Source: an uncultured Treponema sp.
Lineage (GTDB): Bacteria > Spirochaetota > Spirochaetia > Treponematales > Treponemataceae
DNA: 48,550 nucleotides
Direction: 5' to 3'
Assembly: GCA_947174385.1 (NCBI GenBank)
Contig: CAMWIU010000003.1
Location: 1 to 48,550, forward strand
Below the pieces are notes generated by a model. The model saw only the letters and a list, made by a program, of their open reading frames with translations. It was not told the origin of the DNA and ran no database searches. Made by a program: the position numbers and the translations under genes. Shown here in pieces: positions 1 to 48,550 of the stretch. The first letter of the stretch is position 1, and each line of letters opens with the position of its first letter.

Positions 1-17
1 GACCCAAAAATTCGCGA

Positions 18-1034
18 CTAATTTTCGAACGCCGCGCCGACTTTCGAAAGCCATTCGTCTTTTTCGTTTGCCGAAAGGAACGAGGCTTTGAAGCTGTTTT
101 CGATCAAAACTTTGATTTCGTCGAGCGTGAAATTCAATTTTGTGTGCAACGCCCAAAATTCGTCGAGCAATGTCGTCTTGAAAAAAACAGGATCGTCCGT
201 GCCCACCGTCACCAAAAGGCCTTTGTCGAAGAACGCGCGGATTGGATGCTCTTCCATTTTCGAGACAATTTTTTTCGTGAACGTGTTGCTCGTCGGGCAC
301 ACTTCGAGCGGAATCTGCTTTTCCGCCAAAAGCGACAAAAGTTTTTCGTCCTGAATCGCCGTGATTCCGTGCCCGATTCTTTCGCTGTGCAAAATGTTTA
401 TCGCATCCCAAATCGACTCAGGCCCGACATCTTCGCCGGCGTGCGCCACGGCGTGGAAGCCTTCCGCGTGCGCCTTTTCGAAAACCGGGCCGAAATCCTT
501 GCACGGACCTTTTTGTTCCGCGCCGCCCAAGCCGATTCCGAAAATGCATTCGGCGGGAAATTTTTTCATCATCTCGTAATTCGCCATCGCGTTTTCAAGC
601 CCGAACGTGCGCGAAACGTCCATCATCAATTTTATCGTGATGCCGCATTCGTCGTGGATTTTTTTTATGTTGCGCGAAAAATTTTCCACCATCGCGCCGT
701 AGTCGAAGCCTTTTTTTATGAACGCGCTCGGAGCGAAAAACGCCTCGCAGTAAACGATGCCGTTGCCTTTTAAATATCGCGCGAAGTCGTCGAACACATA
801 GTCGAAGTCGCTCACTTCGATGAACAAATCCTGAACTTTCAAAAACGCCTGAATGAAGCCGTTCAAGTCGTCGTAAGTGAAAAGCGCGTTCTGCTCGTCC
901 AAAGTCATTTCAGTGCCGAAACGTTTTTTCCAAAGCGCGCGAATCGAAGACATCGTGATCACAGCCTCGATGTGAATGTGCAATTCAGCCTTGGGAACTC
1001 GCTGCAAAAATTGATAGAAATTTTCCTTCTCCAA
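18..1034 (-). CDS. add: Adenosine/adenine deaminase family protein
   Basis: Zinc-dependent deaminase of the adenosine deaminase superfamily (purine salvage, cytoplasmic). Motifs in order are PKAELHIHIEA near the N-terminus (metal ligands HxH), HAGE, ERIGHG, CPTSN and GTDDP near the C-terminus, which together cover the family's metal and catalytic residues. The length (338 aa from the start chosen here) is normal. I prefer the TTG at 1034 because GGAGG lies 6 nt before it; the frame stays open upstream to a GTG at 1061 with no ribosome site. One oddity: the usual HLEG or HLDG after HxH reads HIEA, so the glycine is alanine. It follows the ABC-F gene on the same strand after about 150 nt and could be co-transcribed. 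Adenosine versus adenine specificity cannot be decided by eye. Confidence 0.88.
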   Translation of the reverse strand: MEKENFYQFLQRVPKAELHIHIEAVITMSSIRALWKKRFGTEMTLDEQNALFTYDDLNGFIQAFLKVQDLFIEVSDFDYVFDDFARYLKGNGIVYCEAFFAPSAFIKKGFDYGAMVENFSRNIKKIHDECGITIKLMMDVSRTFGLENAMANYEMMKKFPAECIFGIGLGGAEQKGPCKDFGPVFEKAHAEGFHAVAHAGEDVGPESIWDAINILHSERIGHGITAIQDEKLLSLLAEKQIPLEVCPTSNTFTKKIVSKMEEHPIRAFFDKGLLVTVGTDDPVFFKTTLLDEFWALHTKLNFTLDEIKVLIENSFKASFLSANEKDEWLSKVGAAFEN

Positions 1035-1184
1035 AATTTTCCTCCATTCAAAAAACAACACTGAAGTTTTTCAAAAGTTTAATTCGTAAACAGTCTTTCA
1101 AATTTCATTATCGGCAAAACGCGGCAAAAATATGAGCGAAAGTGAAATAACAAAACATAGCGGTGACGAATGAAATTGCACTTT

Positions 1185-3170
1185 TTATCCCAGCATTTCC
1201 GCCGCCGATTCCCATTCCGCATTGAGGCTTTCCAGTTCTTCGGCAATCGCGGAGATTTTGCGTTGCACTTCTTTCGCCTTTTCGCCGTTGGAATAAATTT
1301 CAGGTTCTGCCAATTTTTCTTCGAGCGATTTTTTTTCGTTTTCCTTGGCGGCAATTTGCGTTTCCAATTTTTCCACTTGCCTTTCGATTTTGCGCCGCTC
1401 GGATGCGAGGCGTTTTTCTTCTTCCCATTTTATCGCGCCTGCGGATTTTTGCTTTGCGCCTTCGTTCGCGGCGGAATTTGAAACTGGAATTTTTCCTGAT
1501 TTTTTTTCTGCCGACTGTGTTCCAAAACTGAAATGGCCGACAGTTCCGTTTTTTTCGGCTTCGATTCTGCCCAGATAATATTCGTAGTCGCCCACAAAAT
1601 TTCTGCAATGTCCCGGCGAAAGTTCAATTACGCGCGTTGCAAGATTTTGGATGAAAGCGTGATCGTGGCTCACGAAAATCACCGTGCCGCCAAAATCCTT
1701 GAGCGCGTCGAGCAACACGTCTTTTGAATGCATATCCAAATGGTTTGTCGGCTCGTCGAGCACGAGAAAATTTACGGGGCGCAACAATAATTTCAAAAGA
1801 GAGACTCGGCTTTTTTCGCCGCCGCTCAAAACGTCAAGGCTTTTAAAAACATCGTCGCCACGAAACAAAAACGCGCCGAGCATGTCGCGCGCTTTTGGCA
1901 CGAGTTCGAGCGGACAAGAATTTTCGATGTATTGCAAAACAGTTTCTGCGCCGCAAATTGTTTCCGCGCTGTCTTGGCTGAAATATCCGATTTGCACGCC
2001 AGTTCCAAGCGTCATTGTTCCAGAAAAATTTTTGTCTTGTTCGGAAATGATTCTAAGCAACGTGGATTTTCCCGCGCCATTTTTTCCGACCGCCACAACT
2101 CGCTCGCCATTTTCTATTGTCAAATCAAGATTGGAAAGAACGTCCGTTTTTCCGTCATAAGATTTTGTAACTGAATCCAATTGCAAAACAAGACGGCCGG
2201 AATGTGGAGCCGCCGGAAATTTAAAATGAATTTTTTTGAGCGATTCAGGAATTTCAATGCGCACGATTTTGTCGAGCTGCTTTTGCCGCTCCTGCGCTTG
2301 AACAGCCTTCGTCGCCTTGTATCTGAATCTGTCCACAAACGATTGCAAATGCTCGATTTCTTCCTGCTGCTTTTTGTAAGCGGCAATCAAAGTTTGCAAT
2401 TCAAGCTCGCGCACTTTTTCATAATTTGAAAAATTTCCTGGATAACATTTCAGTTCGCCATTGAAAAGCTCGTACACTTCATTTATTGTAACGTCGAGAA
2501 AATACCTGTCGTGGCTTACGAGCAAAAACGCGCCCGAATATTTTTGCAAGAAATCTTCGAGCCAAGCGCGCGCCTCGATGTCAAGATAATTCGTCGGCTC
2601 GTCCAAAAGCAAAATGTCGGGCTGCTGCATCAAAGCCTTTGCAAGCGCGATTCGCATTTGCCAGCCGCCGGAAAAAGCGTCGGTCATTTTTTCAAAATCG
2701 TCGCGCGAAAAACCAAGTCCAAGCAAAACGCTTTCCGCCAAAGATTCGCGGCGATACCAGCCTGAATTTTCGAGCGTTTCCATCAGCGCGGAATGTTGTT
2801 CCAAAAGCGCGTTTTGCGCCGACACATTTTCGGACGGAATCTGCTTTAGCTTTTCGCCGATTTCTTCGATTTGATTTTGAATCTTGTAGCCGTAATCGAA
2901 CGCGAGGTCGGCTTCTTCTTTGAGCGTGCGGCCGCGATGCGTGAGCCCCGACTGCGGAAGGTACGCGATTCTCGCTCCGCTCTGCGCCGTCCGTTTTCCC
3001 GAATCCGGCTCGACAAGCCCGGCCATAATTTTTATCAGCGTGGATTTTCCCGCGCCGTTCGCGCCAGTGAGCGCGGCCTTCGTTCCTGTTTTCAGATTTA
3101 CCGAAACATCTTTGAGAATGTCGCGGTCGCCGAATGCGAGAGAAATTTTCGAAAATTGAATGAACGCCAT
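1185..3170 (-). CDS. ABC-F family ATP-binding protein
   Basis: A 661-aa soluble protein with two ABC ATPase cassettes and no membrane segment, as in the ABC-F ribosome-associated translation factors. Cassette 1 has Walker A GANGAGKST (36-44), signature FSGGWQMRIA (about 166) and Walker B LLLDEPTNYLD (about 187). Cassette 2 has VGKNGAGKST, LSGGEKSRVS and LVLDEPTNHLD. A charged linker separates the cassettes, and the C-terminal 100 residues are Lys/Glu-rich coiled coil, as in Uup/YdiF-type members. The ATG at 3170 is supported by similarity, but its GGAG lies about 25 nt upstream with a perfect 6-bp hairpin between (see the separate entry). Whether it acts in antibiotic protection or housekeeping translation cannot be told from sequence. 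Confidence 0.93.
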   Translation of the reverse strand: MAFIQFSKISLAFGDRDILKDVSVNLKTGTKAALTGANGAGKSTLIKIMAGLVEPDSGKRTAQSGARIAYLPQSGLTHRGRTLKEEADLAFDYGYKIQNQIEEIGEKLKQIPSENVSAQNALLEQHSALMETLENSGWYRRESLAESVLLGLGFSRDDFEKMTDAFSGGWQMRIALAKALMQQPDILLLDEPTNYLDIEARAWLEDFLQKYSGAFLLVSHDRYFLDVTINEVYELFNGELKCYPGNFSNYEKVRELELQTLIAAYKKQQEEIEHLQSFVDRFRYKATKAVQAQERQKQLDKIVRIEIPESLKKIHFKFPAAPHSGRLVLQLDSVTKSYDGKTDVLSNLDLTIENGERVVAVGKNGAGKSTLLRIISEQDKNFSGTMTLGTGVQIGYFSQDSAETICGAETVLQYIENSCPLELVPKARDMLGAFLFRGDDVFKSLDVLSGGEKSRVSLLKLLLRPVNFLVLDEPTNHLDMHSKDVLLDALKDFGGTVIFVSHDHAFIQNLATRVIELSPGHCRNFVGDYEYYLGRIEAEKNGTVGHFSFGTQSAEKKSGKIPVSNSAANEGAKQKSAGAIKWEEEKRLASERRKIERQVEKLETQIAAKENEKKSLEEKLAEPEIYSNGEKAKEVQRKISAIAEELESLNAEWESAAEMLG

Positions 3171-3179
3171 TTTTAAATC

Positions 3180-3205
3180 GAAAGCCTTCGGGCTTTTCTC
3201 CTTTT
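3180..3205 (-). promoter_or_regulatory. Hairpin between Shine-Dalgarno and start of the ABC-F gene
   Basis: On the minus strand the order is GGAG, AA, the inverted repeat AAAGCC-CGAA-GGCTTT, about ten A/T-rich bases, then ATG at 3170. Folding the hairpin would bring the GGAG from about 25 nt to about a dozen nt from the start codon. It could be a translational control element. It is not a good terminator, because no T run follows on that strand. Confidence 0.5.
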
Positions 3206-3218
3206 TGCAATTTTAAAA

Positions 3219-4538
3219 TTATTTTTCGAAAGTCAAGACAGTCGGATTTTTTCCGCGCGAAATCGCGACATTGTTTTTTATAACCGCTTCGCTTGCGTCT
3301 TCAAGTTCTAGCGAATTGTTCAAATGCTTGTAGAAAAAATTCACTTCGCCTTCCGCGCCGTCAAATTTAAACGTGAGCATTCCGTCAAAATTATTTTTCA
3401 GATTTTTTGAAATCAAATATTTTATCGAAACGCTACCATTTCCACGCGCGCGCTTTGAAATTATGTTCGGAACAAGGGTGGAAAATCTGCTCCAAGTGAA
3501 CGAATTCAAATCCGTAAAGGTCAATGTGCCGAAATTTTTTGACGTGAAAGAATCCACATTGTAAAGTTTTTGCATTTCGTTCGAGCGGCGTTCTTGTTCT
3601 GCCTTTATGAGGCGCGGAATATTGTAGTCACTGTCGATCGTTACAAATGTATACGACTCGGGCTTGTTTTCAGTTCCCGTATAATTCACGACGATTTTGT
3701 CCGCGTTGTTCACAATCATTTGAAACGGCGTTCCCGTGAAATCGTAGAATTTGTCGCTGATTTTTTTCACGCCGTCGAATTTCGCGCTGCGAATTCTATC
3801 GTTCACATTGATTGAAATCGTTCCGCTTTGCGCGCCGGGATCAAAAGCGGCGTTCGCCTTGATTGTCTGCAAGTCGATCATATTTTCGGCGAGCATCTGC
3901 GTATAGCTTTCGGGATACCATTTCGCATCAAGCACTTGATTCAAAATCGCGTCGTTTTCTTCCGAATCATTTTCCACAATTTCACCCGAAACAATTTCTC
4001 CTCCCGCTCCAGTCGTAAAAAGCGCGAGGTTGTGCGAAAAGCACCATCCTTGCGTGCCGCCGTCAGTAAGAACGCAGAGCCATTCGCCTTCAAGTTTAGA
4101 ACCATCCGTCATAATCACATCTTGCCCGCGCCCTTTGTACAAAATTTTTACGACTTCGTTTTTGTGCAAACGATAAACTTGCTTGGAAGTGTTCACCGCT
4201 TCGGCGCGAACAGGAAGTCCATCAATTTTTATGTGCGCGTATTGATGCTGAAATTCCTTGTAGCGTGGCGCGGCGGCTTCGGCTTTTTTCTTTGACTGCG
4301 GAGCTGTAAGTTGCCAAAGCGGGATTTCAAAATTTTCATTCGTGTCTGGAAGTGAAATTACATAAACGTGGCTTATGTTCGATTTAAAATAAACTTTTAC
4401 GATTTGCCCATCCTGAAGATTTTTTTCCGGAACATCCCAAAGCAAAATCGAATAGCCGATGGAACGCTGGCAAGATTCCAATGAAATTGCGCACAAAAAA
4501 ATTGCGGCAATGAAAAAAAATCGTCGTTTGTAATTCAT
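3219..4538 (-). CDS. Lipoprotein with bacterial SH3-like domain, function unknown
   Basis: A 439-aa exported protein. The start is the ATG at 4538, with GGAG 10 nt upstream; in-frame ATGs further upstream sit too close to or before this site. N-terminus MNYKRRFFFIAAIFLCAISLESCQ is a lipoprotein signal with Cys in an LESC lipobox. Around residues 120-175 a stretch with KQVYRLHKNEVVKILYKG and EWLCVLTDGGTQGWCF has the layout of a bacterial SH3 domain. The rest is beta-rich (repeated ITINVND/FDG patterns) and unrecognised. SH3 domains of exported proteins usually bind peptidoglycan or protein partners. It sits 48 nt upstream of the ABC-F gene on the same strand and is divergent from pepF. Confidence 0.75.
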   Translation of the reverse strand: MNYKRRFFFIAAIFLCAISLESCQRSIGYSILLWDVPEKNLQDGQIVKVYFKSNISHVYVISLPDTNENFEIPLWQLTAPQSKKKAEAAAPRYKEFQHQYAHIKIDGLPVRAEAVNTSKQVYRLHKNEVVKILYKGRGQDVIMTDGSKLEGEWLCVLTDGGTQGWCFSHNLALFTTGAGGEIVSGEIVENDSEENDAILNQVLDAKWYPESYTQMLAENMIDLQTIKANAAFDPGAQSGTISINVNDRIRSAKFDGVKKISDKFYDFTGTPFQMIVNNADKIVVNYTGTENKPESYTFVTIDSDYNIPRLIKAEQERRSNEMQKLYNVDSFTSKNFGTLTFTDLNSFTWSRFSTLVPNIISKRARGNGSVSIKYLISKNLKNNFDGMLTFKFDGAEGEVNFFYKHLNNSLELEDASEAVIKNNVAISRGKNPTVLTFEK

Positions 4539-4672
4539 AAAATTCATTCTCCGTATTTTTGGATTTTGCGGCAAAACGCGAAAATCCAAAATAAAAATTC
4601 GCGCGTCATTTCAGCGCGGCTTCTTCGTCAAAACTGAAATTTTTCGAAAAATTCAGTTCGTTGCATTTCGAC

Positions 4673-4701
4673 ATTATAGCAAATTCTGTTGAAACCTACA
4701 A
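4673..4701 (-). promoter_or_regulatory. Promoter for the SH3 lipoprotein gene
   Basis: TTGTAG (4696-4701) and TATAAT (4673-4678), spacing 17, reading on the minus strand. The predicted transcript starts near 4666, giving a leader of about 128 nt with two inverted repeats before the GGAG. It interleaves with the pepF promoter on the other strand. Confidence 0.55.
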
Positions 4702-4717
4702 GGTTTTATGATAGGAT
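4689..4717 (+). promoter_or_regulatory. pepF promoter, near-leaderless
   Basis: TTGAAA (4689-4694) and TAGGAT (4712-4717), spacing 17. Only 9 nt separate the -10 from the ATG at 4727, so the 5' leader would be about 3 nt. Confidence 0.5.
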
Positions 4718-4726
4718 ATTTTCATT

Positions 4727-6532
4727 ATGAAAGACGAAAAAATTCCTTTGCGAAGCGAGATTCCGCAAAGCGACAAGTGGGATTTGTCCACGCTTTTTGA
4801 AAATGATTCTGATTGGGGAGCCGCGCTTTCGCAAATCGAGCGCGATGCGGATGCCGTGGCGCAATTCCAAGGCAGGCTCGGCGAGTGCGCGGAGACTCTG
4901 CGTGCGGCTCTCAAGGCGTATGAGGCGCTTTGGAAAAACGTGGAGCGCGTGGACAACTACGCGAGCCTTTTGCACAATGCCGACGAATCCGACGAACGCG
5001 CCGCTGACATGGAAGGCCGCGCGAACATGGCGAGCACTAAGGCTTCGGCGCAAACGAGCTTTTTTGATTCGGAATTGGCAGCGATTCCGCAGGAAAAAAT
5101 TTCTGCATGGATTGAGCGCGATGATTTTTCCGACTACAAAATCTTCATACAAAAACTGCTTCACGCCCGCGAGCACATTTTGAGCGAAAAGGAAGAGCGG
5201 ATTCTCGCGCTTCAAGGCGAAGCCGCTTTGACCGCGTACAAAACTTTCAGCGTGATGGAAAACGTTGACTTGAACGGCTTGTTCGGAAGCGTGGAAGTGG
5301 ACGGAAAAAAATTGCCGCTCACACAGACGACTTGGACGGAATTTTTGGAAAATCCCGACCGCGCCGTTCGCGAAAAAACTTACAAGCAATTCTATGGCGT
5401 TTTCGAGCAGCATCAAAACACGCTCGCGAATTTGTACGCCGGCAGCGTCAACCAAGACGTTTTCGAATCGCGCGCGCGCGGCTACAAGTCAAGTTTGGAC
5501 GCGGCTTTGTTCGGAAACAAAGTGCCGGAAAATGTCTACCGAAATTTGATTGAAACCGTCCACAAGAATTTTCCCGCGCTTCACAAATATTATTCAATCA
5601 GAAAGCGCGTTTTGGGCGTGGAAGAACTTCGCCATTACGACGTTTATGTTCCGCTCGTGAAGGACGTTCAGACGAAAACTTCTTACGACGAGGCCGTGGA
5701 AATTTGCCGCGAAGCCCTCGCGCCGCTCGGAAGCGAATACACGGACACGCTTTGTGCGGGGCTAAAAGGCGGCTGGGTGGATCGCTATGAAAACCAAGGC
5801 AAGCGAAGCGGCGCGTTTTCGTCGGGCGCGTACACTGGCTATCCGTACATTCTGCTGAATTACAAGGATTCGATTATACGCGATGTTTTTACGATCGCGC
5901 ACGAAGGCGGCCATTCGATGCATTCATATTACAGCGCGAAGTCGAATCCGTTCATGCAATACAACTACACGATTTTCGAAGCGGAAGTGGCGTCCACTTT
6001 CAATGAGGAATTGGTCTTCCGCCACTTGCTGAAAAACGCGAAGGATTCCGCGATGAAAAATTATCTTTTGGCAATGCGCGCTTCCGACATTTTGGCGACG
6101 CTTCACCGCCAGACGATGTTCGCCGAATACGAGCTGAAATGCCACGAGCTTGTCGAAGGCGGCACGCCGCTCACCGCGCCGGTTTTGCGAAAAACTTACC
6201 GCGAATTACTCGAACAATATTTCGGTCCTGAAATGCATTTCGAAGACTCGAGCGACATGGAAGGCCTGCGCATTCCGCATTTTTATTCCGCGTTCTACGT
6301 CTACAAATACGCCACGGGAATAAGCGCGGCTTTGGCTTTGGCGGAAAGAGTTTGCTCGGGCGGCAAAACCGAGCGCGACGATTATTTTGCGTTCCTGAAA
6401 TCGGGCGGCTCGCGTTACCCGATCGAGTCGCTGAAAGTGGCGGGCGTGGACATGGAAAGCGCGGAGCCGATTCAAGCCGCGCTGGACAAATTCTCGCAAA
6501 TCGTTGACGAGCTGGAAATGCAGTTGCTCTAG
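4727..6532 (+). CDS. pepF: Oligoendopeptidase F (M3 metallopeptidase)
   Basis: A 601-aa cytoplasmic zinc peptidase that cuts oligopeptides. The zinc motif HEGGHSMHSYY (His392, Glu393, His396) is followed by the FEAEVASTFNE stretch that supplies the third ligand in M3B enzymes. The N-terminal helical region and overall length match PepF. The start ATG has no clear Shine-Dalgarno: an AGGA 10 nt away overlaps the -10 hexamer, so translation may begin on an almost leaderless transcript. No sign of frameshift. A strong hairpin 50 nt after the stop probably ends transcription. Confidence 0.95.
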   Translation: MKDEKIPLRSEIPQSDKWDLSTLFENDSDWGAALSQIERDADAVAQFQGRLGECAETLRAALKAYEALWKNVERVDNYASLLHNADESDERAADMEGRANMASTKASAQTSFFDSELAAIPQEKISAWIERDDFSDYKIFIQKLLHAREHILSEKEERILALQGEAALTAYKTFSVMENVDLNGLFGSVEVDGKKLPLTQTTWTEFLENPDRAVREKTYKQFYGVFEQHQNTLANLYAGSVNQDVFESRARGYKSSLDAALFGNKVPENVYRNLIETVHKNFPALHKYYSIRKRVLGVEELRHYDVYVPLVKDVQTKTSYDEAVEICREALAPLGSEYTDTLCAGLKGGWVDRYENQGKRSGAFSSGAYTGYPYILLNYKDSIIRDVFTIAHEGGHSMHSYYSAKSNPFMQYNYTIFEAEVASTFNEELVFRHLLKNAKDSAMKNYLLAMRASDILATLHRQTMFAEYELKCHELVEGGTPLTAPVLRKTYRELLEQYFGPEMHFEDSSDMEGLRIPHFYSAFYVYKYATGISAALALAERVCSGGKTERDDYFAFLKSGGSRYPIESLKVAGVDMESAEPIQAALDKFSQIVDELEMQLL

Positions 6533-6583
6533 GAAAGCGAATGCAAGCCGCGAGGTTTTCTCTGAATTTTGGTGAAAACAAGC

Positions 6584-6675
6584 AACATTCCGTTTCATAC
6601 TTTGAAACGGAATGTTTTGCCGTATGAAACACATTGTTTCGCAGTGAGAAACATAATGTTTCATACTGCGAAACA
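6584..6675. repeat. Nested palindromes built on GTTTC/GAAAC
   Basis: Two strong hairpins in 92 bases. The first is a perfect 13-bp stem (AACATTCCGTTTC, 6584-6596, with 6604-6616). The second has an 11-bp stem (TGTTTCGCAGT, 6635-6645, with 6665-6675) enclosing a 6-bp one (AAACAT, 6649-6654, with 6656-6661). GTTTC and GAAAC alternate seven times. The first hairpin could act as a terminator for pepF. The rest of the 6533-6809 gap holds only the promoter of the next gene. Confidence 0.7.
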
Positions 6676-6747
6676 CTTACTGTAACAATGAAATCTGCCT
6701 CTCTTGCTGGCGCAAAAACTCACACACCGACAATCCATTTTTGCCAC

Positions 6748-6776
6748 TTTACTTTTTCCTCAATTTGCGCTATACT
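6748..6776 (+). promoter_or_regulatory. Promoter for the PlsC-like gene
   Basis: TTTACT (6748-6753) and TATACT (6771-6776) with 17-nt spacing, about 27 nt before a GGAGAAG ribosome site. Confidence 0.5.
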
Positions 6777-6809
6777 TTTTTAAAATCAATTTTGTTTGGA
6801 GAAGAGAAA

Positions 6810-7730
6810 ATGGGTCCGACTCTTATTCAACGCTATTCGAATTATTTTGAGGCAATCAAAAGCAATTCCATGGCGGCGGCGAAAATCGACGAGAGCAATA
6901 TTTATCAAGAAGCGAATTTGAAAAACCGCCAAATCATGTGGGATATGATTGGAGAGTACGCGCTCAAAGGCTCGGGTCTTGGCAACGTGGAAAATTTCCG
7001 CGAATTTTTCAAGCAAGTAAATGAAGGAAAGCGCGGGCTGATTTTGAGCGAGCATTATACGAATTTGGATTTGCCTGAAACAATTTATTTTTTGGAAAAA
7101 AACGGCGAAAAATGGGCGGAAGAATTCTCGCGGAAAATCGTCGCCATCGCTGGAATGAAACTCAACGAATCCGATCCGACCGTGCGCGCTTTCACCGAGG
7201 CGTTCACGCGCATCGTGATTTATCCGACTCGTTCGCTCAACAAAGTTGAAAGCAAAGAAGAAATTTCCGAGGAAGAAAAAAAGGCCGAAGAAATGAAGGC
7301 GCGAAAAATCAACCTTGCGGCGATGCGCACGATGGACGAATGCAAAAAGCGCGGCGAAGTGATTTTGGTTTATCCGGCAGGAACGCGCTACCGCGAAGGC
7401 AAGCCCGAAACGAAGCGCGGCTTGCGCGAGATCGACAGCTACTTGCGGCTTTTCGACATAATGATTTTGGTTTCGATAAACGGAAACTGCCTGCGCATAA
7501 ATCCCGCGAATCCCGACAACATGCTTTTTGACACGCTTGAAAAAGACATCGTTTTGCATACGGCAAGTCCTGTCATAAATTGCAAAGAATTCCGCAACAG
7601 CGTTTTGAACGCGCTTCCGCCCGAAACCGAAGATCCGAAGCAAAAGACCGTGGATCGCGTAATGGAATTGCTGGAAAAGCAGCACGACGAAGTAGAGCCA
7701 AAGCGACTTGAAATGCTGAAGAATTTTTGA
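6810..7730 (+). CDS. 1-acylglycerol-3-phosphate acyltransferase (PlsC-like)
   Basis: A 306-aa protein of the glycerophospholipid acyltransferase fold. The start is the ATG at 6810, 9 nt after GGAG. The catalytic HX4D motif is SEHYTNLD (His82-Asp87), and the glycerophosphate-binding block appears as VYPAGTRYREG (188-198), a variant of FPEGTR in which the acid is replaced by Ala. These motifs suggest transfer of an acyl chain to lysophosphatidate or a similar lipid. A charged Glu/Lys insert (about 145-165) separates them. No transmembrane helix is obvious. Because the motif is divergent, the acceptor could be something other than lysophosphatidate. Confidence 0.72.
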   Translation: MGPTLIQRYSNYFEAIKSNSMAAAKIDESNIYQEANLKNRQIMWDMIGEYALKGSGLGNVENFREFFKQVNEGKRGLILSEHYTNLDLPETIYFLEKNGEKWAEEFSRKIVAIAGMKLNESDPTVRAFTEAFTRIVIYPTRSLNKVESKEEISEEEKKAEEMKARKINLAAMRTMDECKKRGEVILVYPAGTRYREGKPETKRGLREIDSYLRLFDIMILVSINGNCLRINPANPDNMLFDTLEKDIVLHTASPVINCKEFRNSVLNALPPETEDPKQKTVDRVMELLEKQHDEVEPKRLEMLKNF

Positions 7731-7828
7731 AGCACGCATCGCAGCGTCTCGTGCTGCGATGTTTCCTCCCCCAAAAAAATCGCGCGGCTCATTTATACTT
7801 GACTTTTTCAGGAACATGTGATATAATT

Positions 7829-7888
7829 GTACTTGGATAGGTACTTGGATAGGTACTTGGATAGGTACTTGGATAGGTACTTGGATAG
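7829..7888. repeat. 12-bp tandem repeat, five perfect copies
   Basis: The unit GTACTTGGATAG occurs five times without a mismatch, followed by a partial unit (GTA). It lies 83 nt upstream of the GGDEF-EAL gene. Each unit contains TTGGAT; the last one pairs with TATTCT (7903-7908) at 16-nt spacing, so the array could be stacked -35 sites or an operator. Read on the minus strand it encodes Tyr-Leu-Ser-Lys repeats in a short open frame that I do not believe is a gene. Confidence 0.9.
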
Positions 7889-7970
7889 GTAGTTATCTAT
7901 GGTATTCTTCATAAATATCCGGCACTTTATGAAAGCGTAATGTAGCCATATTTTTGGAAGCGTATCTATA

Positions 7971-10436
7971 ATGAAAAGAAAACCCGGTATTAAAATATTT
8001 TTTGTCGCCATTTTTTTGCTTAGCAGCGTCGTCTGTCTATGTTATTACGCATTTAAAAGCAGGCGAATTTCTCCTTTGCTCAATGTGACATTTCAATCCC
8101 CAAAGGCAACGGTGCTTTTCATTGCCTCCCCAAGAAACATTTTCAGTTTTTCCATGCAAGAAATCGGAATCCGCCGCAACCTAATGCGAAGCAGGGTGAA
8201 CATTGATGTCGAATTTTTCGAGCCGGACCAATTTGATCGCGAATTGCGCTTTGTGTTCATGCAAAGGCACATAGAATCCCTTTTGCAAAGAAAAAAATAC
8301 GACCTTGTGATTTCGAGCGGCCCTGAAGCCTGCGCGTTTTTGGAAGAAAATTACAGCACTTTTTTCAATGGAATTCCAGCCGTTTTCTTTTTTTCCGGAA
8401 ACGATGCGCATTTGAAGGAACTTGCAGAAAAAGACAATTTTTATGTGTTTTTGGAAGAAAATTTTCTTGGCGAGACAATTGACGCCGCGCGAAAAATTTG
8501 TCCCGATGCCGTGAACTATGTCGCGCTGCGCGACAATTCCAAGGCAAGCATTGAAGACTTGAAAATTTTCAGGCAGAAAGCCGAACAGTTCGACGACAAA
8601 ATCAAGTTTTCCGAAATAAACGCGGCTCTTCTTTCTCGGAGGCAGCTTTGGAATGAACTTGCTTCCCTCGACGATGACAGCGTTATTTTTTACCTTGGAG
8701 TGTCTTCCGACGCGCAAGGACATCCGTATTCGATGACGGAAAAAGCCGATTTGATTGTCGGCTCCGCGACTAAAATTCCGATTTTCACTCATACGATAAA
8801 CGGAATGGGCTACGGAATTGTCGGCGGAAAAATGACCGATTTCCAAAAGGCCGGAGAAAAAGTCGGCAAGACAATCATGGAAATTTTAAATGACGGAAGT
8901 AAGCCAAAAAAGCTCCAGCGATTTTCGGACGGAAAATTCTTGTTCGGCTACCTTGCCTTGAGACGGTGCGGAGTGAAACTTTCTCGCCTTCCGAAAAACA
9001 CTCTTATTTTAAATATGCCGGACGGCATAAGAAAATATAAAATCGGAATTTTTGTGGGAGTCATCGGGATTTTTTCAAGCCTTTTGTTCTTCATCGTTTT
9101 GTCATGGTTCTTTTTCATTTCGGAGATAAAGCAGGCGAGAAATCTTCGTCGCTCCAATTTGAAAATCCGCCACCTTGCCGAGCATGACTATTTGACAAAT
9201 CTTCCGAACAGAATGAAATTTACCAATGCGTTCGATTCGATCAAAAAGAAAAAGAAGCCATTTTCTGTTGTCATGTTTGACATTGACAATTTCAAGAATG
9301 TGAACGACATTTATACCCACGCCATCGGCGATGAAGTTCTGCGAACTGTTTCCCAGCGATTGCTTTTGCTTTCACGGAAGGGAAATTTTTTCGTTTCCCG
9401 ATTTGACGGAGATGAATTTCTTGCATTGTATTCCGACACGTATCTTGAAGAAGATTCTCCTGAAATGAAAAGTCTCAAGGAAATTTTCGCTAGCCCTGTT
9501 ATTTTGGACGACATTGAAATTCCCATTCAGGCAAGTTTCGGAGTCGTGAATGCAAAAGACGAATCTTTGGAAATTGCGATTACGAATGTGGACATCGCGT
9601 TGCACAGGGCGAAAGAATGCGGAAACGGAAAGACAGTTTTCTTTAGCGATGAAATGAAGCTTCAGTTTGAAGAGGCTTACAATATTTTGACTGTGCTTGA
9701 CAACGCGATTTTGAATGACGGAATCGGCGTCGTCTATCAGCCGCAAATCAATTCGAATACTGGCGAGATTTATGGATACGAAGCCTTGATGCGCTTGACG
9801 GATGCTAAAATCTCGCCTGCGAAATTCATTCCGATTGCGGAGGAAAGCGGGCGGATTATAAAGATTGCCAGGATTCTCACTGAAAAAGTTTTCAAGCAAA
9901 TGGACGAATGGCGAGCGCAAGGAATTCCTTTGCGCAAAGTTTCCATAAATTATTCTTACGGCCAGATTTCGGACGATTCATACATTGATTTTCTTTCAGG
10001 CCTTATGAAAAAATATGACATTCCGCCTGAACTTGTCTGCATCGAAATCACGGAAAGTCTTTTCGTTTCGAACAAGCATACCGTCACGAAATTCCTTGAT
10101 GAAATCGTGCAAAAAGGAATTATGATTGCCCTTGATGATTTCGGAACAGGCTATTCTTCGCTCAGCTACCTTACGTTCCTTCCGATTGACATCGTGAAAA
10201 TCGACAAGTCGCTCGTGGACAATTATCTTTCCGGCGACAAGGAAGCCTTCGTGGAAAATCTCGTGCAACTGATTCATTCTCTTAATATGAAACTTGTCGT
10301 CGAAGGCGTGGAACACGAATGGCAGAACGAAAAGCTGCATAATTTTCACTGCGACTATATTCAAGGCTATTATTACAGCAAGCCGATTTCCGGCCCGGAA
10401 GTGGAAGAATTCAACAAGAAATTTCCAAGGCAGTAG
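7971..10436 (+). CDS. Membrane c-di-GMP protein: ABC_sub_bind sensor + GGDEF + EAL
   Basis: An 821-aa inner-membrane signalling protein. Membrane helix at 9-28, periplasmic domain about 40-340, second helix about 353-377, then cytoplasmic GGDEF (about 405-560) and EAL (about 575-815). The GGDEF motif is DGDEF (479-483, first Gly replaced by Asp), so cyclase activity is uncertain. The EAL half keeps YEALMRL (Glu604), DDFGTGYSS (Asp722, Asp723), KIDKS and VVEGVE, so phosphodiesterase activity is likely. The periplasmic domain resembles the TrpX-type binding protein encoded convergently nearby (GIPAVFFFSGNDAHL versus DIPVVFGTVNDPVGA; KIPIF-17 residues-FQKAGEKVG versus KKPIF-17 residues-YKAGRATGE). 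I infer that ligand binding outside sets c-di-GMP levels inside. Confidence 0.9.
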   Translation: MKRKPGIKIFFVAIFLLSSVVCLCYYAFKSRRISPLLNVTFQSPKATVLFIASPRNIFSFSMQEIGIRRNLMRSRVNIDVEFFEPDQFDRELRFVFMQRHIESLLQRKKYDLVISSGPEACAFLEENYSTFFNGIPAVFFFSGNDAHLKELAEKDNFYVFLEENFLGETIDAARKICPDAVNYVALRDNSKASIEDLKIFRQKAEQFDDKIKFSEINAALLSRRQLWNELASLDDDSVIFYLGVSSDAQGHPYSMTEKADLIVGSATKIPIFTHTINGMGYGIVGGKMTDFQKAGEKVGKTIMEILNDGSKPKKLQRFSDGKFLFGYLALRRCGVKLSRLPKNTLILNMPDGIRKYKIGIFVGVIGIFSSLLFFIVLSWFFFISEIKQARNLRRSNLKIRHLAEHDYLTNLPNRMKFTNAFDSIKKKKKPFSVVMFDIDNFKNVNDIYTHAIGDEVLRTVSQRLLLLSRKGNFFVSRFDGDEFLALYSDTYLEEDSPEMKSLKEIFASPVILDDIEIPIQASFGVVNAKDESLEIAITNVDIALHRAKECGNGKTVFFSDEMKLQFEEAYNILTVLDNAILNDGIGVVYQPQINSNTGEIYGYEALMRLTDAKISPAKFIPIAEESGRIIKIARILTEKVFKQMDEWRAQGIPLRKVSINYSYGQISDDSYIDFLSGLMKKYDIPPELVCIEITESLFVSNKHTVTKFLDEIVQKGIMIALDDFGTGYSSLSYLTFLPIDIVKIDKSLVDNYLSGDKEAFVENLVQLIHSLNMKLVVEGVEHEWQNEKLHNFHCDYIQGYYYSKPISGPEVEEFNKKFPRQ

Positions 10437-10494
10437 CGAAGCGGACGAAAATGCGAGCAAGCAAAAACTCGTAAGTACGGCAAAGCCGTGCGAT
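10437..10494. repeat. Short intergenic repeat fragment between convergent genes
   Basis: A 58-bp gap between two convergent stop codons. It contains AAAAACTCG and the palindrome ACGGCAAAGCCGT, resembling part of the dispersed repeat at 18461-18628. It may serve as a bidirectional terminator, although no T run follows. Confidence 0.35.
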
Positions 10495-11304
10495 TCATTG
10501 CAGCAAAATCGCGTCGCTTACGATCGAATGCTTTTTTATTTCGCGGAATTTTTTCACGAGCGAATCGAGCGTGAGGCGCGATTTTTCTTCGCTTCCGATG
10601 TCCAAAATTATTTCGCCCGCGTCCATCATTAAAAGCCTGTTTCCAAAATCCAACGCATGCTGCATATTGTGCGTCACCATCATCACGGTGAGATTGTATT
10701 CTTCGGCAAATCGCCGCGTGAGATTCATCACGATTTCCGCGTTGGCAGGATCGAGCGCGGCGGTGTGCTCGTCCAGCAAAAGCAAGGCTGGCCTTGACAT
10801 CACCGCCATCAAAAGCGTGAGCGCCTGACGCTGCCCGCCCGAAAGTTGCTCCACATTGTCGTTGAGGCGGTTTTCCAAATTCATGTTCAGCGCGGAAAGC
10901 TGCTCGCGGAATTCGGCGCGCAATTTATTGTTCAAAGTAATCCGAAGGCTTTTCGCGCCCTTTTTCGAACAGATGACCATGTTGTCCTGAATCGTCATTT
11001 TGCCCGCCGTGCCCAAAAGCGGATTTTGGAAAATGCGCCCGATGTAGCAAGCGCGTTTGTATTCGGGCTGCGAAGTGATGTTTTTCGCGTTGCCGCTTTC
11101 GTCTGCGTCCAAAAAAATCTCGCCGCAAGAAGGGCGGAGCGTTCCTGCGATTATGTTGTAAAGCGTGGACTTGCCCGCGCCGTTCGAACCGATGACGGTG
11201 ATGAAGTCGCCTTTGTTGATTTTGAGATTGATGTTTTTTAGCGCGACATTTTCGTCGGGCGTGCCCGCGTTGAAAGTGATTCCGATGTTTTTCAGTTCGA
11301 ACAT
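10495..11304 (-). CDS. ABC transporter ATP-binding protein (TrpX-type system)
   Basis: A 269-aa ABC ATPase with Walker A IGSNGAGKS, signature QLSGGQRQALTLL, Walker B LLLLDEHTAALDP and an H-loop (MVTHNMQHAL). The DEH in place of DEP is typical of the ATPase subunits that accompany this class of permease (COG1101 type, from family knowledge). The start is the ATG at 11304, preceded by GGAG at 6 nt. It overlaps the permease stop by 13 nt, which indicates translational coupling. It energises uptake of the ligand bound by the lipoprotein encoded upstream. Confidence 0.9.
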   Translation of the reverse strand: MFELKNIGITFNAGTPDENVALKNINLKINKGDFITVIGSNGAGKSTLYNIIAGTLRPSCGEIFLDADESGNAKNITSQPEYKRACYIGRIFQNPLLGTAGKMTIQDNMVICSKKGAKSLRITLNNKLRAEFREQLSALNMNLENRLNDNVEQLSGGQRQALTLLMAVMSRPALLLLDEHTAALDPANAEIVMNLTRRFAEEYNLTVMMVTHNMQHALDFGNRLLMMDAGEIILDIGSEEKSRLTLDSLVKKFREIKKHSIVSDAILLQ

Positions 11305-12236
11305 TTTTTCTCCAATTCCGCATCGTTGCGAATTCGCAGATGCTTTTTGAAAAATCCAACGATGTCGTAATTCGAAATTATCAAGCACAAAATTATCAAA
11401 AGCCCGGTGAGCAGGCGCAAGTCGTTGCTGTTCATTCCGATGACGTAGCCGTATCGCCTCGCGAAATACATCAGCGCGCGATAAATCACAGAGCCGAGCA
11501 AAACGCGAAAAAGTTGGAGCGAAATCACGTTCGTGCGCAAAATGAATTCGCCGAGCATGAGCGACGCAAGCCCGGAAACTACGACTCCTGTTCCGCTTCC
11601 CACGTCCGCGAATCCTGCGTACATTGCATTGAGTGCGCCCGCGAGGGTGGCCATCGCGTTTCCCATGCAGATTCCCACGCCGCGCATAAACTGTATGTTC
11701 ACGCCTTGGCTTGTGACCATCTGCGGATTCGAGCCGAGTGCGCCCATCGCAAGCCCGAAATCCGTGTGATAAAAAAGATTGAGGCAAATGCAAATCGCGA
11801 GCACCGCTAGAACCAAAAACGCCAAGATTACCGCGTCGGGAGAAAAATTGAATGAATGATTTTTCACGAATTGGGTTATGCTCGAAAAAATTGTCGGAAT
11901 TTTCAAAAGCGAAATGTTCGCGTGATTCGACATGATTCGCAAGTTCACGGAATAAAGCATCGTCATCACGAGGATTCCTGCGAGCAAATCGGGCACGCGC
12001 AATTTCGTGTAGACGAGCGTGGTGACTAGCCCAGCGCAAATCCCGGAAAGCAGCGCGATCACAAGCGCGATGCCCGGCGCGATTCCGTGAGTGAGACACG
12101 CGGCGAGGACGCAACCGCCAAGCGGAAACGAGCCGTCAACCGTCATGTCGCAAAAGTTCAGCACTCGGAACGTCATAAAAACGCCGAGCACCATAATTCC
12201 ATAAATCAAACCTTCAATGAGAATTCCGTAAACCAT
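11292..12236 (-). CDS. ABC transporter permease (TrpX-type system)
   Basis: A 314-aa integral membrane protein with about nine hydrophobic helices, related to the branched-chain/ribose-type permeases (MVYGILIEGLIYGIMVLGVFMTFRVLNF at the start). The conserved motif DLTVDGSFPLGG of the family appears as DMTVDGSFPLGG. The start codon is 1 nt after the stop of the binding-protein gene, and its end overlaps the ATPase start. Substrate class follows the binding protein: aromatic amino acid or a related small molecule in characterised relatives, not proven here. Confidence 0.9.
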   Translation of the reverse strand: MVYGILIEGLIYGIMVLGVFMTFRVLNFCDMTVDGSFPLGGCVLAACLTHGIAPGIALVIALLSGICAGLVTTLVYTKLRVPDLLAGILVMTMLYSVNLRIMSNHANISLLKIPTIFSSITQFVKNHSFNFSPDAVILAFLVLAVLAICICLNLFYHTDFGLAMGALGSNPQMVTSQGVNIQFMRGVGICMGNAMATLAGALNAMYAGFADVGSGTGVVVSGLASLMLGEFILRTNVISLQLFRVLLGSVIYRALMYFARRYGYVIGMNSNDLRLLTGLLIILCLIISNYDIVGFFKKHLRIRNDAELEKKCSN

Positions 12237-12237
12237 C

Positions 12238-13263
12238 TTATTTTTTCGTCAACTTTCCGTTTTCAAAAATTTCGTTTGCCATGTCCAAATATTTTTGCGG
12301 GAAAACGATTCCGCAATTTTTCGCCGCGTCCAAATCCAAAAGCAAATCGCTGTCGCTCGGCTCGGTCATAAAACGCACCGCCAAAGATTCGGGCTTCGCT
12401 CCGTTCAAAATCTGCACGACCATTTCGCCGGTGGCGCGTCCTGCCTTGTAATAGTTAAAGCCGCTCGCCATGAGGCATCCCCCCGCTTCCGCGCCCGTAA
12501 CGTCGGCGGAAAAAATCGGCTTTTTCGCTTCGCCGAAAACTTGCACCAAAGAGGCGAGCGCGCTGAAAACCGTGTTGTCGGTGGTGAGATAAACTCCGTC
12601 CACGCGATTTACGATTGACTGCGCCGCAGCCTTCACTTCCGAAGAATTCGTGATTGCCTGCGAAACGAGATTTATTCCGTTTTTCGCGCAAGCCTTTTTC
12701 ACTTCTTCAAAGCTGCCGGCGGAATTCGCTTCGTTCGAAGTGTAGATGTAGCCGAGAGTTTTTATGCCAGCCACTTCCTTGAAAACTGCGATGTGCTGGT
12801 CGGTGGGAATCGCGTCGCTCATTCCGGTGACATTGCCTTCGCCGTGCGCCACCGTGGAAACTAAGCCCGCGCCCACAGGATCGTTCACCGTTCCGAAAAC
12901 CACGGGAATGTCTTTGATTGTGTTTGCAAGCGCAATCGCAACCGGAGTTGCAATTCCGACTGCGACATCGACTCGCTCGTCGCGATATTTGTTCGCGATT
13001 TGCGCGGCGGTGTTCACGTCGCCGTTCGCGTTCTGCAAATCATATTCGGCAGAAAATCCGCTTTCGTTCACCACGTCAATCACGCCTTGTTCCACTGCGT
13101 CAAGCGCGACATGTTGAACGATTTTCGCGATGCCGATTTTCACGGATTTCGAATCGGAAGAATTCGTGCCCGAAGATTTTTTCGCGCAACCTGAAATCAA
13201 AAGCAAAGAAATCGCCGCAAAAAAAGTGCAAGCGACCGAGCCAATTTTTTTTGAAACTTTCAT
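12238..13263 (-). CDS. ABC transporter substrate-binding lipoprotein (ABC_sub_bind/TrpX family)
   Basis: A 341-aa lipoprotein whose signal ends in the lipobox LISGC, followed by a Ser/Lys-rich tether. The mature part has the two-lobed binding-protein pattern of COG2984: VDVAVGIATPVAIALAN, DIPVVFGTVNDPVGAGLV, then KKPIFSADVTGAEAGGCLMA and NYYKAGRATGEMVVQIL. AGGAG lies 6 nt before the ATG. First gene of a three-gene operon. Characterised relatives bind tryptophan or tyrosine; the ligand here is unknown. Its fold is shared with the periplasmic domain of the GGDEF-EAL protein encoded convergently. Confidence 0.92.
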   Translation of the reverse strand: MKVSKKIGSVACTFFAAISLLLISGCAKKSSGTNSSDSKSVKIGIAKIVQHVALDAVEQGVIDVVNESGFSAEYDLQNANGDVNTAAQIANKYRDERVDVAVGIATPVAIALANTIKDIPVVFGTVNDPVGAGLVSTVAHGEGNVTGMSDAIPTDQHIAVFKEVAGIKTLGYIYTSNEANSAGSFEEVKKACAKNGINLVSQAITNSSEVKAAAQSIVNRVDGVYLTTDNTVFSALASLVQVFGEAKKPIFSADVTGAEAGGCLMASGFNYYKAGRATGEMVVQILNGAKPESLAVRFMTEPSDSDLLLDLDAAKNCGIVFPQKYLDMANEIFENGKLTKK

Positions 13264-13292
13264 ACAAAACTCCTATTGATTATACAAATTCT

Positions 13293-13321
13293 ATGTTACT
13301 ATAGAGAGAAACGTTTGTCAA
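13293..13321 (-). promoter_or_regulatory. Promoter of the TrpX-type ABC operon
   Basis: TTGACA (13316-13321) and TAACAT (13293-13298), 17-nt spacing, minus strand. The leader is about 25 nt, with AGGAG before the start. No room for a T-box or riboswitch. Confidence 0.65.
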
Positions 13322-13343
13322 TATCTTGGTGCGACTTTTTTTA

Positions 13344-13410
13344 TGAACCCCCGTTCGGTAGCGAAACGGTGCAGACGGTACACCAGCGGAAGCGGAAGCT
13401 CTTGTTCCTC
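13344..13410 (+). repeat. Dispersed intergenic repeat, copy 1
   Basis: Shares GAACCCCCGT, AACGGTGCAGA, CCAGCGGAAGC and GTTCCTC in the same order with the copy at 21257-21332 (which begins GAAGCCCCTT). Lies between the divergent ABC operon and the tcdA promoter. Confidence 0.6.
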
Positions 13411-13446
13411 ATCGCAAGCCACGCGCTTTTCTTACAATCTCAATTC

Positions 13447-13475
13447 TTGAAAAATGCGAAAAATTTTGCTATGAT
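13447..13475 (+). promoter_or_regulatory. tcdA promoter, leaderless
   Basis: TTGAAA (13447-13452) and TATGAT (13470-13475), spacing 17. The ATG at 13483 is 7 nt beyond the -10, so the predicted transcript starts at or one base before the start codon. No Shine-Dalgarno is present. Confidence 0.6.
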
Positions 13476-13482
13476 TTTTTTT

Positions 13483-14217
13483 ATGGAAGAAACGGAAGAT
13501 CGATTTTCGCGCACGCAAATTATTTTTGGAAAAGAAAATATGTTGCGCCTCGAAAAATCGCGCGTGGCAATTTTCGGGCTGGGCGGAGTGGGCGGCTATG
13601 TTTTGGAAGCGTTGGCGCGAAGCGGCATCGGCAATTTCGATTTGATTGACAGCGACCGCATTTGCATTTCAAATTTCAATCGGCAGATTCTCGCCACTTC
13701 CAAAACGCTCGGCGAGTTCAAGGCGGACGCGGCGCGAGAGCGCGTGCTTTCGATAAATCCAAATGCGAACGTGAATGCGCGAAAATTTTTTTTTCTTCCA
13801 GAAAATTCAAGTGAATTCGATTTTAAAAATTACGATTATGTTATTGACGCAGTTGACACAGTTTCGGCAAAAATTCAAATCGCGTTGCAAGCGCAATCGG
13901 CAGGAACAAAAGTCATTTCGTGCATGGGAACTGGAAATAAAATCGACCCCTCCCTTTTGAAAGTCGCCGACATTTACGAAACGAGCGTCTGCCCGCTCGC
14001 GCGAGTGATGCGCCACGAACTGAAAAAGCGCGGCATAAAAAATTTGAAAGTCGTATTTTCGACGGAATCGCCGCTCGCGCATGTGGAAGCCGCGCAAAAC
14101 GAAAACGCACAAAATGAAAAAAACCGCGCAGTCGTCGCTTCGACGGCGTTCGTTCCAAGCGTGGCAGGCCTGCTCATCGCAAGCGAAGTCGTGCGCGATT
14201 TGCTCAAAAAAAAGTAG
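13483..14217 (+). CDS. tcdA: tRNA threonylcarbamoyladenosine dehydratase (ThiF/E1-like)
   Basis: A 244-aa E1-like ATP-dependent enzyme. TcdA (CsdL) cyclises t6A37 of tRNA to ct6A. The nucleotide site is GLGGVGGYVLEALARSGIG with the following LIDSD; RFSRTQIIFG at the N-terminus, FNRQI, IDAVDTVSAK and TGNKIDP fit TcdA better than MoeB or ThiF, and no zinc-binding CxxC pairs are seen. The frame is open further upstream, but similarity begins at MEETEDRFSRT and a promoter ends just before this ATG. Its last 14 nt overlap the convergent araC gene. Confidence 0.88.
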   Translation: MEETEDRFSRTQIIFGKENMLRLEKSRVAIFGLGGVGGYVLEALARSGIGNFDLIDSDRICISNFNRQILATSKTLGEFKADAARERVLSINPNANVNARKFFFLPENSSEFDFKNYDYVIDAVDTVSAKIQIALQAQSAGTKVISCMGTGNKIDPSLLKVADIYETSVCPLARVMRHELKKRGIKNLKVVFSTESPLAHVEAAQNENAQNEKNRAVVASTAFVPSVAGLLIASEVVRDLLKKK

Positions 14218-14938
14218 GCATCTTCGTGCGGAATTTCGCGGGCGTTGTGCCGACGATGCGGCGGAATGATTGCGTCCAATAACTTTGATTTGGAAAACCC
14301 AAAATCAATGCAATGTCGCAAAGCGCGCGATCCGTGTACAAAAGCATATTTTTCGAAGCCTCAATCTTTTGCTGCAAAACATATTCCTGAATTTTAAAAC
14401 CAGTCTCCTTGTGAAAAAGCCGCGAAATGTACGATTCGCTCAAGCCCGAAATTCTCGCGAGATCCGCCACGGAAATTTTTTCGTGCAAATTTTCGTAGAT
14501 GTAATTCAAGCAGGAAGAGACATATTTCGAGCAAGGCATTTTTTTCGAAACGATTCGCATTTGCGCCGCGTATTCCAAGCACATTTTTTTGTGGAGCGCG
14601 GAAATTTCCTCCACGTCGGAAAGCGAATCCATCCGCAAAATGTACATGTCGCTTATCGTGTACGCCTGCGAATATTCCATTCCGCCTTCGATGCATTTTC
14701 GCGCCACCATCGCCGCCGTTATCACGAAATGATATTTCAAATTCCGCACAGGATTTTTCGAAAGCACGCCCAATCCGTTTTTTTTGTCCAGCGGCTCTTC
14801 GCACAATTTTTTCACCCGTCTTACATTGCCGGACTTTATCGCCGAATAAAATTCCGATTCGGGAACGAAGCCCGCGCGCAGAAAAATATTTTCCCTGTTT
14901 AGAAATTCTTTGTAAAAAAGATTTTTATTCTTCTTCAT
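14204..14938 (-). CDS. AraC-family transcriptional regulator
   Basis: A 244-aa regulator. The C-terminal 100 residues carry both AraC helix-turn-helix units: ISVADLARISGLSESYISRLF, and later CDIALILGFPNQSYWTQSFRR ending in VGTTPAKFR. The N-terminal part (about 1-130) is helical, with no cupin pattern, so the effector is unknown. It is divergent from the tandem-domain lipoprotein gene. Its own promoter overlaps a 34-bp element repeated upstream of the GH16 gene, so I infer it controls both and itself. There is no Shine-Dalgarno before the ATG, and the -10 ends 7 nt away, suggesting a leaderless mRNA. Confidence 0.9.
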   Translation of the reverse strand: MKKNKNLFYKEFLNRENIFLRAGFVPESEFYSAIKSGNVRRVKKLCEEPLDKKNGLGVLSKNPVRNLKYHFVITAAMVARKCIEGGMEYSQAYTISDMYILRMDSLSDVEEISALHKKMCLEYAAQMRIVSKKMPCSKYVSSCLNYIYENLHEKISVADLARISGLSESYISRLFHKETGFKIQEYVLQQKIEASKNMLLYTDRALCDIALILGFPNQSYWTQSFRRIVGTTPAKFRTKMPTFF

Positions 14939-14945
14939 AATGAAG

Positions 14946-14975
14946 ATTATAGCATGAAATCGACATTTAAAGCAA
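14946..14975 (-). promoter_or_regulatory. araC promoter, leaderless
   Basis: TTGCTT (14970-14975) and TATAAT (14946-14951), spacing 18, minus strand. The ATG at 14938 is 7 nt after the -10. The -35 lies inside the shared 34-bp element, which would allow autorepression. Confidence 0.6.
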
Positions 14976-14990
14976 GAAAAAGATATATTT
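14957..14990 (+). promoter_or_regulatory. Shared 34-bp upstream element, copy 1 (lipoprotein gene)
   Basis: Begins AAATCGACATTTAAAGCA and ends AAAAAGATATATTT. It matches the element at 16441-16474 at 32 of 34 positions, differing only at bases 19 and 20. No strong -10 follows it at 15-20 nt (weak TAGATA at 15014), which fits an activator-dependent promoter. Candidate AraC binding site. Confidence 0.7.
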
Positions 14991-15063
14991 ATCGTGAATT
15001 CCGCGTGAAAATCTAGATAAAGATTGCGTATGCGGTCTAAAAAATTTTTTTAAGGAGCAGTTT

Positions 15064-16216
15064 ATGAAATTGGCAAAAAAGATTTCAAAAGGAATCGCGC
15101 TCTGCGCGGCTCTCGCAATTATGGGCACTATGGGGGGGGGTAATAACATCTTGTTCTAACGGAAGTGATGATACAGATCCTATTAAAGATCCTGATGTGC
15201 CGCAAAATTGGACTGCAATAGTTGTCAGCAACATTGAAAAATATGAAGGACAAGCAGGAACTGCCAATTACACTGTCACAAAAAACAATAACGGCTCTAT
15301 CACAATTTCACATAATGCGCCTATGGCAAAATATGCGAGCTGCTCTTTCAAACCGAATTTTGGCGATAACAACACACTGTATACGAAGATAACGAACAAT
15401 TCCGATGTGACGGCGACTGTGCAAGTTCAAGTGAACAAAGCTGGAACAGAGGCAAATAAATGGCAACCGACTCCGACCGTTACTGCAGTTTACGTTGATG
15501 GAAAAAAACAAAGTGGCGATGTCATGTACAGCGTGGAACTGACAATACCCGCAAAAGGCAGCGTAGTAATCGCAAACAAATTTGACACTTCAAAAAAACC
15601 CGACACGGTTGCAATCTCGCTTAATTCACAAGAAAAAATTGCTGGTACTGTGGCGAAAGGCAATATCACTGTAAGCGGAATCAGCATGAAAAAGATTATT
15701 AACGAAAGCGAACTTGAAACTCCTACTACTCCGATAACAGGTGGCGAAAAGACGGAAATAAAATTTGATGGTTTTGACGGTTGGGAAAAATACACAGTTG
15801 ATAAAAGCAAAGACAAAGCCGTTACAATTTCTCACGAATCAGCAGTTACTAAAGACAATTGCTGTGGAATGGATATAACCATTGGAAACAATGATACCGT
15901 AGAATGCAAGGTAAAAAACAATGGAAGTGAGACTGCCTATGTCAAAATAAGCATAAAAAATGACACATGGTCAAATAACAATGGATATAAATCTGGACTT
16001 TCTTCTGCTATTATCAATGGAGCCAAGCTTGATTCTGTTGATTATGGTGCACTTGCGGAAATCAAACCAAATGAGACGGCAACTTTTGTTCTGACGTTGA
16101 ATACTAAACTTCCTGAGGCAAATAAGTTTGTCGTATCATTAAACTCAGAAGGTGACAAAGAAAATCCTTCTTCGGGCAGTATCACAATCAGCGAAGCCTA
16201 TATGTGGACTGAATAA
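15064..16216 (+). CDS. Tandem-domain surface lipoprotein, frameshifted at a G9 tract (candidate phase-variable gene)
   Basis: Translation from the ATG at 15064 (AAGGAG 6 nt upstream) gives MKLAKKISKGIALCAALAIM..., then enters a nine-G run (15132-15140) and stops after 31 codons. With eight G (or eleven) the frame joins VITSCSNGSDD, creating a lipobox (ITSC) exactly at the end of the signal peptide, and continues to 16216, about 383 aa in total. The mature part is two homologous beta-rich domains of about 150 residues each (YTVTKNNNGSITISH and YTVDKSKDKAVTISH mark equivalent points), looking like carbohydrate-binding modules but not assignable by eye. As read, the gene is OFF. It shares its upstream element with the GH16 gene, so a glycan-binding role is inferred. 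A sequencing error in the homopolymer is the main alternative. Confidence 0.72.
15132..15140 (+). repeat. Poly-G tract (G9) in the lipoprotein signal peptide
   Basis: Nine consecutive G in the coding strand at codons 23-26. Length nine puts the reading frame out; eight would restore an uninterrupted lipoprotein. Tracts like this vary in length by slipped-strand mispairing. Confidence 0.85.
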
Positions 16217-16252
16217 AAAATTCATTCCTACATCACCAGTTTCTTGAAACAA

Positions 16253-16288
16253 AACATCGCTCGCATTTTTTGCGGGCGATGTTTTTTG
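16253..16288 (+). terminator. Rho-independent terminator after the lipoprotein gene
   Basis: A 12-bp stem (AACATCGCTCGC with GCGGGCGATGTT, one G-T pair), a 7-nt loop, and a run of T. It starts 36 nt after the stop at 16216, which supports the frame ending there being a real expressed gene. Confidence 0.85.
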
Positions 16289-16309
16289 TGCGCGCTGGAT
16301 TCGAGCGGA

Positions 16310-16440
16310 GGGGTTCATACGTCGCTTCGCGCCGTATGCATGGGTGGAAAATTATTTAACTGGTCGCTCGCGCGACTTGCGCATACCCCGACGCTTGCGT
16401 CGAGGTATGTTGATTTTCGCTTTTGGAATATCACTGCGGA
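16310..16440. other. Intergenic palindromes before the GH16 regulatory element
   Basis: No gene. Two inverted repeats are visible: CATACG/CGTATG around 16317-16339, and a second pairing CATACC with GGTATG around 16382-16410 (inner GACGCTTGCGTC). They have no obvious link to the other repeat families. Confidence 0.5.
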
Positions 16441-16474
16441 AAATCGACATTTAAAGCATAAAAAAGATATATTT
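16441..16474 (+). promoter_or_regulatory. Shared 34-bp upstream element, copy 2 (GH16 gene)
   Basis: Same sequence as 14957-14990 apart from two adjacent bases. A TATAAAAT -10 candidate lies 14-21 nt downstream (16489-16496) and the GH16 start is 70 nt after the element. Candidate binding site of the neighbouring AraC regulator. Confidence 0.7.
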
Positions 16475-16544
16475 CGCGCCGTTTCTTCTATAAAATAGAA
16501 AAATCGGCTTCTATGAATTCACTTTTTATTTATGGAGGGAAATT

Positions 16545-18416
16545 ATGAAAAATGTTTTTGGAAAGGTCGCTGCTTTCGCGGCGTTTTTTGCTTGCGCGCT
16601 CTCGGCGAATGTCGTCGCGCAAAACAAGACGCTTTCCTACGAAGGCTACTCGCTCAAATGGCAGGACGAGTTCGAAGGCTCGCAGCTCAACCGCGATGAC
16701 TGGAATGTCGAATTGCATCAGCGCGGCTGGGTCAACAACGAAATGCAGGAATATGTGGACAGCGCGGAAAACATTCAGGTGAAAGACGGAAAGTTGATTT
16801 TGCGCCCCGTCACGAAAAACGCCAAGAAAAACTTGTACACTTCCGGCCGCGTGAACACGCAGGGCAAGCACGATTTCAAATACGGCATTATCGAGTGCCG
16901 CGCGAAATTTCCTGCGGGCAAAGGATTTTTGCCGGCGTTTTGGATGATGCCCACCGACGAGCAGTTTTACGGACAGTGGCCTCGCTGCGGCGAAATCGAC
17001 ATCGCGGAAGTTTTGGGGCACGACACGAGCACGGCGTTCGGAACGATTCACCACGGAAATCCGCACAACGAAAGCCAGGGAAAATCCATTTTGGGAAAAA
17101 CCGCATTTTCCGATGATTTCCATAATTTCGCATGCGAATGGGAGCCCGGAAGAATTTCTTGGTACGTCGATGGAAATTTGTATCACACTGAAAACGATTG
17201 GTTTACGAAAAGCGACGGTCAAAAGCCGCATCCGTATCCCGCGCCGTTCAATCAGCCGTTCTATATAATTTTGAATTTGGCGGTGGGTGGAGATTGGCCG
17301 GGAAGCCCGGAAAAGAACGCCACTTATATCGACGGCGCGACTTTCGAAATCGACTACGTTCGCGTCTACCAAAAAGCGTCTTACAATGAGAATGTCGCAA
17401 AGCCGCAAAAAGTCTTGAATTTGAAGAACGCCGATTCAAGCGGAAACTTCGTGACGAACGGAAATTTTTCCGCTAAAGAAAATCTTGGCGATGAAACGGA
17501 CTGGCAGTTCCTTTCGGCCGTGGGCGGAGATGGAGCGGCTTCAATCGAAAATTCCGAAATCCACATCACGACGAAAAAGCCAGGAAACGAAGAATATTCG
17601 ATTCAGCTTGTTCAGGCGAAAATGCCTTTGGTTCAAGGTGGAAAATATCGATTCAGTTTCAAGGCACGCGCCGCCAAAAAACGCACGATGAAAATCGGAG
17701 TGAGCGCGCCCACGCGCAATTGGAAACGCTATCTTAAGGACACTGTGATTTCACTCACGCCTGAAATGAAATCGTATTCGTTCGATTTTACGATGCGCGA
17801 CGAAACTGACGACGCGGCGCGAATCGAATTCAACATGGGAAAGATGGGCTCGACCGCGGACATTTTCATCACCGACGTTCGCTTGGAGCAAACCGGAAAG
17901 GTGGAGCGAAAAACGCCTGCCTACAACGAGGACGCGGACAAAGGCTTGATAAAAAATTCCGAGTTCAACGGCGACCTTATGTTCTTCGAAGTTTTCACGG
18001 ACAATTCTGCAAAGGCGAGCTGCGAAGTGATCGAAGAAGGCGCGAACAATGTTTTGGATTTCAACATCGCAAACACCGGCGACATGGATTGGAAAGTCCA
18101 GCTCATTCAGCGCGGCGTTTCCCTTGAAAAAGGCAAGACCTACGTTCTGCGCCTCAAGGCGAAATCCACGATCAAGCGCGACTTGATGTTTGCGATTCAG
18201 CACGACGGAAGCAAGGACAACAATTGGGACAACTACGCGAGCCAAGCCACAGTTTCGCTCGGCACTGAATTCCAGACGTTCGAAAAGACGTTCAAAATGC
18301 CCGTGGACAATCCGCAGGCGATGTTGAGCGTTTCGATGGGCGCGGTCAGCGGAAAGCGCATTTCCAAAGAGCACCACATTTATCTTGACGACATCACATT
18401 GGAAGAAGCAAAATAA
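16545..18416 (+). CDS. Secreted GH16 beta-glucanase with two CBM4/9-like domains
   Basis: A 623-aa exported glycoside hydrolase. Signal peptide 1-25 (ALSANVVAQ). GH16 domain about 30-285 with WQDEFEG, GRVNTQGKHDFKYG, FWMMP and the catalytic block GEIDIAEVLG (Glu150 nucleophile, Asp152, Glu155 acid/base), giving retaining cleavage of beta-1,3 or beta-1,3-1,4 glucan. Two jelly-roll domains follow (about 295-455 and 465-623), each starting with a (F)VTNGNF or IKNSEFNG turn and ending DVRLEQ or DITLEE, the CBM4/9 pattern. GGAGGG lies 7 nt before the ATG. Followed by a strong terminator. Shares its upstream element with the phase-variable lipoprotein gene. Confidence 0.94.
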   Translation: MKNVFGKVAAFAAFFACALSANVVAQNKTLSYEGYSLKWQDEFEGSQLNRDDWNVELHQRGWVNNEMQEYVDSAENIQVKDGKLILRPVTKNAKKNLYTSGRVNTQGKHDFKYGIIECRAKFPAGKGFLPAFWMMPTDEQFYGQWPRCGEIDIAEVLGHDTSTAFGTIHHGNPHNESQGKSILGKTAFSDDFHNFACEWEPGRISWYVDGNLYHTENDWFTKSDGQKPHPYPAPFNQPFYIILNLAVGGDWPGSPEKNATYIDGATFEIDYVRVYQKASYNENVAKPQKVLNLKNADSSGNFVTNGNFSAKENLGDETDWQFLSAVGGDGAASIENSEIHITTKKPGNEEYSIQLVQAKMPLVQGGKYRFSFKARAAKKRTMKIGVSAPTRNWKRYLKDTVISLTPEMKSYSFDFTMRDETDDAARIEFNMGKMGSTADIFITDVRLEQTGKVERKTPAYNEDADKGLIKNSEFNGDLMFFEVFTDNSAKASCEVIEEGANNVLDFNIANTGDMDWKVQLIQRGVSLEKGKTYVLRLKAKSTIKRDLMFAIQHDGSKDNNWDNYASQATVSLGTEFQTFEKTFKMPVDNPQAMLSVSMGAVSGKRISKEHHIYLDDITLEEAK

Positions 18417-18435
18417 TTTCAATTAAAAATGCGAA

Positions 18436-18467
18436 AAACGCCGCCCGATTTTGGGCGGCGTTTTTTT
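18436..18467 (+). terminator. Rho-independent terminator after GH16
   Basis: An 8-bp GC stem (CGCCGCCC, 18439-18446, with GGGCGGCG, 18453-18460), extended by A-T pairs, loop GATTTT, then seven T. Its T run is also the left end of the repeat element that follows. Confidence 0.92.
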
Positions 18468-18628
18468 GAAGCCCCTTACGAGTGCTTGACTTCGCGAGTT
18501 TTTGTGTAAGTCAAGTACTTGAACAAAAACTCGGTGAGCAAGCCGCACGGCTTGCGACCAGATGCTAGCCCCAGCGGAAGCGAAAATTTTCGTTCCTCTT
18601 GGAAATTCTCGAGAGGGCTTCAAAAAAA
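18461..18628. repeat. Dispersed intergenic repeat, copy 2, with 14-bp terminal inverted repeats
   Basis: 168 bp bounded by TTTTTTTGAAGCCC (18461-18474) and its perfect complement (18615-18628). Inside lie CTTGAC/GTCAAG, CTCG.../AAAAACTCG and GCAAGCCGCACGGCTTGC hairpins, and the family motifs CCAGCGGAAGC and GTTCCTC. It fills the gap between the GH16 terminator and the end of the convergent FeoB-associated gene. Could be a MITE-like element or a bidirectional terminator. Confidence 0.65.
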
Positions 18629-18630
18629 TT

Positions 18631-18789
18631 TCACGATTTTTTCTCGCAGCCCGAACAACTTCCGCCGCTGCAAAATGGACATCCTGCGTTTCCGGATTTT
18701 TTTGCGTTCCGCCTTTTTTTTATCGCGCCAAAAATTACGAACGCCGCGTAAATCACAATCAATGCGCCGATGATAATATTCACAATCAT
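18631..18789 (-). CDS. FeoB-associated Cys-rich membrane protein
   Basis: A 52-aa protein: one membrane helix (MIVNIIIGALIVIYAAFVIFG), a basic stretch, then a cysteine-rich tail CPFCSGGSCSGCEKK. This is the layout of the small FeoB-associated proteins found beside feoB. The start at 18789 is chosen for the GGGAGAAAATT before it; the frame continues upstream without a signal. It lies 165 nt downstream of feoB on the same strand. The role is presumably in iron handling or FeoB assembly; the biochemistry is not known. Confidence 0.8.
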   Translation of the reverse strand: MIVNIIIGALIVIYAAFVIFGAIKKRRNAKKSGNAGCPFCSGGSCSGCEKKS

Positions 18790-18953
18790 AATTTTCTCCC
18801 ATAAAAAATTCGCGACAAGTTTCATCGCATCAAACTCAATCCGCAAAAAATTTGCAACAATCGCGCAATCAAAAACTGCGCTCAAAAATCCGCGCGAATT
18901 TCTGCACGGATTTTCAAGCACCATCATTCGACTTCGCTATTACAAAACTTGTC

Positions 18954-21209
18954 TCATGCCGTAACGCGGATTTTCATCGCGTCTTCTTTCGCGTAAGGAT
19001 TCGGGCGGAAAAGCATCACCAAAATGAACGCTAGGAAAGCAAACGCGATTACGGTTGCCGCGCCGAAAACTCCATGCACGAAAAGCATTCCCAGTTGATA
19101 AACGATCATCGTCGCAATGTACGCGAAGACATTTTGGAACACAATCGCAAACCAAAACCATTTTCGATTTTTTAACTCGCTCGCCATCGTCGCGATTGCG
19201 GCAAGGCAAGGCGAATCAAGCAAGTTGAACATCAAAAAGGCGAACGCCGCCAAGCCTGTCGGAAACCATTCTGCAATCGCGTTGCTTACAATTTCCTCGT
19301 CTTCGCTTTCTTCTTCGTCAACTCCCGCCAAAACTCCCATCGTAGAAACAATCGCCTCCTTCGCGCTGAAACCTGAAATCACAGCCGCCGCGCCTTGCCA
19401 ATTTTTGTGAACGCCTTCCGCATCAGTATACGCACCAAAACCAAGCGGTCGGAAAATATAACTCAAGCCGCCGCCGATGTAGCTCAAAATCGATTCGTCC
19501 GCATCGACAAGTGTGAATCCGCCTTCGCTCGCTTCTTGAATCAGCGTGCCGTCTTCCGCATATTCAGCCTCTTTTGGAGACGCGATTCCGTAACTCGAAA
19601 GAAACCAAATCACAAGACATGCGAGAAACAAAATTGTTCCTGCCTTCACCACGAAACTTTTCACGCGCTCCCAAGTGTGAAGCAAAACCGTTTTCGCTTG
19701 AGGAATGTGATATTGCGGAAGTTCCATGACGAACGGCGCGGCAGGCCCGTGAAACGCCTTCGTTTTTTTCAGCATGACTGCGGCAATCAAAACCGAAGCA
19801 ATTCCCACAAGATACATGAGCGGCCCGATGAACGCGGCGCGCGCAGGATCGCCAAACGCTACGCTTCCGATTACAGTCGCCATAAGCGCGATTACAGGAA
19901 GTTTCGCGCCGCATGGAATCCAAGTCGTCGTCATAATTGTCATGCGCCGATCGTTTTCGTTTTCAATCGTGCGGCTCGCCATGATTCCAGGAATTCCGCA
20001 GCCCGAAGAAATCAAAAGCGGAATGAACGATTTCCCGCTCAAGCCGAATTTCCTGAAAAGCCTGTCCATCACGAACGCGATTCGAACCATATAGCCCACG
20101 TCTTCCAAAATCGAAAGCAGCAAAAATAAAATCGCCATTTGCGGAACAAATCCAAGCACCGCGCCCACGCCGCCAATTATTCCGTTCACCACGCAATCGA
20201 CAAGAATTTCGCTTGCGCCCGCGTTCGACATCGCTTCTTCCACCCAGCCTTGAATGCCGCCGACAAAACTGTCGTTCGCCCAATCCGTTGCCATCGTGCC
20301 GACGGTCGAAACCGCAATGTAATAAACGAACCACATCACCAACAAAAATATCGGTATTCCCAAAATGCGATTTGTAACGATGCGGTCGATTTTGTCGGAG
20401 GCCGTCATTTTCGCGCCGCTCTTCACAAGAACGCCGTCAAGCATTTTCGTGATGTATTCGTAGCGTTCATTCGTTATGATTGATTCGATGTCATCATCTT
20501 TGGACTTTTCCAATTTTTTTGAAATCGATTCCGCTTTCTCAAGCAAATCTGAGTTCAAATCAAGACGATCAATCAAATTCGCATCGCGCTCCAAAAGTTT
20601 TATCGCGCTCCATCTTTTCAAATGCGCAGGAATTTTGCTCGGCAAAAGTTCCGCCGCTTCGGAAATCGCCTTTTCAACTTCGACGGAGAAACACGGCTTG
20701 CCCCCCCCAGTCTGCGATTTTTTCTTGCTCGCCTCAAGCGCGGCCGCCAAAACTTCCTTCGTGCCCTTGTTGTGAAGCGCGACGGTTTTTACAATCTTGC
20801 AGCCAAGCCGTTCGGAAAGACGCGCCACGTCGATTTTGTCGCCAGACTTTTCCATCGCGTCAACCATATTCAGCGCAAGCACGACCGGCTTTCCCAATTC
20901 CAAAATCTGAGTCGTCAAATAAAGATTGCGCTCGATGTTCGTAGCGTCAACAATGTTTATCACCGCAGCCGCCTCGTCGCTCGCCAAATAATCGCGCGAA
21001 ACAATTTCCTCGTTCGTGTAAGGCGAAAGCGAATAAATTCCCGGCAAGTCCGTGACAATCACATTTTCCGCGCCACGAACTTTGCCTTCTTTTTTTTCCA
21101 CCGTAACGCCCGGCCAGTTTCCAACATATTGAACCGCACCCGTGAGCGCGTTGAACATCGTGGTTTTTCCGCAATTGGGATTTCCCGCCAAAGCCAATTT
21201 TGTTTCCAT
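18954..21209 (-). CDS. feoB: Ferrous iron transporter FeoB
   Basis: A 751-aa inner-membrane Fe2+ transporter with N-terminal GTPase. G1 GNPNCGKTT (9-17), G3 DLPGIYSLSPY and G4 NMVD are clear, followed by the helical GDI-like spacer and the polytopic Gate region with LISSGCGIPGIMASR. AGGAG lies 8 nt before the ATG. In the linker at residues about 168-170 (TGGGKPC) the coding strand has eight G in a row (20701-20708). The frame is intact at this length, so the gene reads ON. Downstream of two feoA genes on the same strand. Confidence 0.96.
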   Translation of the reverse strand: METKLALAGNPNCGKTTMFNALTGAVQYVGNWPGVTVEKKEGKVRGAENVIVTDLPGIYSLSPYTNEEIVSRDYLASDEAAAVINIVDATNIERNLYLTTQILELGKPVVLALNMVDAMEKSGDKIDVARLSERLGCKIVKTVALHNKGTKEVLAAALEASKKKSQTGGGKPCFSVEVEKAISEAAELLPSKIPAHLKRWSAIKLLERDANLIDRLDLNSDLLEKAESISKKLEKSKDDDIESIITNERYEYITKMLDGVLVKSGAKMTASDKIDRIVTNRILGIPIFLLVMWFVYYIAVSTVGTMATDWANDSFVGGIQGWVEEAMSNAGASEILVDCVVNGIIGGVGAVLGFVPQMAILFLLLSILEDVGYMVRIAFVMDRLFRKFGLSGKSFIPLLISSGCGIPGIMASRTIENENDRRMTIMTTTWIPCGAKLPVIALMATVIGSVAFGDPARAAFIGPLMYLVGIASVLIAAVMLKKTKAFHGPAAPFVMELPQYHIPQAKTVLLHTWERVKSFVVKAGTILFLACLVIWFLSSYGIASPKEAEYAEDGTLIQEASEGGFTLVDADESILSYIGGGLSYIFRPLGFGAYTDAEGVHKNWQGAAAVISGFSAKEAIVSTMGVLAGVDEEESEDEEIVSNAIAEWFPTGLAAFAFLMFNLLDSPCLAAIATMASELKNRKWFWFAIVFQNVFAYIATMIVYQLGMLFVHGVFGAATVIAFAFLAFILVMLFRPNPYAKEDAMKIRVTA
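20701..20708 (-). repeat. Poly-G tract (G8 on coding strand) inside feoB
   Basis: Eight consecutive C on the plus strand, G on the coding strand. A change of one base would truncate FeoB right after its GTPase spacer. Confidence 0.8.
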
Positions 21210-21256
21210 TTTAAAACTCCTATAAATTATAGTATTCCTTAAATTTTCAATCTCGT

Positions 21257-21332
21257 TTTCTGAAGCCCCTTGCGGAAGCGGAACGGTGCAGAGGCTAGTG
21301 CTCCAGCGGAAGCAAAATCTCGCGTTCCTCTT
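21257..21332 (+). repeat. Dispersed intergenic repeat, copy 3
   Basis: Begins CTGAAGCCCCTTGCGGAAGC, then AACGGTGCAGA, CCAGCGGAAGC and GTTCCTCTTT. Lies in the 136-nt gap between feoB and feoA, in the orientation opposite to the operon. Confidence 0.6.
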
Positions 21333-21345
21333 TCCGCCGCAAAAT

Positions 21346-21567
21346 TTATTCTATTTCAATGCAGTCGGCATCGTCCTTGCGGACACTCAGCTCATATCCG
21401 CGAATCGTCACTTCGACTGGGTCGCCAAGCGGCGCGACTTTCCTCACGAAAATTTCGCAACCCTTCGTAAAGCCCATGTCCATAAGACGACGTTTCAAAG
21501 CACCCTCGCCGTTCAACTTTTTGACGACAACCGCAGAGCCGACTTTCGCTTCGCGCAACGTACTCAT
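21346..21567 (-). CDS. feoA: FeoA-domain protein (proximal to feoB)
   Basis: A 73-aa small SH3-like FeoA protein (MSTLREAKVGSAVVVKKLNG...RRLMDMGFTKGCEIFVRKVAPLGDPVEVTIRGYELSVRKDDA). RRLMDMGF and PLGDPVEVTIRGYELSLR-like sequence are diagnostic. GGAGG lies 5 nt before the ATG at 21567. It acts with FeoB in Fe2+ uptake at the membrane. A TTGCCT/TATAAC pair with 18-nt spacing upstream could give it its own promoter, and ATTATT-TGAC-AATAAT is an inverted repeat just before the ribosome site. Confidence 0.93.
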   Translation of the reverse strand: MSTLREAKVGSAVVVKKLNGEGALKRRLMDMGFTKGCEIFVRKVAPLGDPVEVTIRGYELSVRKDDADCIEIE

Positions 21568-21699
21568 GCAAACCTCCATAAAATTATTGTCAAATAATAA
21601 GTTATATACAACTAAAGTTTGCAAAGGCAAACTTCAACGCCAAAAAAAGTGGAAAATTTAAAAATAAATTTTCCACAAAAAATTCCTCGTAAGCAAAAA

Positions 21700-21912
21700 C
21701 TAGCAAACCAAAATTTTTCCAGCCATCGAACGGTCGAGCGCAATCCTCGCGCCTTTGACTTTTACAATCAAGCCGGTCGCAATTTTTTGCACCACAGAAA
21801 TCGGCGCGCCAACATTGAAGCCAATTTCGTTGAGACGTTGCTTCACGGCAGCATTTCCGCCAATGGACGCAACCCGAACTTCATCTCCCGCAGACGTAAA
21901 CAACAACGGCAT
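21700..21912 (-). CDS. feoA: FeoA-domain protein (first gene of the feo cluster)
   Basis: A 70-aa second FeoA-domain protein: MPLLFTSAGDEVRVASIGG...KQRLNEIGFNVGAPISVVQKIATGLIVKVKGARIALDRSMAGKILV. RLNEIGF and the GARIALDR.A.KI ending are typical. GGAG lies 7 nt before the ATG. It leads the cluster behind a strong promoter. It is clearly diverged from the other feoA rather than a recent duplicate; pairs of feoA genes before feoB are known in several anaerobes. Confidence 0.9.
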   Translation of the reverse strand: MPLLFTSAGDEVRVASIGGNAAVKQRLNEIGFNVGAPISVVQKIATGLIVKVKGARIALDRSMAGKILVC

Positions 21913-22000
21913 AATTTCTCCTAATTATATTAAATAAAACAAAAGGCGAAAACTCGCAAGCAAGTTTCGTTCAAAAAATTCGCCCTTGCCAATTTAAGTT

Positions 22001-22029
22001 ATCTTAACACATTTAAAATTATTTGTCAA
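22001..22029 (-). promoter_or_regulatory. feo operon promoter with overlapping palindrome
   Basis: TTGACA (22024-22029) and TAAGAT (22001-22006), spacing 17, minus strand. The -10 lies inside the inverted repeat TTAAG-ATAA-CTTAA. That is a plausible metalloregulator operator; the DtxR/MntR-type protein encoded at 40 kb is a candidate binder. Confidence 0.6.
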
Positions 22030-22139
22030 TAATTTTTGTTACTTTTGGCTAACTTTTTTTTAAAAAAAATTCTCGTTTTTTCGGGAAATTTTCTATCAAA
22101 ATAAAACACGATTTTTTTTCATTTTTTCAAAAAAAGCAC

Positions 22140-22164
22140 TTGACCCCCCATTCCATTGTATAAT
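22140..22164 (+). promoter_or_regulatory. Unusual promoter with a C6 spacer before the OMP gene
   Basis: TTGACC (22140-22145) and TATAAT (22159-22164) are separated by only 13 nt, and a run of six C (22144-22149) spans the junction. A longer C tract would restore 17-nt spacing. The remainder of the 21913-22247 gap holds the feo promoter and A/T-rich sequence. Confidence 0.45.
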
Positions 22165-22247
22165 TTCATATCCGCAAATTTTGCAGTTTCATGGAACTCG
22201 CGGAATCTTTTATACATTCATTTTTCAAATTTCATAAGGAGGAAATT

Positions 22248-22931
22248 ATGAAAAAGAAATTGGGCGCGCTCTTCGTTGCGCTTGCTTTGGGCGGAACGGT
22301 TTTCGCCGAAAACTACACCAAAGGCATTGACTTGCAGTTCGGAATTCCGATTGGAGTCACTAAAATGACAAACGACTATAATGGCGTTGAGTTTACTCAA
22401 AACATTCTTGAATTTGGCGGACAATTCAAGGTCGCCACGTATGACTGCTTTTTGTTGAACGACATGCTTGGAATCTACGCTTCGGTGGGCGTGAATCTTG
22501 GTGGATTCTATGCTCACGACAAATTAAGCGTCGGTGACTACGACGTGGATTTAAATGCTGGTGGTCTAGACGAGCTTGGATTTGCAACTTCCCTCGAATT
22601 TATGATAGGACCTGCCTTCGGAGTGAACTTGGGCGGAGTGCGCTTCCAGACTGGACTTGGATTCCATGGGGTTGTTGCACGGGACTCGTATTATTCATAC
22701 AAATACAAATACCTCTATGTAGAATATACCACGTTTGGATTTGCTCTCACGCCTCAGTTTAGATTCAGCGCAAGCAAGCGATGTTCGTTCATTCTCGGCT
22801 GCGACCTTACGTTCGACTTCCCGAACAAACTAACTCTGATACCAGAAAAGGGTGACGAAGTAGAAATTGAATTCGACAAAGGCTTCCGCTTCGGTGCTAC
22901 TCCGTACATCGGCCTCGGCATAAATTTCTAA
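22248..22931 (+). CDS. Putative outer-membrane beta-barrel protein
   Basis: A 227-aa protein with signal peptide MKKKLGALFVALALGGTVFA-EN and alternating hydrophobic/aromatic strands with Gly turns (GIYASVGVNLGGFY, FGVNLGGVRFQTGLGFHG, FGFALTPQFRFSASK), ending in YIGLGINF. A terminal Phe after alternating hydrophobics is the usual C-terminal signal for barrel assembly. The start is at 22248, after AAGGAGG. About eight strands fit an OmpW/OmpA-like small barrel. No close family recognised. Followed by a terminator hairpin. Confidence 0.78.
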   Translation: MKKKLGALFVALALGGTVFAENYTKGIDLQFGIPIGVTKMTNDYNGVEFTQNILEFGGQFKVATYDCFLLNDMLGIYASVGVNLGGFYAHDKLSVGDYDVDLNAGGLDELGFATSLEFMIGPAFGVNLGGVRFQTGLGFHGVVARDSYYSYKYKYLYVEYTTFGFALTPQFRFSASKRCSFILGCDLTFDFPNKLTLIPEKGDEVEIEFDKGFRFGATPYIGLGINF

Positions 22932-22948
22932 AAAGCATCTCGCAAAAA

Positions 22949-22978
22949 AACGTCGCTCATTTTGGGCGGCGTTCTTTT
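22949..22978 (+). terminator. Terminator after the OMP gene
   Basis: A 10-bp stem with G-T pairs (AACGTCGCTC with GGGCGGCGTT), loop ATTTT, then TCTTTT. Similar in core to the GH16 terminator. Confidence 0.7.
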
Positions 22979-23037
22979 CGGGAAATTTTGCTCCGCACTA
23001 CTCTGCGCAATTAAAATTTTTTTACAAGATTACAATC

Positions 23038-23922
23038 TTAATTCCGATAATCCGCCCTTACAAACGGCTCTTCAATTCCGCACTCCGTGATGGCTTTGTA
23101 TTTTTTCGGATGCCGGTAAGCATTCCCCATAACTTCGCTCGCTCGATATTCGCGAAGCATCTTCATATCAATTTCCCCGATATAAATTCCTTCTTCGCCC
23201 GGCGTTTCCAAAACGCACATATCTCTCACGCCCGCCTCATTCCTAATCCACGCAACTCCGTCAAAAATGCTGGAATGCCCATTGCAATCAGGTTGCCCGA
23301 CAGGATAATTGCAAGTGGCGACGGCGAGCATATTTTCGTAAGCGCGAGTGCGAAGCGCGGCGAGCCTGTTTATTTCCATCGGGCAAGCATTCGGAGCGAG
23401 CACCAATTCCGCGCCTTTCAGCATCAAGATTCGCGCGCTTTCTGGAAACTCGCGGTCAAAACAAATCATTGAACCAATTTTCACATTTCCAATTCCGGTT
23501 TCAACATCCGCGACATAAAAATCTTCTCCAGCCGAAAGCCGCGCTTCATCGCTAAAATCGCAAGTATGAACTTTGGAATATTTCAACGCCAATTTTCCAT
23601 GGCGATCAAAAAGCATAATCGTATTTTTGGGCAGCGGCTCGCATTTTTCAAGAAACGTAACGCCTATCGCCATTTCAAGTTTTTTCGCGAGCATTTGAAA
23701 TTCGCACACAAAATCGCTGTCCTCGGCGATGGCCAAATTTTTCAATTCGCAAATGTCTTCGGGAATGCAATATCCGCTGCTCCACATTTCGGGAAAAAGC
23801 GCGATGTCCGCGCCCAATTTTTTTGCGCGAACGCAGGCGTCAAACCCTTTTTCAAGATTTCCTTTCAATGAAGCCGCCGGCAATAATTGCAACAACGCAA
23901 CTTTTAAAATTTCATCATTCAT
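23038..23922 (-). CDS. Carbon-nitrogen hydrolase (nitrilase superfamily)
   Basis: A 294-aa amidase-fold enzyme with the Glu-Lys-Cys triad: LFPEMWSSGY (Glu), LKYSKVHTC (Lys) and GSMICFDREFPESARIL (Cys). Hydrolyses a C-N bond in an amide; the substrate could be N-carbamoylputrescine, omega-amides or a similar compound, and context does not decide. The start ATG has an AGGGG about 11 nt upstream. No operon partner: the next gene on this strand is 139 nt away across a repeat. Confidence 0.88.
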   Translation of the reverse strand: MNDEILKVALLQLLPAASLKGNLEKGFDACVRAKKLGADIALFPEMWSSGYCIPEDICELKNLAIAEDSDFVCEFQMLAKKLEMAIGVTFLEKCEPLPKNTIMLFDRHGKLALKYSKVHTCDFSDEARLSAGEDFYVADVETGIGNVKIGSMICFDREFPESARILMLKGAELVLAPNACPMEINRLAALRTRAYENMLAVATCNYPVGQPDCNGHSSIFDGVAWIRNEAGVRDMCVLETPGEEGIYIGEIDMKMLREYRASEVMGNAYRHPKKYKAITECGIEEPFVRADYRN

Positions 23923-23983
23923 ATTTTTACGCGCCCCTTCGGTCTGCTTTCGAGTGTCGGGAATCGAACTCGCGGATTTTCAA

Positions 23984-24060
23984 AGAGGAACAAAAGCATT
24001 CGCTTCCATAAGCAAGGCGAAGCCTTGCGATTTTCGCTTCCGCAAGGGGCTTCAGAAAAA
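23984..24060 (-). repeat. Dispersed intergenic repeat, copy 4
   Basis: Read on the minus strand it begins TTTTTTCTGAAGCCCCTTGC right after the stop of the aldolase gene, contains the hairpin GCAAGGC-TTC-GCCTTGC, and ends GTTCCTCTTTG. Same family as 18461 and 21257. Confidence 0.6.
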
Positions 24061-24061
24061 A

Positions 24062-25039
24062 CTATTCTTGCGCGATTTGCTCGTCGTAGAATTTGGAATA
24101 ATCCGTGCGCTTTTCTTTCGTGAACGCAATCGCCGTGCGCGGGTGCTGATTCAACAAGCCCGTCACAAGGTATGGAACGTCATAGCCCCAAACCACGCCT
24201 TCTTTTTTCAAGTCGGCCATTTTGGTTTCCACGAACTTGAGCGCGGGATAAATATTGTATTTCGGATTTTTCAAAAACGCCAAAAGATTTTCCATGAAGC
24301 AGTTTCCTGCGCCTCGCCCCATTCCGCTGTAAGTCGCGTCAAGCCAATCCACGCCATCGCCCACGGCTTCAATCGTATTCGCAAAAGCCAATTGTTGATT
24401 GTTATGCGCATGGATTCCAAGCATTTTTCCGTGCTTGTCGGCAACTTCCTTGTACATCGCCGCGACGCGCTGCATTTGCTCAGGATAAATCGAACCGTAA
24501 CTGTCCACAATATAAATGCAATCCACCGAAGATTTTCCGAGCATGTCGAGCGCGACTTTTATGTCCCCCTCCTGCGCCGTGGAAATCGCCATGATATTGC
24601 AAGTCACTTCATAGCCCTTTGCCTTCGCGTCCTCGATGATTTCAAGCGCGCCAGGAATTTGATGAACATAGCAAGCCACGCGAATCAAATCGAGCGGGCT
24701 GTTCGCGCGGTCGCGAATGTCGTTCTTGAAATCGCATCGACCAACGTCCGCCATCGCCGCGAGCCTGATTTTCTTTTCCGAATTATCGCCGAGCACTTTG
24801 AAAATCGCATCGTCGTCGCAAAATTTCCATTTGCCGAATTTCGACTCGTCGAAAAGTTTTTTGCTGGCTTTGTAGCCCACTTCCATATAATCCACGCCAG
24901 CCGCAATATTCGTTTGGTAAAGTTCCTTTACAAAATCGTCGCTGAATTTAAAATCGTTCACAATGCCGCCATCGCGAAGAGTGGCATCCACCACGCGAAT
25001 TGATTCACGAAATCCCAACAATGCAGAAAGTTCTTTCAT
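24062..25039 (-). CDS. DRE-TIM metallolyase / HMGL-like aldolase
   Basis: A 325-aa TIM-barrel enzyme of the HMG-CoA lyase-like group. VVDATLRDGGIVNDFKF is the DRE-TIM signature (as LRDGG), IHAHNN supplies two metal-binding His (HAH), and GMGRGAGN is the conserved glycine-rich loop. It most resembles 4-hydroxy-2-oxovalerate aldolase-type members that cleave a 2-keto-4-hydroxyacid with a divalent metal. There is no neighbouring dehydrogenase (MhpF type) to support a catabolic pathway, so the substrate is unknown. AGGAG lies 6 nt before the ATG. Confidence 0.82.
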   Translation of the reverse strand: MKELSALLGFRESIRVVDATLRDGGIVNDFKFSDDFVKELYQTNIAAGVDYMEVGYKASKKLFDESKFGKWKFCDDDAIFKVLGDNSEKKIRLAAMADVGRCDFKNDIRDRANSPLDLIRVACYVHQIPGALEIIEDAKAKGYEVTCNIMAISTAQEGDIKVALDMLGKSSVDCIYIVDSYGSIYPEQMQRVAAMYKEVADKHGKMLGIHAHNNQQLAFANTIEAVGDGVDWLDATYSGMGRGAGNCFMENLLAFLKNPKYNIYPALKFVETKMADLKKEGVVWGYDVPYLVTGLLNQHPRTAIAFTKEKRTDYSKFYDEQIAQE

Positions 25040-25063
25040 TTTTTTCTCCTAATCAATCAGCGA

Positions 25064-25092
25064 ATTGTATCACAATATAAAAAAAAAGTCCA
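25064..25092 (-). promoter_or_regulatory. Promoter of the HMGL-like aldolase gene
   Basis: TGGACT (25087-25092) and TACAAT (25064-25069), spacing 17, minus strand. The spacer contains a long T run. Confidence 0.45.
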
Positions 25093-25133
25093 GTATTTCC
25101 AAAAATCGCTGTTGCGCCTCTGCGTCAATTCGC

Positions 25134-25162
25134 TTGCCTTTGCTCCGAAAATTCAATATAAT
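25134..25162 (+). promoter_or_regulatory. Promoter of the M48 lipoprotein gene
   Basis: TTGCCT (25134-25139) and TATAAT (25157-25162), spacing 17, followed by a short leader with CAGGAG before the ATG at 25191. Confidence 0.6.
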
Positions 25163-25190
25163 ATTTTGCAAGTTTTCATCAGGAGTTTTT

Positions 25191-25991
25191 ATGAAAAAAT
25201 TTTTCAGCGCAATTTTCATTTTGCCATTCGTACTTTTTACCGCGTGCATGTCAAGCACATCGTCGGGGCTTGTGGGCGCGGACAGAAACCAGCTTTTTCT
25301 TTACAGCGAAGCTCAGATGAACCAAAGCGCGGCCGCACAATATTCGCAGGTAATCGCAGAAGCGAAAGCCGCAAAAAATTTGAACACTGATTCTGCGACC
25401 TATAATCGCGTCCAAAAAATCGCGAACGATTTGATTGCGCAAACAGGCGCGTTTAGAAGCGACGCGCTCGACTGGGATTGGGAAGTGAATGTCATCACTG
25501 ATTCCACGATAAACGCTTGGTGCATGCCTGGCGGAAAAATCGTCGTCTACACAGGCATCATAAATTCTCTCAAGTTGACGGACGGAGAACTCGCCGCAGT
25601 GATGGGACACGAAATTTCACACGCGCTCAAAGAGCACAGCCGTGAACAAGCCAGCCGCGAAGCCCTCACACAACTTGGAATCTCGGCGATTTCTTCCGTC
25701 GCGAACATCGGCGATTTGGGAACGACGGCACTCGCGCTCGGCGCACAATACGGACTCACTCTTCCTTTCAGCCGCGACAATGAAACCGAAGCTGACAACA
25801 TGGGAACAGAACTCATGGCGCGCGCAGGCTATGATCCAAACGAGGCCGTGAACATTTGGAAAAAAATGGATTCGCTTACGAATTCTTCCACGCCTGAATT
25901 TATGAGCACGCATCCTTCGAATTCTTCGCGGATTTCGAACTTGCAAAAAATTGTCAAAAAAGTTTGGCCGCTTTACGAGGAAGCAAAATAA
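25191..25991 (+). CDS. M48 family metalloprotease lipoprotein
   Basis: A 266-aa lipoprotein (lipobox FTAC, Cys19 region) with the M48 zinc motif HEISHALKEHSREQ (His140, Glu141, His144) and the downstream third-ligand region NETEADNMGTELMARAGYDP. Similar to the LoiP/YggG and BepA peptidase domains, which degrade or chaperone misfolded outer-membrane proteins. No TPR domain follows, so it is of the short LoiP-like type. AGGAG lies 6 nt upstream. The acyltransferase gene follows after 32 nt. Confidence 0.93.
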   Translation: MKKFFSAIFILPFVLFTACMSSTSSGLVGADRNQLFLYSEAQMNQSAAAQYSQVIAEAKAAKNLNTDSATYNRVQKIANDLIAQTGAFRSDALDWDWEVNVITDSTINAWCMPGGKIVVYTGIINSLKLTDGELAAVMGHEISHALKEHSREQASREALTQLGISAISSVANIGDLGTTALALGAQYGLTLPFSRDNETEADNMGTELMARAGYDPNEAVNIWKKMDSLTNSSTPEFMSTHPSNSSRISNLQKIVKKVWPLYEEAK

Positions 25992-26023
25992 AATATCTTG
26001 CAGAAATTTGGACAAAAATTAAA

Positions 26024-28123
26024 ATGGGCGAAAATTCGAATACGCAAAAAAAATATTACAAAAGCCTTGACATCATCAGAATATTTTCTTGCTTTGCCGT
26101 GCTGCTTTATCATCTCGACATTCTCAAAGGCGGCTATTTGGCAGTGTGCTCATTTTTCACGTTGAGCGGATATTTGTCTTGCATAACGAATTTCGAAAAA
26201 AAGAAATTTTCGCTCCTGCGCTATTACAAAAATCGCTTCATAAAAATTTACATTCCAATTGTCATCACGATTTTCACCACGATTTTCGCGACATCATTTT
26301 TGAAGGAAATCAAAATAATAAATTTGCGCAATGAAGTTGTCTCGATACTTTTGGGCTACAACAATTTTTGGCAGCTACACGCGAACTTGGATTATTTTTC
26401 CGCGCACATAAATTCGCCGTTCACGCATTTTTGGTATATGTCGATTTTGCTTCAATTCGAACTGATATTTCCGTTCATTCTAATCGGATTAAAAAAAATT
26501 GCCGAGCGCACGAACGAAGAAATTCCAATCATAATCACGCTTGCATTGGGAACTGCGAGCGCGTTCTTTTTCTATATTTTGTGTTTTACTTCGAATGTGA
26601 TGAGCGCGTATTACAACACATTTTCGCATGCATTTTCGTGGCTCTTCGGAATCGCGCTGGGATTCAGCCACTGCTGCGACAAAAATCTGATGCCGATAAA
26701 ATCCAACAATCAAAAAGTGACAAAAATAATTTTTTCGTTTTACCTAATCGTCCTGCTTTGCATTTTCATATTCGTAAGCGGCGAAAGCGAATTGTTCGCA
26801 ATCGGACTTTCCGTCACAACGATTTTCACAGCAAGCCTCATCGACTACGGCGCTTTGATAAAAAATCAAAATGACAAATTTTCAAAAACTCTTGCGAATT
26901 TAAGTTATGAAATTTATTTGACGCAATACCCAATTATATTTATATGTGAACATATATTCATATATAACAAATTCCATTTGCTGAAATTTTTCACAATCAT
27001 CACGATGACACTTCTTTTTTCTTCTTTCATTCGCTTCAGCCTGAACAAAAATGTCTCGAAAAAAGCTTTTTCAATTTTTGCAAAAATTTTGCTTTTCGCA
27101 GTGACTGCGGCGGGAATATACAAATTTTTCACAGCGCAAGATTTTTCGGCGCAGATGAGCGCGCTCGAAAATGAAATCCAAGAAAACGAAATTCTTTTGG
27201 AACAAAAAAAAGCGGAATTTTATAAAAGCGAAAATTCTCAAAGCGCGGAAATTTCGGAAAATGAAAAAACGCAAATTCTTGACAACGAAAAATCGGAAAG
27301 CGAAAAAATTTCGCAAGACGAAAACAAAAATGGAAGCGACGAGGACATTGCCGAAAAAGTAAAAAGCATGCCGATTGTTGCGTTCGGCGATTCTATCATG
27401 CTCGGCGCGTCGAACAGCCTTTATGATTTTTTTCCGAACATCTACATCGACGCAAAAGTTTCGCGAATGGCGTGGAGCATTCTCGAACCAGTCGAAGAGC
27501 TGAGCCTCCAAAAAAAATTGGGCGAGCCAATCGTGATTCATTTGGGCAGCAATGGCGATTCTTCGGAAAACACAAAAAACGCGCTTATGAAATTGCTTGG
27601 CGAACGCGAAGTTTTTTGGCTCACAGTCACGAACGACAAAATCGTAAAAATGAATTCGCGCCTCAAAGACTATGCGAAAAAATTTCCAAACTTGCATATC
27701 ATCGATTGGGAAAGTTTTTCAAAAAATCACAGCGATTTTTTCGCGCCCGACGGACTTCATTTGGGAAAAAGCGGACAGGCCGCTTACGCGAAATTTATTT
27801 TTGATTCGCTAAAAAATTTTTATTTTGAAAAAGCCGAAGCGGAAAAAGAAAACGCGCTCCAAATTAAAAAAGCCGAAGAAGAGCGGCTAGCAAAAATTGC
27901 CGAACTGCAATTTGAAATTTTGAATTTTCTTGCGAAGAAAAAAAATCCCAAAAATGAAATCATAGCGCAATTCATCGACGAAAGCCGCTCGCAGGATTAC
28001 ATTGAATCGCGCATCGCAGAATTGCAAGAAAAAGATTTCATCACGCAAAACAAAAAAGGCGTTTTCATTTTGACGAAATCCGGAAAATTGGAATTGAAGG
28101 AAATGCAAAAATCCGAAGAATGA
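26024..28123 (+). CDS. Acyltransferase-3/SGNH O-acetyltransferase with C-terminal winged-helix-like domain
   Basis: A 699-aa membrane protein. Residues about 10-365 are an acyltransferase-3 domain (SLDIIRIFSCFAVLLYHLD with the catalytic His, then about ten helices). A Glu/Lys-rich coiled linker (about 370-445) leads to an SGNH domain with IVAFGDSIMLG (Ser457) and APDGLHLGKSG (Asp/His). This OafA-type pair O-acetylates cell-surface glycans. The last 90 residues (FEILNFLAKKKNPKNEIIAQFIDE...IAELQEKDFITQNKKGVFILTKSGKLEL) look like a winged helix, which is odd at the presumed extracytoplasmic end. The start at 26024 has no good Shine-Dalgarno. Confidence 0.85.
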   Translation: MGENSNTQKKYYKSLDIIRIFSCFAVLLYHLDILKGGYLAVCSFFTLSGYLSCITNFEKKKFSLLRYYKNRFIKIYIPIVITIFTTIFATSFLKEIKIINLRNEVVSILLGYNNFWQLHANLDYFSAHINSPFTHFWYMSILLQFELIFPFILIGLKKIAERTNEEIPIIITLALGTASAFFFYILCFTSNVMSAYYNTFSHAFSWLFGIALGFSHCCDKNLMPIKSNNQKVTKIIFSFYLIVLLCIFIFVSGESELFAIGLSVTTIFTASLIDYGALIKNQNDKFSKTLANLSYEIYLTQYPIIFICEHIFIYNKFHLLKFFTIITMTLLFSSFIRFSLNKNVSKKAFSIFAKILLFAVTAAGIYKFFTAQDFSAQMSALENEIQENEILLEQKKAEFYKSENSQSAEISENEKTQILDNEKSESEKISQDENKNGSDEDIAEKVKSMPIVAFGDSIMLGASNSLYDFFPNIYIDAKVSRMAWSILEPVEELSLQKKLGEPIVIHLGSNGDSSENTKNALMKLLGEREVFWLTVTNDKIVKMNSRLKDYAKKFPNLHIIDWESFSKNHSDFFAPDGLHLGKSGQAAYAKFIFDSLKNFYFEKAEAEKENALQIKKAEEERLAKIAELQFEILNFLAKKKNPKNEIIAQFIDESRSQDYIESRIAELQEKDFITQNKKGVFILTKSGKLELKEMQKSEE

Positions 28124-28216
28124 AATTTAAATGACTTTCCTTTCCTACTTTAAAACTCACGAGAAAAATTCAACGTCCGCGGATTCGCAGCGGATTTTTG
28201 CTAAAGAAAATTTCTC

Positions 28217-28245
28217 TTGCTTTTTCCCGCGTTTCTTTGTAAAAT
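28217..28245 (+). promoter_or_regulatory. Nitroreductase promoter, leaderless
   Basis: TTGCTT (28217-28222) and TAAAAT (28240-28245), spacing 17. Six nt then separate the -10 from the ATG, so transcription should begin on the A of the start codon. Confidence 0.6.
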
Positions 28246-28251
28246 GAAAAT

Positions 28252-28791
28252 ATGGATTTTTTGGAACTTTGCAAAAATCGTTATTCGGTGAGGAAATTTT
28301 CCGAGCGCGCAGTTGAAAAAGAAAAGCTCGAAAAAATTCTTGAAGCTGGTCGTCTTGCGCCCACTGCGAAAAATTCGCAATCGCAAAGAATTTTTGTTTT
28401 GAAAACTCAAGCCGCGTTGCAAAAAATTTACGACGCCACTCCGATGGCGTACAACGCGCCGATCGTGCTTGCGGTTTGCTACGAAAAGTCCGCGAGTTAC
28501 AAGAACACTTCGGAAACAGTTTACGTTGATTCCGAATGCGGCGCGTATGATGGCGGCGAAGTTGACGCGGCGATTGTAAATACGTCGATGATGTTCGAGG
28601 CGGCGGAACTTGGCTTGGGCACGCTTTGGGCGCGCGGATTTGATTCGGCAAAAATTATGAAGGCTTTGAATCTTCCCGAGACGCTTCATTTGGTTTGCCT
28701 TTTGGACATCGGCTATCCTGCCGAAGATTCCGTTCCGAGCGAGCGACATTCTCAGCGGCTTGCGATTTGTGAAACTGTAAAAGAATTGTAA
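28252..28791 (+). CDS. Nitroreductase family FMN protein
   Basis: A 179-aa flavin oxidoreductase. NRYSVRKFSERAVEKEKLEKILEAGRLAPTAKNSQSQRIFV is the conserved FMN-binding N-terminus, and GAYDGGEVDAAIVNTSMMFEAAELGLGTLWARGFD and LDIGYPAEDSVPSERH are the other family blocks. Reduces nitroaromatics, quinones or similar electron acceptors with NAD(P)H; the natural substrate is unknown. No Shine-Dalgarno before the ATG. Ends 29 nt before the GH5 gene, with which it may be co-transcribed. Confidence 0.93.
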   Translation: MDFLELCKNRYSVRKFSERAVEKEKLEKILEAGRLAPTAKNSQSQRIFVLKTQAALQKIYDATPMAYNAPIVLAVCYEKSASYKNTSETVYVDSECGAYDGGEVDAAIVNTSMMFEAAELGLGTLWARGFDSAKIMKALNLPETLHLVCLLDIGYPAEDSVPSERHSQRLAICETVKEL

Positions 28792-28820
28792 TTTATTTTA
28801 AAATCAAAATAGGAGTTAAT

Positions 28821-29834
28821 ATGAAAAAAAATTTATTTCGCGCGGCTGTGGCGACTTTGGTTTTGGCGGCGATTTTTTCGCTTGCTTCTTGCGGAGCAAA
28901 ACGAAAAATTTTTAATGACGGAAAAACTCCTGTGGAACGCTACGGCGCGTTGCATTTGGACGGAACGAAAGTTTGCGCTGAGGATGGAAAGAGCGTCCAA
29001 CTTTGCGGAATGAGTTCGCACGGATTGCATTGGTATGGAAAATATGCCAACCGCGATGTCATGAAATGGCTTCGCGACGATTGGAATTGCGATTTGTGGC
29101 GAAGCGCGATGTACATTGGCGGAGGCGGCTACGCACAAAATCCCGCGCTCGCGAACAAGATGATTGAATCTATTGACGCGGCCATTGAACTTGGAATGTA
29201 CATTCTCGTGGACTGGCATGTTTTGCCAGAGCGCGATCCTCTTTTGTACGTGGACAAGGCCGCGGATTTTTTCGAACGAATCGCTTCGACCTACGCGGAT
29301 TGTCCGAACATAATCTATGAAATTTGCAACGAGCCGAACGGCAACGATGTCACTTGGGAAGGCAACATCAAGCCTTACGCCGAGCGCATAATTCCGATCA
29401 TCAGAAAATATTGCGACAACATCATCGTCGTGGGAACGCCGAATTGGAGCGGCGATTTGACCGACGTAATGAAAAGTCCGCTCGACGGAAAAAACATTAT
29501 GTACACGATGCATTTTTATGCGGGCAGCCAAGGAAAGGCGCGGCGCGATCACATTGAAAGCGCGATAAAATCCGGGATTCCTGTTTTCATTACCGAATGG
29601 GGCACGACAAAAGACAGCGGCGATGGCGGAGTTTTCGAAAAGGAATCTCTCGAATGGATTCGCTTTATGGAAAAAAATAAAATTTGCTGGGCGAATTGGT
29701 CGGTGAACAACAAAGGCGAAGATTCCGGCGTTTTGAAATTCAACAAGGACAATTCCGCGAAAGGCGGCTGGCAGGAAAGCGACTTACAGCCTTCGGGAAT
29801 TCTTGTGCGCCAAATTTTGCGCGGCGAAAAATAA
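28821..29834 (+). CDS. GH5 endoglucanase, lipoprotein
   Basis: A 337-aa surface lipoprotein (lipobox LASC, then GAKRK). The GH5 domain covers nearly all of the mature part: VQLCGMSSHGLHWYGKY, DWHV, the acid/base block IIYEICNEPNG (Glu171) and the nucleophile block VFITEWGTT (Glu259). Cleaves beta-1,4-glucan (cellulose or mixed-linkage). No carbohydrate-binding module. AGGAG lies 5 nt before the ATG. With the GH16 enzyme at 16.5 kb it points to beta-glucan use. Confidence 0.95.
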   Translation: MKKNLFRAAVATLVLAAIFSLASCGAKRKIFNDGKTPVERYGALHLDGTKVCAEDGKSVQLCGMSSHGLHWYGKYANRDVMKWLRDDWNCDLWRSAMYIGGGGYAQNPALANKMIESIDAAIELGMYILVDWHVLPERDPLLYVDKAADFFERIASTYADCPNIIYEICNEPNGNDVTWEGNIKPYAERIIPIIRKYCDNIIVVGTPNWSGDLTDVMKSPLDGKNIMYTMHFYAGSQGKARRDHIESAIKSGIPVFITEWGTTKDSGDGGVFEKESLEWIRFMEKNKICWANWSVNNKGEDSGVLKFNKDNSAKGGWQESDLQPSGILVRQILRGEK

Positions 29835-29899
29835 ATTTGCAACGCAAAAAATCTTGCTCAAAATAAATGAGTAAGCCGAAGCCTTGCGACTTTGTAAAA

Positions 29900-31291
29900 A
29901 TGAACACGAGTTGGCTTGACGATTGCATAATGTATCAATTTTATCCTCTTGGCTTGTGCGGCGCACCCCACGAAAATTCTTGGGACTGGTCGAACACTTG
30001 GAACGCCGCCACTCGTCCGATACGAAGAATTGACAGGGTTTTGCTTTGGATCGAACAGTTAAAAAAACTCAACGTGAACGCGGTTTATTTTTCTCCGGTT
30101 TTGCAAAGCGACACGCATGGATATAACACGCGCGATTTTTACACGCTCGACAGCCGGCTTGGAAGCAACGAAGATTTTGCGGCGGTGTGCAACACACTTC
30201 ACGAAAACGGAATTCGAATTTTGTTCGACTCGCTTTTCAATCATGTCGGCCGCGGATTTTGGGCGTTCCGCGACATTCGCAACAATATGCAAAAATCGCG
30301 CTACATTGATTGGTTCGCCGAAATCGACTTTTCCCGCAACACTCCTTGCAGCGACGGATTTTATTACAAAAGTTACGAAGACAATTGGGATTTTCCCGAA
30401 CTCAATCTCGAGAACGAAGAAGTAGTTCAGCACATTTTCGGCGCGATTCGAAAATGGGTGGACATGTTCGCGATTGACGGACTTCGCGTGGGACTCGCCG
30501 ATTTTATGAGCCAAAAATTTTTGCGGCGGCTTCGCGAATTTTCTTCGAACATGAGCGCGGGCTTGGGCGGAAGCCTTGCGATTTTGGGCGAAGTTTACGA
30601 TTCGAATTCTTGCAAGAAAATCGTCAATGAAAAAAAAGTGCACGCTTCCACGAATTCCGAATTGCATTCTTCAATCGTGAACAGCGTCAAGACAAAAAAT
30701 TTTTTCGAACTCGATTTTACTTTGCGGAGAGAATTCGGCGTGGAAGGAATTTACACGCACACAACGCTCGCGAATTTTTTGGACAATCACGACATCACGC
30801 GCTTTGCGCAAGTCATCCATGACAAGGAAATTTTGCGTCTTGCTTGGGGATTGCTTTTCGCGCTTCCGGGAATTCCTTGTATTTATTACGGAAGCGAATG
30901 GGGGGTGCTCGGCAGTAATGACGAAGTTTCGCATTGGGGAGTGCGCCCGAGTTTTGAAAAGCCTGTTTGGAACGACCTCACGGATTTTATCCAAAAGGTC
31001 AGCCTTTTGCGAAAAAAATCCCCCGCCTTGCGCTACGGAAATTATCGATATGTTTTTCTTTCGAAAAGCCAATATATTTTTTCACGGGAATCTTGCGGTC
31101 AAACAATTTTCATAGCGGTGAACGCGAGTGAAGAAGGTTGCCACGTCGAGCCAAAAGGCGGCTATGGTTACGCCGCGTTCGAAGGGCTTCACGGAATTTT
31201 CGCCGACTTGATTTCGGAAGAACAATTTAATTTCAATGGAAGCGTTCTTCTTCCACCAAAATCGATTCAATATTTGGAGCGTATAAAATAA
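29900..31291 (+). CDS. GH13 alpha-amylase-family protein lacking the catalytic nucleophile
   Basis: A 463-aa cytoplasmic-type GH13 protein (no signal peptide), near the neopullulanase/cyclomaltodextrinase group. Conserved regions: I DSLFNHVG; II AIDGLRVGLADF; III LGEVYDS (Glu231, acid/base); IV FLDNHDITR (Asp298). In region II the expected RxD nucleophile is RVG: codon GGA at 30491, Gly198. Without it normal retaining hydrolysis is not expected. The frame is otherwise intact and under apparent constraint. I start at the ATG at 29900 because homology begins there; an in-frame ATG at 29867 lies in sequence that resembles an intergenic hairpin repeat. Neither has a Shine-Dalgarno. Confidence 0.82.
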   Translation: MNTSWLDDCIMYQFYPLGLCGAPHENSWDWSNTWNAATRPIRRIDRVLLWIEQLKKLNVNAVYFSPVLQSDTHGYNTRDFYTLDSRLGSNEDFAAVCNTLHENGIRILFDSLFNHVGRGFWAFRDIRNNMQKSRYIDWFAEIDFSRNTPCSDGFYYKSYEDNWDFPELNLENEEVVQHIFGAIRKWVDMFAIDGLRVGLADFMSQKFLRRLREFSSNMSAGLGGSLAILGEVYDSNSCKKIVNEKKVHASTNSELHSSIVNSVKTKNFFELDFTLRREFGVEGIYTHTTLANFLDNHDITRFAQVIHDKEILRLAWGLLFALPGIPCIYYGSEWGVLGSNDEVSHWGVRPSFEKPVWNDLTDFIQKVSLLRKKSPALRYGNYRYVFLSKSQYIFSRESCGQTIFIAVNASEEGCHVEPKGGYGYAAFEGLHGIFADLISEEQFNFNGSVLLPPKSIQYLERIK

Positions 31292-31318
31292 GTTTTCTGT
31301 GAAAATCGGAGAGAGTTT

Positions 31319-31494
31319 AAAATAGTCGCTACAATAGCGCGACTATTTTAACTTCGAGTTTCTTTCAGAAACTCGCTTATTTATTGTCATTTTCGCCTGA
31401 AACTTCGCGCTACGCGCTTGTTGCGAAAGCGCTTCGCTGCGAAATGACTTTTTCGACAATGAAAAAAAATTGAATTTTTTTTCATTGTCGAAAA
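31319..31494. repeat. Four-hairpin intergenic module, copy a
   Basis: In order: H1, a stem of about 13 bp around GTCGC/GCGAC; H2, CGAGTTTC-TTTCA-GAAACTCG; H3, TCATTTTCGC...GCGAAATGA enclosing smaller GCGC hairpins; H4, a stem of at least 16 bp (CGACAATGAAAA.../...TTTTCATTGTCG). H4 ends 3 nt before the AAGGAG of the DUF2974 gene. Same order and spacing as the module at 36719-36863, with different stem sequences. Confidence 0.7.
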
Positions 31495-31507
31495 TCAAGG
31501 AGTGATT

Positions 31508-32623
31508 TTGAAAAATTTTGGAAATTTGCTTGACTATTTATTTTGGCGCGGTGACATCACTTTTGAGCAAAGCGGATTTTGCGAAGTGGACGCGCTCATT
31601 TTGTGCCAGCTTTCATATTTGAATTTCGATGGAATCGTTTCGAAAAATTTTGAAAAAAAAGAAAGAATTGCGTTGGGCGCGCTTTGGGAAAAATTTTCCG
31701 CCGCTCCGGATTTCAAGGAACGCAGTGATTTGGGCGTTTTGATTTCCGAACTAACCGTGCAACTTTTGGAAATGTGCGCAAAAAGCGCGCGCTTCAAAAA
31801 TGTTGAAGCGGCGGCGTTCGTCAACAAAATCGATTTGAAAAACGAAGAGCAATTTTGCGCGATGACTTTTTTCAATGCAGTTTCGAACAAAAATCCGTTC
31901 GTGGCTTTTCGCGGCACGGACGACACGATTGTGGGCTGGAAAGAAGATTTCAATTTGGCTTCAAAAACTGTTCCCGCCCAGCTCGACGCGCTCGAATATC
32001 TTTCGTTCGTGGCGAAAAACACTTCCGCGAAAATTTCCGTTGGCGGCCATTCCAAAGGCGGAAACCTTGCGATTTATTCGGCGGCGTTTTGCGGGGCGAA
32101 ATTCAAAAAGCGAATCGCGCGCGTCTATAATTTCGACGGGCCCGGCTTTTCCGAAAACGTGATTCAATCCAAGGAAATGATTTCACTTGTTCCTGTGCTT
32201 CGTTCTTACTTTCCGAAATTTTCGATTGTCGGGCGGCTCTTTCATCATTCGGGCGAATTTCAAGTCGTGGAAAGCGAAGCGTTCGGCATAATGCAGCACG
32301 AGCCTTTTTCGTGGCACATCGCGCAAGGAAAATTCGAAACGCTTGAAAATTTCGACAAGGCGAGCGAGATTTTTTACAAGACTTTCAACGAATGGGTTGA
32401 AGGTCTTTCGAACGAGCAGCGAGAACTTTTCGTGGAAACTTTGTTCGGAACAATTGCCGCTTCTGGCGCACGAACGAACAGCGAGCTTGAAAAAAATTGG
32501 TTCAAAAACGCAATGGCGATTTTAAAGGCGATGGGAAAAATCGACAAAAAAACTCGCGAAGAAATTTCGGAGCTTTTAAAATATCTTTTCGGCATCGCGG
32601 CGCACAATTTTATGAAAGAATAA
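31508..32623 (+). CDS. DUF2974 (Mbeg1-like) alpha/beta hydrolase
   Basis: A 371-aa protein of the DUF2974 family. The nucleophile elbow is VGGHSKGGNLAIYSA (Ser182), preceded by the family's FRGTDDTIVGWKEDFNLA block and followed by VYNFDGPGF and HHSGEFQVVES. Predicted lipase or esterase-like, cytoplasmic; the physiological substrate is unknown. I choose the TTG at 31508 because AAGGAG lies 5 nt upstream; the GTG at 31502 overlaps that site. The upstream gap is filled by the four-hairpin module. Confidence 0.85.
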   Translation: MKNFGNLLDYLFWRGDITFEQSGFCEVDALILCQLSYLNFDGIVSKNFEKKERIALGALWEKFSAAPDFKERSDLGVLISELTVQLLEMCAKSARFKNVEAAAFVNKIDLKNEEQFCAMTFFNAVSNKNPFVAFRGTDDTIVGWKEDFNLASKTVPAQLDALEYLSFVAKNTSAKISVGGHSKGGNLAIYSAAFCGAKFKKRIARVYNFDGPGFSENVIQSKEMISLVPVLRSYFPKFSIVGRLFHHSGEFQVVESEAFGIMQHEPFSWHIAQGKFETLENFDKASEIFYKTFNEWVEGLSNEQRELFVETLFGTIAASGARTNSELEKNWFKNAMAILKAMGKIDKKTREEISELLKYLFGIAAHNFMKE

Positions 32624-32983
32624 AATTTTTTTCGCGAAACTTTACTAGTGAAAAAAAATAGCTGCGAGTTTTTCGCTCCTCGTTGGAGTTTTTGACGCAT
32701 TCCAAATCGCGCCACTCACTACCGAGTTTTGTATTATGCCAAAACTTGCGCTCACAGCTTCAACATGAAAACATTCTGATAAAAAGAAGTGCGTATAAAA
32801 TTCAATAGCAAAGTCACAAGGAAATTCTGCTGAAAGGCAGGTATAGAATATGAAGTAAAATCCTACAGAAAGGCAGAGAAGAAGTGCGAGATCTTGTGCA
32901 AAACTTACTCAAGTGAAAATTTTGTTTCTTCTACTAATTTTCTTGAGGAAGGTATTTTTGATGCTAAAGCCCTAAACTCGCAC
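32624..32983. other. Gap without a gene before the BspA gene
   Basis: No open frame or RNA gene recognised. The only structure seen is a duplicated GAAAGGCAG (around 32834 and 32861) with similar flanks. TGTGCAAAACT occurs here near 32908 and again just after the BspA gene near 34500. Confidence 0.5.
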
Positions 32984-33012
32984 TTGACTTTCGCGGCAAT
33001 CCGCTTTATCCT
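32984..33012 (+). promoter_or_regulatory. BspA-gene promoter, near-leaderless
   Basis: TTGACT (32984-32989) and TATCCT (33007-33012), spacing 17; 9 nt to the ATG at 33022. No Shine-Dalgarno. Confidence 0.55.
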
Positions 33013-33021
33013 CATCATAAT

Positions 33022-34485
33022 ATGAACACAAAACGAACAACCATTATAGCCTGCCTCTGCGCGGCAGGGCTGCTTTTATCGGCGCAAGTGTTCGCGCAGG
33101 ATTTCCCCGCGTATCTCAAGATGGACGGAACAAAGATAACAGGCTACGACAAAACCGCGCTCCCAGCAAATCTCGTAATCCCCGACGGCGTGACGAAAAT
33201 AGGCGACTGGGCGTTCAGGGGATGCAAATCGCTTGCAAACGTGACGATTCCCAACAGCGTGACTGAAATAGGCACGTCAGCGTTCGAGGGCTGCGATTCG
33301 CTTACAAGCGTATCAATTCCCACAAGCGTCAAGAAAATTGATGCCAGCGCGTTCGGTGTCCGTTCCAACATAAAGACAGTGCAGTACAAAGGAACGCTCG
33401 CCCAGTGGTGTCAAATAGACAATGACGGATTTCTTGTAGAAAATGCGAAGACCATCACGATGTCCGACATGGCAGATCTCAAAGCGATGACCGCGCTCAC
33501 AATCCCAAAGGGTGTGACGAAAATCGCCCATGCCGCATTCTCGAACTGCGAAAAACTTATGAAAGTGAAGATTCCCAATACCGTAACAGAAATAGGCAAT
33601 GGAGCGTTCTTTAACTGCGCCTCGCTTGTAAGTGTTACAATTCCCGCAAGCGTCAAGAACATCAGGGAAGGCGCGTTCGCTGGATGCGAAAGACTTGCTA
33701 GCGTTAAGATTTCCGACGGCGTGACGGAAATAGGAGAGCGAGCGTTTTGCGAATGCAAATCGCTCGCGAGCATATCGATCCCCGCAAGTGTGACTAAAAT
33801 TGACAGCAGAGCATTCGATGATTGCGACAACATCAAGACAGTACAATACAATGGAACGCTCGCTCAGTGGTGTCAAATGGACAACGACGGTGTCCTCGTC
33901 AAGAATGCGAAGACCATCATAATGTCCGACGTGGCAGACCTCAAGGCGATGACCGCGCTCGCAATTCCAAATGGCGTGACGCGCATCGGGAGCTATGCGT
34001 TCTTCGAATGCACGTCGCTTGCCACCGTATCAATTCCTGCAAGCGTCAAGAGCATTGAGGAAGGCGCGTTCGCTAGATGCGAAGAACTCGTGAGCGTTAC
34101 GATTCATGGAGGCGTGACGAAAATCAGTTATGGAACGTTCGCGGGATGCACGTCGCTTGCGAACATGGATATTCCCGCAAGTGTGACGGAAATCGGCGAC
34201 TGGGCGTTCAGAGGTTGCATCTCGCTTGAGAGCGTTTCGATTCCTACAAGCGTGACTAAAATCGGCAACAGAACATTCTATGACTGCACATCGCTTGCAA
34301 AAATGGAGATTCCCGCTAGCGTGACAGAAATAGGCGAAGATGCGTTCGCGTACTGCTCCCAACTCGAGGAAGTGAAGTATCTCGGCACAAAAGCGCAGTG
34401 GCGCAACGTCACCAAAGGCGACGAGTGGTATAAAATCTTTGCAAAAAAAGTCGTCTGCAAGGATGGCGAAGCGGATTTGGATTAG
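33022..34485 (+). CDS. Secreted BspA-type leucine-rich repeat protein
   Basis: A 487-aa exported protein: signal peptide (ACLCAAGLLLSAQVFAQ) followed by about 16 LRR_5 units of the form ...VTKIGDWAFRGCKSLANVTIPNSV. This family mediates adhesion in oral and gut treponemes and Bacteroidales. A non-LRR insert (IKTVQYKGTLAQWCQIDND...MSDMADLKAMTAL) occurs twice about 154 residues apart (33369 and 33831), so half the protein arose by internal duplication. A third shortened copy (VKYLGTKAQWRNV) closes the protein. Uses CTC, CCC and ATC codons more than its neighbours, possibly recent transfer. Confidence 0.92.
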   Translation: MNTKRTTIIACLCAAGLLLSAQVFAQDFPAYLKMDGTKITGYDKTALPANLVIPDGVTKIGDWAFRGCKSLANVTIPNSVTEIGTSAFEGCDSLTSVSIPTSVKKIDASAFGVRSNIKTVQYKGTLAQWCQIDNDGFLVENAKTITMSDMADLKAMTALTIPKGVTKIAHAAFSNCEKLMKVKIPNTVTEIGNGAFFNCASLVSVTIPASVKNIREGAFAGCERLASVKISDGVTEIGERAFCECKSLASISIPASVTKIDSRAFDDCDNIKTVQYNGTLAQWCQMDNDGVLVKNAKTIIMSDVADLKAMTALAIPNGVTRIGSYAFFECTSLATVSIPASVKSIEEGAFARCEELVSVTIHGGVTKISYGTFAGCTSLANMDIPASVTEIGDWAFRGCISLESVSIPTSVTKIGNRTFYDCTSLAKMEIPASVTEIGEDAFAYCSQLEEVKYLGTKAQWRNVTKGDEWYKIFAKKVVCKDGEADLD

Positions 34486-34577
34486 GTCTTGCAAGTCCTG
34501 TGCAAAACTAGAAAACATGTCTTTCCTTGCGATTTTACCGAATGCGGAATGGCTTCGCATTCACAATTCATTCTCTC

Positions 34578-34606
34578 TTGCAATTTTTTCAAAAATGTGC
34601 GATAAT
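34578..34606 (+). promoter_or_regulatory. tRNA-Leu promoter
   Basis: TTGCAA (34578-34583) and GATAAT (34601-34606), spacing 17; the tRNA begins 10 nt after the -10. Confidence 0.65.
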
Positions 34607-34615
34607 TATTTCCAA

Positions 34616-34701
34616 GCCGAAATGGTGGAATTGGTAGACACAAGGGACTTAAAATCCCTCGGCAGTCAAATGCCGTGCCGGTTCAATCCCGGTTTTCGGC
34701 A
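34616..34701 (+). tRNA. tRNA-Leu (anticodon TAA)
   Basis: 86 nt. The acceptor stem GCCGAAA pairs with TTTCGGC, discriminator A. The D-arm has TGGTGGAATTGGTAGACAC. The anticodon stem AGGGA/TCCCT encloses CTTAAAA, so the anticodon is TAA. A long variable arm (CGGCAGTCAAATGCCG) identifies a class II tRNA. The T-arm is CCGGTTCAATCCCGG. CCA is not encoded. Confidence 0.96.
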
Positions 34702-34728
34702 GGGGCTGTCCAAATGGGCAGCCCAAAT
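34702..34728 (+). terminator. Hairpin after tRNA-Leu
   Basis: A 9-bp stem GGGCTGTCC/GGGCAGCCC with loop AAAT directly after the discriminator base, followed by AAATTT. Terminator or 3'-processing signal; the T run is weak. Confidence 0.6.
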
Positions 34729-34734
34729 TTAAAG

Positions 34735-34866
34735 GCATCTCGAAAAACTTGCTTTTGGCAATTTTTTCGAATGTGCCGACGAGTTCTATCGTCGCTATAA
34801 TAGCGCGACGAAGAACATCGCATTTTCAAAGTTACCTCTAAAAACTGAAGTTTTTAGAGATTTCCT
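34735..34866. repeat. Four-hairpin intergenic module, variant copy b
   Basis: Hairpins in order: TCGAAAAA/TTTTTCGA inside GGCA/TGCC; GTCGC-TATAATA-GCGCGAC (compare GTCGC-TACAATA-GCGCGAC in copy a); and the 11-bp CTCTAAAAACT-GA-AGTTTTTAGAG just before the tatD start. H2 is missing or replaced. Confidence 0.5.
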
Positions 34867-34873
34867 TAATACA

Positions 34874-35797
34874 ATGTTTTCTGACACGCATTTTCATTTT
34901 AACATTTTGCGCGAAGACGAAAATTTTTCGCGGATTTCGATTCTCAAAAAAATGGCGCAGAATGGTTGCAAGTTCGCGTTTGATATCGGCGTAAAGGCCG
35001 ATGATTTTTTTCCGCGCATAAAATTGTTCGAGGAAGAACTTTCGAAAATCGAAAATCCATTGCGAAAAAAAATCGAAGAATTCATTTTCTTTTCGGCGGG
35101 AATTTGGCCTGACCCAGATTCGATAAAAAATCGCGCGGAAAAAATTTCGTTGCTTGAAAAAACAATTTCTGAAATAAAATCAAATTCCGAAAAATCAGAA
35201 TCTGCGAAAAATGCCGAAGGCGAATTTTCTCTCGGAAAAAAACTCGTTGCGCTTGGAGAATGCGGGCTAGACCATCATTGGAACGTCGCAGGACCTGACG
35301 CGCGGAGCGAAGCGGACTTCGACCAAGATTTGCTTTTCGGCGAGCGCGAACTTTTCGAAGCGCAAATTGCCTTGGCAAAAAAATTCTCGCTTCCCGTGAT
35401 CGTTCATTCGCGTGACGCGGCGGCGCAAACTTTGGAATGCGTCAAGCACTCAAATTTTCACAACGGCATAATTCACTGCTTTTCCTACGGCTTGGAAGAA
35501 GCACGCGCGTTTTTGGATTTGGGCTGGCACATAAGTTTTTCGGGAAGCGTGACGTACACAAAAAAATCCAAGTTCGAACAAATGCGCGAATTGATTCGAT
35601 TCGTTCCCGAAGAAAGGCTTCTCGTGGAAACCGACGCGCCATATCTCGCGCCCATGCCGATGCGCGGCAAAGCCAACAACCCGACTTTCATCGAACACAC
35701 CTATAAATACATCGCCGACATTCGCGGAATCGAAGTGGAGCGACTTTGCGAATTGGTGGAGAAAAATATTTTTCGATTGAAGGGAATAGAAAAATAG
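34874..35797 (+). CDS. TatD family metal-dependent hydrolase
   Basis: A 307-aa TIM-barrel metallohydrolase, the TatD DNase family (3'-5' exonuclease, cytoplasmic). Metal-site motifs: FSDTHFHF (HxH), GECGLDHHW (Glu), PVIVHSRDA (His), NGIIHCFSYG (His) and LLVETDAPYLAP (Asp). It carries an extra Glu/Ser-rich insert (about residues 60-120) that lengthens it beyond the usual 260 aa. No Shine-Dalgarno is visible before the ATG; an A/T-rich hairpin lies immediately upstream. Confidence 0.92.
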   Translation: MFSDTHFHFNILREDENFSRISILKKMAQNGCKFAFDIGVKADDFFPRIKLFEEELSKIENPLRKKIEEFIFFSAGIWPDPDSIKNRAEKISLLEKTISEIKSNSEKSESAKNAEGEFSLGKKLVALGECGLDHHWNVAGPDARSEADFDQDLLFGERELFEAQIALAKKFSLPVIVHSRDAAAQTLECVKHSNFHNGIIHCFSYGLEEARAFLDLGWHISFSGSVTYTKKSKFEQMRELIRFVPEERLLVETDAPYLAPMPMRGKANNPTFIEHTYKYIADIRGIEVERLCELVEKNIFRLKGIEK

Positions 35798-35805
35798 GCA
35801 ACGTT

Positions 35806-35925
35806 TTAAATTGTCGCTGAATTGGACGCTAGAATTATAATTTCGAGTTTTTTCAAGACTCGCTTATTGTATTATCCGCTCGCTCGGATGAAATTAACTT
35901 TCTCGAAAACTGATGTTTCCTGTGT
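35806..35925. repeat. Four-hairpin intergenic module, degenerate copy c
   Basis: An H1-like AATTGTCGC...CGCTAGAATT, then the conserved AATTTCGAGTTTT-TTC-AAGACTCGCTTATTG (H2), then ATCCG-CTCG-CTCGGAT (H3). The fourth hairpin is broken (CTCGAAAACTGATG). Same order as copies a and d. Confidence 0.55.
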
Positions 35926-36062
35926 ACTTAATTTTTAACGAACGTTTAAAAAATCCATACCCAATTTTCATGTCGATTTTATACAATTTTAATTTAAACT
36001 TTTTATAAAATTTCCGCAACTTTCTTTTCGCCATTGTGTCAAATATTGCAGAGAGGAAAAAT

Positions 36063-36722
36063 ATGAAAAACAATATAATCAAAACTTTGAATTCGATTCC
36101 CGCGATGCTTGCGAACAATTTCAAAAAATTCGCTGGTCGCCCCGCAATGGTTTTTGACGACGGCAGGTCGATTTCCTACAACGACATGCGCTGGGACATT
36201 TTCAAGACGGCGGACGCGCTTCGCTCTTTCGGCGGAAACACGCCAAAGTCCGTGGCGATTTTCATCGACGATTCTCCGCAGGCGGTGGAAACCGTTTACA
36301 GCGTTCTTTCGATTGGCGCGAAAGCGGTTCTTTTGCGCTACACGATGAGCGCGGATGAAATCAAGACTGCACTCGAAGAGCAGCAATGCGAAGTGATTTT
36401 CATCAGGGCGGAAAGCATTTCGCTTTTGCCTGAAAATTGCGAAGCAAACATTTTGGAAATCGCTGACAACCGCGTCCTCAAAAATGTGGACAAAGCGGCG
36501 CACGAAAAGCGAATCCAAAAAGCCGTGGCGCAATCCAAAAACGAAGAGCGCGTGATCGCCGTAACTTATTCGCACGGAATGCAAAGCACGGTTTTGACGC
36601 GCAAGGATTTTGAAAAATTCACCGAAAAGAAAAGCAAGGGCGAAAAGCCGCTCGACGCGCTCGTCGAATATTTGCGCCGCCTTGTGAATGCGTTCGTAAC
36701 TGGACGCGCGGTAAACGTTTAA
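36063..36722 (+). CDS. Short AMP-binding (acyl-CoA synthetase-like) N-terminal fragment protein
   Basis: A 219-aa protein matching only the N-terminal third of AMP-binding enzymes: NNFKKFAGRPAMVFDDGRSISYNDMRWDIFKTADALRSFGG...VAIFIDDSPQAVETVYSVLSIGAKAVLL is the usual pre-core. Where the phosphate-binding loop TSGTTGxPKGV should be it reads TYSHGMQSTVLTRKDF, without the Gly/Lys pattern, and the protein ends 45 residues later. No adenylation can be expected. A clear AGGAAAAAT ribosome site precedes the ATG at 36063, and the frame has no breaks, so it may be an expressed stand-alone protein rather than debris. Confidence 0.68.
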   Translation: MKNNIIKTLNSIPAMLANNFKKFAGRPAMVFDDGRSISYNDMRWDIFKTADALRSFGGNTPKSVAIFIDDSPQAVETVYSVLSIGAKAVLLRYTMSADEIKTALEEQQCEVIFIRAESISLLPENCEANILEIADNRVLKNVDKAAHEKRIQKAVAQSKNEERVIAVTYSHGMQSTVLTRKDFEKFTEKKSKGEKPLDALVEYLRRLVNAFVTGRAVNV

Positions 36723-36863
36723 AGTTTGCGTCAAAATCCTGTCGCAAACTTTAATTTCGAGTTTTCTATGAAAACTCGCGTATATGCTGCCGTTTTTCAT
36801 TTCATTGCAAAACGGCGTTTTTAACAGTAAAGAAAATTGAAATTTTCTTTACTGTTAAAAAAT
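36719..36863. repeat. Four-hairpin intergenic module, copy d
   Basis: H1 TTAAAGTTTGCG/CGCAAACTTTAA (12 bp); H2 CGAGTTTTC-TAT-GAAAACTCG (9 bp); H3 GCCGTTTT/AAAACGGC (8 bp); H4 AACAGTAAAGAAAAT.../...ATTTTCTTTACTGTT (about 15 bp, TTGAA centre). All perfect. Compared with copy a, stems H1, H3 and H4 differ in sequence on both arms. Lies between two convergent genes. Confidence 0.72.
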
Positions 36864-36876
36864 AATGAACGCTTCG

Positions 36877-39453
36877 CTATAAAGTTTGCAACGCGGCCTC
36901 GGCTTTTCGCAACAGGCCTTTTCCGACACGCTTTTTTTCGGCTTGCACAGAATGCTTGCTTTCATTTTCCGAAGCGGGCATTTTTGTTTGCGGAATCGCT
37001 TCTTCGGAATTTTCTTGAATCGAATTTTGTCCTGCACCAGAATCATCAAGATTGTCTTGCACGAAAATTTTAAACGGCATTTCTAATTCAAGCGAATTGT
37101 CTTGCGCAACATTTTGAAACGGACTAACAGGCGAAGAAATATCCGCGATTTCGGCGAACGATTTTATTTCCTCGGAAAGCGAATCAAATTCGGAGGCGTC
37201 CGCAGCATAGATTACATTTCTGCAAAGCGCGAATTTTACAAAGCCATACAAAAATTCCTCATTATCCAAACTCAACGCGCCAAAGAAATAAATGCGTTTC
37301 AAATTAAGTTTGCGCGCCAAGTCGATGCAAAAATTTTTCAAACTTTGCGAAATTTTATTTTCCGATGTAACCGATTGCGTTACAACAATCAGCGTCGTAA
37401 TGTCTTCCATTTCGTTCGGAGGAGTTTGGCACAAATCCTCTTCCGCGCGTTCGGGATAAAGCGTTTTTTCTTCCACAACTTCATACGCGCTCGAAACGCC
37501 AATCATTCCATTTATAAAACGCGGCTCAGGCGGAGGCAGATTTTCCGGCTCTTCTTCGGACTCGGAATTTTTTGAAGGGAAAAAGCCTTCGGGCACTTCA
37601 CAACTGCGCTCGTCTTCTTCCTGTATTCCGCGCATCATCGCTTCGTCCAATTCTTCCACCGTAATGGTCACGCCCTCAATTCCCTCTTCTTCAGAAGTTT
37701 CAGCCGAAACGATATTTTGCCCCAAAATGTCGGCGAGCATATCGTCCGCGGAATCAGAAGAATCTTCCTGCTCGGAATTTTCTTCCTCCAAAGTTTGATT
37801 CGCTTCCAATTCTTCGCTTTGAACTTGAGGTTCTTCCGTGGAAAGATTTTCGAAAACAGCATCTTCAATTTGTGCTGGCTCGCCTTCTTCAATCGCGCTT
37901 TCTTCGATTTCCAGTTCGGGCACGGTTTCCACAACCGGCTCTTCAATCTCAAGCCCAAGCGGGTCTTCAATTTCGTGCGTCTCGTTCTCTTCGACTTGCG
38001 GCGCAGCGGAAATTTCGGTCTGTTCTTCTGCAGGAATTTCTGCTTCAAACTTTTCTTCAATCGCGCTTTCTTCTACAGAAATATTTTCGGAAGGAATTTC
38101 TTCGCGCGATTTTTCCAAAACATCGGCAAACAAATCATCAATTTTCGGCTCGGAAGGCTCGGGCGTTTCAGGCTCGACAATCTCAAATTGCGTCGCTTCC
38201 TTTTTTGCCACCCTTCCTTTTTTCACGCTTTTTATTTCGGACTTCGCTTCCGCCTTGTCCGCTTTTTTTTCGGACGGCGCGTCAACCTCAGAAACTTTTT
38301 CAACTTCGGCGGTTTTAGCGGATTTTTTCACACGTGCTGGCGACTTTTTGCCAACTTTTTTTTCGTCGCCTGAATTTTTTTCGTCAGAAGAATTCGCGCT
38401 TTCATTTTCTGTCTGCTTTTTACTTTTCGCTTTCGGCTTTTTCGCCACCGCAGATTTTTCCGCCGCCTTTTTTGTTTTCGCAGTTTTTTCTATTTTTTCT
38501 TCGGCTTTCTCTTCGGAATTTTTTTCTACTTTTTTTTCGGCGGAAACTTCACTTTTTTTTGCGCGAGTTTTTCTCGGCTTTTTTTGTTTTGATTCAGATT
38601 TTGCCTCAGGTTGTATTTGAGTTTCATCAATGAACTGCGCGTCAACAATTTCGGTTTTCAGCGCGACAAAAAGCGGATGATCCGTCAAAGCGCAGTCGAT
38701 GAAAACTTTTTCAATGGAATCGCAACCTTGAAATGCCTCGCTGTGGCTGTGCGTTATGTTTTTCGGAATGCGGATTTGCTTTGCGTTCACGGGAACTTTT
38801 ATAAGCGAAAAAGTTCCGTCCTCGTGTTTTTCAAAAAGCGCGCCCGAATCTTCGTCAGTGAAAAAAACAGGATTTTCCGCGCTGAAGCGAATGTGCGCCA
38901 AACTCACGCAGCTTCTAAAAGCGTCGTCTTCAATGACTTTTATTGAAGAAGGAAGAACGAGCGTGGAAAGATTTTGGCAGTATGCCGCCGCGCCACTTTT
39001 TATAACCGCGACACCTTCGGGAATCACGAGCGATTTGAGCGAAACGCATTCGCTGAAAACGTTTCGCGGCAATTCCAAAATTCCGCTTCGGAATGGAGCT
39101 TCTTCAAGCGAATAGCAACATTCAAACATATTTTCCGAAAGTTCGAGGATTTCATCGCCGAGTTCAACTTTTTGCAGGGAAAAGCATCCGCGGAAAATCG
39201 AAGGTTCAACGGATTCAATTTTTTTCGGAAAGCGAACATATTCAAGCGCGTCGCACCCCGAGAACGCCTCGTATCCGATTTGCGTAACAGTGTCGGGCAG
39301 AAAAATTTTTTTTGCCGGACAGTCCGCCAAGGCGCGTCTTTCGATTTTCGTAACGCCGAATGGAACGCGGAGTTCGGCAGGGCAATTAAGCTCGTCAACG
39401 CCTGAAAGAATTTTGCCACCGTTTGTCAGAAAAAAAATTTCAGAATCCTGCAT
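36877..39453 (-). CDS. Cytoplasmic LRR_5 protein with long Lys/Glu-rich linker
   Basis: An 858-aa protein with no signal peptide. Residues about 1-265 are LRR_5 (BspA-type) repeats (FGVTKIERRALADC, VTQIGYEAFSGCDAL, FRGCFSLQKV). About 280-420 is Lys/Ala/Glu-rich (KKPRKTRAKKSE...), and 420-660 is very acidic with repeated IEEP/EESAIEE motifs. A compact domain (about 690-800: MEDITTLIVVTQSV...LNLKRIYFFGALSLDNEEFLYGFVKFALCRNVIYAADASEFDSL) follows. Unrecognised function. BspA-type repeats without export are unusual. No Shine-Dalgarno; a promoter ends 6 nt before the ATG. Its first 14 nt overlap the end of the small gene upstream. Confidence 0.78.
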   Translation of the reverse strand: MQDSEIFFLTNGGKILSGVDELNCPAELRVPFGVTKIERRALADCPAKKIFLPDTVTQIGYEAFSGCDALEYVRFPKKIESVEPSIFRGCFSLQKVELGDEILELSENMFECCYSLEEAPFRSGILELPRNVFSECVSLKSLVIPEGVAVIKSGAAAYCQNLSTLVLPSSIKVIEDDAFRSCVSLAHIRFSAENPVFFTDEDSGALFEKHEDGTFSLIKVPVNAKQIRIPKNITHSHSEAFQGCDSIEKVFIDCALTDHPLFVALKTEIVDAQFIDETQIQPEAKSESKQKKPRKTRAKKSEVSAEKKVEKNSEEKAEEKIEKTAKTKKAAEKSAVAKKPKAKSKKQTENESANSSDEKNSGDEKKVGKKSPARVKKSAKTAEVEKVSEVDAPSEKKADKAEAKSEIKSVKKGRVAKKEATQFEIVEPETPEPSEPKIDDLFADVLEKSREEIPSENISVEESAIEEKFEAEIPAEEQTEISAAPQVEENETHEIEDPLGLEIEEPVVETVPELEIEESAIEEGEPAQIEDAVFENLSTEEPQVQSEELEANQTLEEENSEQEDSSDSADDMLADILGQNIVSAETSEEEGIEGVTITVEELDEAMMRGIQEEDERSCEVPEGFFPSKNSESEEEPENLPPPEPRFINGMIGVSSAYEVVEEKTLYPERAEEDLCQTPPNEMEDITTLIVVTQSVTSENKISQSLKNFCIDLARKLNLKRIYFFGALSLDNEEFLYGFVKFALCRNVIYAADASEFDSLSEEIKSFAEIADISSPVSPFQNVAQDNSLELEMPFKIFVQDNLDDSGAGQNSIQENSEEAIPQTKMPASENESKHSVQAEKKRVGKGLLRKAEAALQTL

Positions 39454-39652
39454 TCGTATATTGTACTACATTTTTAATTTTCCCGCAAGAGTTCGCGGAA
39501 ATATAATCACGATTGAAAGTCGCGATTCGCACCGTTCCGTTCGGAGTCACGGTGGAAAGCCGCCATCCTTCTCCCAAAATCATTTTGATTTTCGAATCGG
39601 CCTCGATGTCGCCAATTTTGTAAATGAAAGTTCGCAATGTGTTTTTAGCCAT
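39440..39652 (-). CDS. Small conserved-looking protein of unknown function
   Basis: 70 aa (MAKNTLRTFIYKIGDIEADSKIKMILGEGWRLSTVTPNGTVRIATFNRDYIS...). The start at 39652 has GGGGAAG 7 nt upstream; the frame runs further up without a signal. Predicted beta-rich and soluble. Overlaps the start of the LRR gene by 14 nt, so the two may be coupled, although that gene also has its own promoter inside this one. Confidence 0.6.
   Translation of the reverse strand: MAKNTLRTFIYKIGDIEADSKIKMILGEGWRLSTVTPNGTVRIATFNRDYISANSCGKIKNVVQYTNAGF
39460..39488 (-). promoter_or_regulatory. Promoter of the cytoplasmic LRR gene, leaderless
   Basis: TTGCGG (39483-39488) and TACAAT (39460-39465), spacing 17, minus strand; 6 nt to the ATG at 39453. 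Lies inside the preceding small gene. Confidence 0.5.
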
Positions 39653-39848
39653 TTTCTTCCCCTTTAAATCGTTTTGAACGCAATCCTCCAAAATTGAGGA
39701 ATTCAATTCGTTCACGCCAAAAATTTTCCGCCACGCAGATTTCGAATATCCAAATTTTGGACAAAATTCGCGAAAACTTTTGGCAGAATTTTTCCGCAAA
39801 AAAACGCTTTTTCTCAAAGCCTATATAAAAATTGTCGGCAATTTTGAG

Positions 39849-39877
39849 TTGATTTTTAGCGGAAAATGCGTTATAAT
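39849..39877 (+). promoter_or_regulatory. Promoter of the DtxR/MntR-type regulator
   Basis: TTGATT (39849-39854) and TATAAT (39872-39877), spacing 17. Confidence 0.65.
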
Positions 39878-39883
39878 TTGATA

Positions 39884-40007
39884 AGGCATTTAAAAATTCG
39901 CGCCGAAATTATGCGCATTTTTTCAACTTGAATTTTGCCGCTCGGCAAAGCGCATTCAAGCCATGCCTGCAAGCCTAAAACTTGCCATAAGTTTCAACGA
40001 GGTTTTT
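39884..40007 (+). promoter_or_regulatory. Structured 5' leader of the metalloregulator gene
   Basis: About 124 nt between the predicted transcript start and the ATG. It contains a composite hairpin: CTTGAAT...ATTCAAG (7 bp) enclosing TTTGCCG/CGGCAAA (7 bp) around 39928-39961. It matches no riboswitch I recognise; in particular the yybP-ykoY manganese motif is not seen. The plus-strand rest of the 39653-40007 gap holds only the promoter. Confidence 0.45.
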
Positions 40008-40382
40008 ATGTACAAATCCGGCGAAGATTATCTTGAAACGATTTTGATTTTGAAAGAACAAAACGGAGTTGTGCTTTCCGTTGATGTCGCCAATTATATG
40101 GGATTTTCAAAGCCGAGCGTGAGCCGCGCAATGTCGATTTTGGAACGCGACGGATACATAAAATTCGGATTGCACAATCAAATCGAACTCACCGAAAAAG
40201 GTCTTGACAAGGCGAGCGGCATTTACAGCCGTCACAAGCTTTTGACCGAATTTCTCATGGAAATCACAGGCATTCCGCGCGAGCAAGCCGAAGAGAACGC
40301 ATGCCGTGTTGAGCATGACATCGATGCTGACGTGGTGGAAGGCATAAAAAAATTTATGGAAAATCGCACGGCGAAAAAATAA
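40008..40382 (+). CDS. DtxR/MntR-family metal-dependent repressor
   Basis: A 124-aa iron- or manganese-dependent repressor without the C-terminal SH3 domain, so MntR/TroR-sized. Winged helix at about 20-65 (LSVDVANYMGFSKPSVSRAMSILERDGYI), dimer helices after. Metal ligands by alignment with known family members: Asp in GEDYLETI (MntR-like), Glu two turns on, His in SRHKLLTEFL, and C-RV-E-H in NACRVEHDID, where the Cys is DtxR-like and MntR has Glu. It is thus a mixed site. GAGG precedes the ATG at 40008 by 5 nt. Likely target: the feo promoter or its own. Confidence 0.88.
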   Translation: MYKSGEDYLETILILKEQNGVVLSVDVANYMGFSKPSVSRAMSILERDGYIKFGLHNQIELTEKGLDKASGIYSRHKLLTEFLMEITGIPREQAEENACRVEHDIDADVVEGIKKFMENRTAKK

Positions 40383-40532
40383 TTTTTTCAATTGTGGCGT
40401 GTACCATTCTAACGTGGATTTTTCAATTGCGCTGCGCGTGACGCGCATGCCTTTTCGCGCCGCCAATTAAATTTCCTCCTGTAACCTTTCTCCGTAAAAA
40501 AATGTTTAACAAATAAAACTATGGAGAAAACC

Positions 40533-41393
40533 ATGAAAAAAATAATTCCAATCCTCACGCTTGCGGCATTTTGCCTTGCGCCGGCTTGTGCAAAACGACG
40601 TGCGGCCACTGCCGACGCAATTCCCGATTCTTACGATGAAGTTGAAACGGCGATTCCGGTTGACAAAGAAAAAAAGAGTGCCAAAAAAAATGCCTCTGAC
40701 GATCCTTATGACAAAGAAAAATTGCGTCCAAAAGGCGATCGCAGTTTCGGACAAAAACTTTTCGGACTAAACCGATTTCAACAAATCGAGCCATTTTCGG
40801 TTTTCGCAAAATCCTCGGTCGGAAAACTTCATCTCAAAAAAAATGGCTCGCTCATTCACAGGGCAGGCACGGACATCGGCGGCTTCTATTGCTACTACGA
40901 CACTTCGGCATACGCAGTGCAGTTCGCGCAGCCTGCCCGTGAGGTGCTCGTTTCCGCAGTGAATCAATATCTCTCGGATTTTGAAAACAAAAAGCTCAAC
41001 AAAAACGCAAAGAAAAAAGATACGGAGAGCATTTACGGAACAGCCGAAGCCTACGAAGAATACGGAATCGCGCTGGCAAATTTGAATCATGCGGCAAGGC
41101 CAAAAGTCTGCTTTGGATATGAGTTCATAAAAGGAAATCCCTACTTTATGATTTATGCAAAAAAAGCCAAAGATTTGAAATACGTAAAACGCAGTGGCGA
41201 CGATTCCAATGCAGAGCAAACAATCGCGCAGCGATACTATTTTACGAAAGCACAGGCAAAAACTTTGGCAACTTTTTTGAGCGACAGCAACATAGAATCT
41301 TTGCGAAAAGAAACAAGTTATGACGAAGTTTCCGACGACTATTTCGATGCCTACGAAAATTCCGACTCAGAGAACGGCGAAGAAGTTGAATAA
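40533..41393 (+). CDS. Exported lipoprotein, paralogue pair member 1
   Basis: A 286-aa protein. The start at 40533 lies 6 nt after GGAG. Lipobox LAPAC, then a charged low-complexity region (KKSAKKNASDDPYDKEK) to about residue 70. The folded part has YLSDFENKKLNKNAKKKDTESIYGTAEAYEEYG...VCFGYEFIKGNPYFMIYAKKA and ends with LATFLSDSNIESL plus an acidic tail. No known domain recognised. Same architecture as the next gene. No -10/-35 pair stood out upstream. Confidence 0.7.
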   Translation: MKKIIPILTLAAFCLAPACAKRRAATADAIPDSYDEVETAIPVDKEKKSAKKNASDDPYDKEKLRPKGDRSFGQKLFGLNRFQQIEPFSVFAKSSVGKLHLKKNGSLIHRAGTDIGGFYCYYDTSAYAVQFAQPAREVLVSAVNQYLSDFENKKLNKNAKKKDTESIYGTAEAYEEYGIALANLNHAARPKVCFGYEFIKGNPYFMIYAKKAKDLKYVKRSGDDSNAEQTIAQRYYFTKAQAKTLATFLSDSNIESLRKETSYDEVSDDYFDAYENSDSENGEEVE

Positions 41394-41997
41394 TTCCCAT
41401 CCGAAAAGAATCAGGCCGCTTTGCATTCTTATGGCATGCATCGCGGCTTTTTTCTGCGAAACGATTTTATCAGCGCAGGAATTTCCACACGAAAAAATCG
41501 AACAAGAAAAACGCACGGCGCGATTTTTCGACGGAGAAAAAATTCGCGAATTACAAATTTTCAAATCGGCTGAAAATAATTCGCAAAAGGAAATTTGCAT
41601 CGCGCAATTTTTTTCACAAACGCGCTACTACAATTTGCATTTTTCGGATGATGAATTTCTCGCGCTAAAATCTGCAGAGGCTTCGTACAATTCAGATTTC
41701 GAAAATCGAAAACTTTCACGCAAGAATAAAAAGTCCACTACAAAATACGGCAAATTTTCCGCACAAATCGAATGGGGAACTTCGCGCAAAAACATGACGC
41801 AAATTTCACGCGAAGCAAGCGCGGCATTCGGCTATACGTTCGTAAAAAAATCACCCTACTTTTCAATTTCCGTGCAAAGCGCGCAAGCCGAAAATCCAAC
41901 TTCAAAAGTCCTCGCAAATTCAGGAAACGTGACGCTGCTTTTTACAAAGGCGCAACTCGCGCAATTTATCTTGCAAATTGAACGTGCTGAAAATTAG
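41386..41997 (+). CDS. Exported protein, paralogue pair member 2
   Basis: 203 aa from a TTG at 41386 that overlaps the previous stop by 8 nt; GAAGAAG lies just upstream, and the resulting N-terminus NNSHPKRIRPLCILMACIAAFFCETILSAQ is a good signal peptide (an ATG at 41431 would cut off its basic end). The mature part aligns with the preceding gene: YNSDFENRKLSRKNKKSTTKYGKFSAQIEWGTSRKN...AAFGYTFVKKSPYFSISVQSA, and both end with a T(K)AQxxxF helix. It lacks the lipobox. Function unknown. Its end overlaps the convergent ispH stop by 4 nt. Confidence 0.68.
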   Translation: MNNSHPKRIRPLCILMACIAAFFCETILSAQEFPHEKIEQEKRTARFFDGEKIRELQIFKSAENNSQKEICIAQFFSQTRYYNLHFSDDEFLALKSAEASYNSDFENRKLSRKNKKSTTKYGKFSAQIEWGTSRKNMTQISREASAAFGYTFVKKSPYFSISVQSAQAENPTSKVLANSGNVTLLFTKAQLAQFILQIERAEN

Positions 41998-42887
41998 GCG
42001 CGGCAAAACGCACGCTCGACTTCTTCAATCAAAAAATCAGGAGTGCTCGCACCAGCCGTAATTCCCACAGTCGCCGCGCCACAAAGCTCGCCTTCTTCCA
42101 AAAGTCGCGCAGCTTCCTGTGCGTTTTCCACAAAAAAACTTTTTTCGCAAAGCACGCGCGCAAGTTCAAAAAGCCGCCTTGAGTTCGCGGATTTTTTTCC
42201 GCCCACGACAATTATCGCATCGGATTTTTCTGCCAAATCCCGCAACGCTTTTTGGCGACTTTGCGTCGCAGGACAAATCGTGTCGAGCACTTGCAAATTC
42301 GGAATTTTTTCGCGCAATGCATCGGCGATTTTTCTAAACTCATCGGGAGAAAAAGTCGTTTGGCTCAAAAGCACAAAATTTTCGCAAGGAAGGCTTTCAA
42401 AAGAATTCGCAAATTTTTTCGCTTCCGCCGCATTTTGCACAAGCACGAATTTTCCGCCGCCCTGCTCCGCGCTTCCCTGCAACGCGCGCACTTCGCCGTG
42501 TCCCGCATCTCCTGCCAAAATTACGCAGCCGCCTTTTTTCGAAAATTCTTCGGCGCGGCGAAGACTCGCCGCGACCCTCGGGCAAGTGGAATCGATGACC
42601 TCCGCGCCAGTCGCCATGATTTTTTTCAAGACATTCGGCGCAATTCCATGTGCGCGCAAAAGAACGACGCAATTTTCATCAAGGAAATCGATTTGACTTT
42701 CATCGAGGATTTTCAAGCCGCGCTCTTCAAACTTTTTCAGAACAGTCTCATTGTGGATGAGCGGTCCCAAAGAAAAGATTTTTTTTTCGCCAAATGAATT
42801 TCGCTCGAGCGCGTCCTCGGCAGCTTTCACCGCCAAGCGCACACCAGAACAAAATCCCATCACTGCGGAACGAGCCAAGCGCGGCAT
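41994..42887 (-). CDS. ispH: 4-hydroxy-3-methylbut-2-enyl diphosphate reductase
   Basis: 297-aa IspH (LytB), the last step of the MEP isoprenoid pathway; a [4Fe-4S] enzyme making IPP and DMAPP. The three cluster cysteines are in MGFCSGVRLAV, VIDSTCPRVA and VLDTICPATQSRQ; HGEV and the conserved HAGAP-like RAHGIAP block are present. The ATG at 42887 gives the usual ten residues before GFC; the frame also opens with a TTG at 42926 that abuts the secF stop. It is the last gene of the yajC-secD-secF transcript. Confidence 0.93.
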   Translation of the reverse strand: MPRLARSAVMGFCSGVRLAVKAAEDALERNSFGEKKIFSLGPLIHNETVLKKFEERGLKILDESQIDFLDENCVVLLRAHGIAPNVLKKIMATGAEVIDSTCPRVAASLRRAEEFSKKGGCVILAGDAGHGEVRALQGSAEQGGGKFVLVQNAAEAKKFANSFESLPCENFVLLSQTTFSPDEFRKIADALREKIPNLQVLDTICPATQSRQKALRDLAEKSDAIIVVGGKKSANSRRLFELARVLCEKSFFVENAQEAARLLEEGELCGAATVGITAGASTPDFLIEEVERAFCRA

Positions 42888-42926
42888 TTCATTCCGCTCG
42901 GTTTTTTTTCCGTATAAAATGTCCAA

Positions 42927-43847
42927 TTAACCGACCACGACAGTCTGCGCGGGCTTTTTCGGAAGCGCGTGGTGAAAGCCGAATTCAGACTTCCAATTTC
43001 GCCGCGTCAAATTGATGAAGCCGCTTGAAATGAAAATCGAAGAATAAAATCCACTCAAAAGTCCCACCATCATCGCGAGCGCGAAATCCTTTATGCTGCC
43101 CGTAGTGAAAATGTAAAGCGCGAGCACGGCAAAAAAAGTCGTGGCGGTCGTGATGATCGAACGCGTGAGCGTGTCCGTCAAAGACTGGTCGAGAATTTCG
43201 CCGAACTTTTTCACTTCCATCAGCGGCAGATTATAGCGAACCCTGTCAAGGATGACGACAGTCGCGTTTATCGAATATCCGACAATCGTCAAAACCGCAG
43301 CCAAAACCGTCGTGCTGAATTCAAGCTGCGACCAAATTATGAAAGTGAACATTATGAAAATGTCGTGGATAAGCGCGATGATTGCGCCAAGCGCGAAGTC
43401 CCAGTGAAATCTAACCGTGGCATAAAGCCAAATCAAAACCATCGTGCCCAAAAGAAGCAAAATCGAATTTCGCGCGAGAGATGCGGACATGCTCGAACCG
43501 ATGAAGTCGGTTTTCTGCACGGAAACATTCGCCGCGCCATATTTCGCATTGAGCGCGTCCGTAATTTGCGAATCGTCCTCGGAAATTCCCGAACGGATTT
43601 GATAGAACGAAGAATCCGCGCCGCCGATTTTTTTTACGCTCACTCCGCCAAAAGCCGAAAGCGCGTCGCGCACTTCTTCAATTCCTGCCGCATTGGAAAT
43701 TTCCACTTCCTCAATCATTCCGGGTCTAAAGTCAATTCCAAAATTTATTCCGCGAACGAACAAGCCGACAACGCCGCCCACAATCAAAACGAGAGAAATT
43801 ATCGCGCAAGGCAAAAACGCTTTGCTAAAATTTATTCGGTCTTTCAT
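42927..43847 (-). CDS. secF: Protein translocase subunit SecF
   Basis: 306-aa SecF of the SecDF membrane complex, which uses the proton gradient to assist late steps of protein export. Six helices; GINFGIDFRPGMIEEVE (the FGIDFxGG-type motif), VGYSINATVVILDRVRYNL and LTRSIITTATTFFAVLALY are diagnostic. Its start overlaps the secD stop by 4 nt. Confidence 0.96.
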   Translation of the reverse strand: MKDRINFSKAFLPCAIISLVLIVGGVVGLFVRGINFGIDFRPGMIEEVEISNAAGIEEVRDALSAFGGVSVKKIGGADSSFYQIRSGISEDDSQITDALNAKYGAANVSVQKTDFIGSSMSASLARNSILLLLGTMVLIWLYATVRFHWDFALGAIIALIHDIFIMFTFIIWSQLEFSTTVLAAVLTIVGYSINATVVILDRVRYNLPLMEVKKFGEILDQSLTDTLTRSIITTATTFFAVLALYIFTTGSIKDFALAMMVGLLSGFYSSIFISSGFINLTRRNWKSEFGFHHALPKKPAQTVVVG

Positions 43848-45643
43848 TGTTTCCTCCAGCTTATGCTGACTTTCTTCGAACCGAACGCTTCAGTGCCGAC
43901 ATCGAAAATCAGTCGGCTGACGAACAGCGCGGTAAAGACGGAAGAAGCCACGCCGATTGCAAGGCTCACCGCAAATCCTTGGATTGAACCAGTTCCGAGC
44001 TGGCTCAAGAAAAGAGCCGCGATAAACGTCGTGATGTTCGAGTCCATAATCGCCCAAAACGCGCCTTCAAAGCCCGCGCTGATTGCGTTCGCGCGAGTTT
44101 TTCCCGCCCGCAATTCTTCTTTTATTCTTTCGAAAATAATTACGTTCGCGTCCACCGCCATTCCCACCGTGAGAATCATTCCCGCGATGCTCGAAAGCGT
44201 AAGCGTCAAATTGAACGCGGAAAGAACTGCGAACAAAATGTACATGTTCAAAACCTGCGCAACAATCGCGTTGATGCCCGCTCCTTTATAGAACACAAGC
44301 ATAAATACGAAAATCGCAATCAAGCCCACGGCAAGCGCGGTGAGACCGTCGCGAATCGTCTGTTCGCCCAATTCCGCGCCGATGACTTGCTGGCTTTCAA
44401 CGCTGAGCGGAACTTCAAGCCAAGCCGTCTGCAATACTTTCTGCAAATTCTGCGCTTCTTCCAAACCGAATCCGTCGATGCGAACGCGACCGCCGCCGAT
44501 TTTCGTGCGAATCGTTGCCGCGCTTTTTACCTTGTTGTCGCTAACAACCGCAAGACGCTCGCCAGTATGCGCGCCCGTGAAGTCCGCGAAAATTTCCGCG
44601 CCTTCCATATCAAGCGTAAAGTCCACGCCAGTTTGTCCCATTTGGTCGCGGGAAACTTCGGCACTTTTTACATAGCGTCCGTCCAACGCGACTTCTTTTT
44701 TGAGAGCCATATACTGAACGAATTCGTCAAGTCCATAGCTGTCTTTCGTGTAGTAGCCCAAAATCTCAACATCGTCGGGAACAATTGAAGGATCTTTGAG
44801 CGAACCATCCTCGTTGAACGTATCGCCGGGATTTGAATAATAATATGAAAGAAATTGATTCGTGGCATCGTCATCGACAAGGCGGAAGTTGAGAACGCCT
44901 TTTCCCATTATGATTGTATTGATCGCGCTGCTTTGTTCCGCGCCAGGAATCTCGATGTAAATTCTGTCCTCGCCCTGCTGACGGATAACTGGATTGCTCA
45001 AACCAAAGCGGTCGATGCGGCTTTGCAAAGTTTCCACAGCCTGCGCCATCGCGCGCGCCTTGAATTCCGCTTCGCCGCCCACCAAAGCCGTGTCGCCCTG
45101 CAAGCGCAAAGCCTCTTCCAAATCCGCGCGGACGATGATATTGATTCCGCCCGAAAGGTCAAGTCCGAGCTTCACCGAATTGGTATAATTCTTTTTGTCC
45201 GCCAAAACCTTTTCGCGATAATGTTCCTGGAACAAATCCAAAAGCTGGCGATGAACCGAAGAAGCCACCTCTTTTTTCTCTTCGTCCGTGTTGGCATTTC
45301 GCCCAAAACTGAACGAATTCAAAATCGCGCCGAGAGTGAATTTTTCGGGAACGGGCTTTTTGAAAGCCTTGTAATTTTTTTTGGCCTGCTTCACAAGCCA
45401 AGCGTAATTTTCGCCAGGCTCCAAATCAGGATTGGCGACGGCGGCAAGTTCCAAAGCCTTCACGTCTTTGCCGGCCTGTTCCATAGAATATTCTTTGATT
45501 TTTTCAAGCGACATAAGCGCGAGACGCTGGGCATCGCTGCTCGTCCTAAAATACCAAGCGATTGTGGGACGCAAAAATACCAGGCACAATGCCAAAACGA
45601 CAAGGAGGATGACAAATCGCCATCCTTTGTTTCCCTTTTCCAT
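43844..45643 (-). CDS. secD: Protein translocase subunit SecD
   Basis: 599-aa SecD. The first helix is followed by LGLDLSGGINIIVRAD (D1 motif), the large periplasmic P1 region (LQSRIDRFGLSNPVIRQQGEDRIYIEIPG) and five C-terminal helices with LIAIFVFMLVFYKGAG and GMAVDANVIIFERIKEELRAGK. GGAG precedes the ATG by 7 nt. Second protein gene of the operon, 14 nt after yajC. Confidence 0.97.
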   Translation of the reverse strand: MEKGNKGWRFVILLVVLALCLVFLRPTIAWYFRTSSDAQRLALMSLEKIKEYSMEQAGKDVKALELAAVANPDLEPGENYAWLVKQAKKNYKAFKKPVPEKFTLGAILNSFSFGRNANTDEEKKEVASSVHRQLLDLFQEHYREKVLADKKNYTNSVKLGLDLSGGINIIVRADLEEALRLQGDTALVGGEAEFKARAMAQAVETLQSRIDRFGLSNPVIRQQGEDRIYIEIPGAEQSSAINTIIMGKGVLNFRLVDDDATNQFLSYYYSNPGDTFNEDGSLKDPSIVPDDVEILGYYTKDSYGLDEFVQYMALKKEVALDGRYVKSAEVSRDQMGQTGVDFTLDMEGAEIFADFTGAHTGERLAVVSDNKVKSAATIRTKIGGGRVRIDGFGLEEAQNLQKVLQTAWLEVPLSVESQQVIGAELGEQTIRDGLTALAVGLIAIFVFMLVFYKGAGINAIVAQVLNMYILFAVLSAFNLTLTLSSIAGMILTVGMAVDANVIIFERIKEELRAGKTRANAISAGFEGAFWAIMDSNITTFIAALFLSQLGTGSIQGFAVSLAIGVASSVFTALFVSRLIFDVGTEAFGSKKVSISWRKQ

Positions 45644-45657
45644 CTGTACACTCCAAA

Positions 45658-46035
45658 TTAGTTGTCTTTTATCGCTTCTTTGACTTCGGCCTTGTCTTCA
45701 ATTTTATTTTCAACATTTTTTTCGACTTCAGTCTTTTCCACGCTGGCGATTGCCGTGCGGTTGAATTCGATTTTCGCATTGTCGTCAACTTTCAAAACGA
45801 CCGTCTTTTCTTTTACAGAAGTCACCGTGCCGTGAATTCCGCCAATCGTAACAACCTTGTCGCCCTTTTTGAGCGCGGCGAGCATTTTTTCGGTTTCCTT
45901 CTGCCTTTTGCTTTGCGGACGAATAAGGAAAAAGTAAAAAATCGCAATCATCATAACGACAGTTACTATAAGAGACATAAAACTTCCTGTCGTTGAAGCG
46001 CCGCCGGCGACTTGCAAGAGTGAAAGAAATGACAT
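45658..46035 (-). CDS. yajC: Preprotein translocase subunit YajC
   Basis: 125-aa small membrane protein: one helix (MSLIVTVVMMIAIFYFFLIRPQSKRQKE with the family RPQxKR motif) then LAALKKGDKVVTIGGIHGTVTSVKEKTVVLKVDDNAKIEFNRTAIASV, the YajC core. The C-terminal 25 residues are Lys/Glu-rich. The start at 46035 follows AAGG. First protein gene after tRNA-Val, ahead of secD and secF. Confidence 0.95.
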   Translation of the reverse strand: MSFLSLLQVAGGASTTGSFMSLIVTVVMMIAIFYFFLIRPQSKRQKETEKMLAALKKGDKVVTIGGIHGTVTSVKEKTVVLKVDDNAKIEFNRTAIASVEKTEVEKNVENKIEDKAEVKEAIKDN

Positions 46036-46064
46036 AAGAACCTTCCCGTTTTTTAAAAATAAAA

Positions 46065-46138
46065 TGCGGAATAGTGGATTCGAACCACCGACCCCCACGA
46101 TGTCAACGTGATGCTCTAACCAACTGAGCTAACTCCGC
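46065..46138 (-). tRNA. tRNA-Val (anticodon GAC)
   Basis: 74 nt on the minus strand. Acceptor GCGGAGT pairs with ATTCCGC (one G-T), discriminator A. D-arm AGCTCAGTTGGTTAGAGC. Anticodon stem TCACG/CGTGG-type around TTGACAT, anticodon GAC. T-arm GGTGGTTCGAATCCACT. CCA is not encoded. Ends 30 nt before the yajC start and probably shares its promoter. Confidence 0.96.
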
Positions 46139-46149
46139 AAGTGTTTTTA

Positions 46150-46179
46150 ATTATATCATAAATCGAAATAAATTGTCAA
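46150..46179 (-). promoter_or_regulatory. Promoter of tRNA-Val and the yajC-secDF-ispH operon
   Basis: TTGACA (46174-46179) and TATAAT (46150-46155), both consensus, spacing 18, minus strand. No terminator was found between the tRNA and yajC. Confidence 0.75.
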
Positions 46180-46202
46180 GTACTTTTCGCTTGAAAGTAT
46201 CG

Positions 46203-46222
46203 ACAAACTCCCACTAGTTTGT
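46203..46222. repeat. Inverted repeat at the end of the amino-acid ABC operon
   Basis: ACAAACT and AGTTTGT around the stop codon at 46214. It could end transcription or stall RNase, but no T run follows on the minus strand. Confidence 0.35.
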
Positions 46223-46975
46223 GGCGGAAAAGCGTTTTAGGAAATTTTTCGTGCGCTCTTCGCGAGGATTGTTTATCAACTGATTTGGCTCGCCCTCTTC
46301 CACTATCACGCCGCCGTCCATGAAAATGACGTGGTCGCTCGTGTCGCGCGCGAAAGCCATTTCGTGCGTCACGATTATCATCGTCATTTTTTGGCGCGCC
46401 AAATCTTTTATCACTTCAAGGATCTCGCCAGTGAGTTCAGGATCGAGCGCGCTCGTCGGCTCGTCGAAAACCAACACTTCGGGATTCATCGCCAAGGCGC
46501 GCGCTATGCTCACGCGCTGCTGCTGGCCGCCCGAAAGTTCGCAAGGATACGACTTTTCTTTTTCGGAAAGATTCATTCTAGAAAGCCATTCTCGCGCGGT
46601 CTTTTCGGCTTCGGCGCGGGGCGTTTTCAAAACGCGGATTTGAGGCTCTGCGACATTTTGCAAAACCGAATAATGCGGAAACAAGTTGAAATTTTGGAAA
46701 ACCATTCCGATTTTCAAACCGATTTTTCTTTGGGAATTTTTGTCGCAATAAATTCCGTCTTTCACCAAATCACTTCCGCAAATGTTTATCGAGCCGCCCG
46801 AAACTTTTTCCAACTGTGCGAGGCATCGCAAAATCGTGGACTTGCCGCTTCCGCTCGGCCCGATTATTCCGAGCACTTCGCCTTTTTTCACGCAAAACGA
46901 AATGTCTTTGAGGATTTCATTTTCGCCGAAATTTTTGCGGAGATTTTTTGCCGTTATTATTTTTTCGTTTTCCAT
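46214..46975 (-). CDS. Polar amino-acid ABC transporter ATP-binding protein
   Basis: 253-aa ATPase of the GlnQ/HisP type: Walker [10 protein letters not shown], signature [16 protein letters not shown], Walker [17 protein letters not shown]-loop VTHEMAFA. The QQRV sequence and overall length (about 245-255 aa) are typical of polar amino-acid systems. Third gene of the operon, 26 nt after the permease. No clear Shine-Dalgarno, so it may rely on coupling. Confidence 0.95.
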
Positions 46976-47001
46976 TTTTTCTATAATTGCAATTTCAATT
47001 T

Positions 47002-47643
47002 CTATTTATAATAGGACAATTTCTTTTCCAAAAAATTGAAAAACCACGAGACGATTCCGTTCATCAGAAAATAAAACGCGCCCGCCAAAAAAAGCGGCAC
47101 GGTGGAAACCATTCTGTTCGAAGCCGTCTTCGCGATGTGAAGCAATTCCACCACGCCAATCACTTGAACGAGAGCCGTGTCCTTTACGAGCGTAATTACT
47201 TCGTTTCCCATCGCTGGAATGATTCGCTTTACGACCTGCGGAATTATTATATAGAAAAAACGCGCGGCTTTTCCGTAGCCTAAAACATTCGCCGCTTCGT
47301 ACTGCCCGCGCGGAATCGATTCAAGCCCGCCGCGATAGATTTCCGCAAAATAGCAAGCGTAGTTTATCGCGAGCGCGATTATGGCGGCCACGAATCTTTC
47401 AAAGGAAAACGCGCCGTCGGTCAAAATGCCCGGAATGAAATAGACACAAATCAGCTGCAACATCAATGGCGTTCCGCGAATCAAAAGCAAAAACCATTTT
47501 ACGATTGTGCGGACAACGGCATTTTTCGACATTCTTCCGGCGCAAAGAACGAGCGCGAGCGGAACCGAAAAAATCAGCGTGAGGAAAAAAATTCTCACGG
47601 AAACCAAAGTTCCGCTCAGCATCGAAAGGATTTGCGCGCCCAT
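47002..47643 (-). CDS. Polar amino-acid ABC transporter permease
   Basis: 213-aa HisMQ-type permease, about five helices. The start ([32 protein letters not shown]) and the EAA loop ([46 protein letters not shown]) are characteristic. The ATG directly follows the stop of the binding-protein gene. Confidence 0.95.
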
Positions 47644-48450
47644 TTATTTTCCGATTACGGTGATGTCGCTTCCGAACCATTTTTCGCTAATGCGAGCAAC
47701 AGTTCCGTCCTTCTCCATTTCTTCAAGAATTTTTTGAACGCCGTCCGCAAGCTTCGCGTCCTTTTTTCTGAAAGCGATTCCGTAGCGTTCCGCGGCGAGG
47801 CTTTCTCCCAAAGTTTTCAGCGGCAAATTGGATTGCTTTATCACGTATTCGGCGACAACGCTGTCCATCACAACTCCGTCCACACGATTCATCTGCAAGT
47901 CGTTCAACGCCATCAAATTGTCCTGAAGCGGAATAATTTCCTTGAGGGAATTTTTGAAAGCGGGAGCAGAATTCACGGCATCTTCCGCGCTTGAGCCGTT
48001 TTGCAACGAAATCGACTTGCCTTTAAAATCCGCGAGCGTCTTCAACGGCGAATCGATTTTTACAACCACGACCTGATTGTTCTCAAGATACGGCTTTGTG
48101 AACGAAAACGCCTTGATGCGCTCGGCTGTCATCGTAAGCCCGTTCCAAATGCAGTCGATTTTTCCGCCGCGCAATTCCTGCTCCTTCGCGTCCCAATCAA
48201 TCGGCTGCGCCTTGAATTGCACGCCCATCCGCTTCGCAACTTCTTTTGCCAGGTCGATGTCAAAGCCGACGATTTCATTTTTTTCGTCGCGATAGCCCAT
48301 GGGCGGAAAAGAATCGTCCAAGCCAAGCACGAAAACTCCGCGCGATTTCAATTCTTCGAAAGAATTGTCGCCGCCAGCCTTTTTGGGCTTTGCGAAAATG
48401 CAGCCGAGAGACAACGCGGCAATCACCGCGCAAACCAAAATTTTTTTCAT
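47644..48450 (-). CDS. Amino-acid ABC transporter substrate-binding protein
   Basis: 268-aa exported SBP_bac_3 protein. The start at 48450 follows GAGGTG. The signal ends ALSLGCIFA-KPKK; the Cys could be a lipobox, or cleavage could follow IFA. Family blocks: LGLDDSFPPMGYRDEKNEIVGFDIDLAKEVAKRMG, IDCIWNGLTMTAERIKAFSFTKPYLENNQ and YGIAFRKKDAKLADGVQKILEEM. Binds a polar amino acid (type unknown). First gene of the SBP-permease-ATPase operon. Confidence 0.94.
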   Translation of the reverse strand: MKKILVCAVIAALSLGCIFAKPKKAGGDNSFEELKSRGVFVLGLDDSFPPMGYRDEKNEIVGFDIDLAKEVAKRMGVQFKAQPIDWDAKEQELRGGKIDCIWNGLTMTAERIKAFSFTKPYLENNQVVVVKIDSPLKTLADFKGKSISLQNGSSAEDAVNSAPAFKNSLKEIIPLQDNLMALNDLQMNRVDGVVMDSVVAEYVIKQSNLPLKTLGESLAAERYGIAFRKKDAKLADGVQKILEEMEKDGTVARISEKWFGSDITVIGK

Positions 48451-48471
48451 ATAGCACCTCACTATTTTTTT

Positions 48472-48487
48472 ACCGCTTGAAAGCGGT
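48472..48487. repeat. Small perfect hairpin upstream of the amino-acid ABC operon
   Basis: ACCGCTT-GA-AAGCGGT, flanked on the left by seven T, so on the minus strand it is followed by A's and is not a terminator for that direction. Lies in the leader of the operon. Confidence 0.5.
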
Positions 48488-48497
48488 GGAACTTAAA

Positions 48498-48549
48498 TTT
48501 GGAGGGAGACAACCCCTCTACTCGGAAGCGGGGGTTTTCTCCCTCCAAA
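48498..48549. repeat. Long GC-rich hairpin at the window edge
   Basis: An 11-bp outer stem TTTGGAGGGAG (48498-48508) with CTCCCTCCAAA (48539-48549), a 2-nt internal loop, then AACCCC (48511-48516) with GGGGTT (48531-48536). Could be an IS200/IS605-type end, a leader structure of the amino-acid operon, or a terminator for a gene beyond the window. Confidence 0.55.
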
Positions 48550-48550
48550 C

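Follow-up and report, generated by a model that had tools for sequence, protein, structure and literature searches.

Introduction

Switching of genes by the gain or loss of G residues in homopolymeric tracts is a known mechanism in Treponema pallidum and Neisseria. The poly-G tract of T. pallidum tprL has mostly nine residues, with a range of 7 to 11 in vivo and a make-up that shifts during infection; among 17 poly-G tracts of this species that were tested, 76% vary (PMC7864442). Homopolymers that shift the reading frame at gene starts have also been described as a general device (PMC2831843). A search of open-access literature returned no paper that describes poly-G phase variation in rumen Treponema.

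The locus described here lies in a window of 48,550 nucleotides, which is a contig (C3) of the draft metagenome-assembled genome of an uncultured Treponema sp. (G000; 2.30 Mb, 180 contigs, 87% complete). A preliminary description of this DNA had identified a lipoprotein gene switched off by nine G inside its signal peptide and had named G tracts in surface genes as an established phase-variation device of treponemes, for which T. pallidum provides the precedent (PMC7864442). The present analysis indicates that the gene is very probably a phase-variable contingency locus, in which a slippage-prone tract of nine G controls what is probably a beta-glucan-binding surface lipoprotein. Beyond the preliminary description, it adds the predicted type of the protein, a promoter common with a GH16 gene and a repertoire of approximately 57 tracts.

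Results

Structure of the gene and its G tract

The ATG at 15064 is preceded by AAGGAG, and the signal region MKLAKKISKGIALCAALAIMGTM that starts from it runs into the G tract, so that the frame as assembled yields the product MKLAKKISKGIALCAALAIMGTMGGGNNILF and ends at the stop codon 15157-15159 (Table 1). The adjacent frame reads ITSCSNGSDD... after the tract and remains open for 357 codons until the stop at 16214-16216. The codon GTA (15140-15142) precedes ITSC and completes the lipobox VITSC, which is followed by 353 further residues. Both wrong frames after the nine G reach a stop in six codons or fewer. A basic n-region, a hydrophobic h-region and a lipobox cysteine could all be read from the sequence, divided by the tract over two frames; the run of nine G (threshold of at least eight) separates the start codon from the body, and their frames differ. 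Dinucleotide shuffles of the window gave 0.24 expected matches to a run of eight G, compared to three seen. The terminator was missing from the list of a simple pattern scan and was scored as strong by folding. The reading of the locus in the preliminary description was borne out in each part: the start with a good ribosome site and a signal peptide, the frame broken by nine G with a stop after 31 codons, the lipobox joined to the body one frame over, the uninterrupted two-domain body and the gene's own terminator.

Table 1. Features of the lipoprotein locus and its neighbours (positions in the window).
Feature	Position	Strand	Evidence
AraC-type regulator, divergent upstream neighbour	14204..14938	-	sequence
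Lipoprotein-gene promoter element (TCGACA-18-TATATT) with 34-bp surroundings matching the GH16 copy	14957..14990	+	exact pattern match
Assembled reading frame of 31 codons with start, signal peptide, G tract and early stop	15064..15159	+	sequence, ORF reading
Nine-G tract, proposed switch, flanks AT-G9-TA	15132..15140	+	sequence
Lipobox VITSC, in frame with the body and out of frame with the start codon	15140..15154	+	sequence
Lipoprotein body, 357 codons without interruption, and stop	15143..16216	+	ORF reading
CBM-like domain 1, homologous to domain 2	15200..15712	+	self-comparison, homolog search
CBM-like domain 2; closest folds CBM86, SGBP-B, CBM29	15746..16213	+	model pLDDT 86
Terminator hairpin followed by a T run	16249..16289	+	folding: MFE -23.5 kcal/mol, z -4.3
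Copy of the 34-bp promoter element before the GH16 gene	16441..16474	+	exact pattern match
Secreted GH16 glucanase, signal peptide and CBM4_9 domains, putative partner	16545..18416	+	domain search

Promoter and neighbouring genes

The 34-bp element was present as two exact matches, one before the lipoprotein gene and one before the GH16 gene, with none expected in shuffles. The rest of the genome held one further match, an 18-mer with two mismatches. Elsewhere in the window, feoB carries an eight-G tract at 20701-20708 on the minus strand and is in frame here; the feoB ortholog of the sister species (G101) has nine G with an adjacent N, and the frames differ.

Predicted structure and relatives of the protein body

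No Pfam family scored above its cut-off for the protein body. Comparison of the body with itself showed that the two domains form a tandem repeat (E 2e-11). A single-sequence AlphaFold model of the whole body reached a pLDDT of 38 and was discarded, while domain 2 modelled from a four-sequence alignment produced a beta-sandwich with a pLDDT of 86 and a pTM of 0.85. Structural matches to this model were CBM86 (Z 11.6, 120 residues, rmsd 2.6), Bacteroides thetaiotaomicron surface glycan-binding protein B (SGBP-B; Z 11.5), CBM29 (Z 11.1) and CBM4 (Z 9.7), with a sequence identity of 8-17% to these structures. The body domains are predicted to share the beta-sandwich fold of solved CBMs.

A search of the genome collection with the single protein returned no relative, and an alignment-based search of the same collection retrieved one Clostridia protein and two Treponema-group genomes. 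The domain was found in only three of 200 congeneric genomes, this genome included. The relative in G138 (Treponema sp. RGIG9108, water deer rectum) is an intact lipoprotein of 375 residues with a homologous last domain (39% identity), and it carries a G8-TA tract of its own 18 residues past the lipobox cysteine. In the Clostridia protein (L111), which comes from a metagenome-assembled genome, the domain is joined to a GH16 catalytic domain, and another GH16 gene adjoins. Neither the locus nor its relatives were found in the viral contigs searched. Beta-glucan is the likely ligand of the lipoprotein, because of the promoter common with the GH16 gene and the GH16 fusion in Clostridia, and the lipoprotein is probably exposed at the cell surface.

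Long G runs in the genome

Approximately 57 tracts of 8 to 10 G were present in the genome, of which 45 were exactly nine G; runs of seven G numbered only five. This is approximately 290-fold over the decay of shorter runs, and the decay from four to seven G predicts approximately 0.18 runs of nine G per genome compared to the 45 found. In 398 kb of the genome, runs of 4 to 7 G were counted 416, 61, 11 and 1 times and runs of 8 to 10 G 4, 9 and 1 times. A/T runs behave oppositely, with a steep drop past length 8. Tract lengths in this genome are narrow (8-9), and tracts of at least ten G are scarce.

Tract counts vary widely across the genus Treponema. G138 has 82 tracts of at least eight G, and a sample of it, picked to contain tracts, gave 704, 60, 3 and 1 shorter G runs followed by 21 of eight and 21 of nine G. 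Within the stretches of the sister species that were examined, 51 of the 74 runs of at least seven G had nine. The named relatives retrieved by the searches were gut or metagenome-assembled Treponema and Spirochaetales. The tracts of G138 are strongly enriched at contig ends; a reading of this enrichment as a sign of mixed reads was dropped, as several of these ends are shared repeats. A pair of eight-G and nine-G versions on two contigs of the present genome (C143 and C43) was also discarded, the C143 end being poly-G/C junk.

The dinucleotide TA follows 44 of the 57 tracts compared to 23 of 488 runs of 4-6 G (P 4e-36). The motif G(8-9)TA recurs alike in ORFs and, on either strand, in promoter spacers. 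The base 5' of the tract is usually T here and in the sister species, and usually C in G138. In the promoters of G138 the TA forms the start of the -10 box, an account that leaves the other contexts uncovered. A repeat of approximately CCTCCTATACGTAT-G9-TATAACGACCTAGG was seen between genes at five loci of this genome (L035, L044, L045, L059 and L014), in several copies with eight or nine G, and the element is also present in the sister species. A genome-wide, near-uniform set of eight- to nine-G switches with a TA flank in gut treponemes could imply a dedicated process that fixes tract length and site, and could jointly control glycan-binding lipoproteins, DNA methylases and Cas12a, although this is rather unlikely.

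Placement of the tracts and associated genes

The tracts were over-represented and sited at promoters or gene starts. A total of 32 of the 57 lay outside called ORFs, compared to 84% of the DNA being coding (P 7e-12), and 14 of the 25 tracts within ORFs fell in the first 205 nt (4.7 expected, P 1e-5); these figures are approximate, as ORFs were called with a simple custom gene caller. Ten tracts were inside -35/-10 spacers that are 15 to 20 nt long.

Phase variation typically affects genes for surface proteins, glycosyltransferases and restriction-modification systems. Genes bearing a tract or lying downstream of one encoded lipoproteins with leucine-rich or FN3 domains, an expansin-like lipoprotein, a predicted outer-membrane beta-barrel, glycosyltransferases, a DNA methylase, a type I specificity subunit, a chemotaxis receptor and Cas12a. 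The methylase (N6_N4_Mtase) and specificity-subunit genes (L026 and L029) contain G tracts themselves, and at one locus of G138 (L100) two frames reading DPPY methylase motifs adjoin eight-G tracts. From the tracts at these three loci, methylation may possibly be phase-variable.

Upstream of Cas12a (L030, contig C39, tract at 5640), nine G lie within the spacer of a perfect TTGACA-19-TATAAT promoter, and the nine-G promoter arrangement was seen in three of 24 Treponema Cas12a loci (L148, L149 and L156). This arrangement suggests that CRISPR defence may be phase-variable. No paper on phase-variable Cas12a was found in the open-access literature searched.

Genes of the same design and comparison with related species

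Besides this locus, at least five out-of-frame lipoprotein genes have a tract within the signal-peptide region or shortly past it. In L010, L012, L019, L049 and L038 the tract splits the signal-peptide frame from the body frame; in the paralogs L010 and L012 it lies within the signal peptide itself. A relative of these two paralogs in the sister species has ten G in its signal peptide and reads openly from ATG through signal and lipobox into the body with no stop. The sister-species ortholog of L019 likewise reads through, and that of L049 is out of frame. Two further nine-G genes of the present genome (L026 and L042) are in frame as assembled.

In aligned pairs with the sister species, length had changed in 5 of 15 G tracts compared to 5 of 51 A/T runs of at least seven (P 0.04), one of the five changed G tracts (L039) being an indel beside the tract rather than in it. 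A tract of ten G (L053) against eight G (L213) is a further length change outside the filter of these 15. Counting against switching, the range of tract lengths is narrow, many orthologous tracts are equal in length in the sister species, the excess over A/T runs is modest, and in the closest gene from outside the species the tract is at another position than here. No ortholog of the present lipoprotein gene from the sister species was among the domain matches listed for the 200 congeneric genomes. The differences in length and frame support switching by comparison and are no proof for the nine G of this gene.

Discussion

The nine-G tract most likely belongs to a genome-wide set of on/off switches, and is neither an error nor the mark of a dead gene, because nearly 60 such G runs stand at promoters and gene starts. 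Slipped-strand mispairing would add or remove G residues in the signal-peptide tract, and each gain or loss would shift the start codon into or out of frame with the lipobox and body. The in-frame state would give a lipoprotein that is exported and carries two CBM-like domains in tandem, under a promoter of the same type as that of the GH16 glucanase; the out-of-frame state, as assembled, would give a 31-residue peptide alone. The glucanase would stay on while the lipoprotein toggles. We infer that this tract varies in the population, with slippage as the mechanism. The switch proposed in the preliminary description is supported by the genome-wide excess of 8 to 10 G, the bias towards promoters and gene starts, the out-of-frame lipoprotein genes of the same design, some with in-frame counterparts in the sister species, and the relative with an eight-G tract of its own.

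The open body, the gene's own terminator and the promoter common with the GH16 gene also speak for switching, and they bear on the possibility of a pseudogene, in which a one-off frameshift in a G-rich stretch would leave the gene to decay with no switching back. The gene is indeed out of frame as assembled and, with its domain in so few congeneric genomes, it is therefore dispensable. However, the 357 codons hold no other lesion, promoter and terminator are intact, and decay yields no pattern in which one type of tract recurs at approximately 57 sites with a strong 5' and promoter bias, which makes a pseudogene quite improbable. An error of sequencing or assembly, whereby the real number of G differs and the gene is plainly in frame, deserves thought in a draft assembly with poly-G junk at some contig ends, since homopolymers are error-prone. 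The two other nine-G genes that are in frame nevertheless show that no uniform miscount took place, and a long tract, the basis of the switch, exists regardless of a one-base error, leaving this account with very little probability.

Least probable of all is recoding at the level of expression, by which RNA polymerase slippage or ribosomal frameshifting would allow a gene fixed at nine G to yield some full-length protein. The narrow length of 8-9 with conserved flanks and the same frame offset at several nine-G lipoprotein loci would fit such recoding, but the identical tract and flank are also seen in promoter spacers and elsewhere between genes, where translation plays no part, and relatives are in frame at the DNA level.

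If the gene does switch, glycan capture by a commensal spirochaete would be a bet-hedged, all-or-none trait, and a clonal population would contain both cells that make the binding protein and cells that lack it, with the co-expressed glucanase remaining on. G-tract phase variation would span dozens of gut-treponeme genes, among them genes of phage defence, and would be open to study in non-pathogens, beyond T. pallidum. What stands out is the large repertoire of gut treponemes, the glycan-capture target, the G(8-9)TA motif and the nine G in the Cas12a promoter.

Compared with known systems, the predicted protein resembles CBM86, CBM29, CBM4 and B. thetaiotaomicron SGBP-B in its beta-sandwich fold, with a lipoprotein anchor and a link to GH16 by promoter and by fusion elsewhere; it differs from them in its low identity and lack of a Pfam family over the cut-off, and glycan binding is putative here. 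As in Listeria monocytogenes inlA and the survey of Orsi et al. (PMC2831843), a homopolymer near the gene start decides between a short peptide and a full protein, whereas the inlA tract is of A and the present one is of G, within a large nine-G repertoire with a conserved TA flank. The closest likeness is to T. pallidum tprE/G/J, tprL and tp0126 (PMC7864442), where poly-G tracts of approximately 8-10, with a mode of nine in tprL, are found at surface-protein genes, and the ten spacer tracts of this genome resemble the promoter-spacer tracts of that species. In contrast to tpr and tp0126, where the tract acts on transcription, the present tract lies in the signal-peptide coding region and would act on the reading frame, and it belongs to approximately 57 tracts in a gut species, compared to the 17 tested in the T. 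pallidum study.
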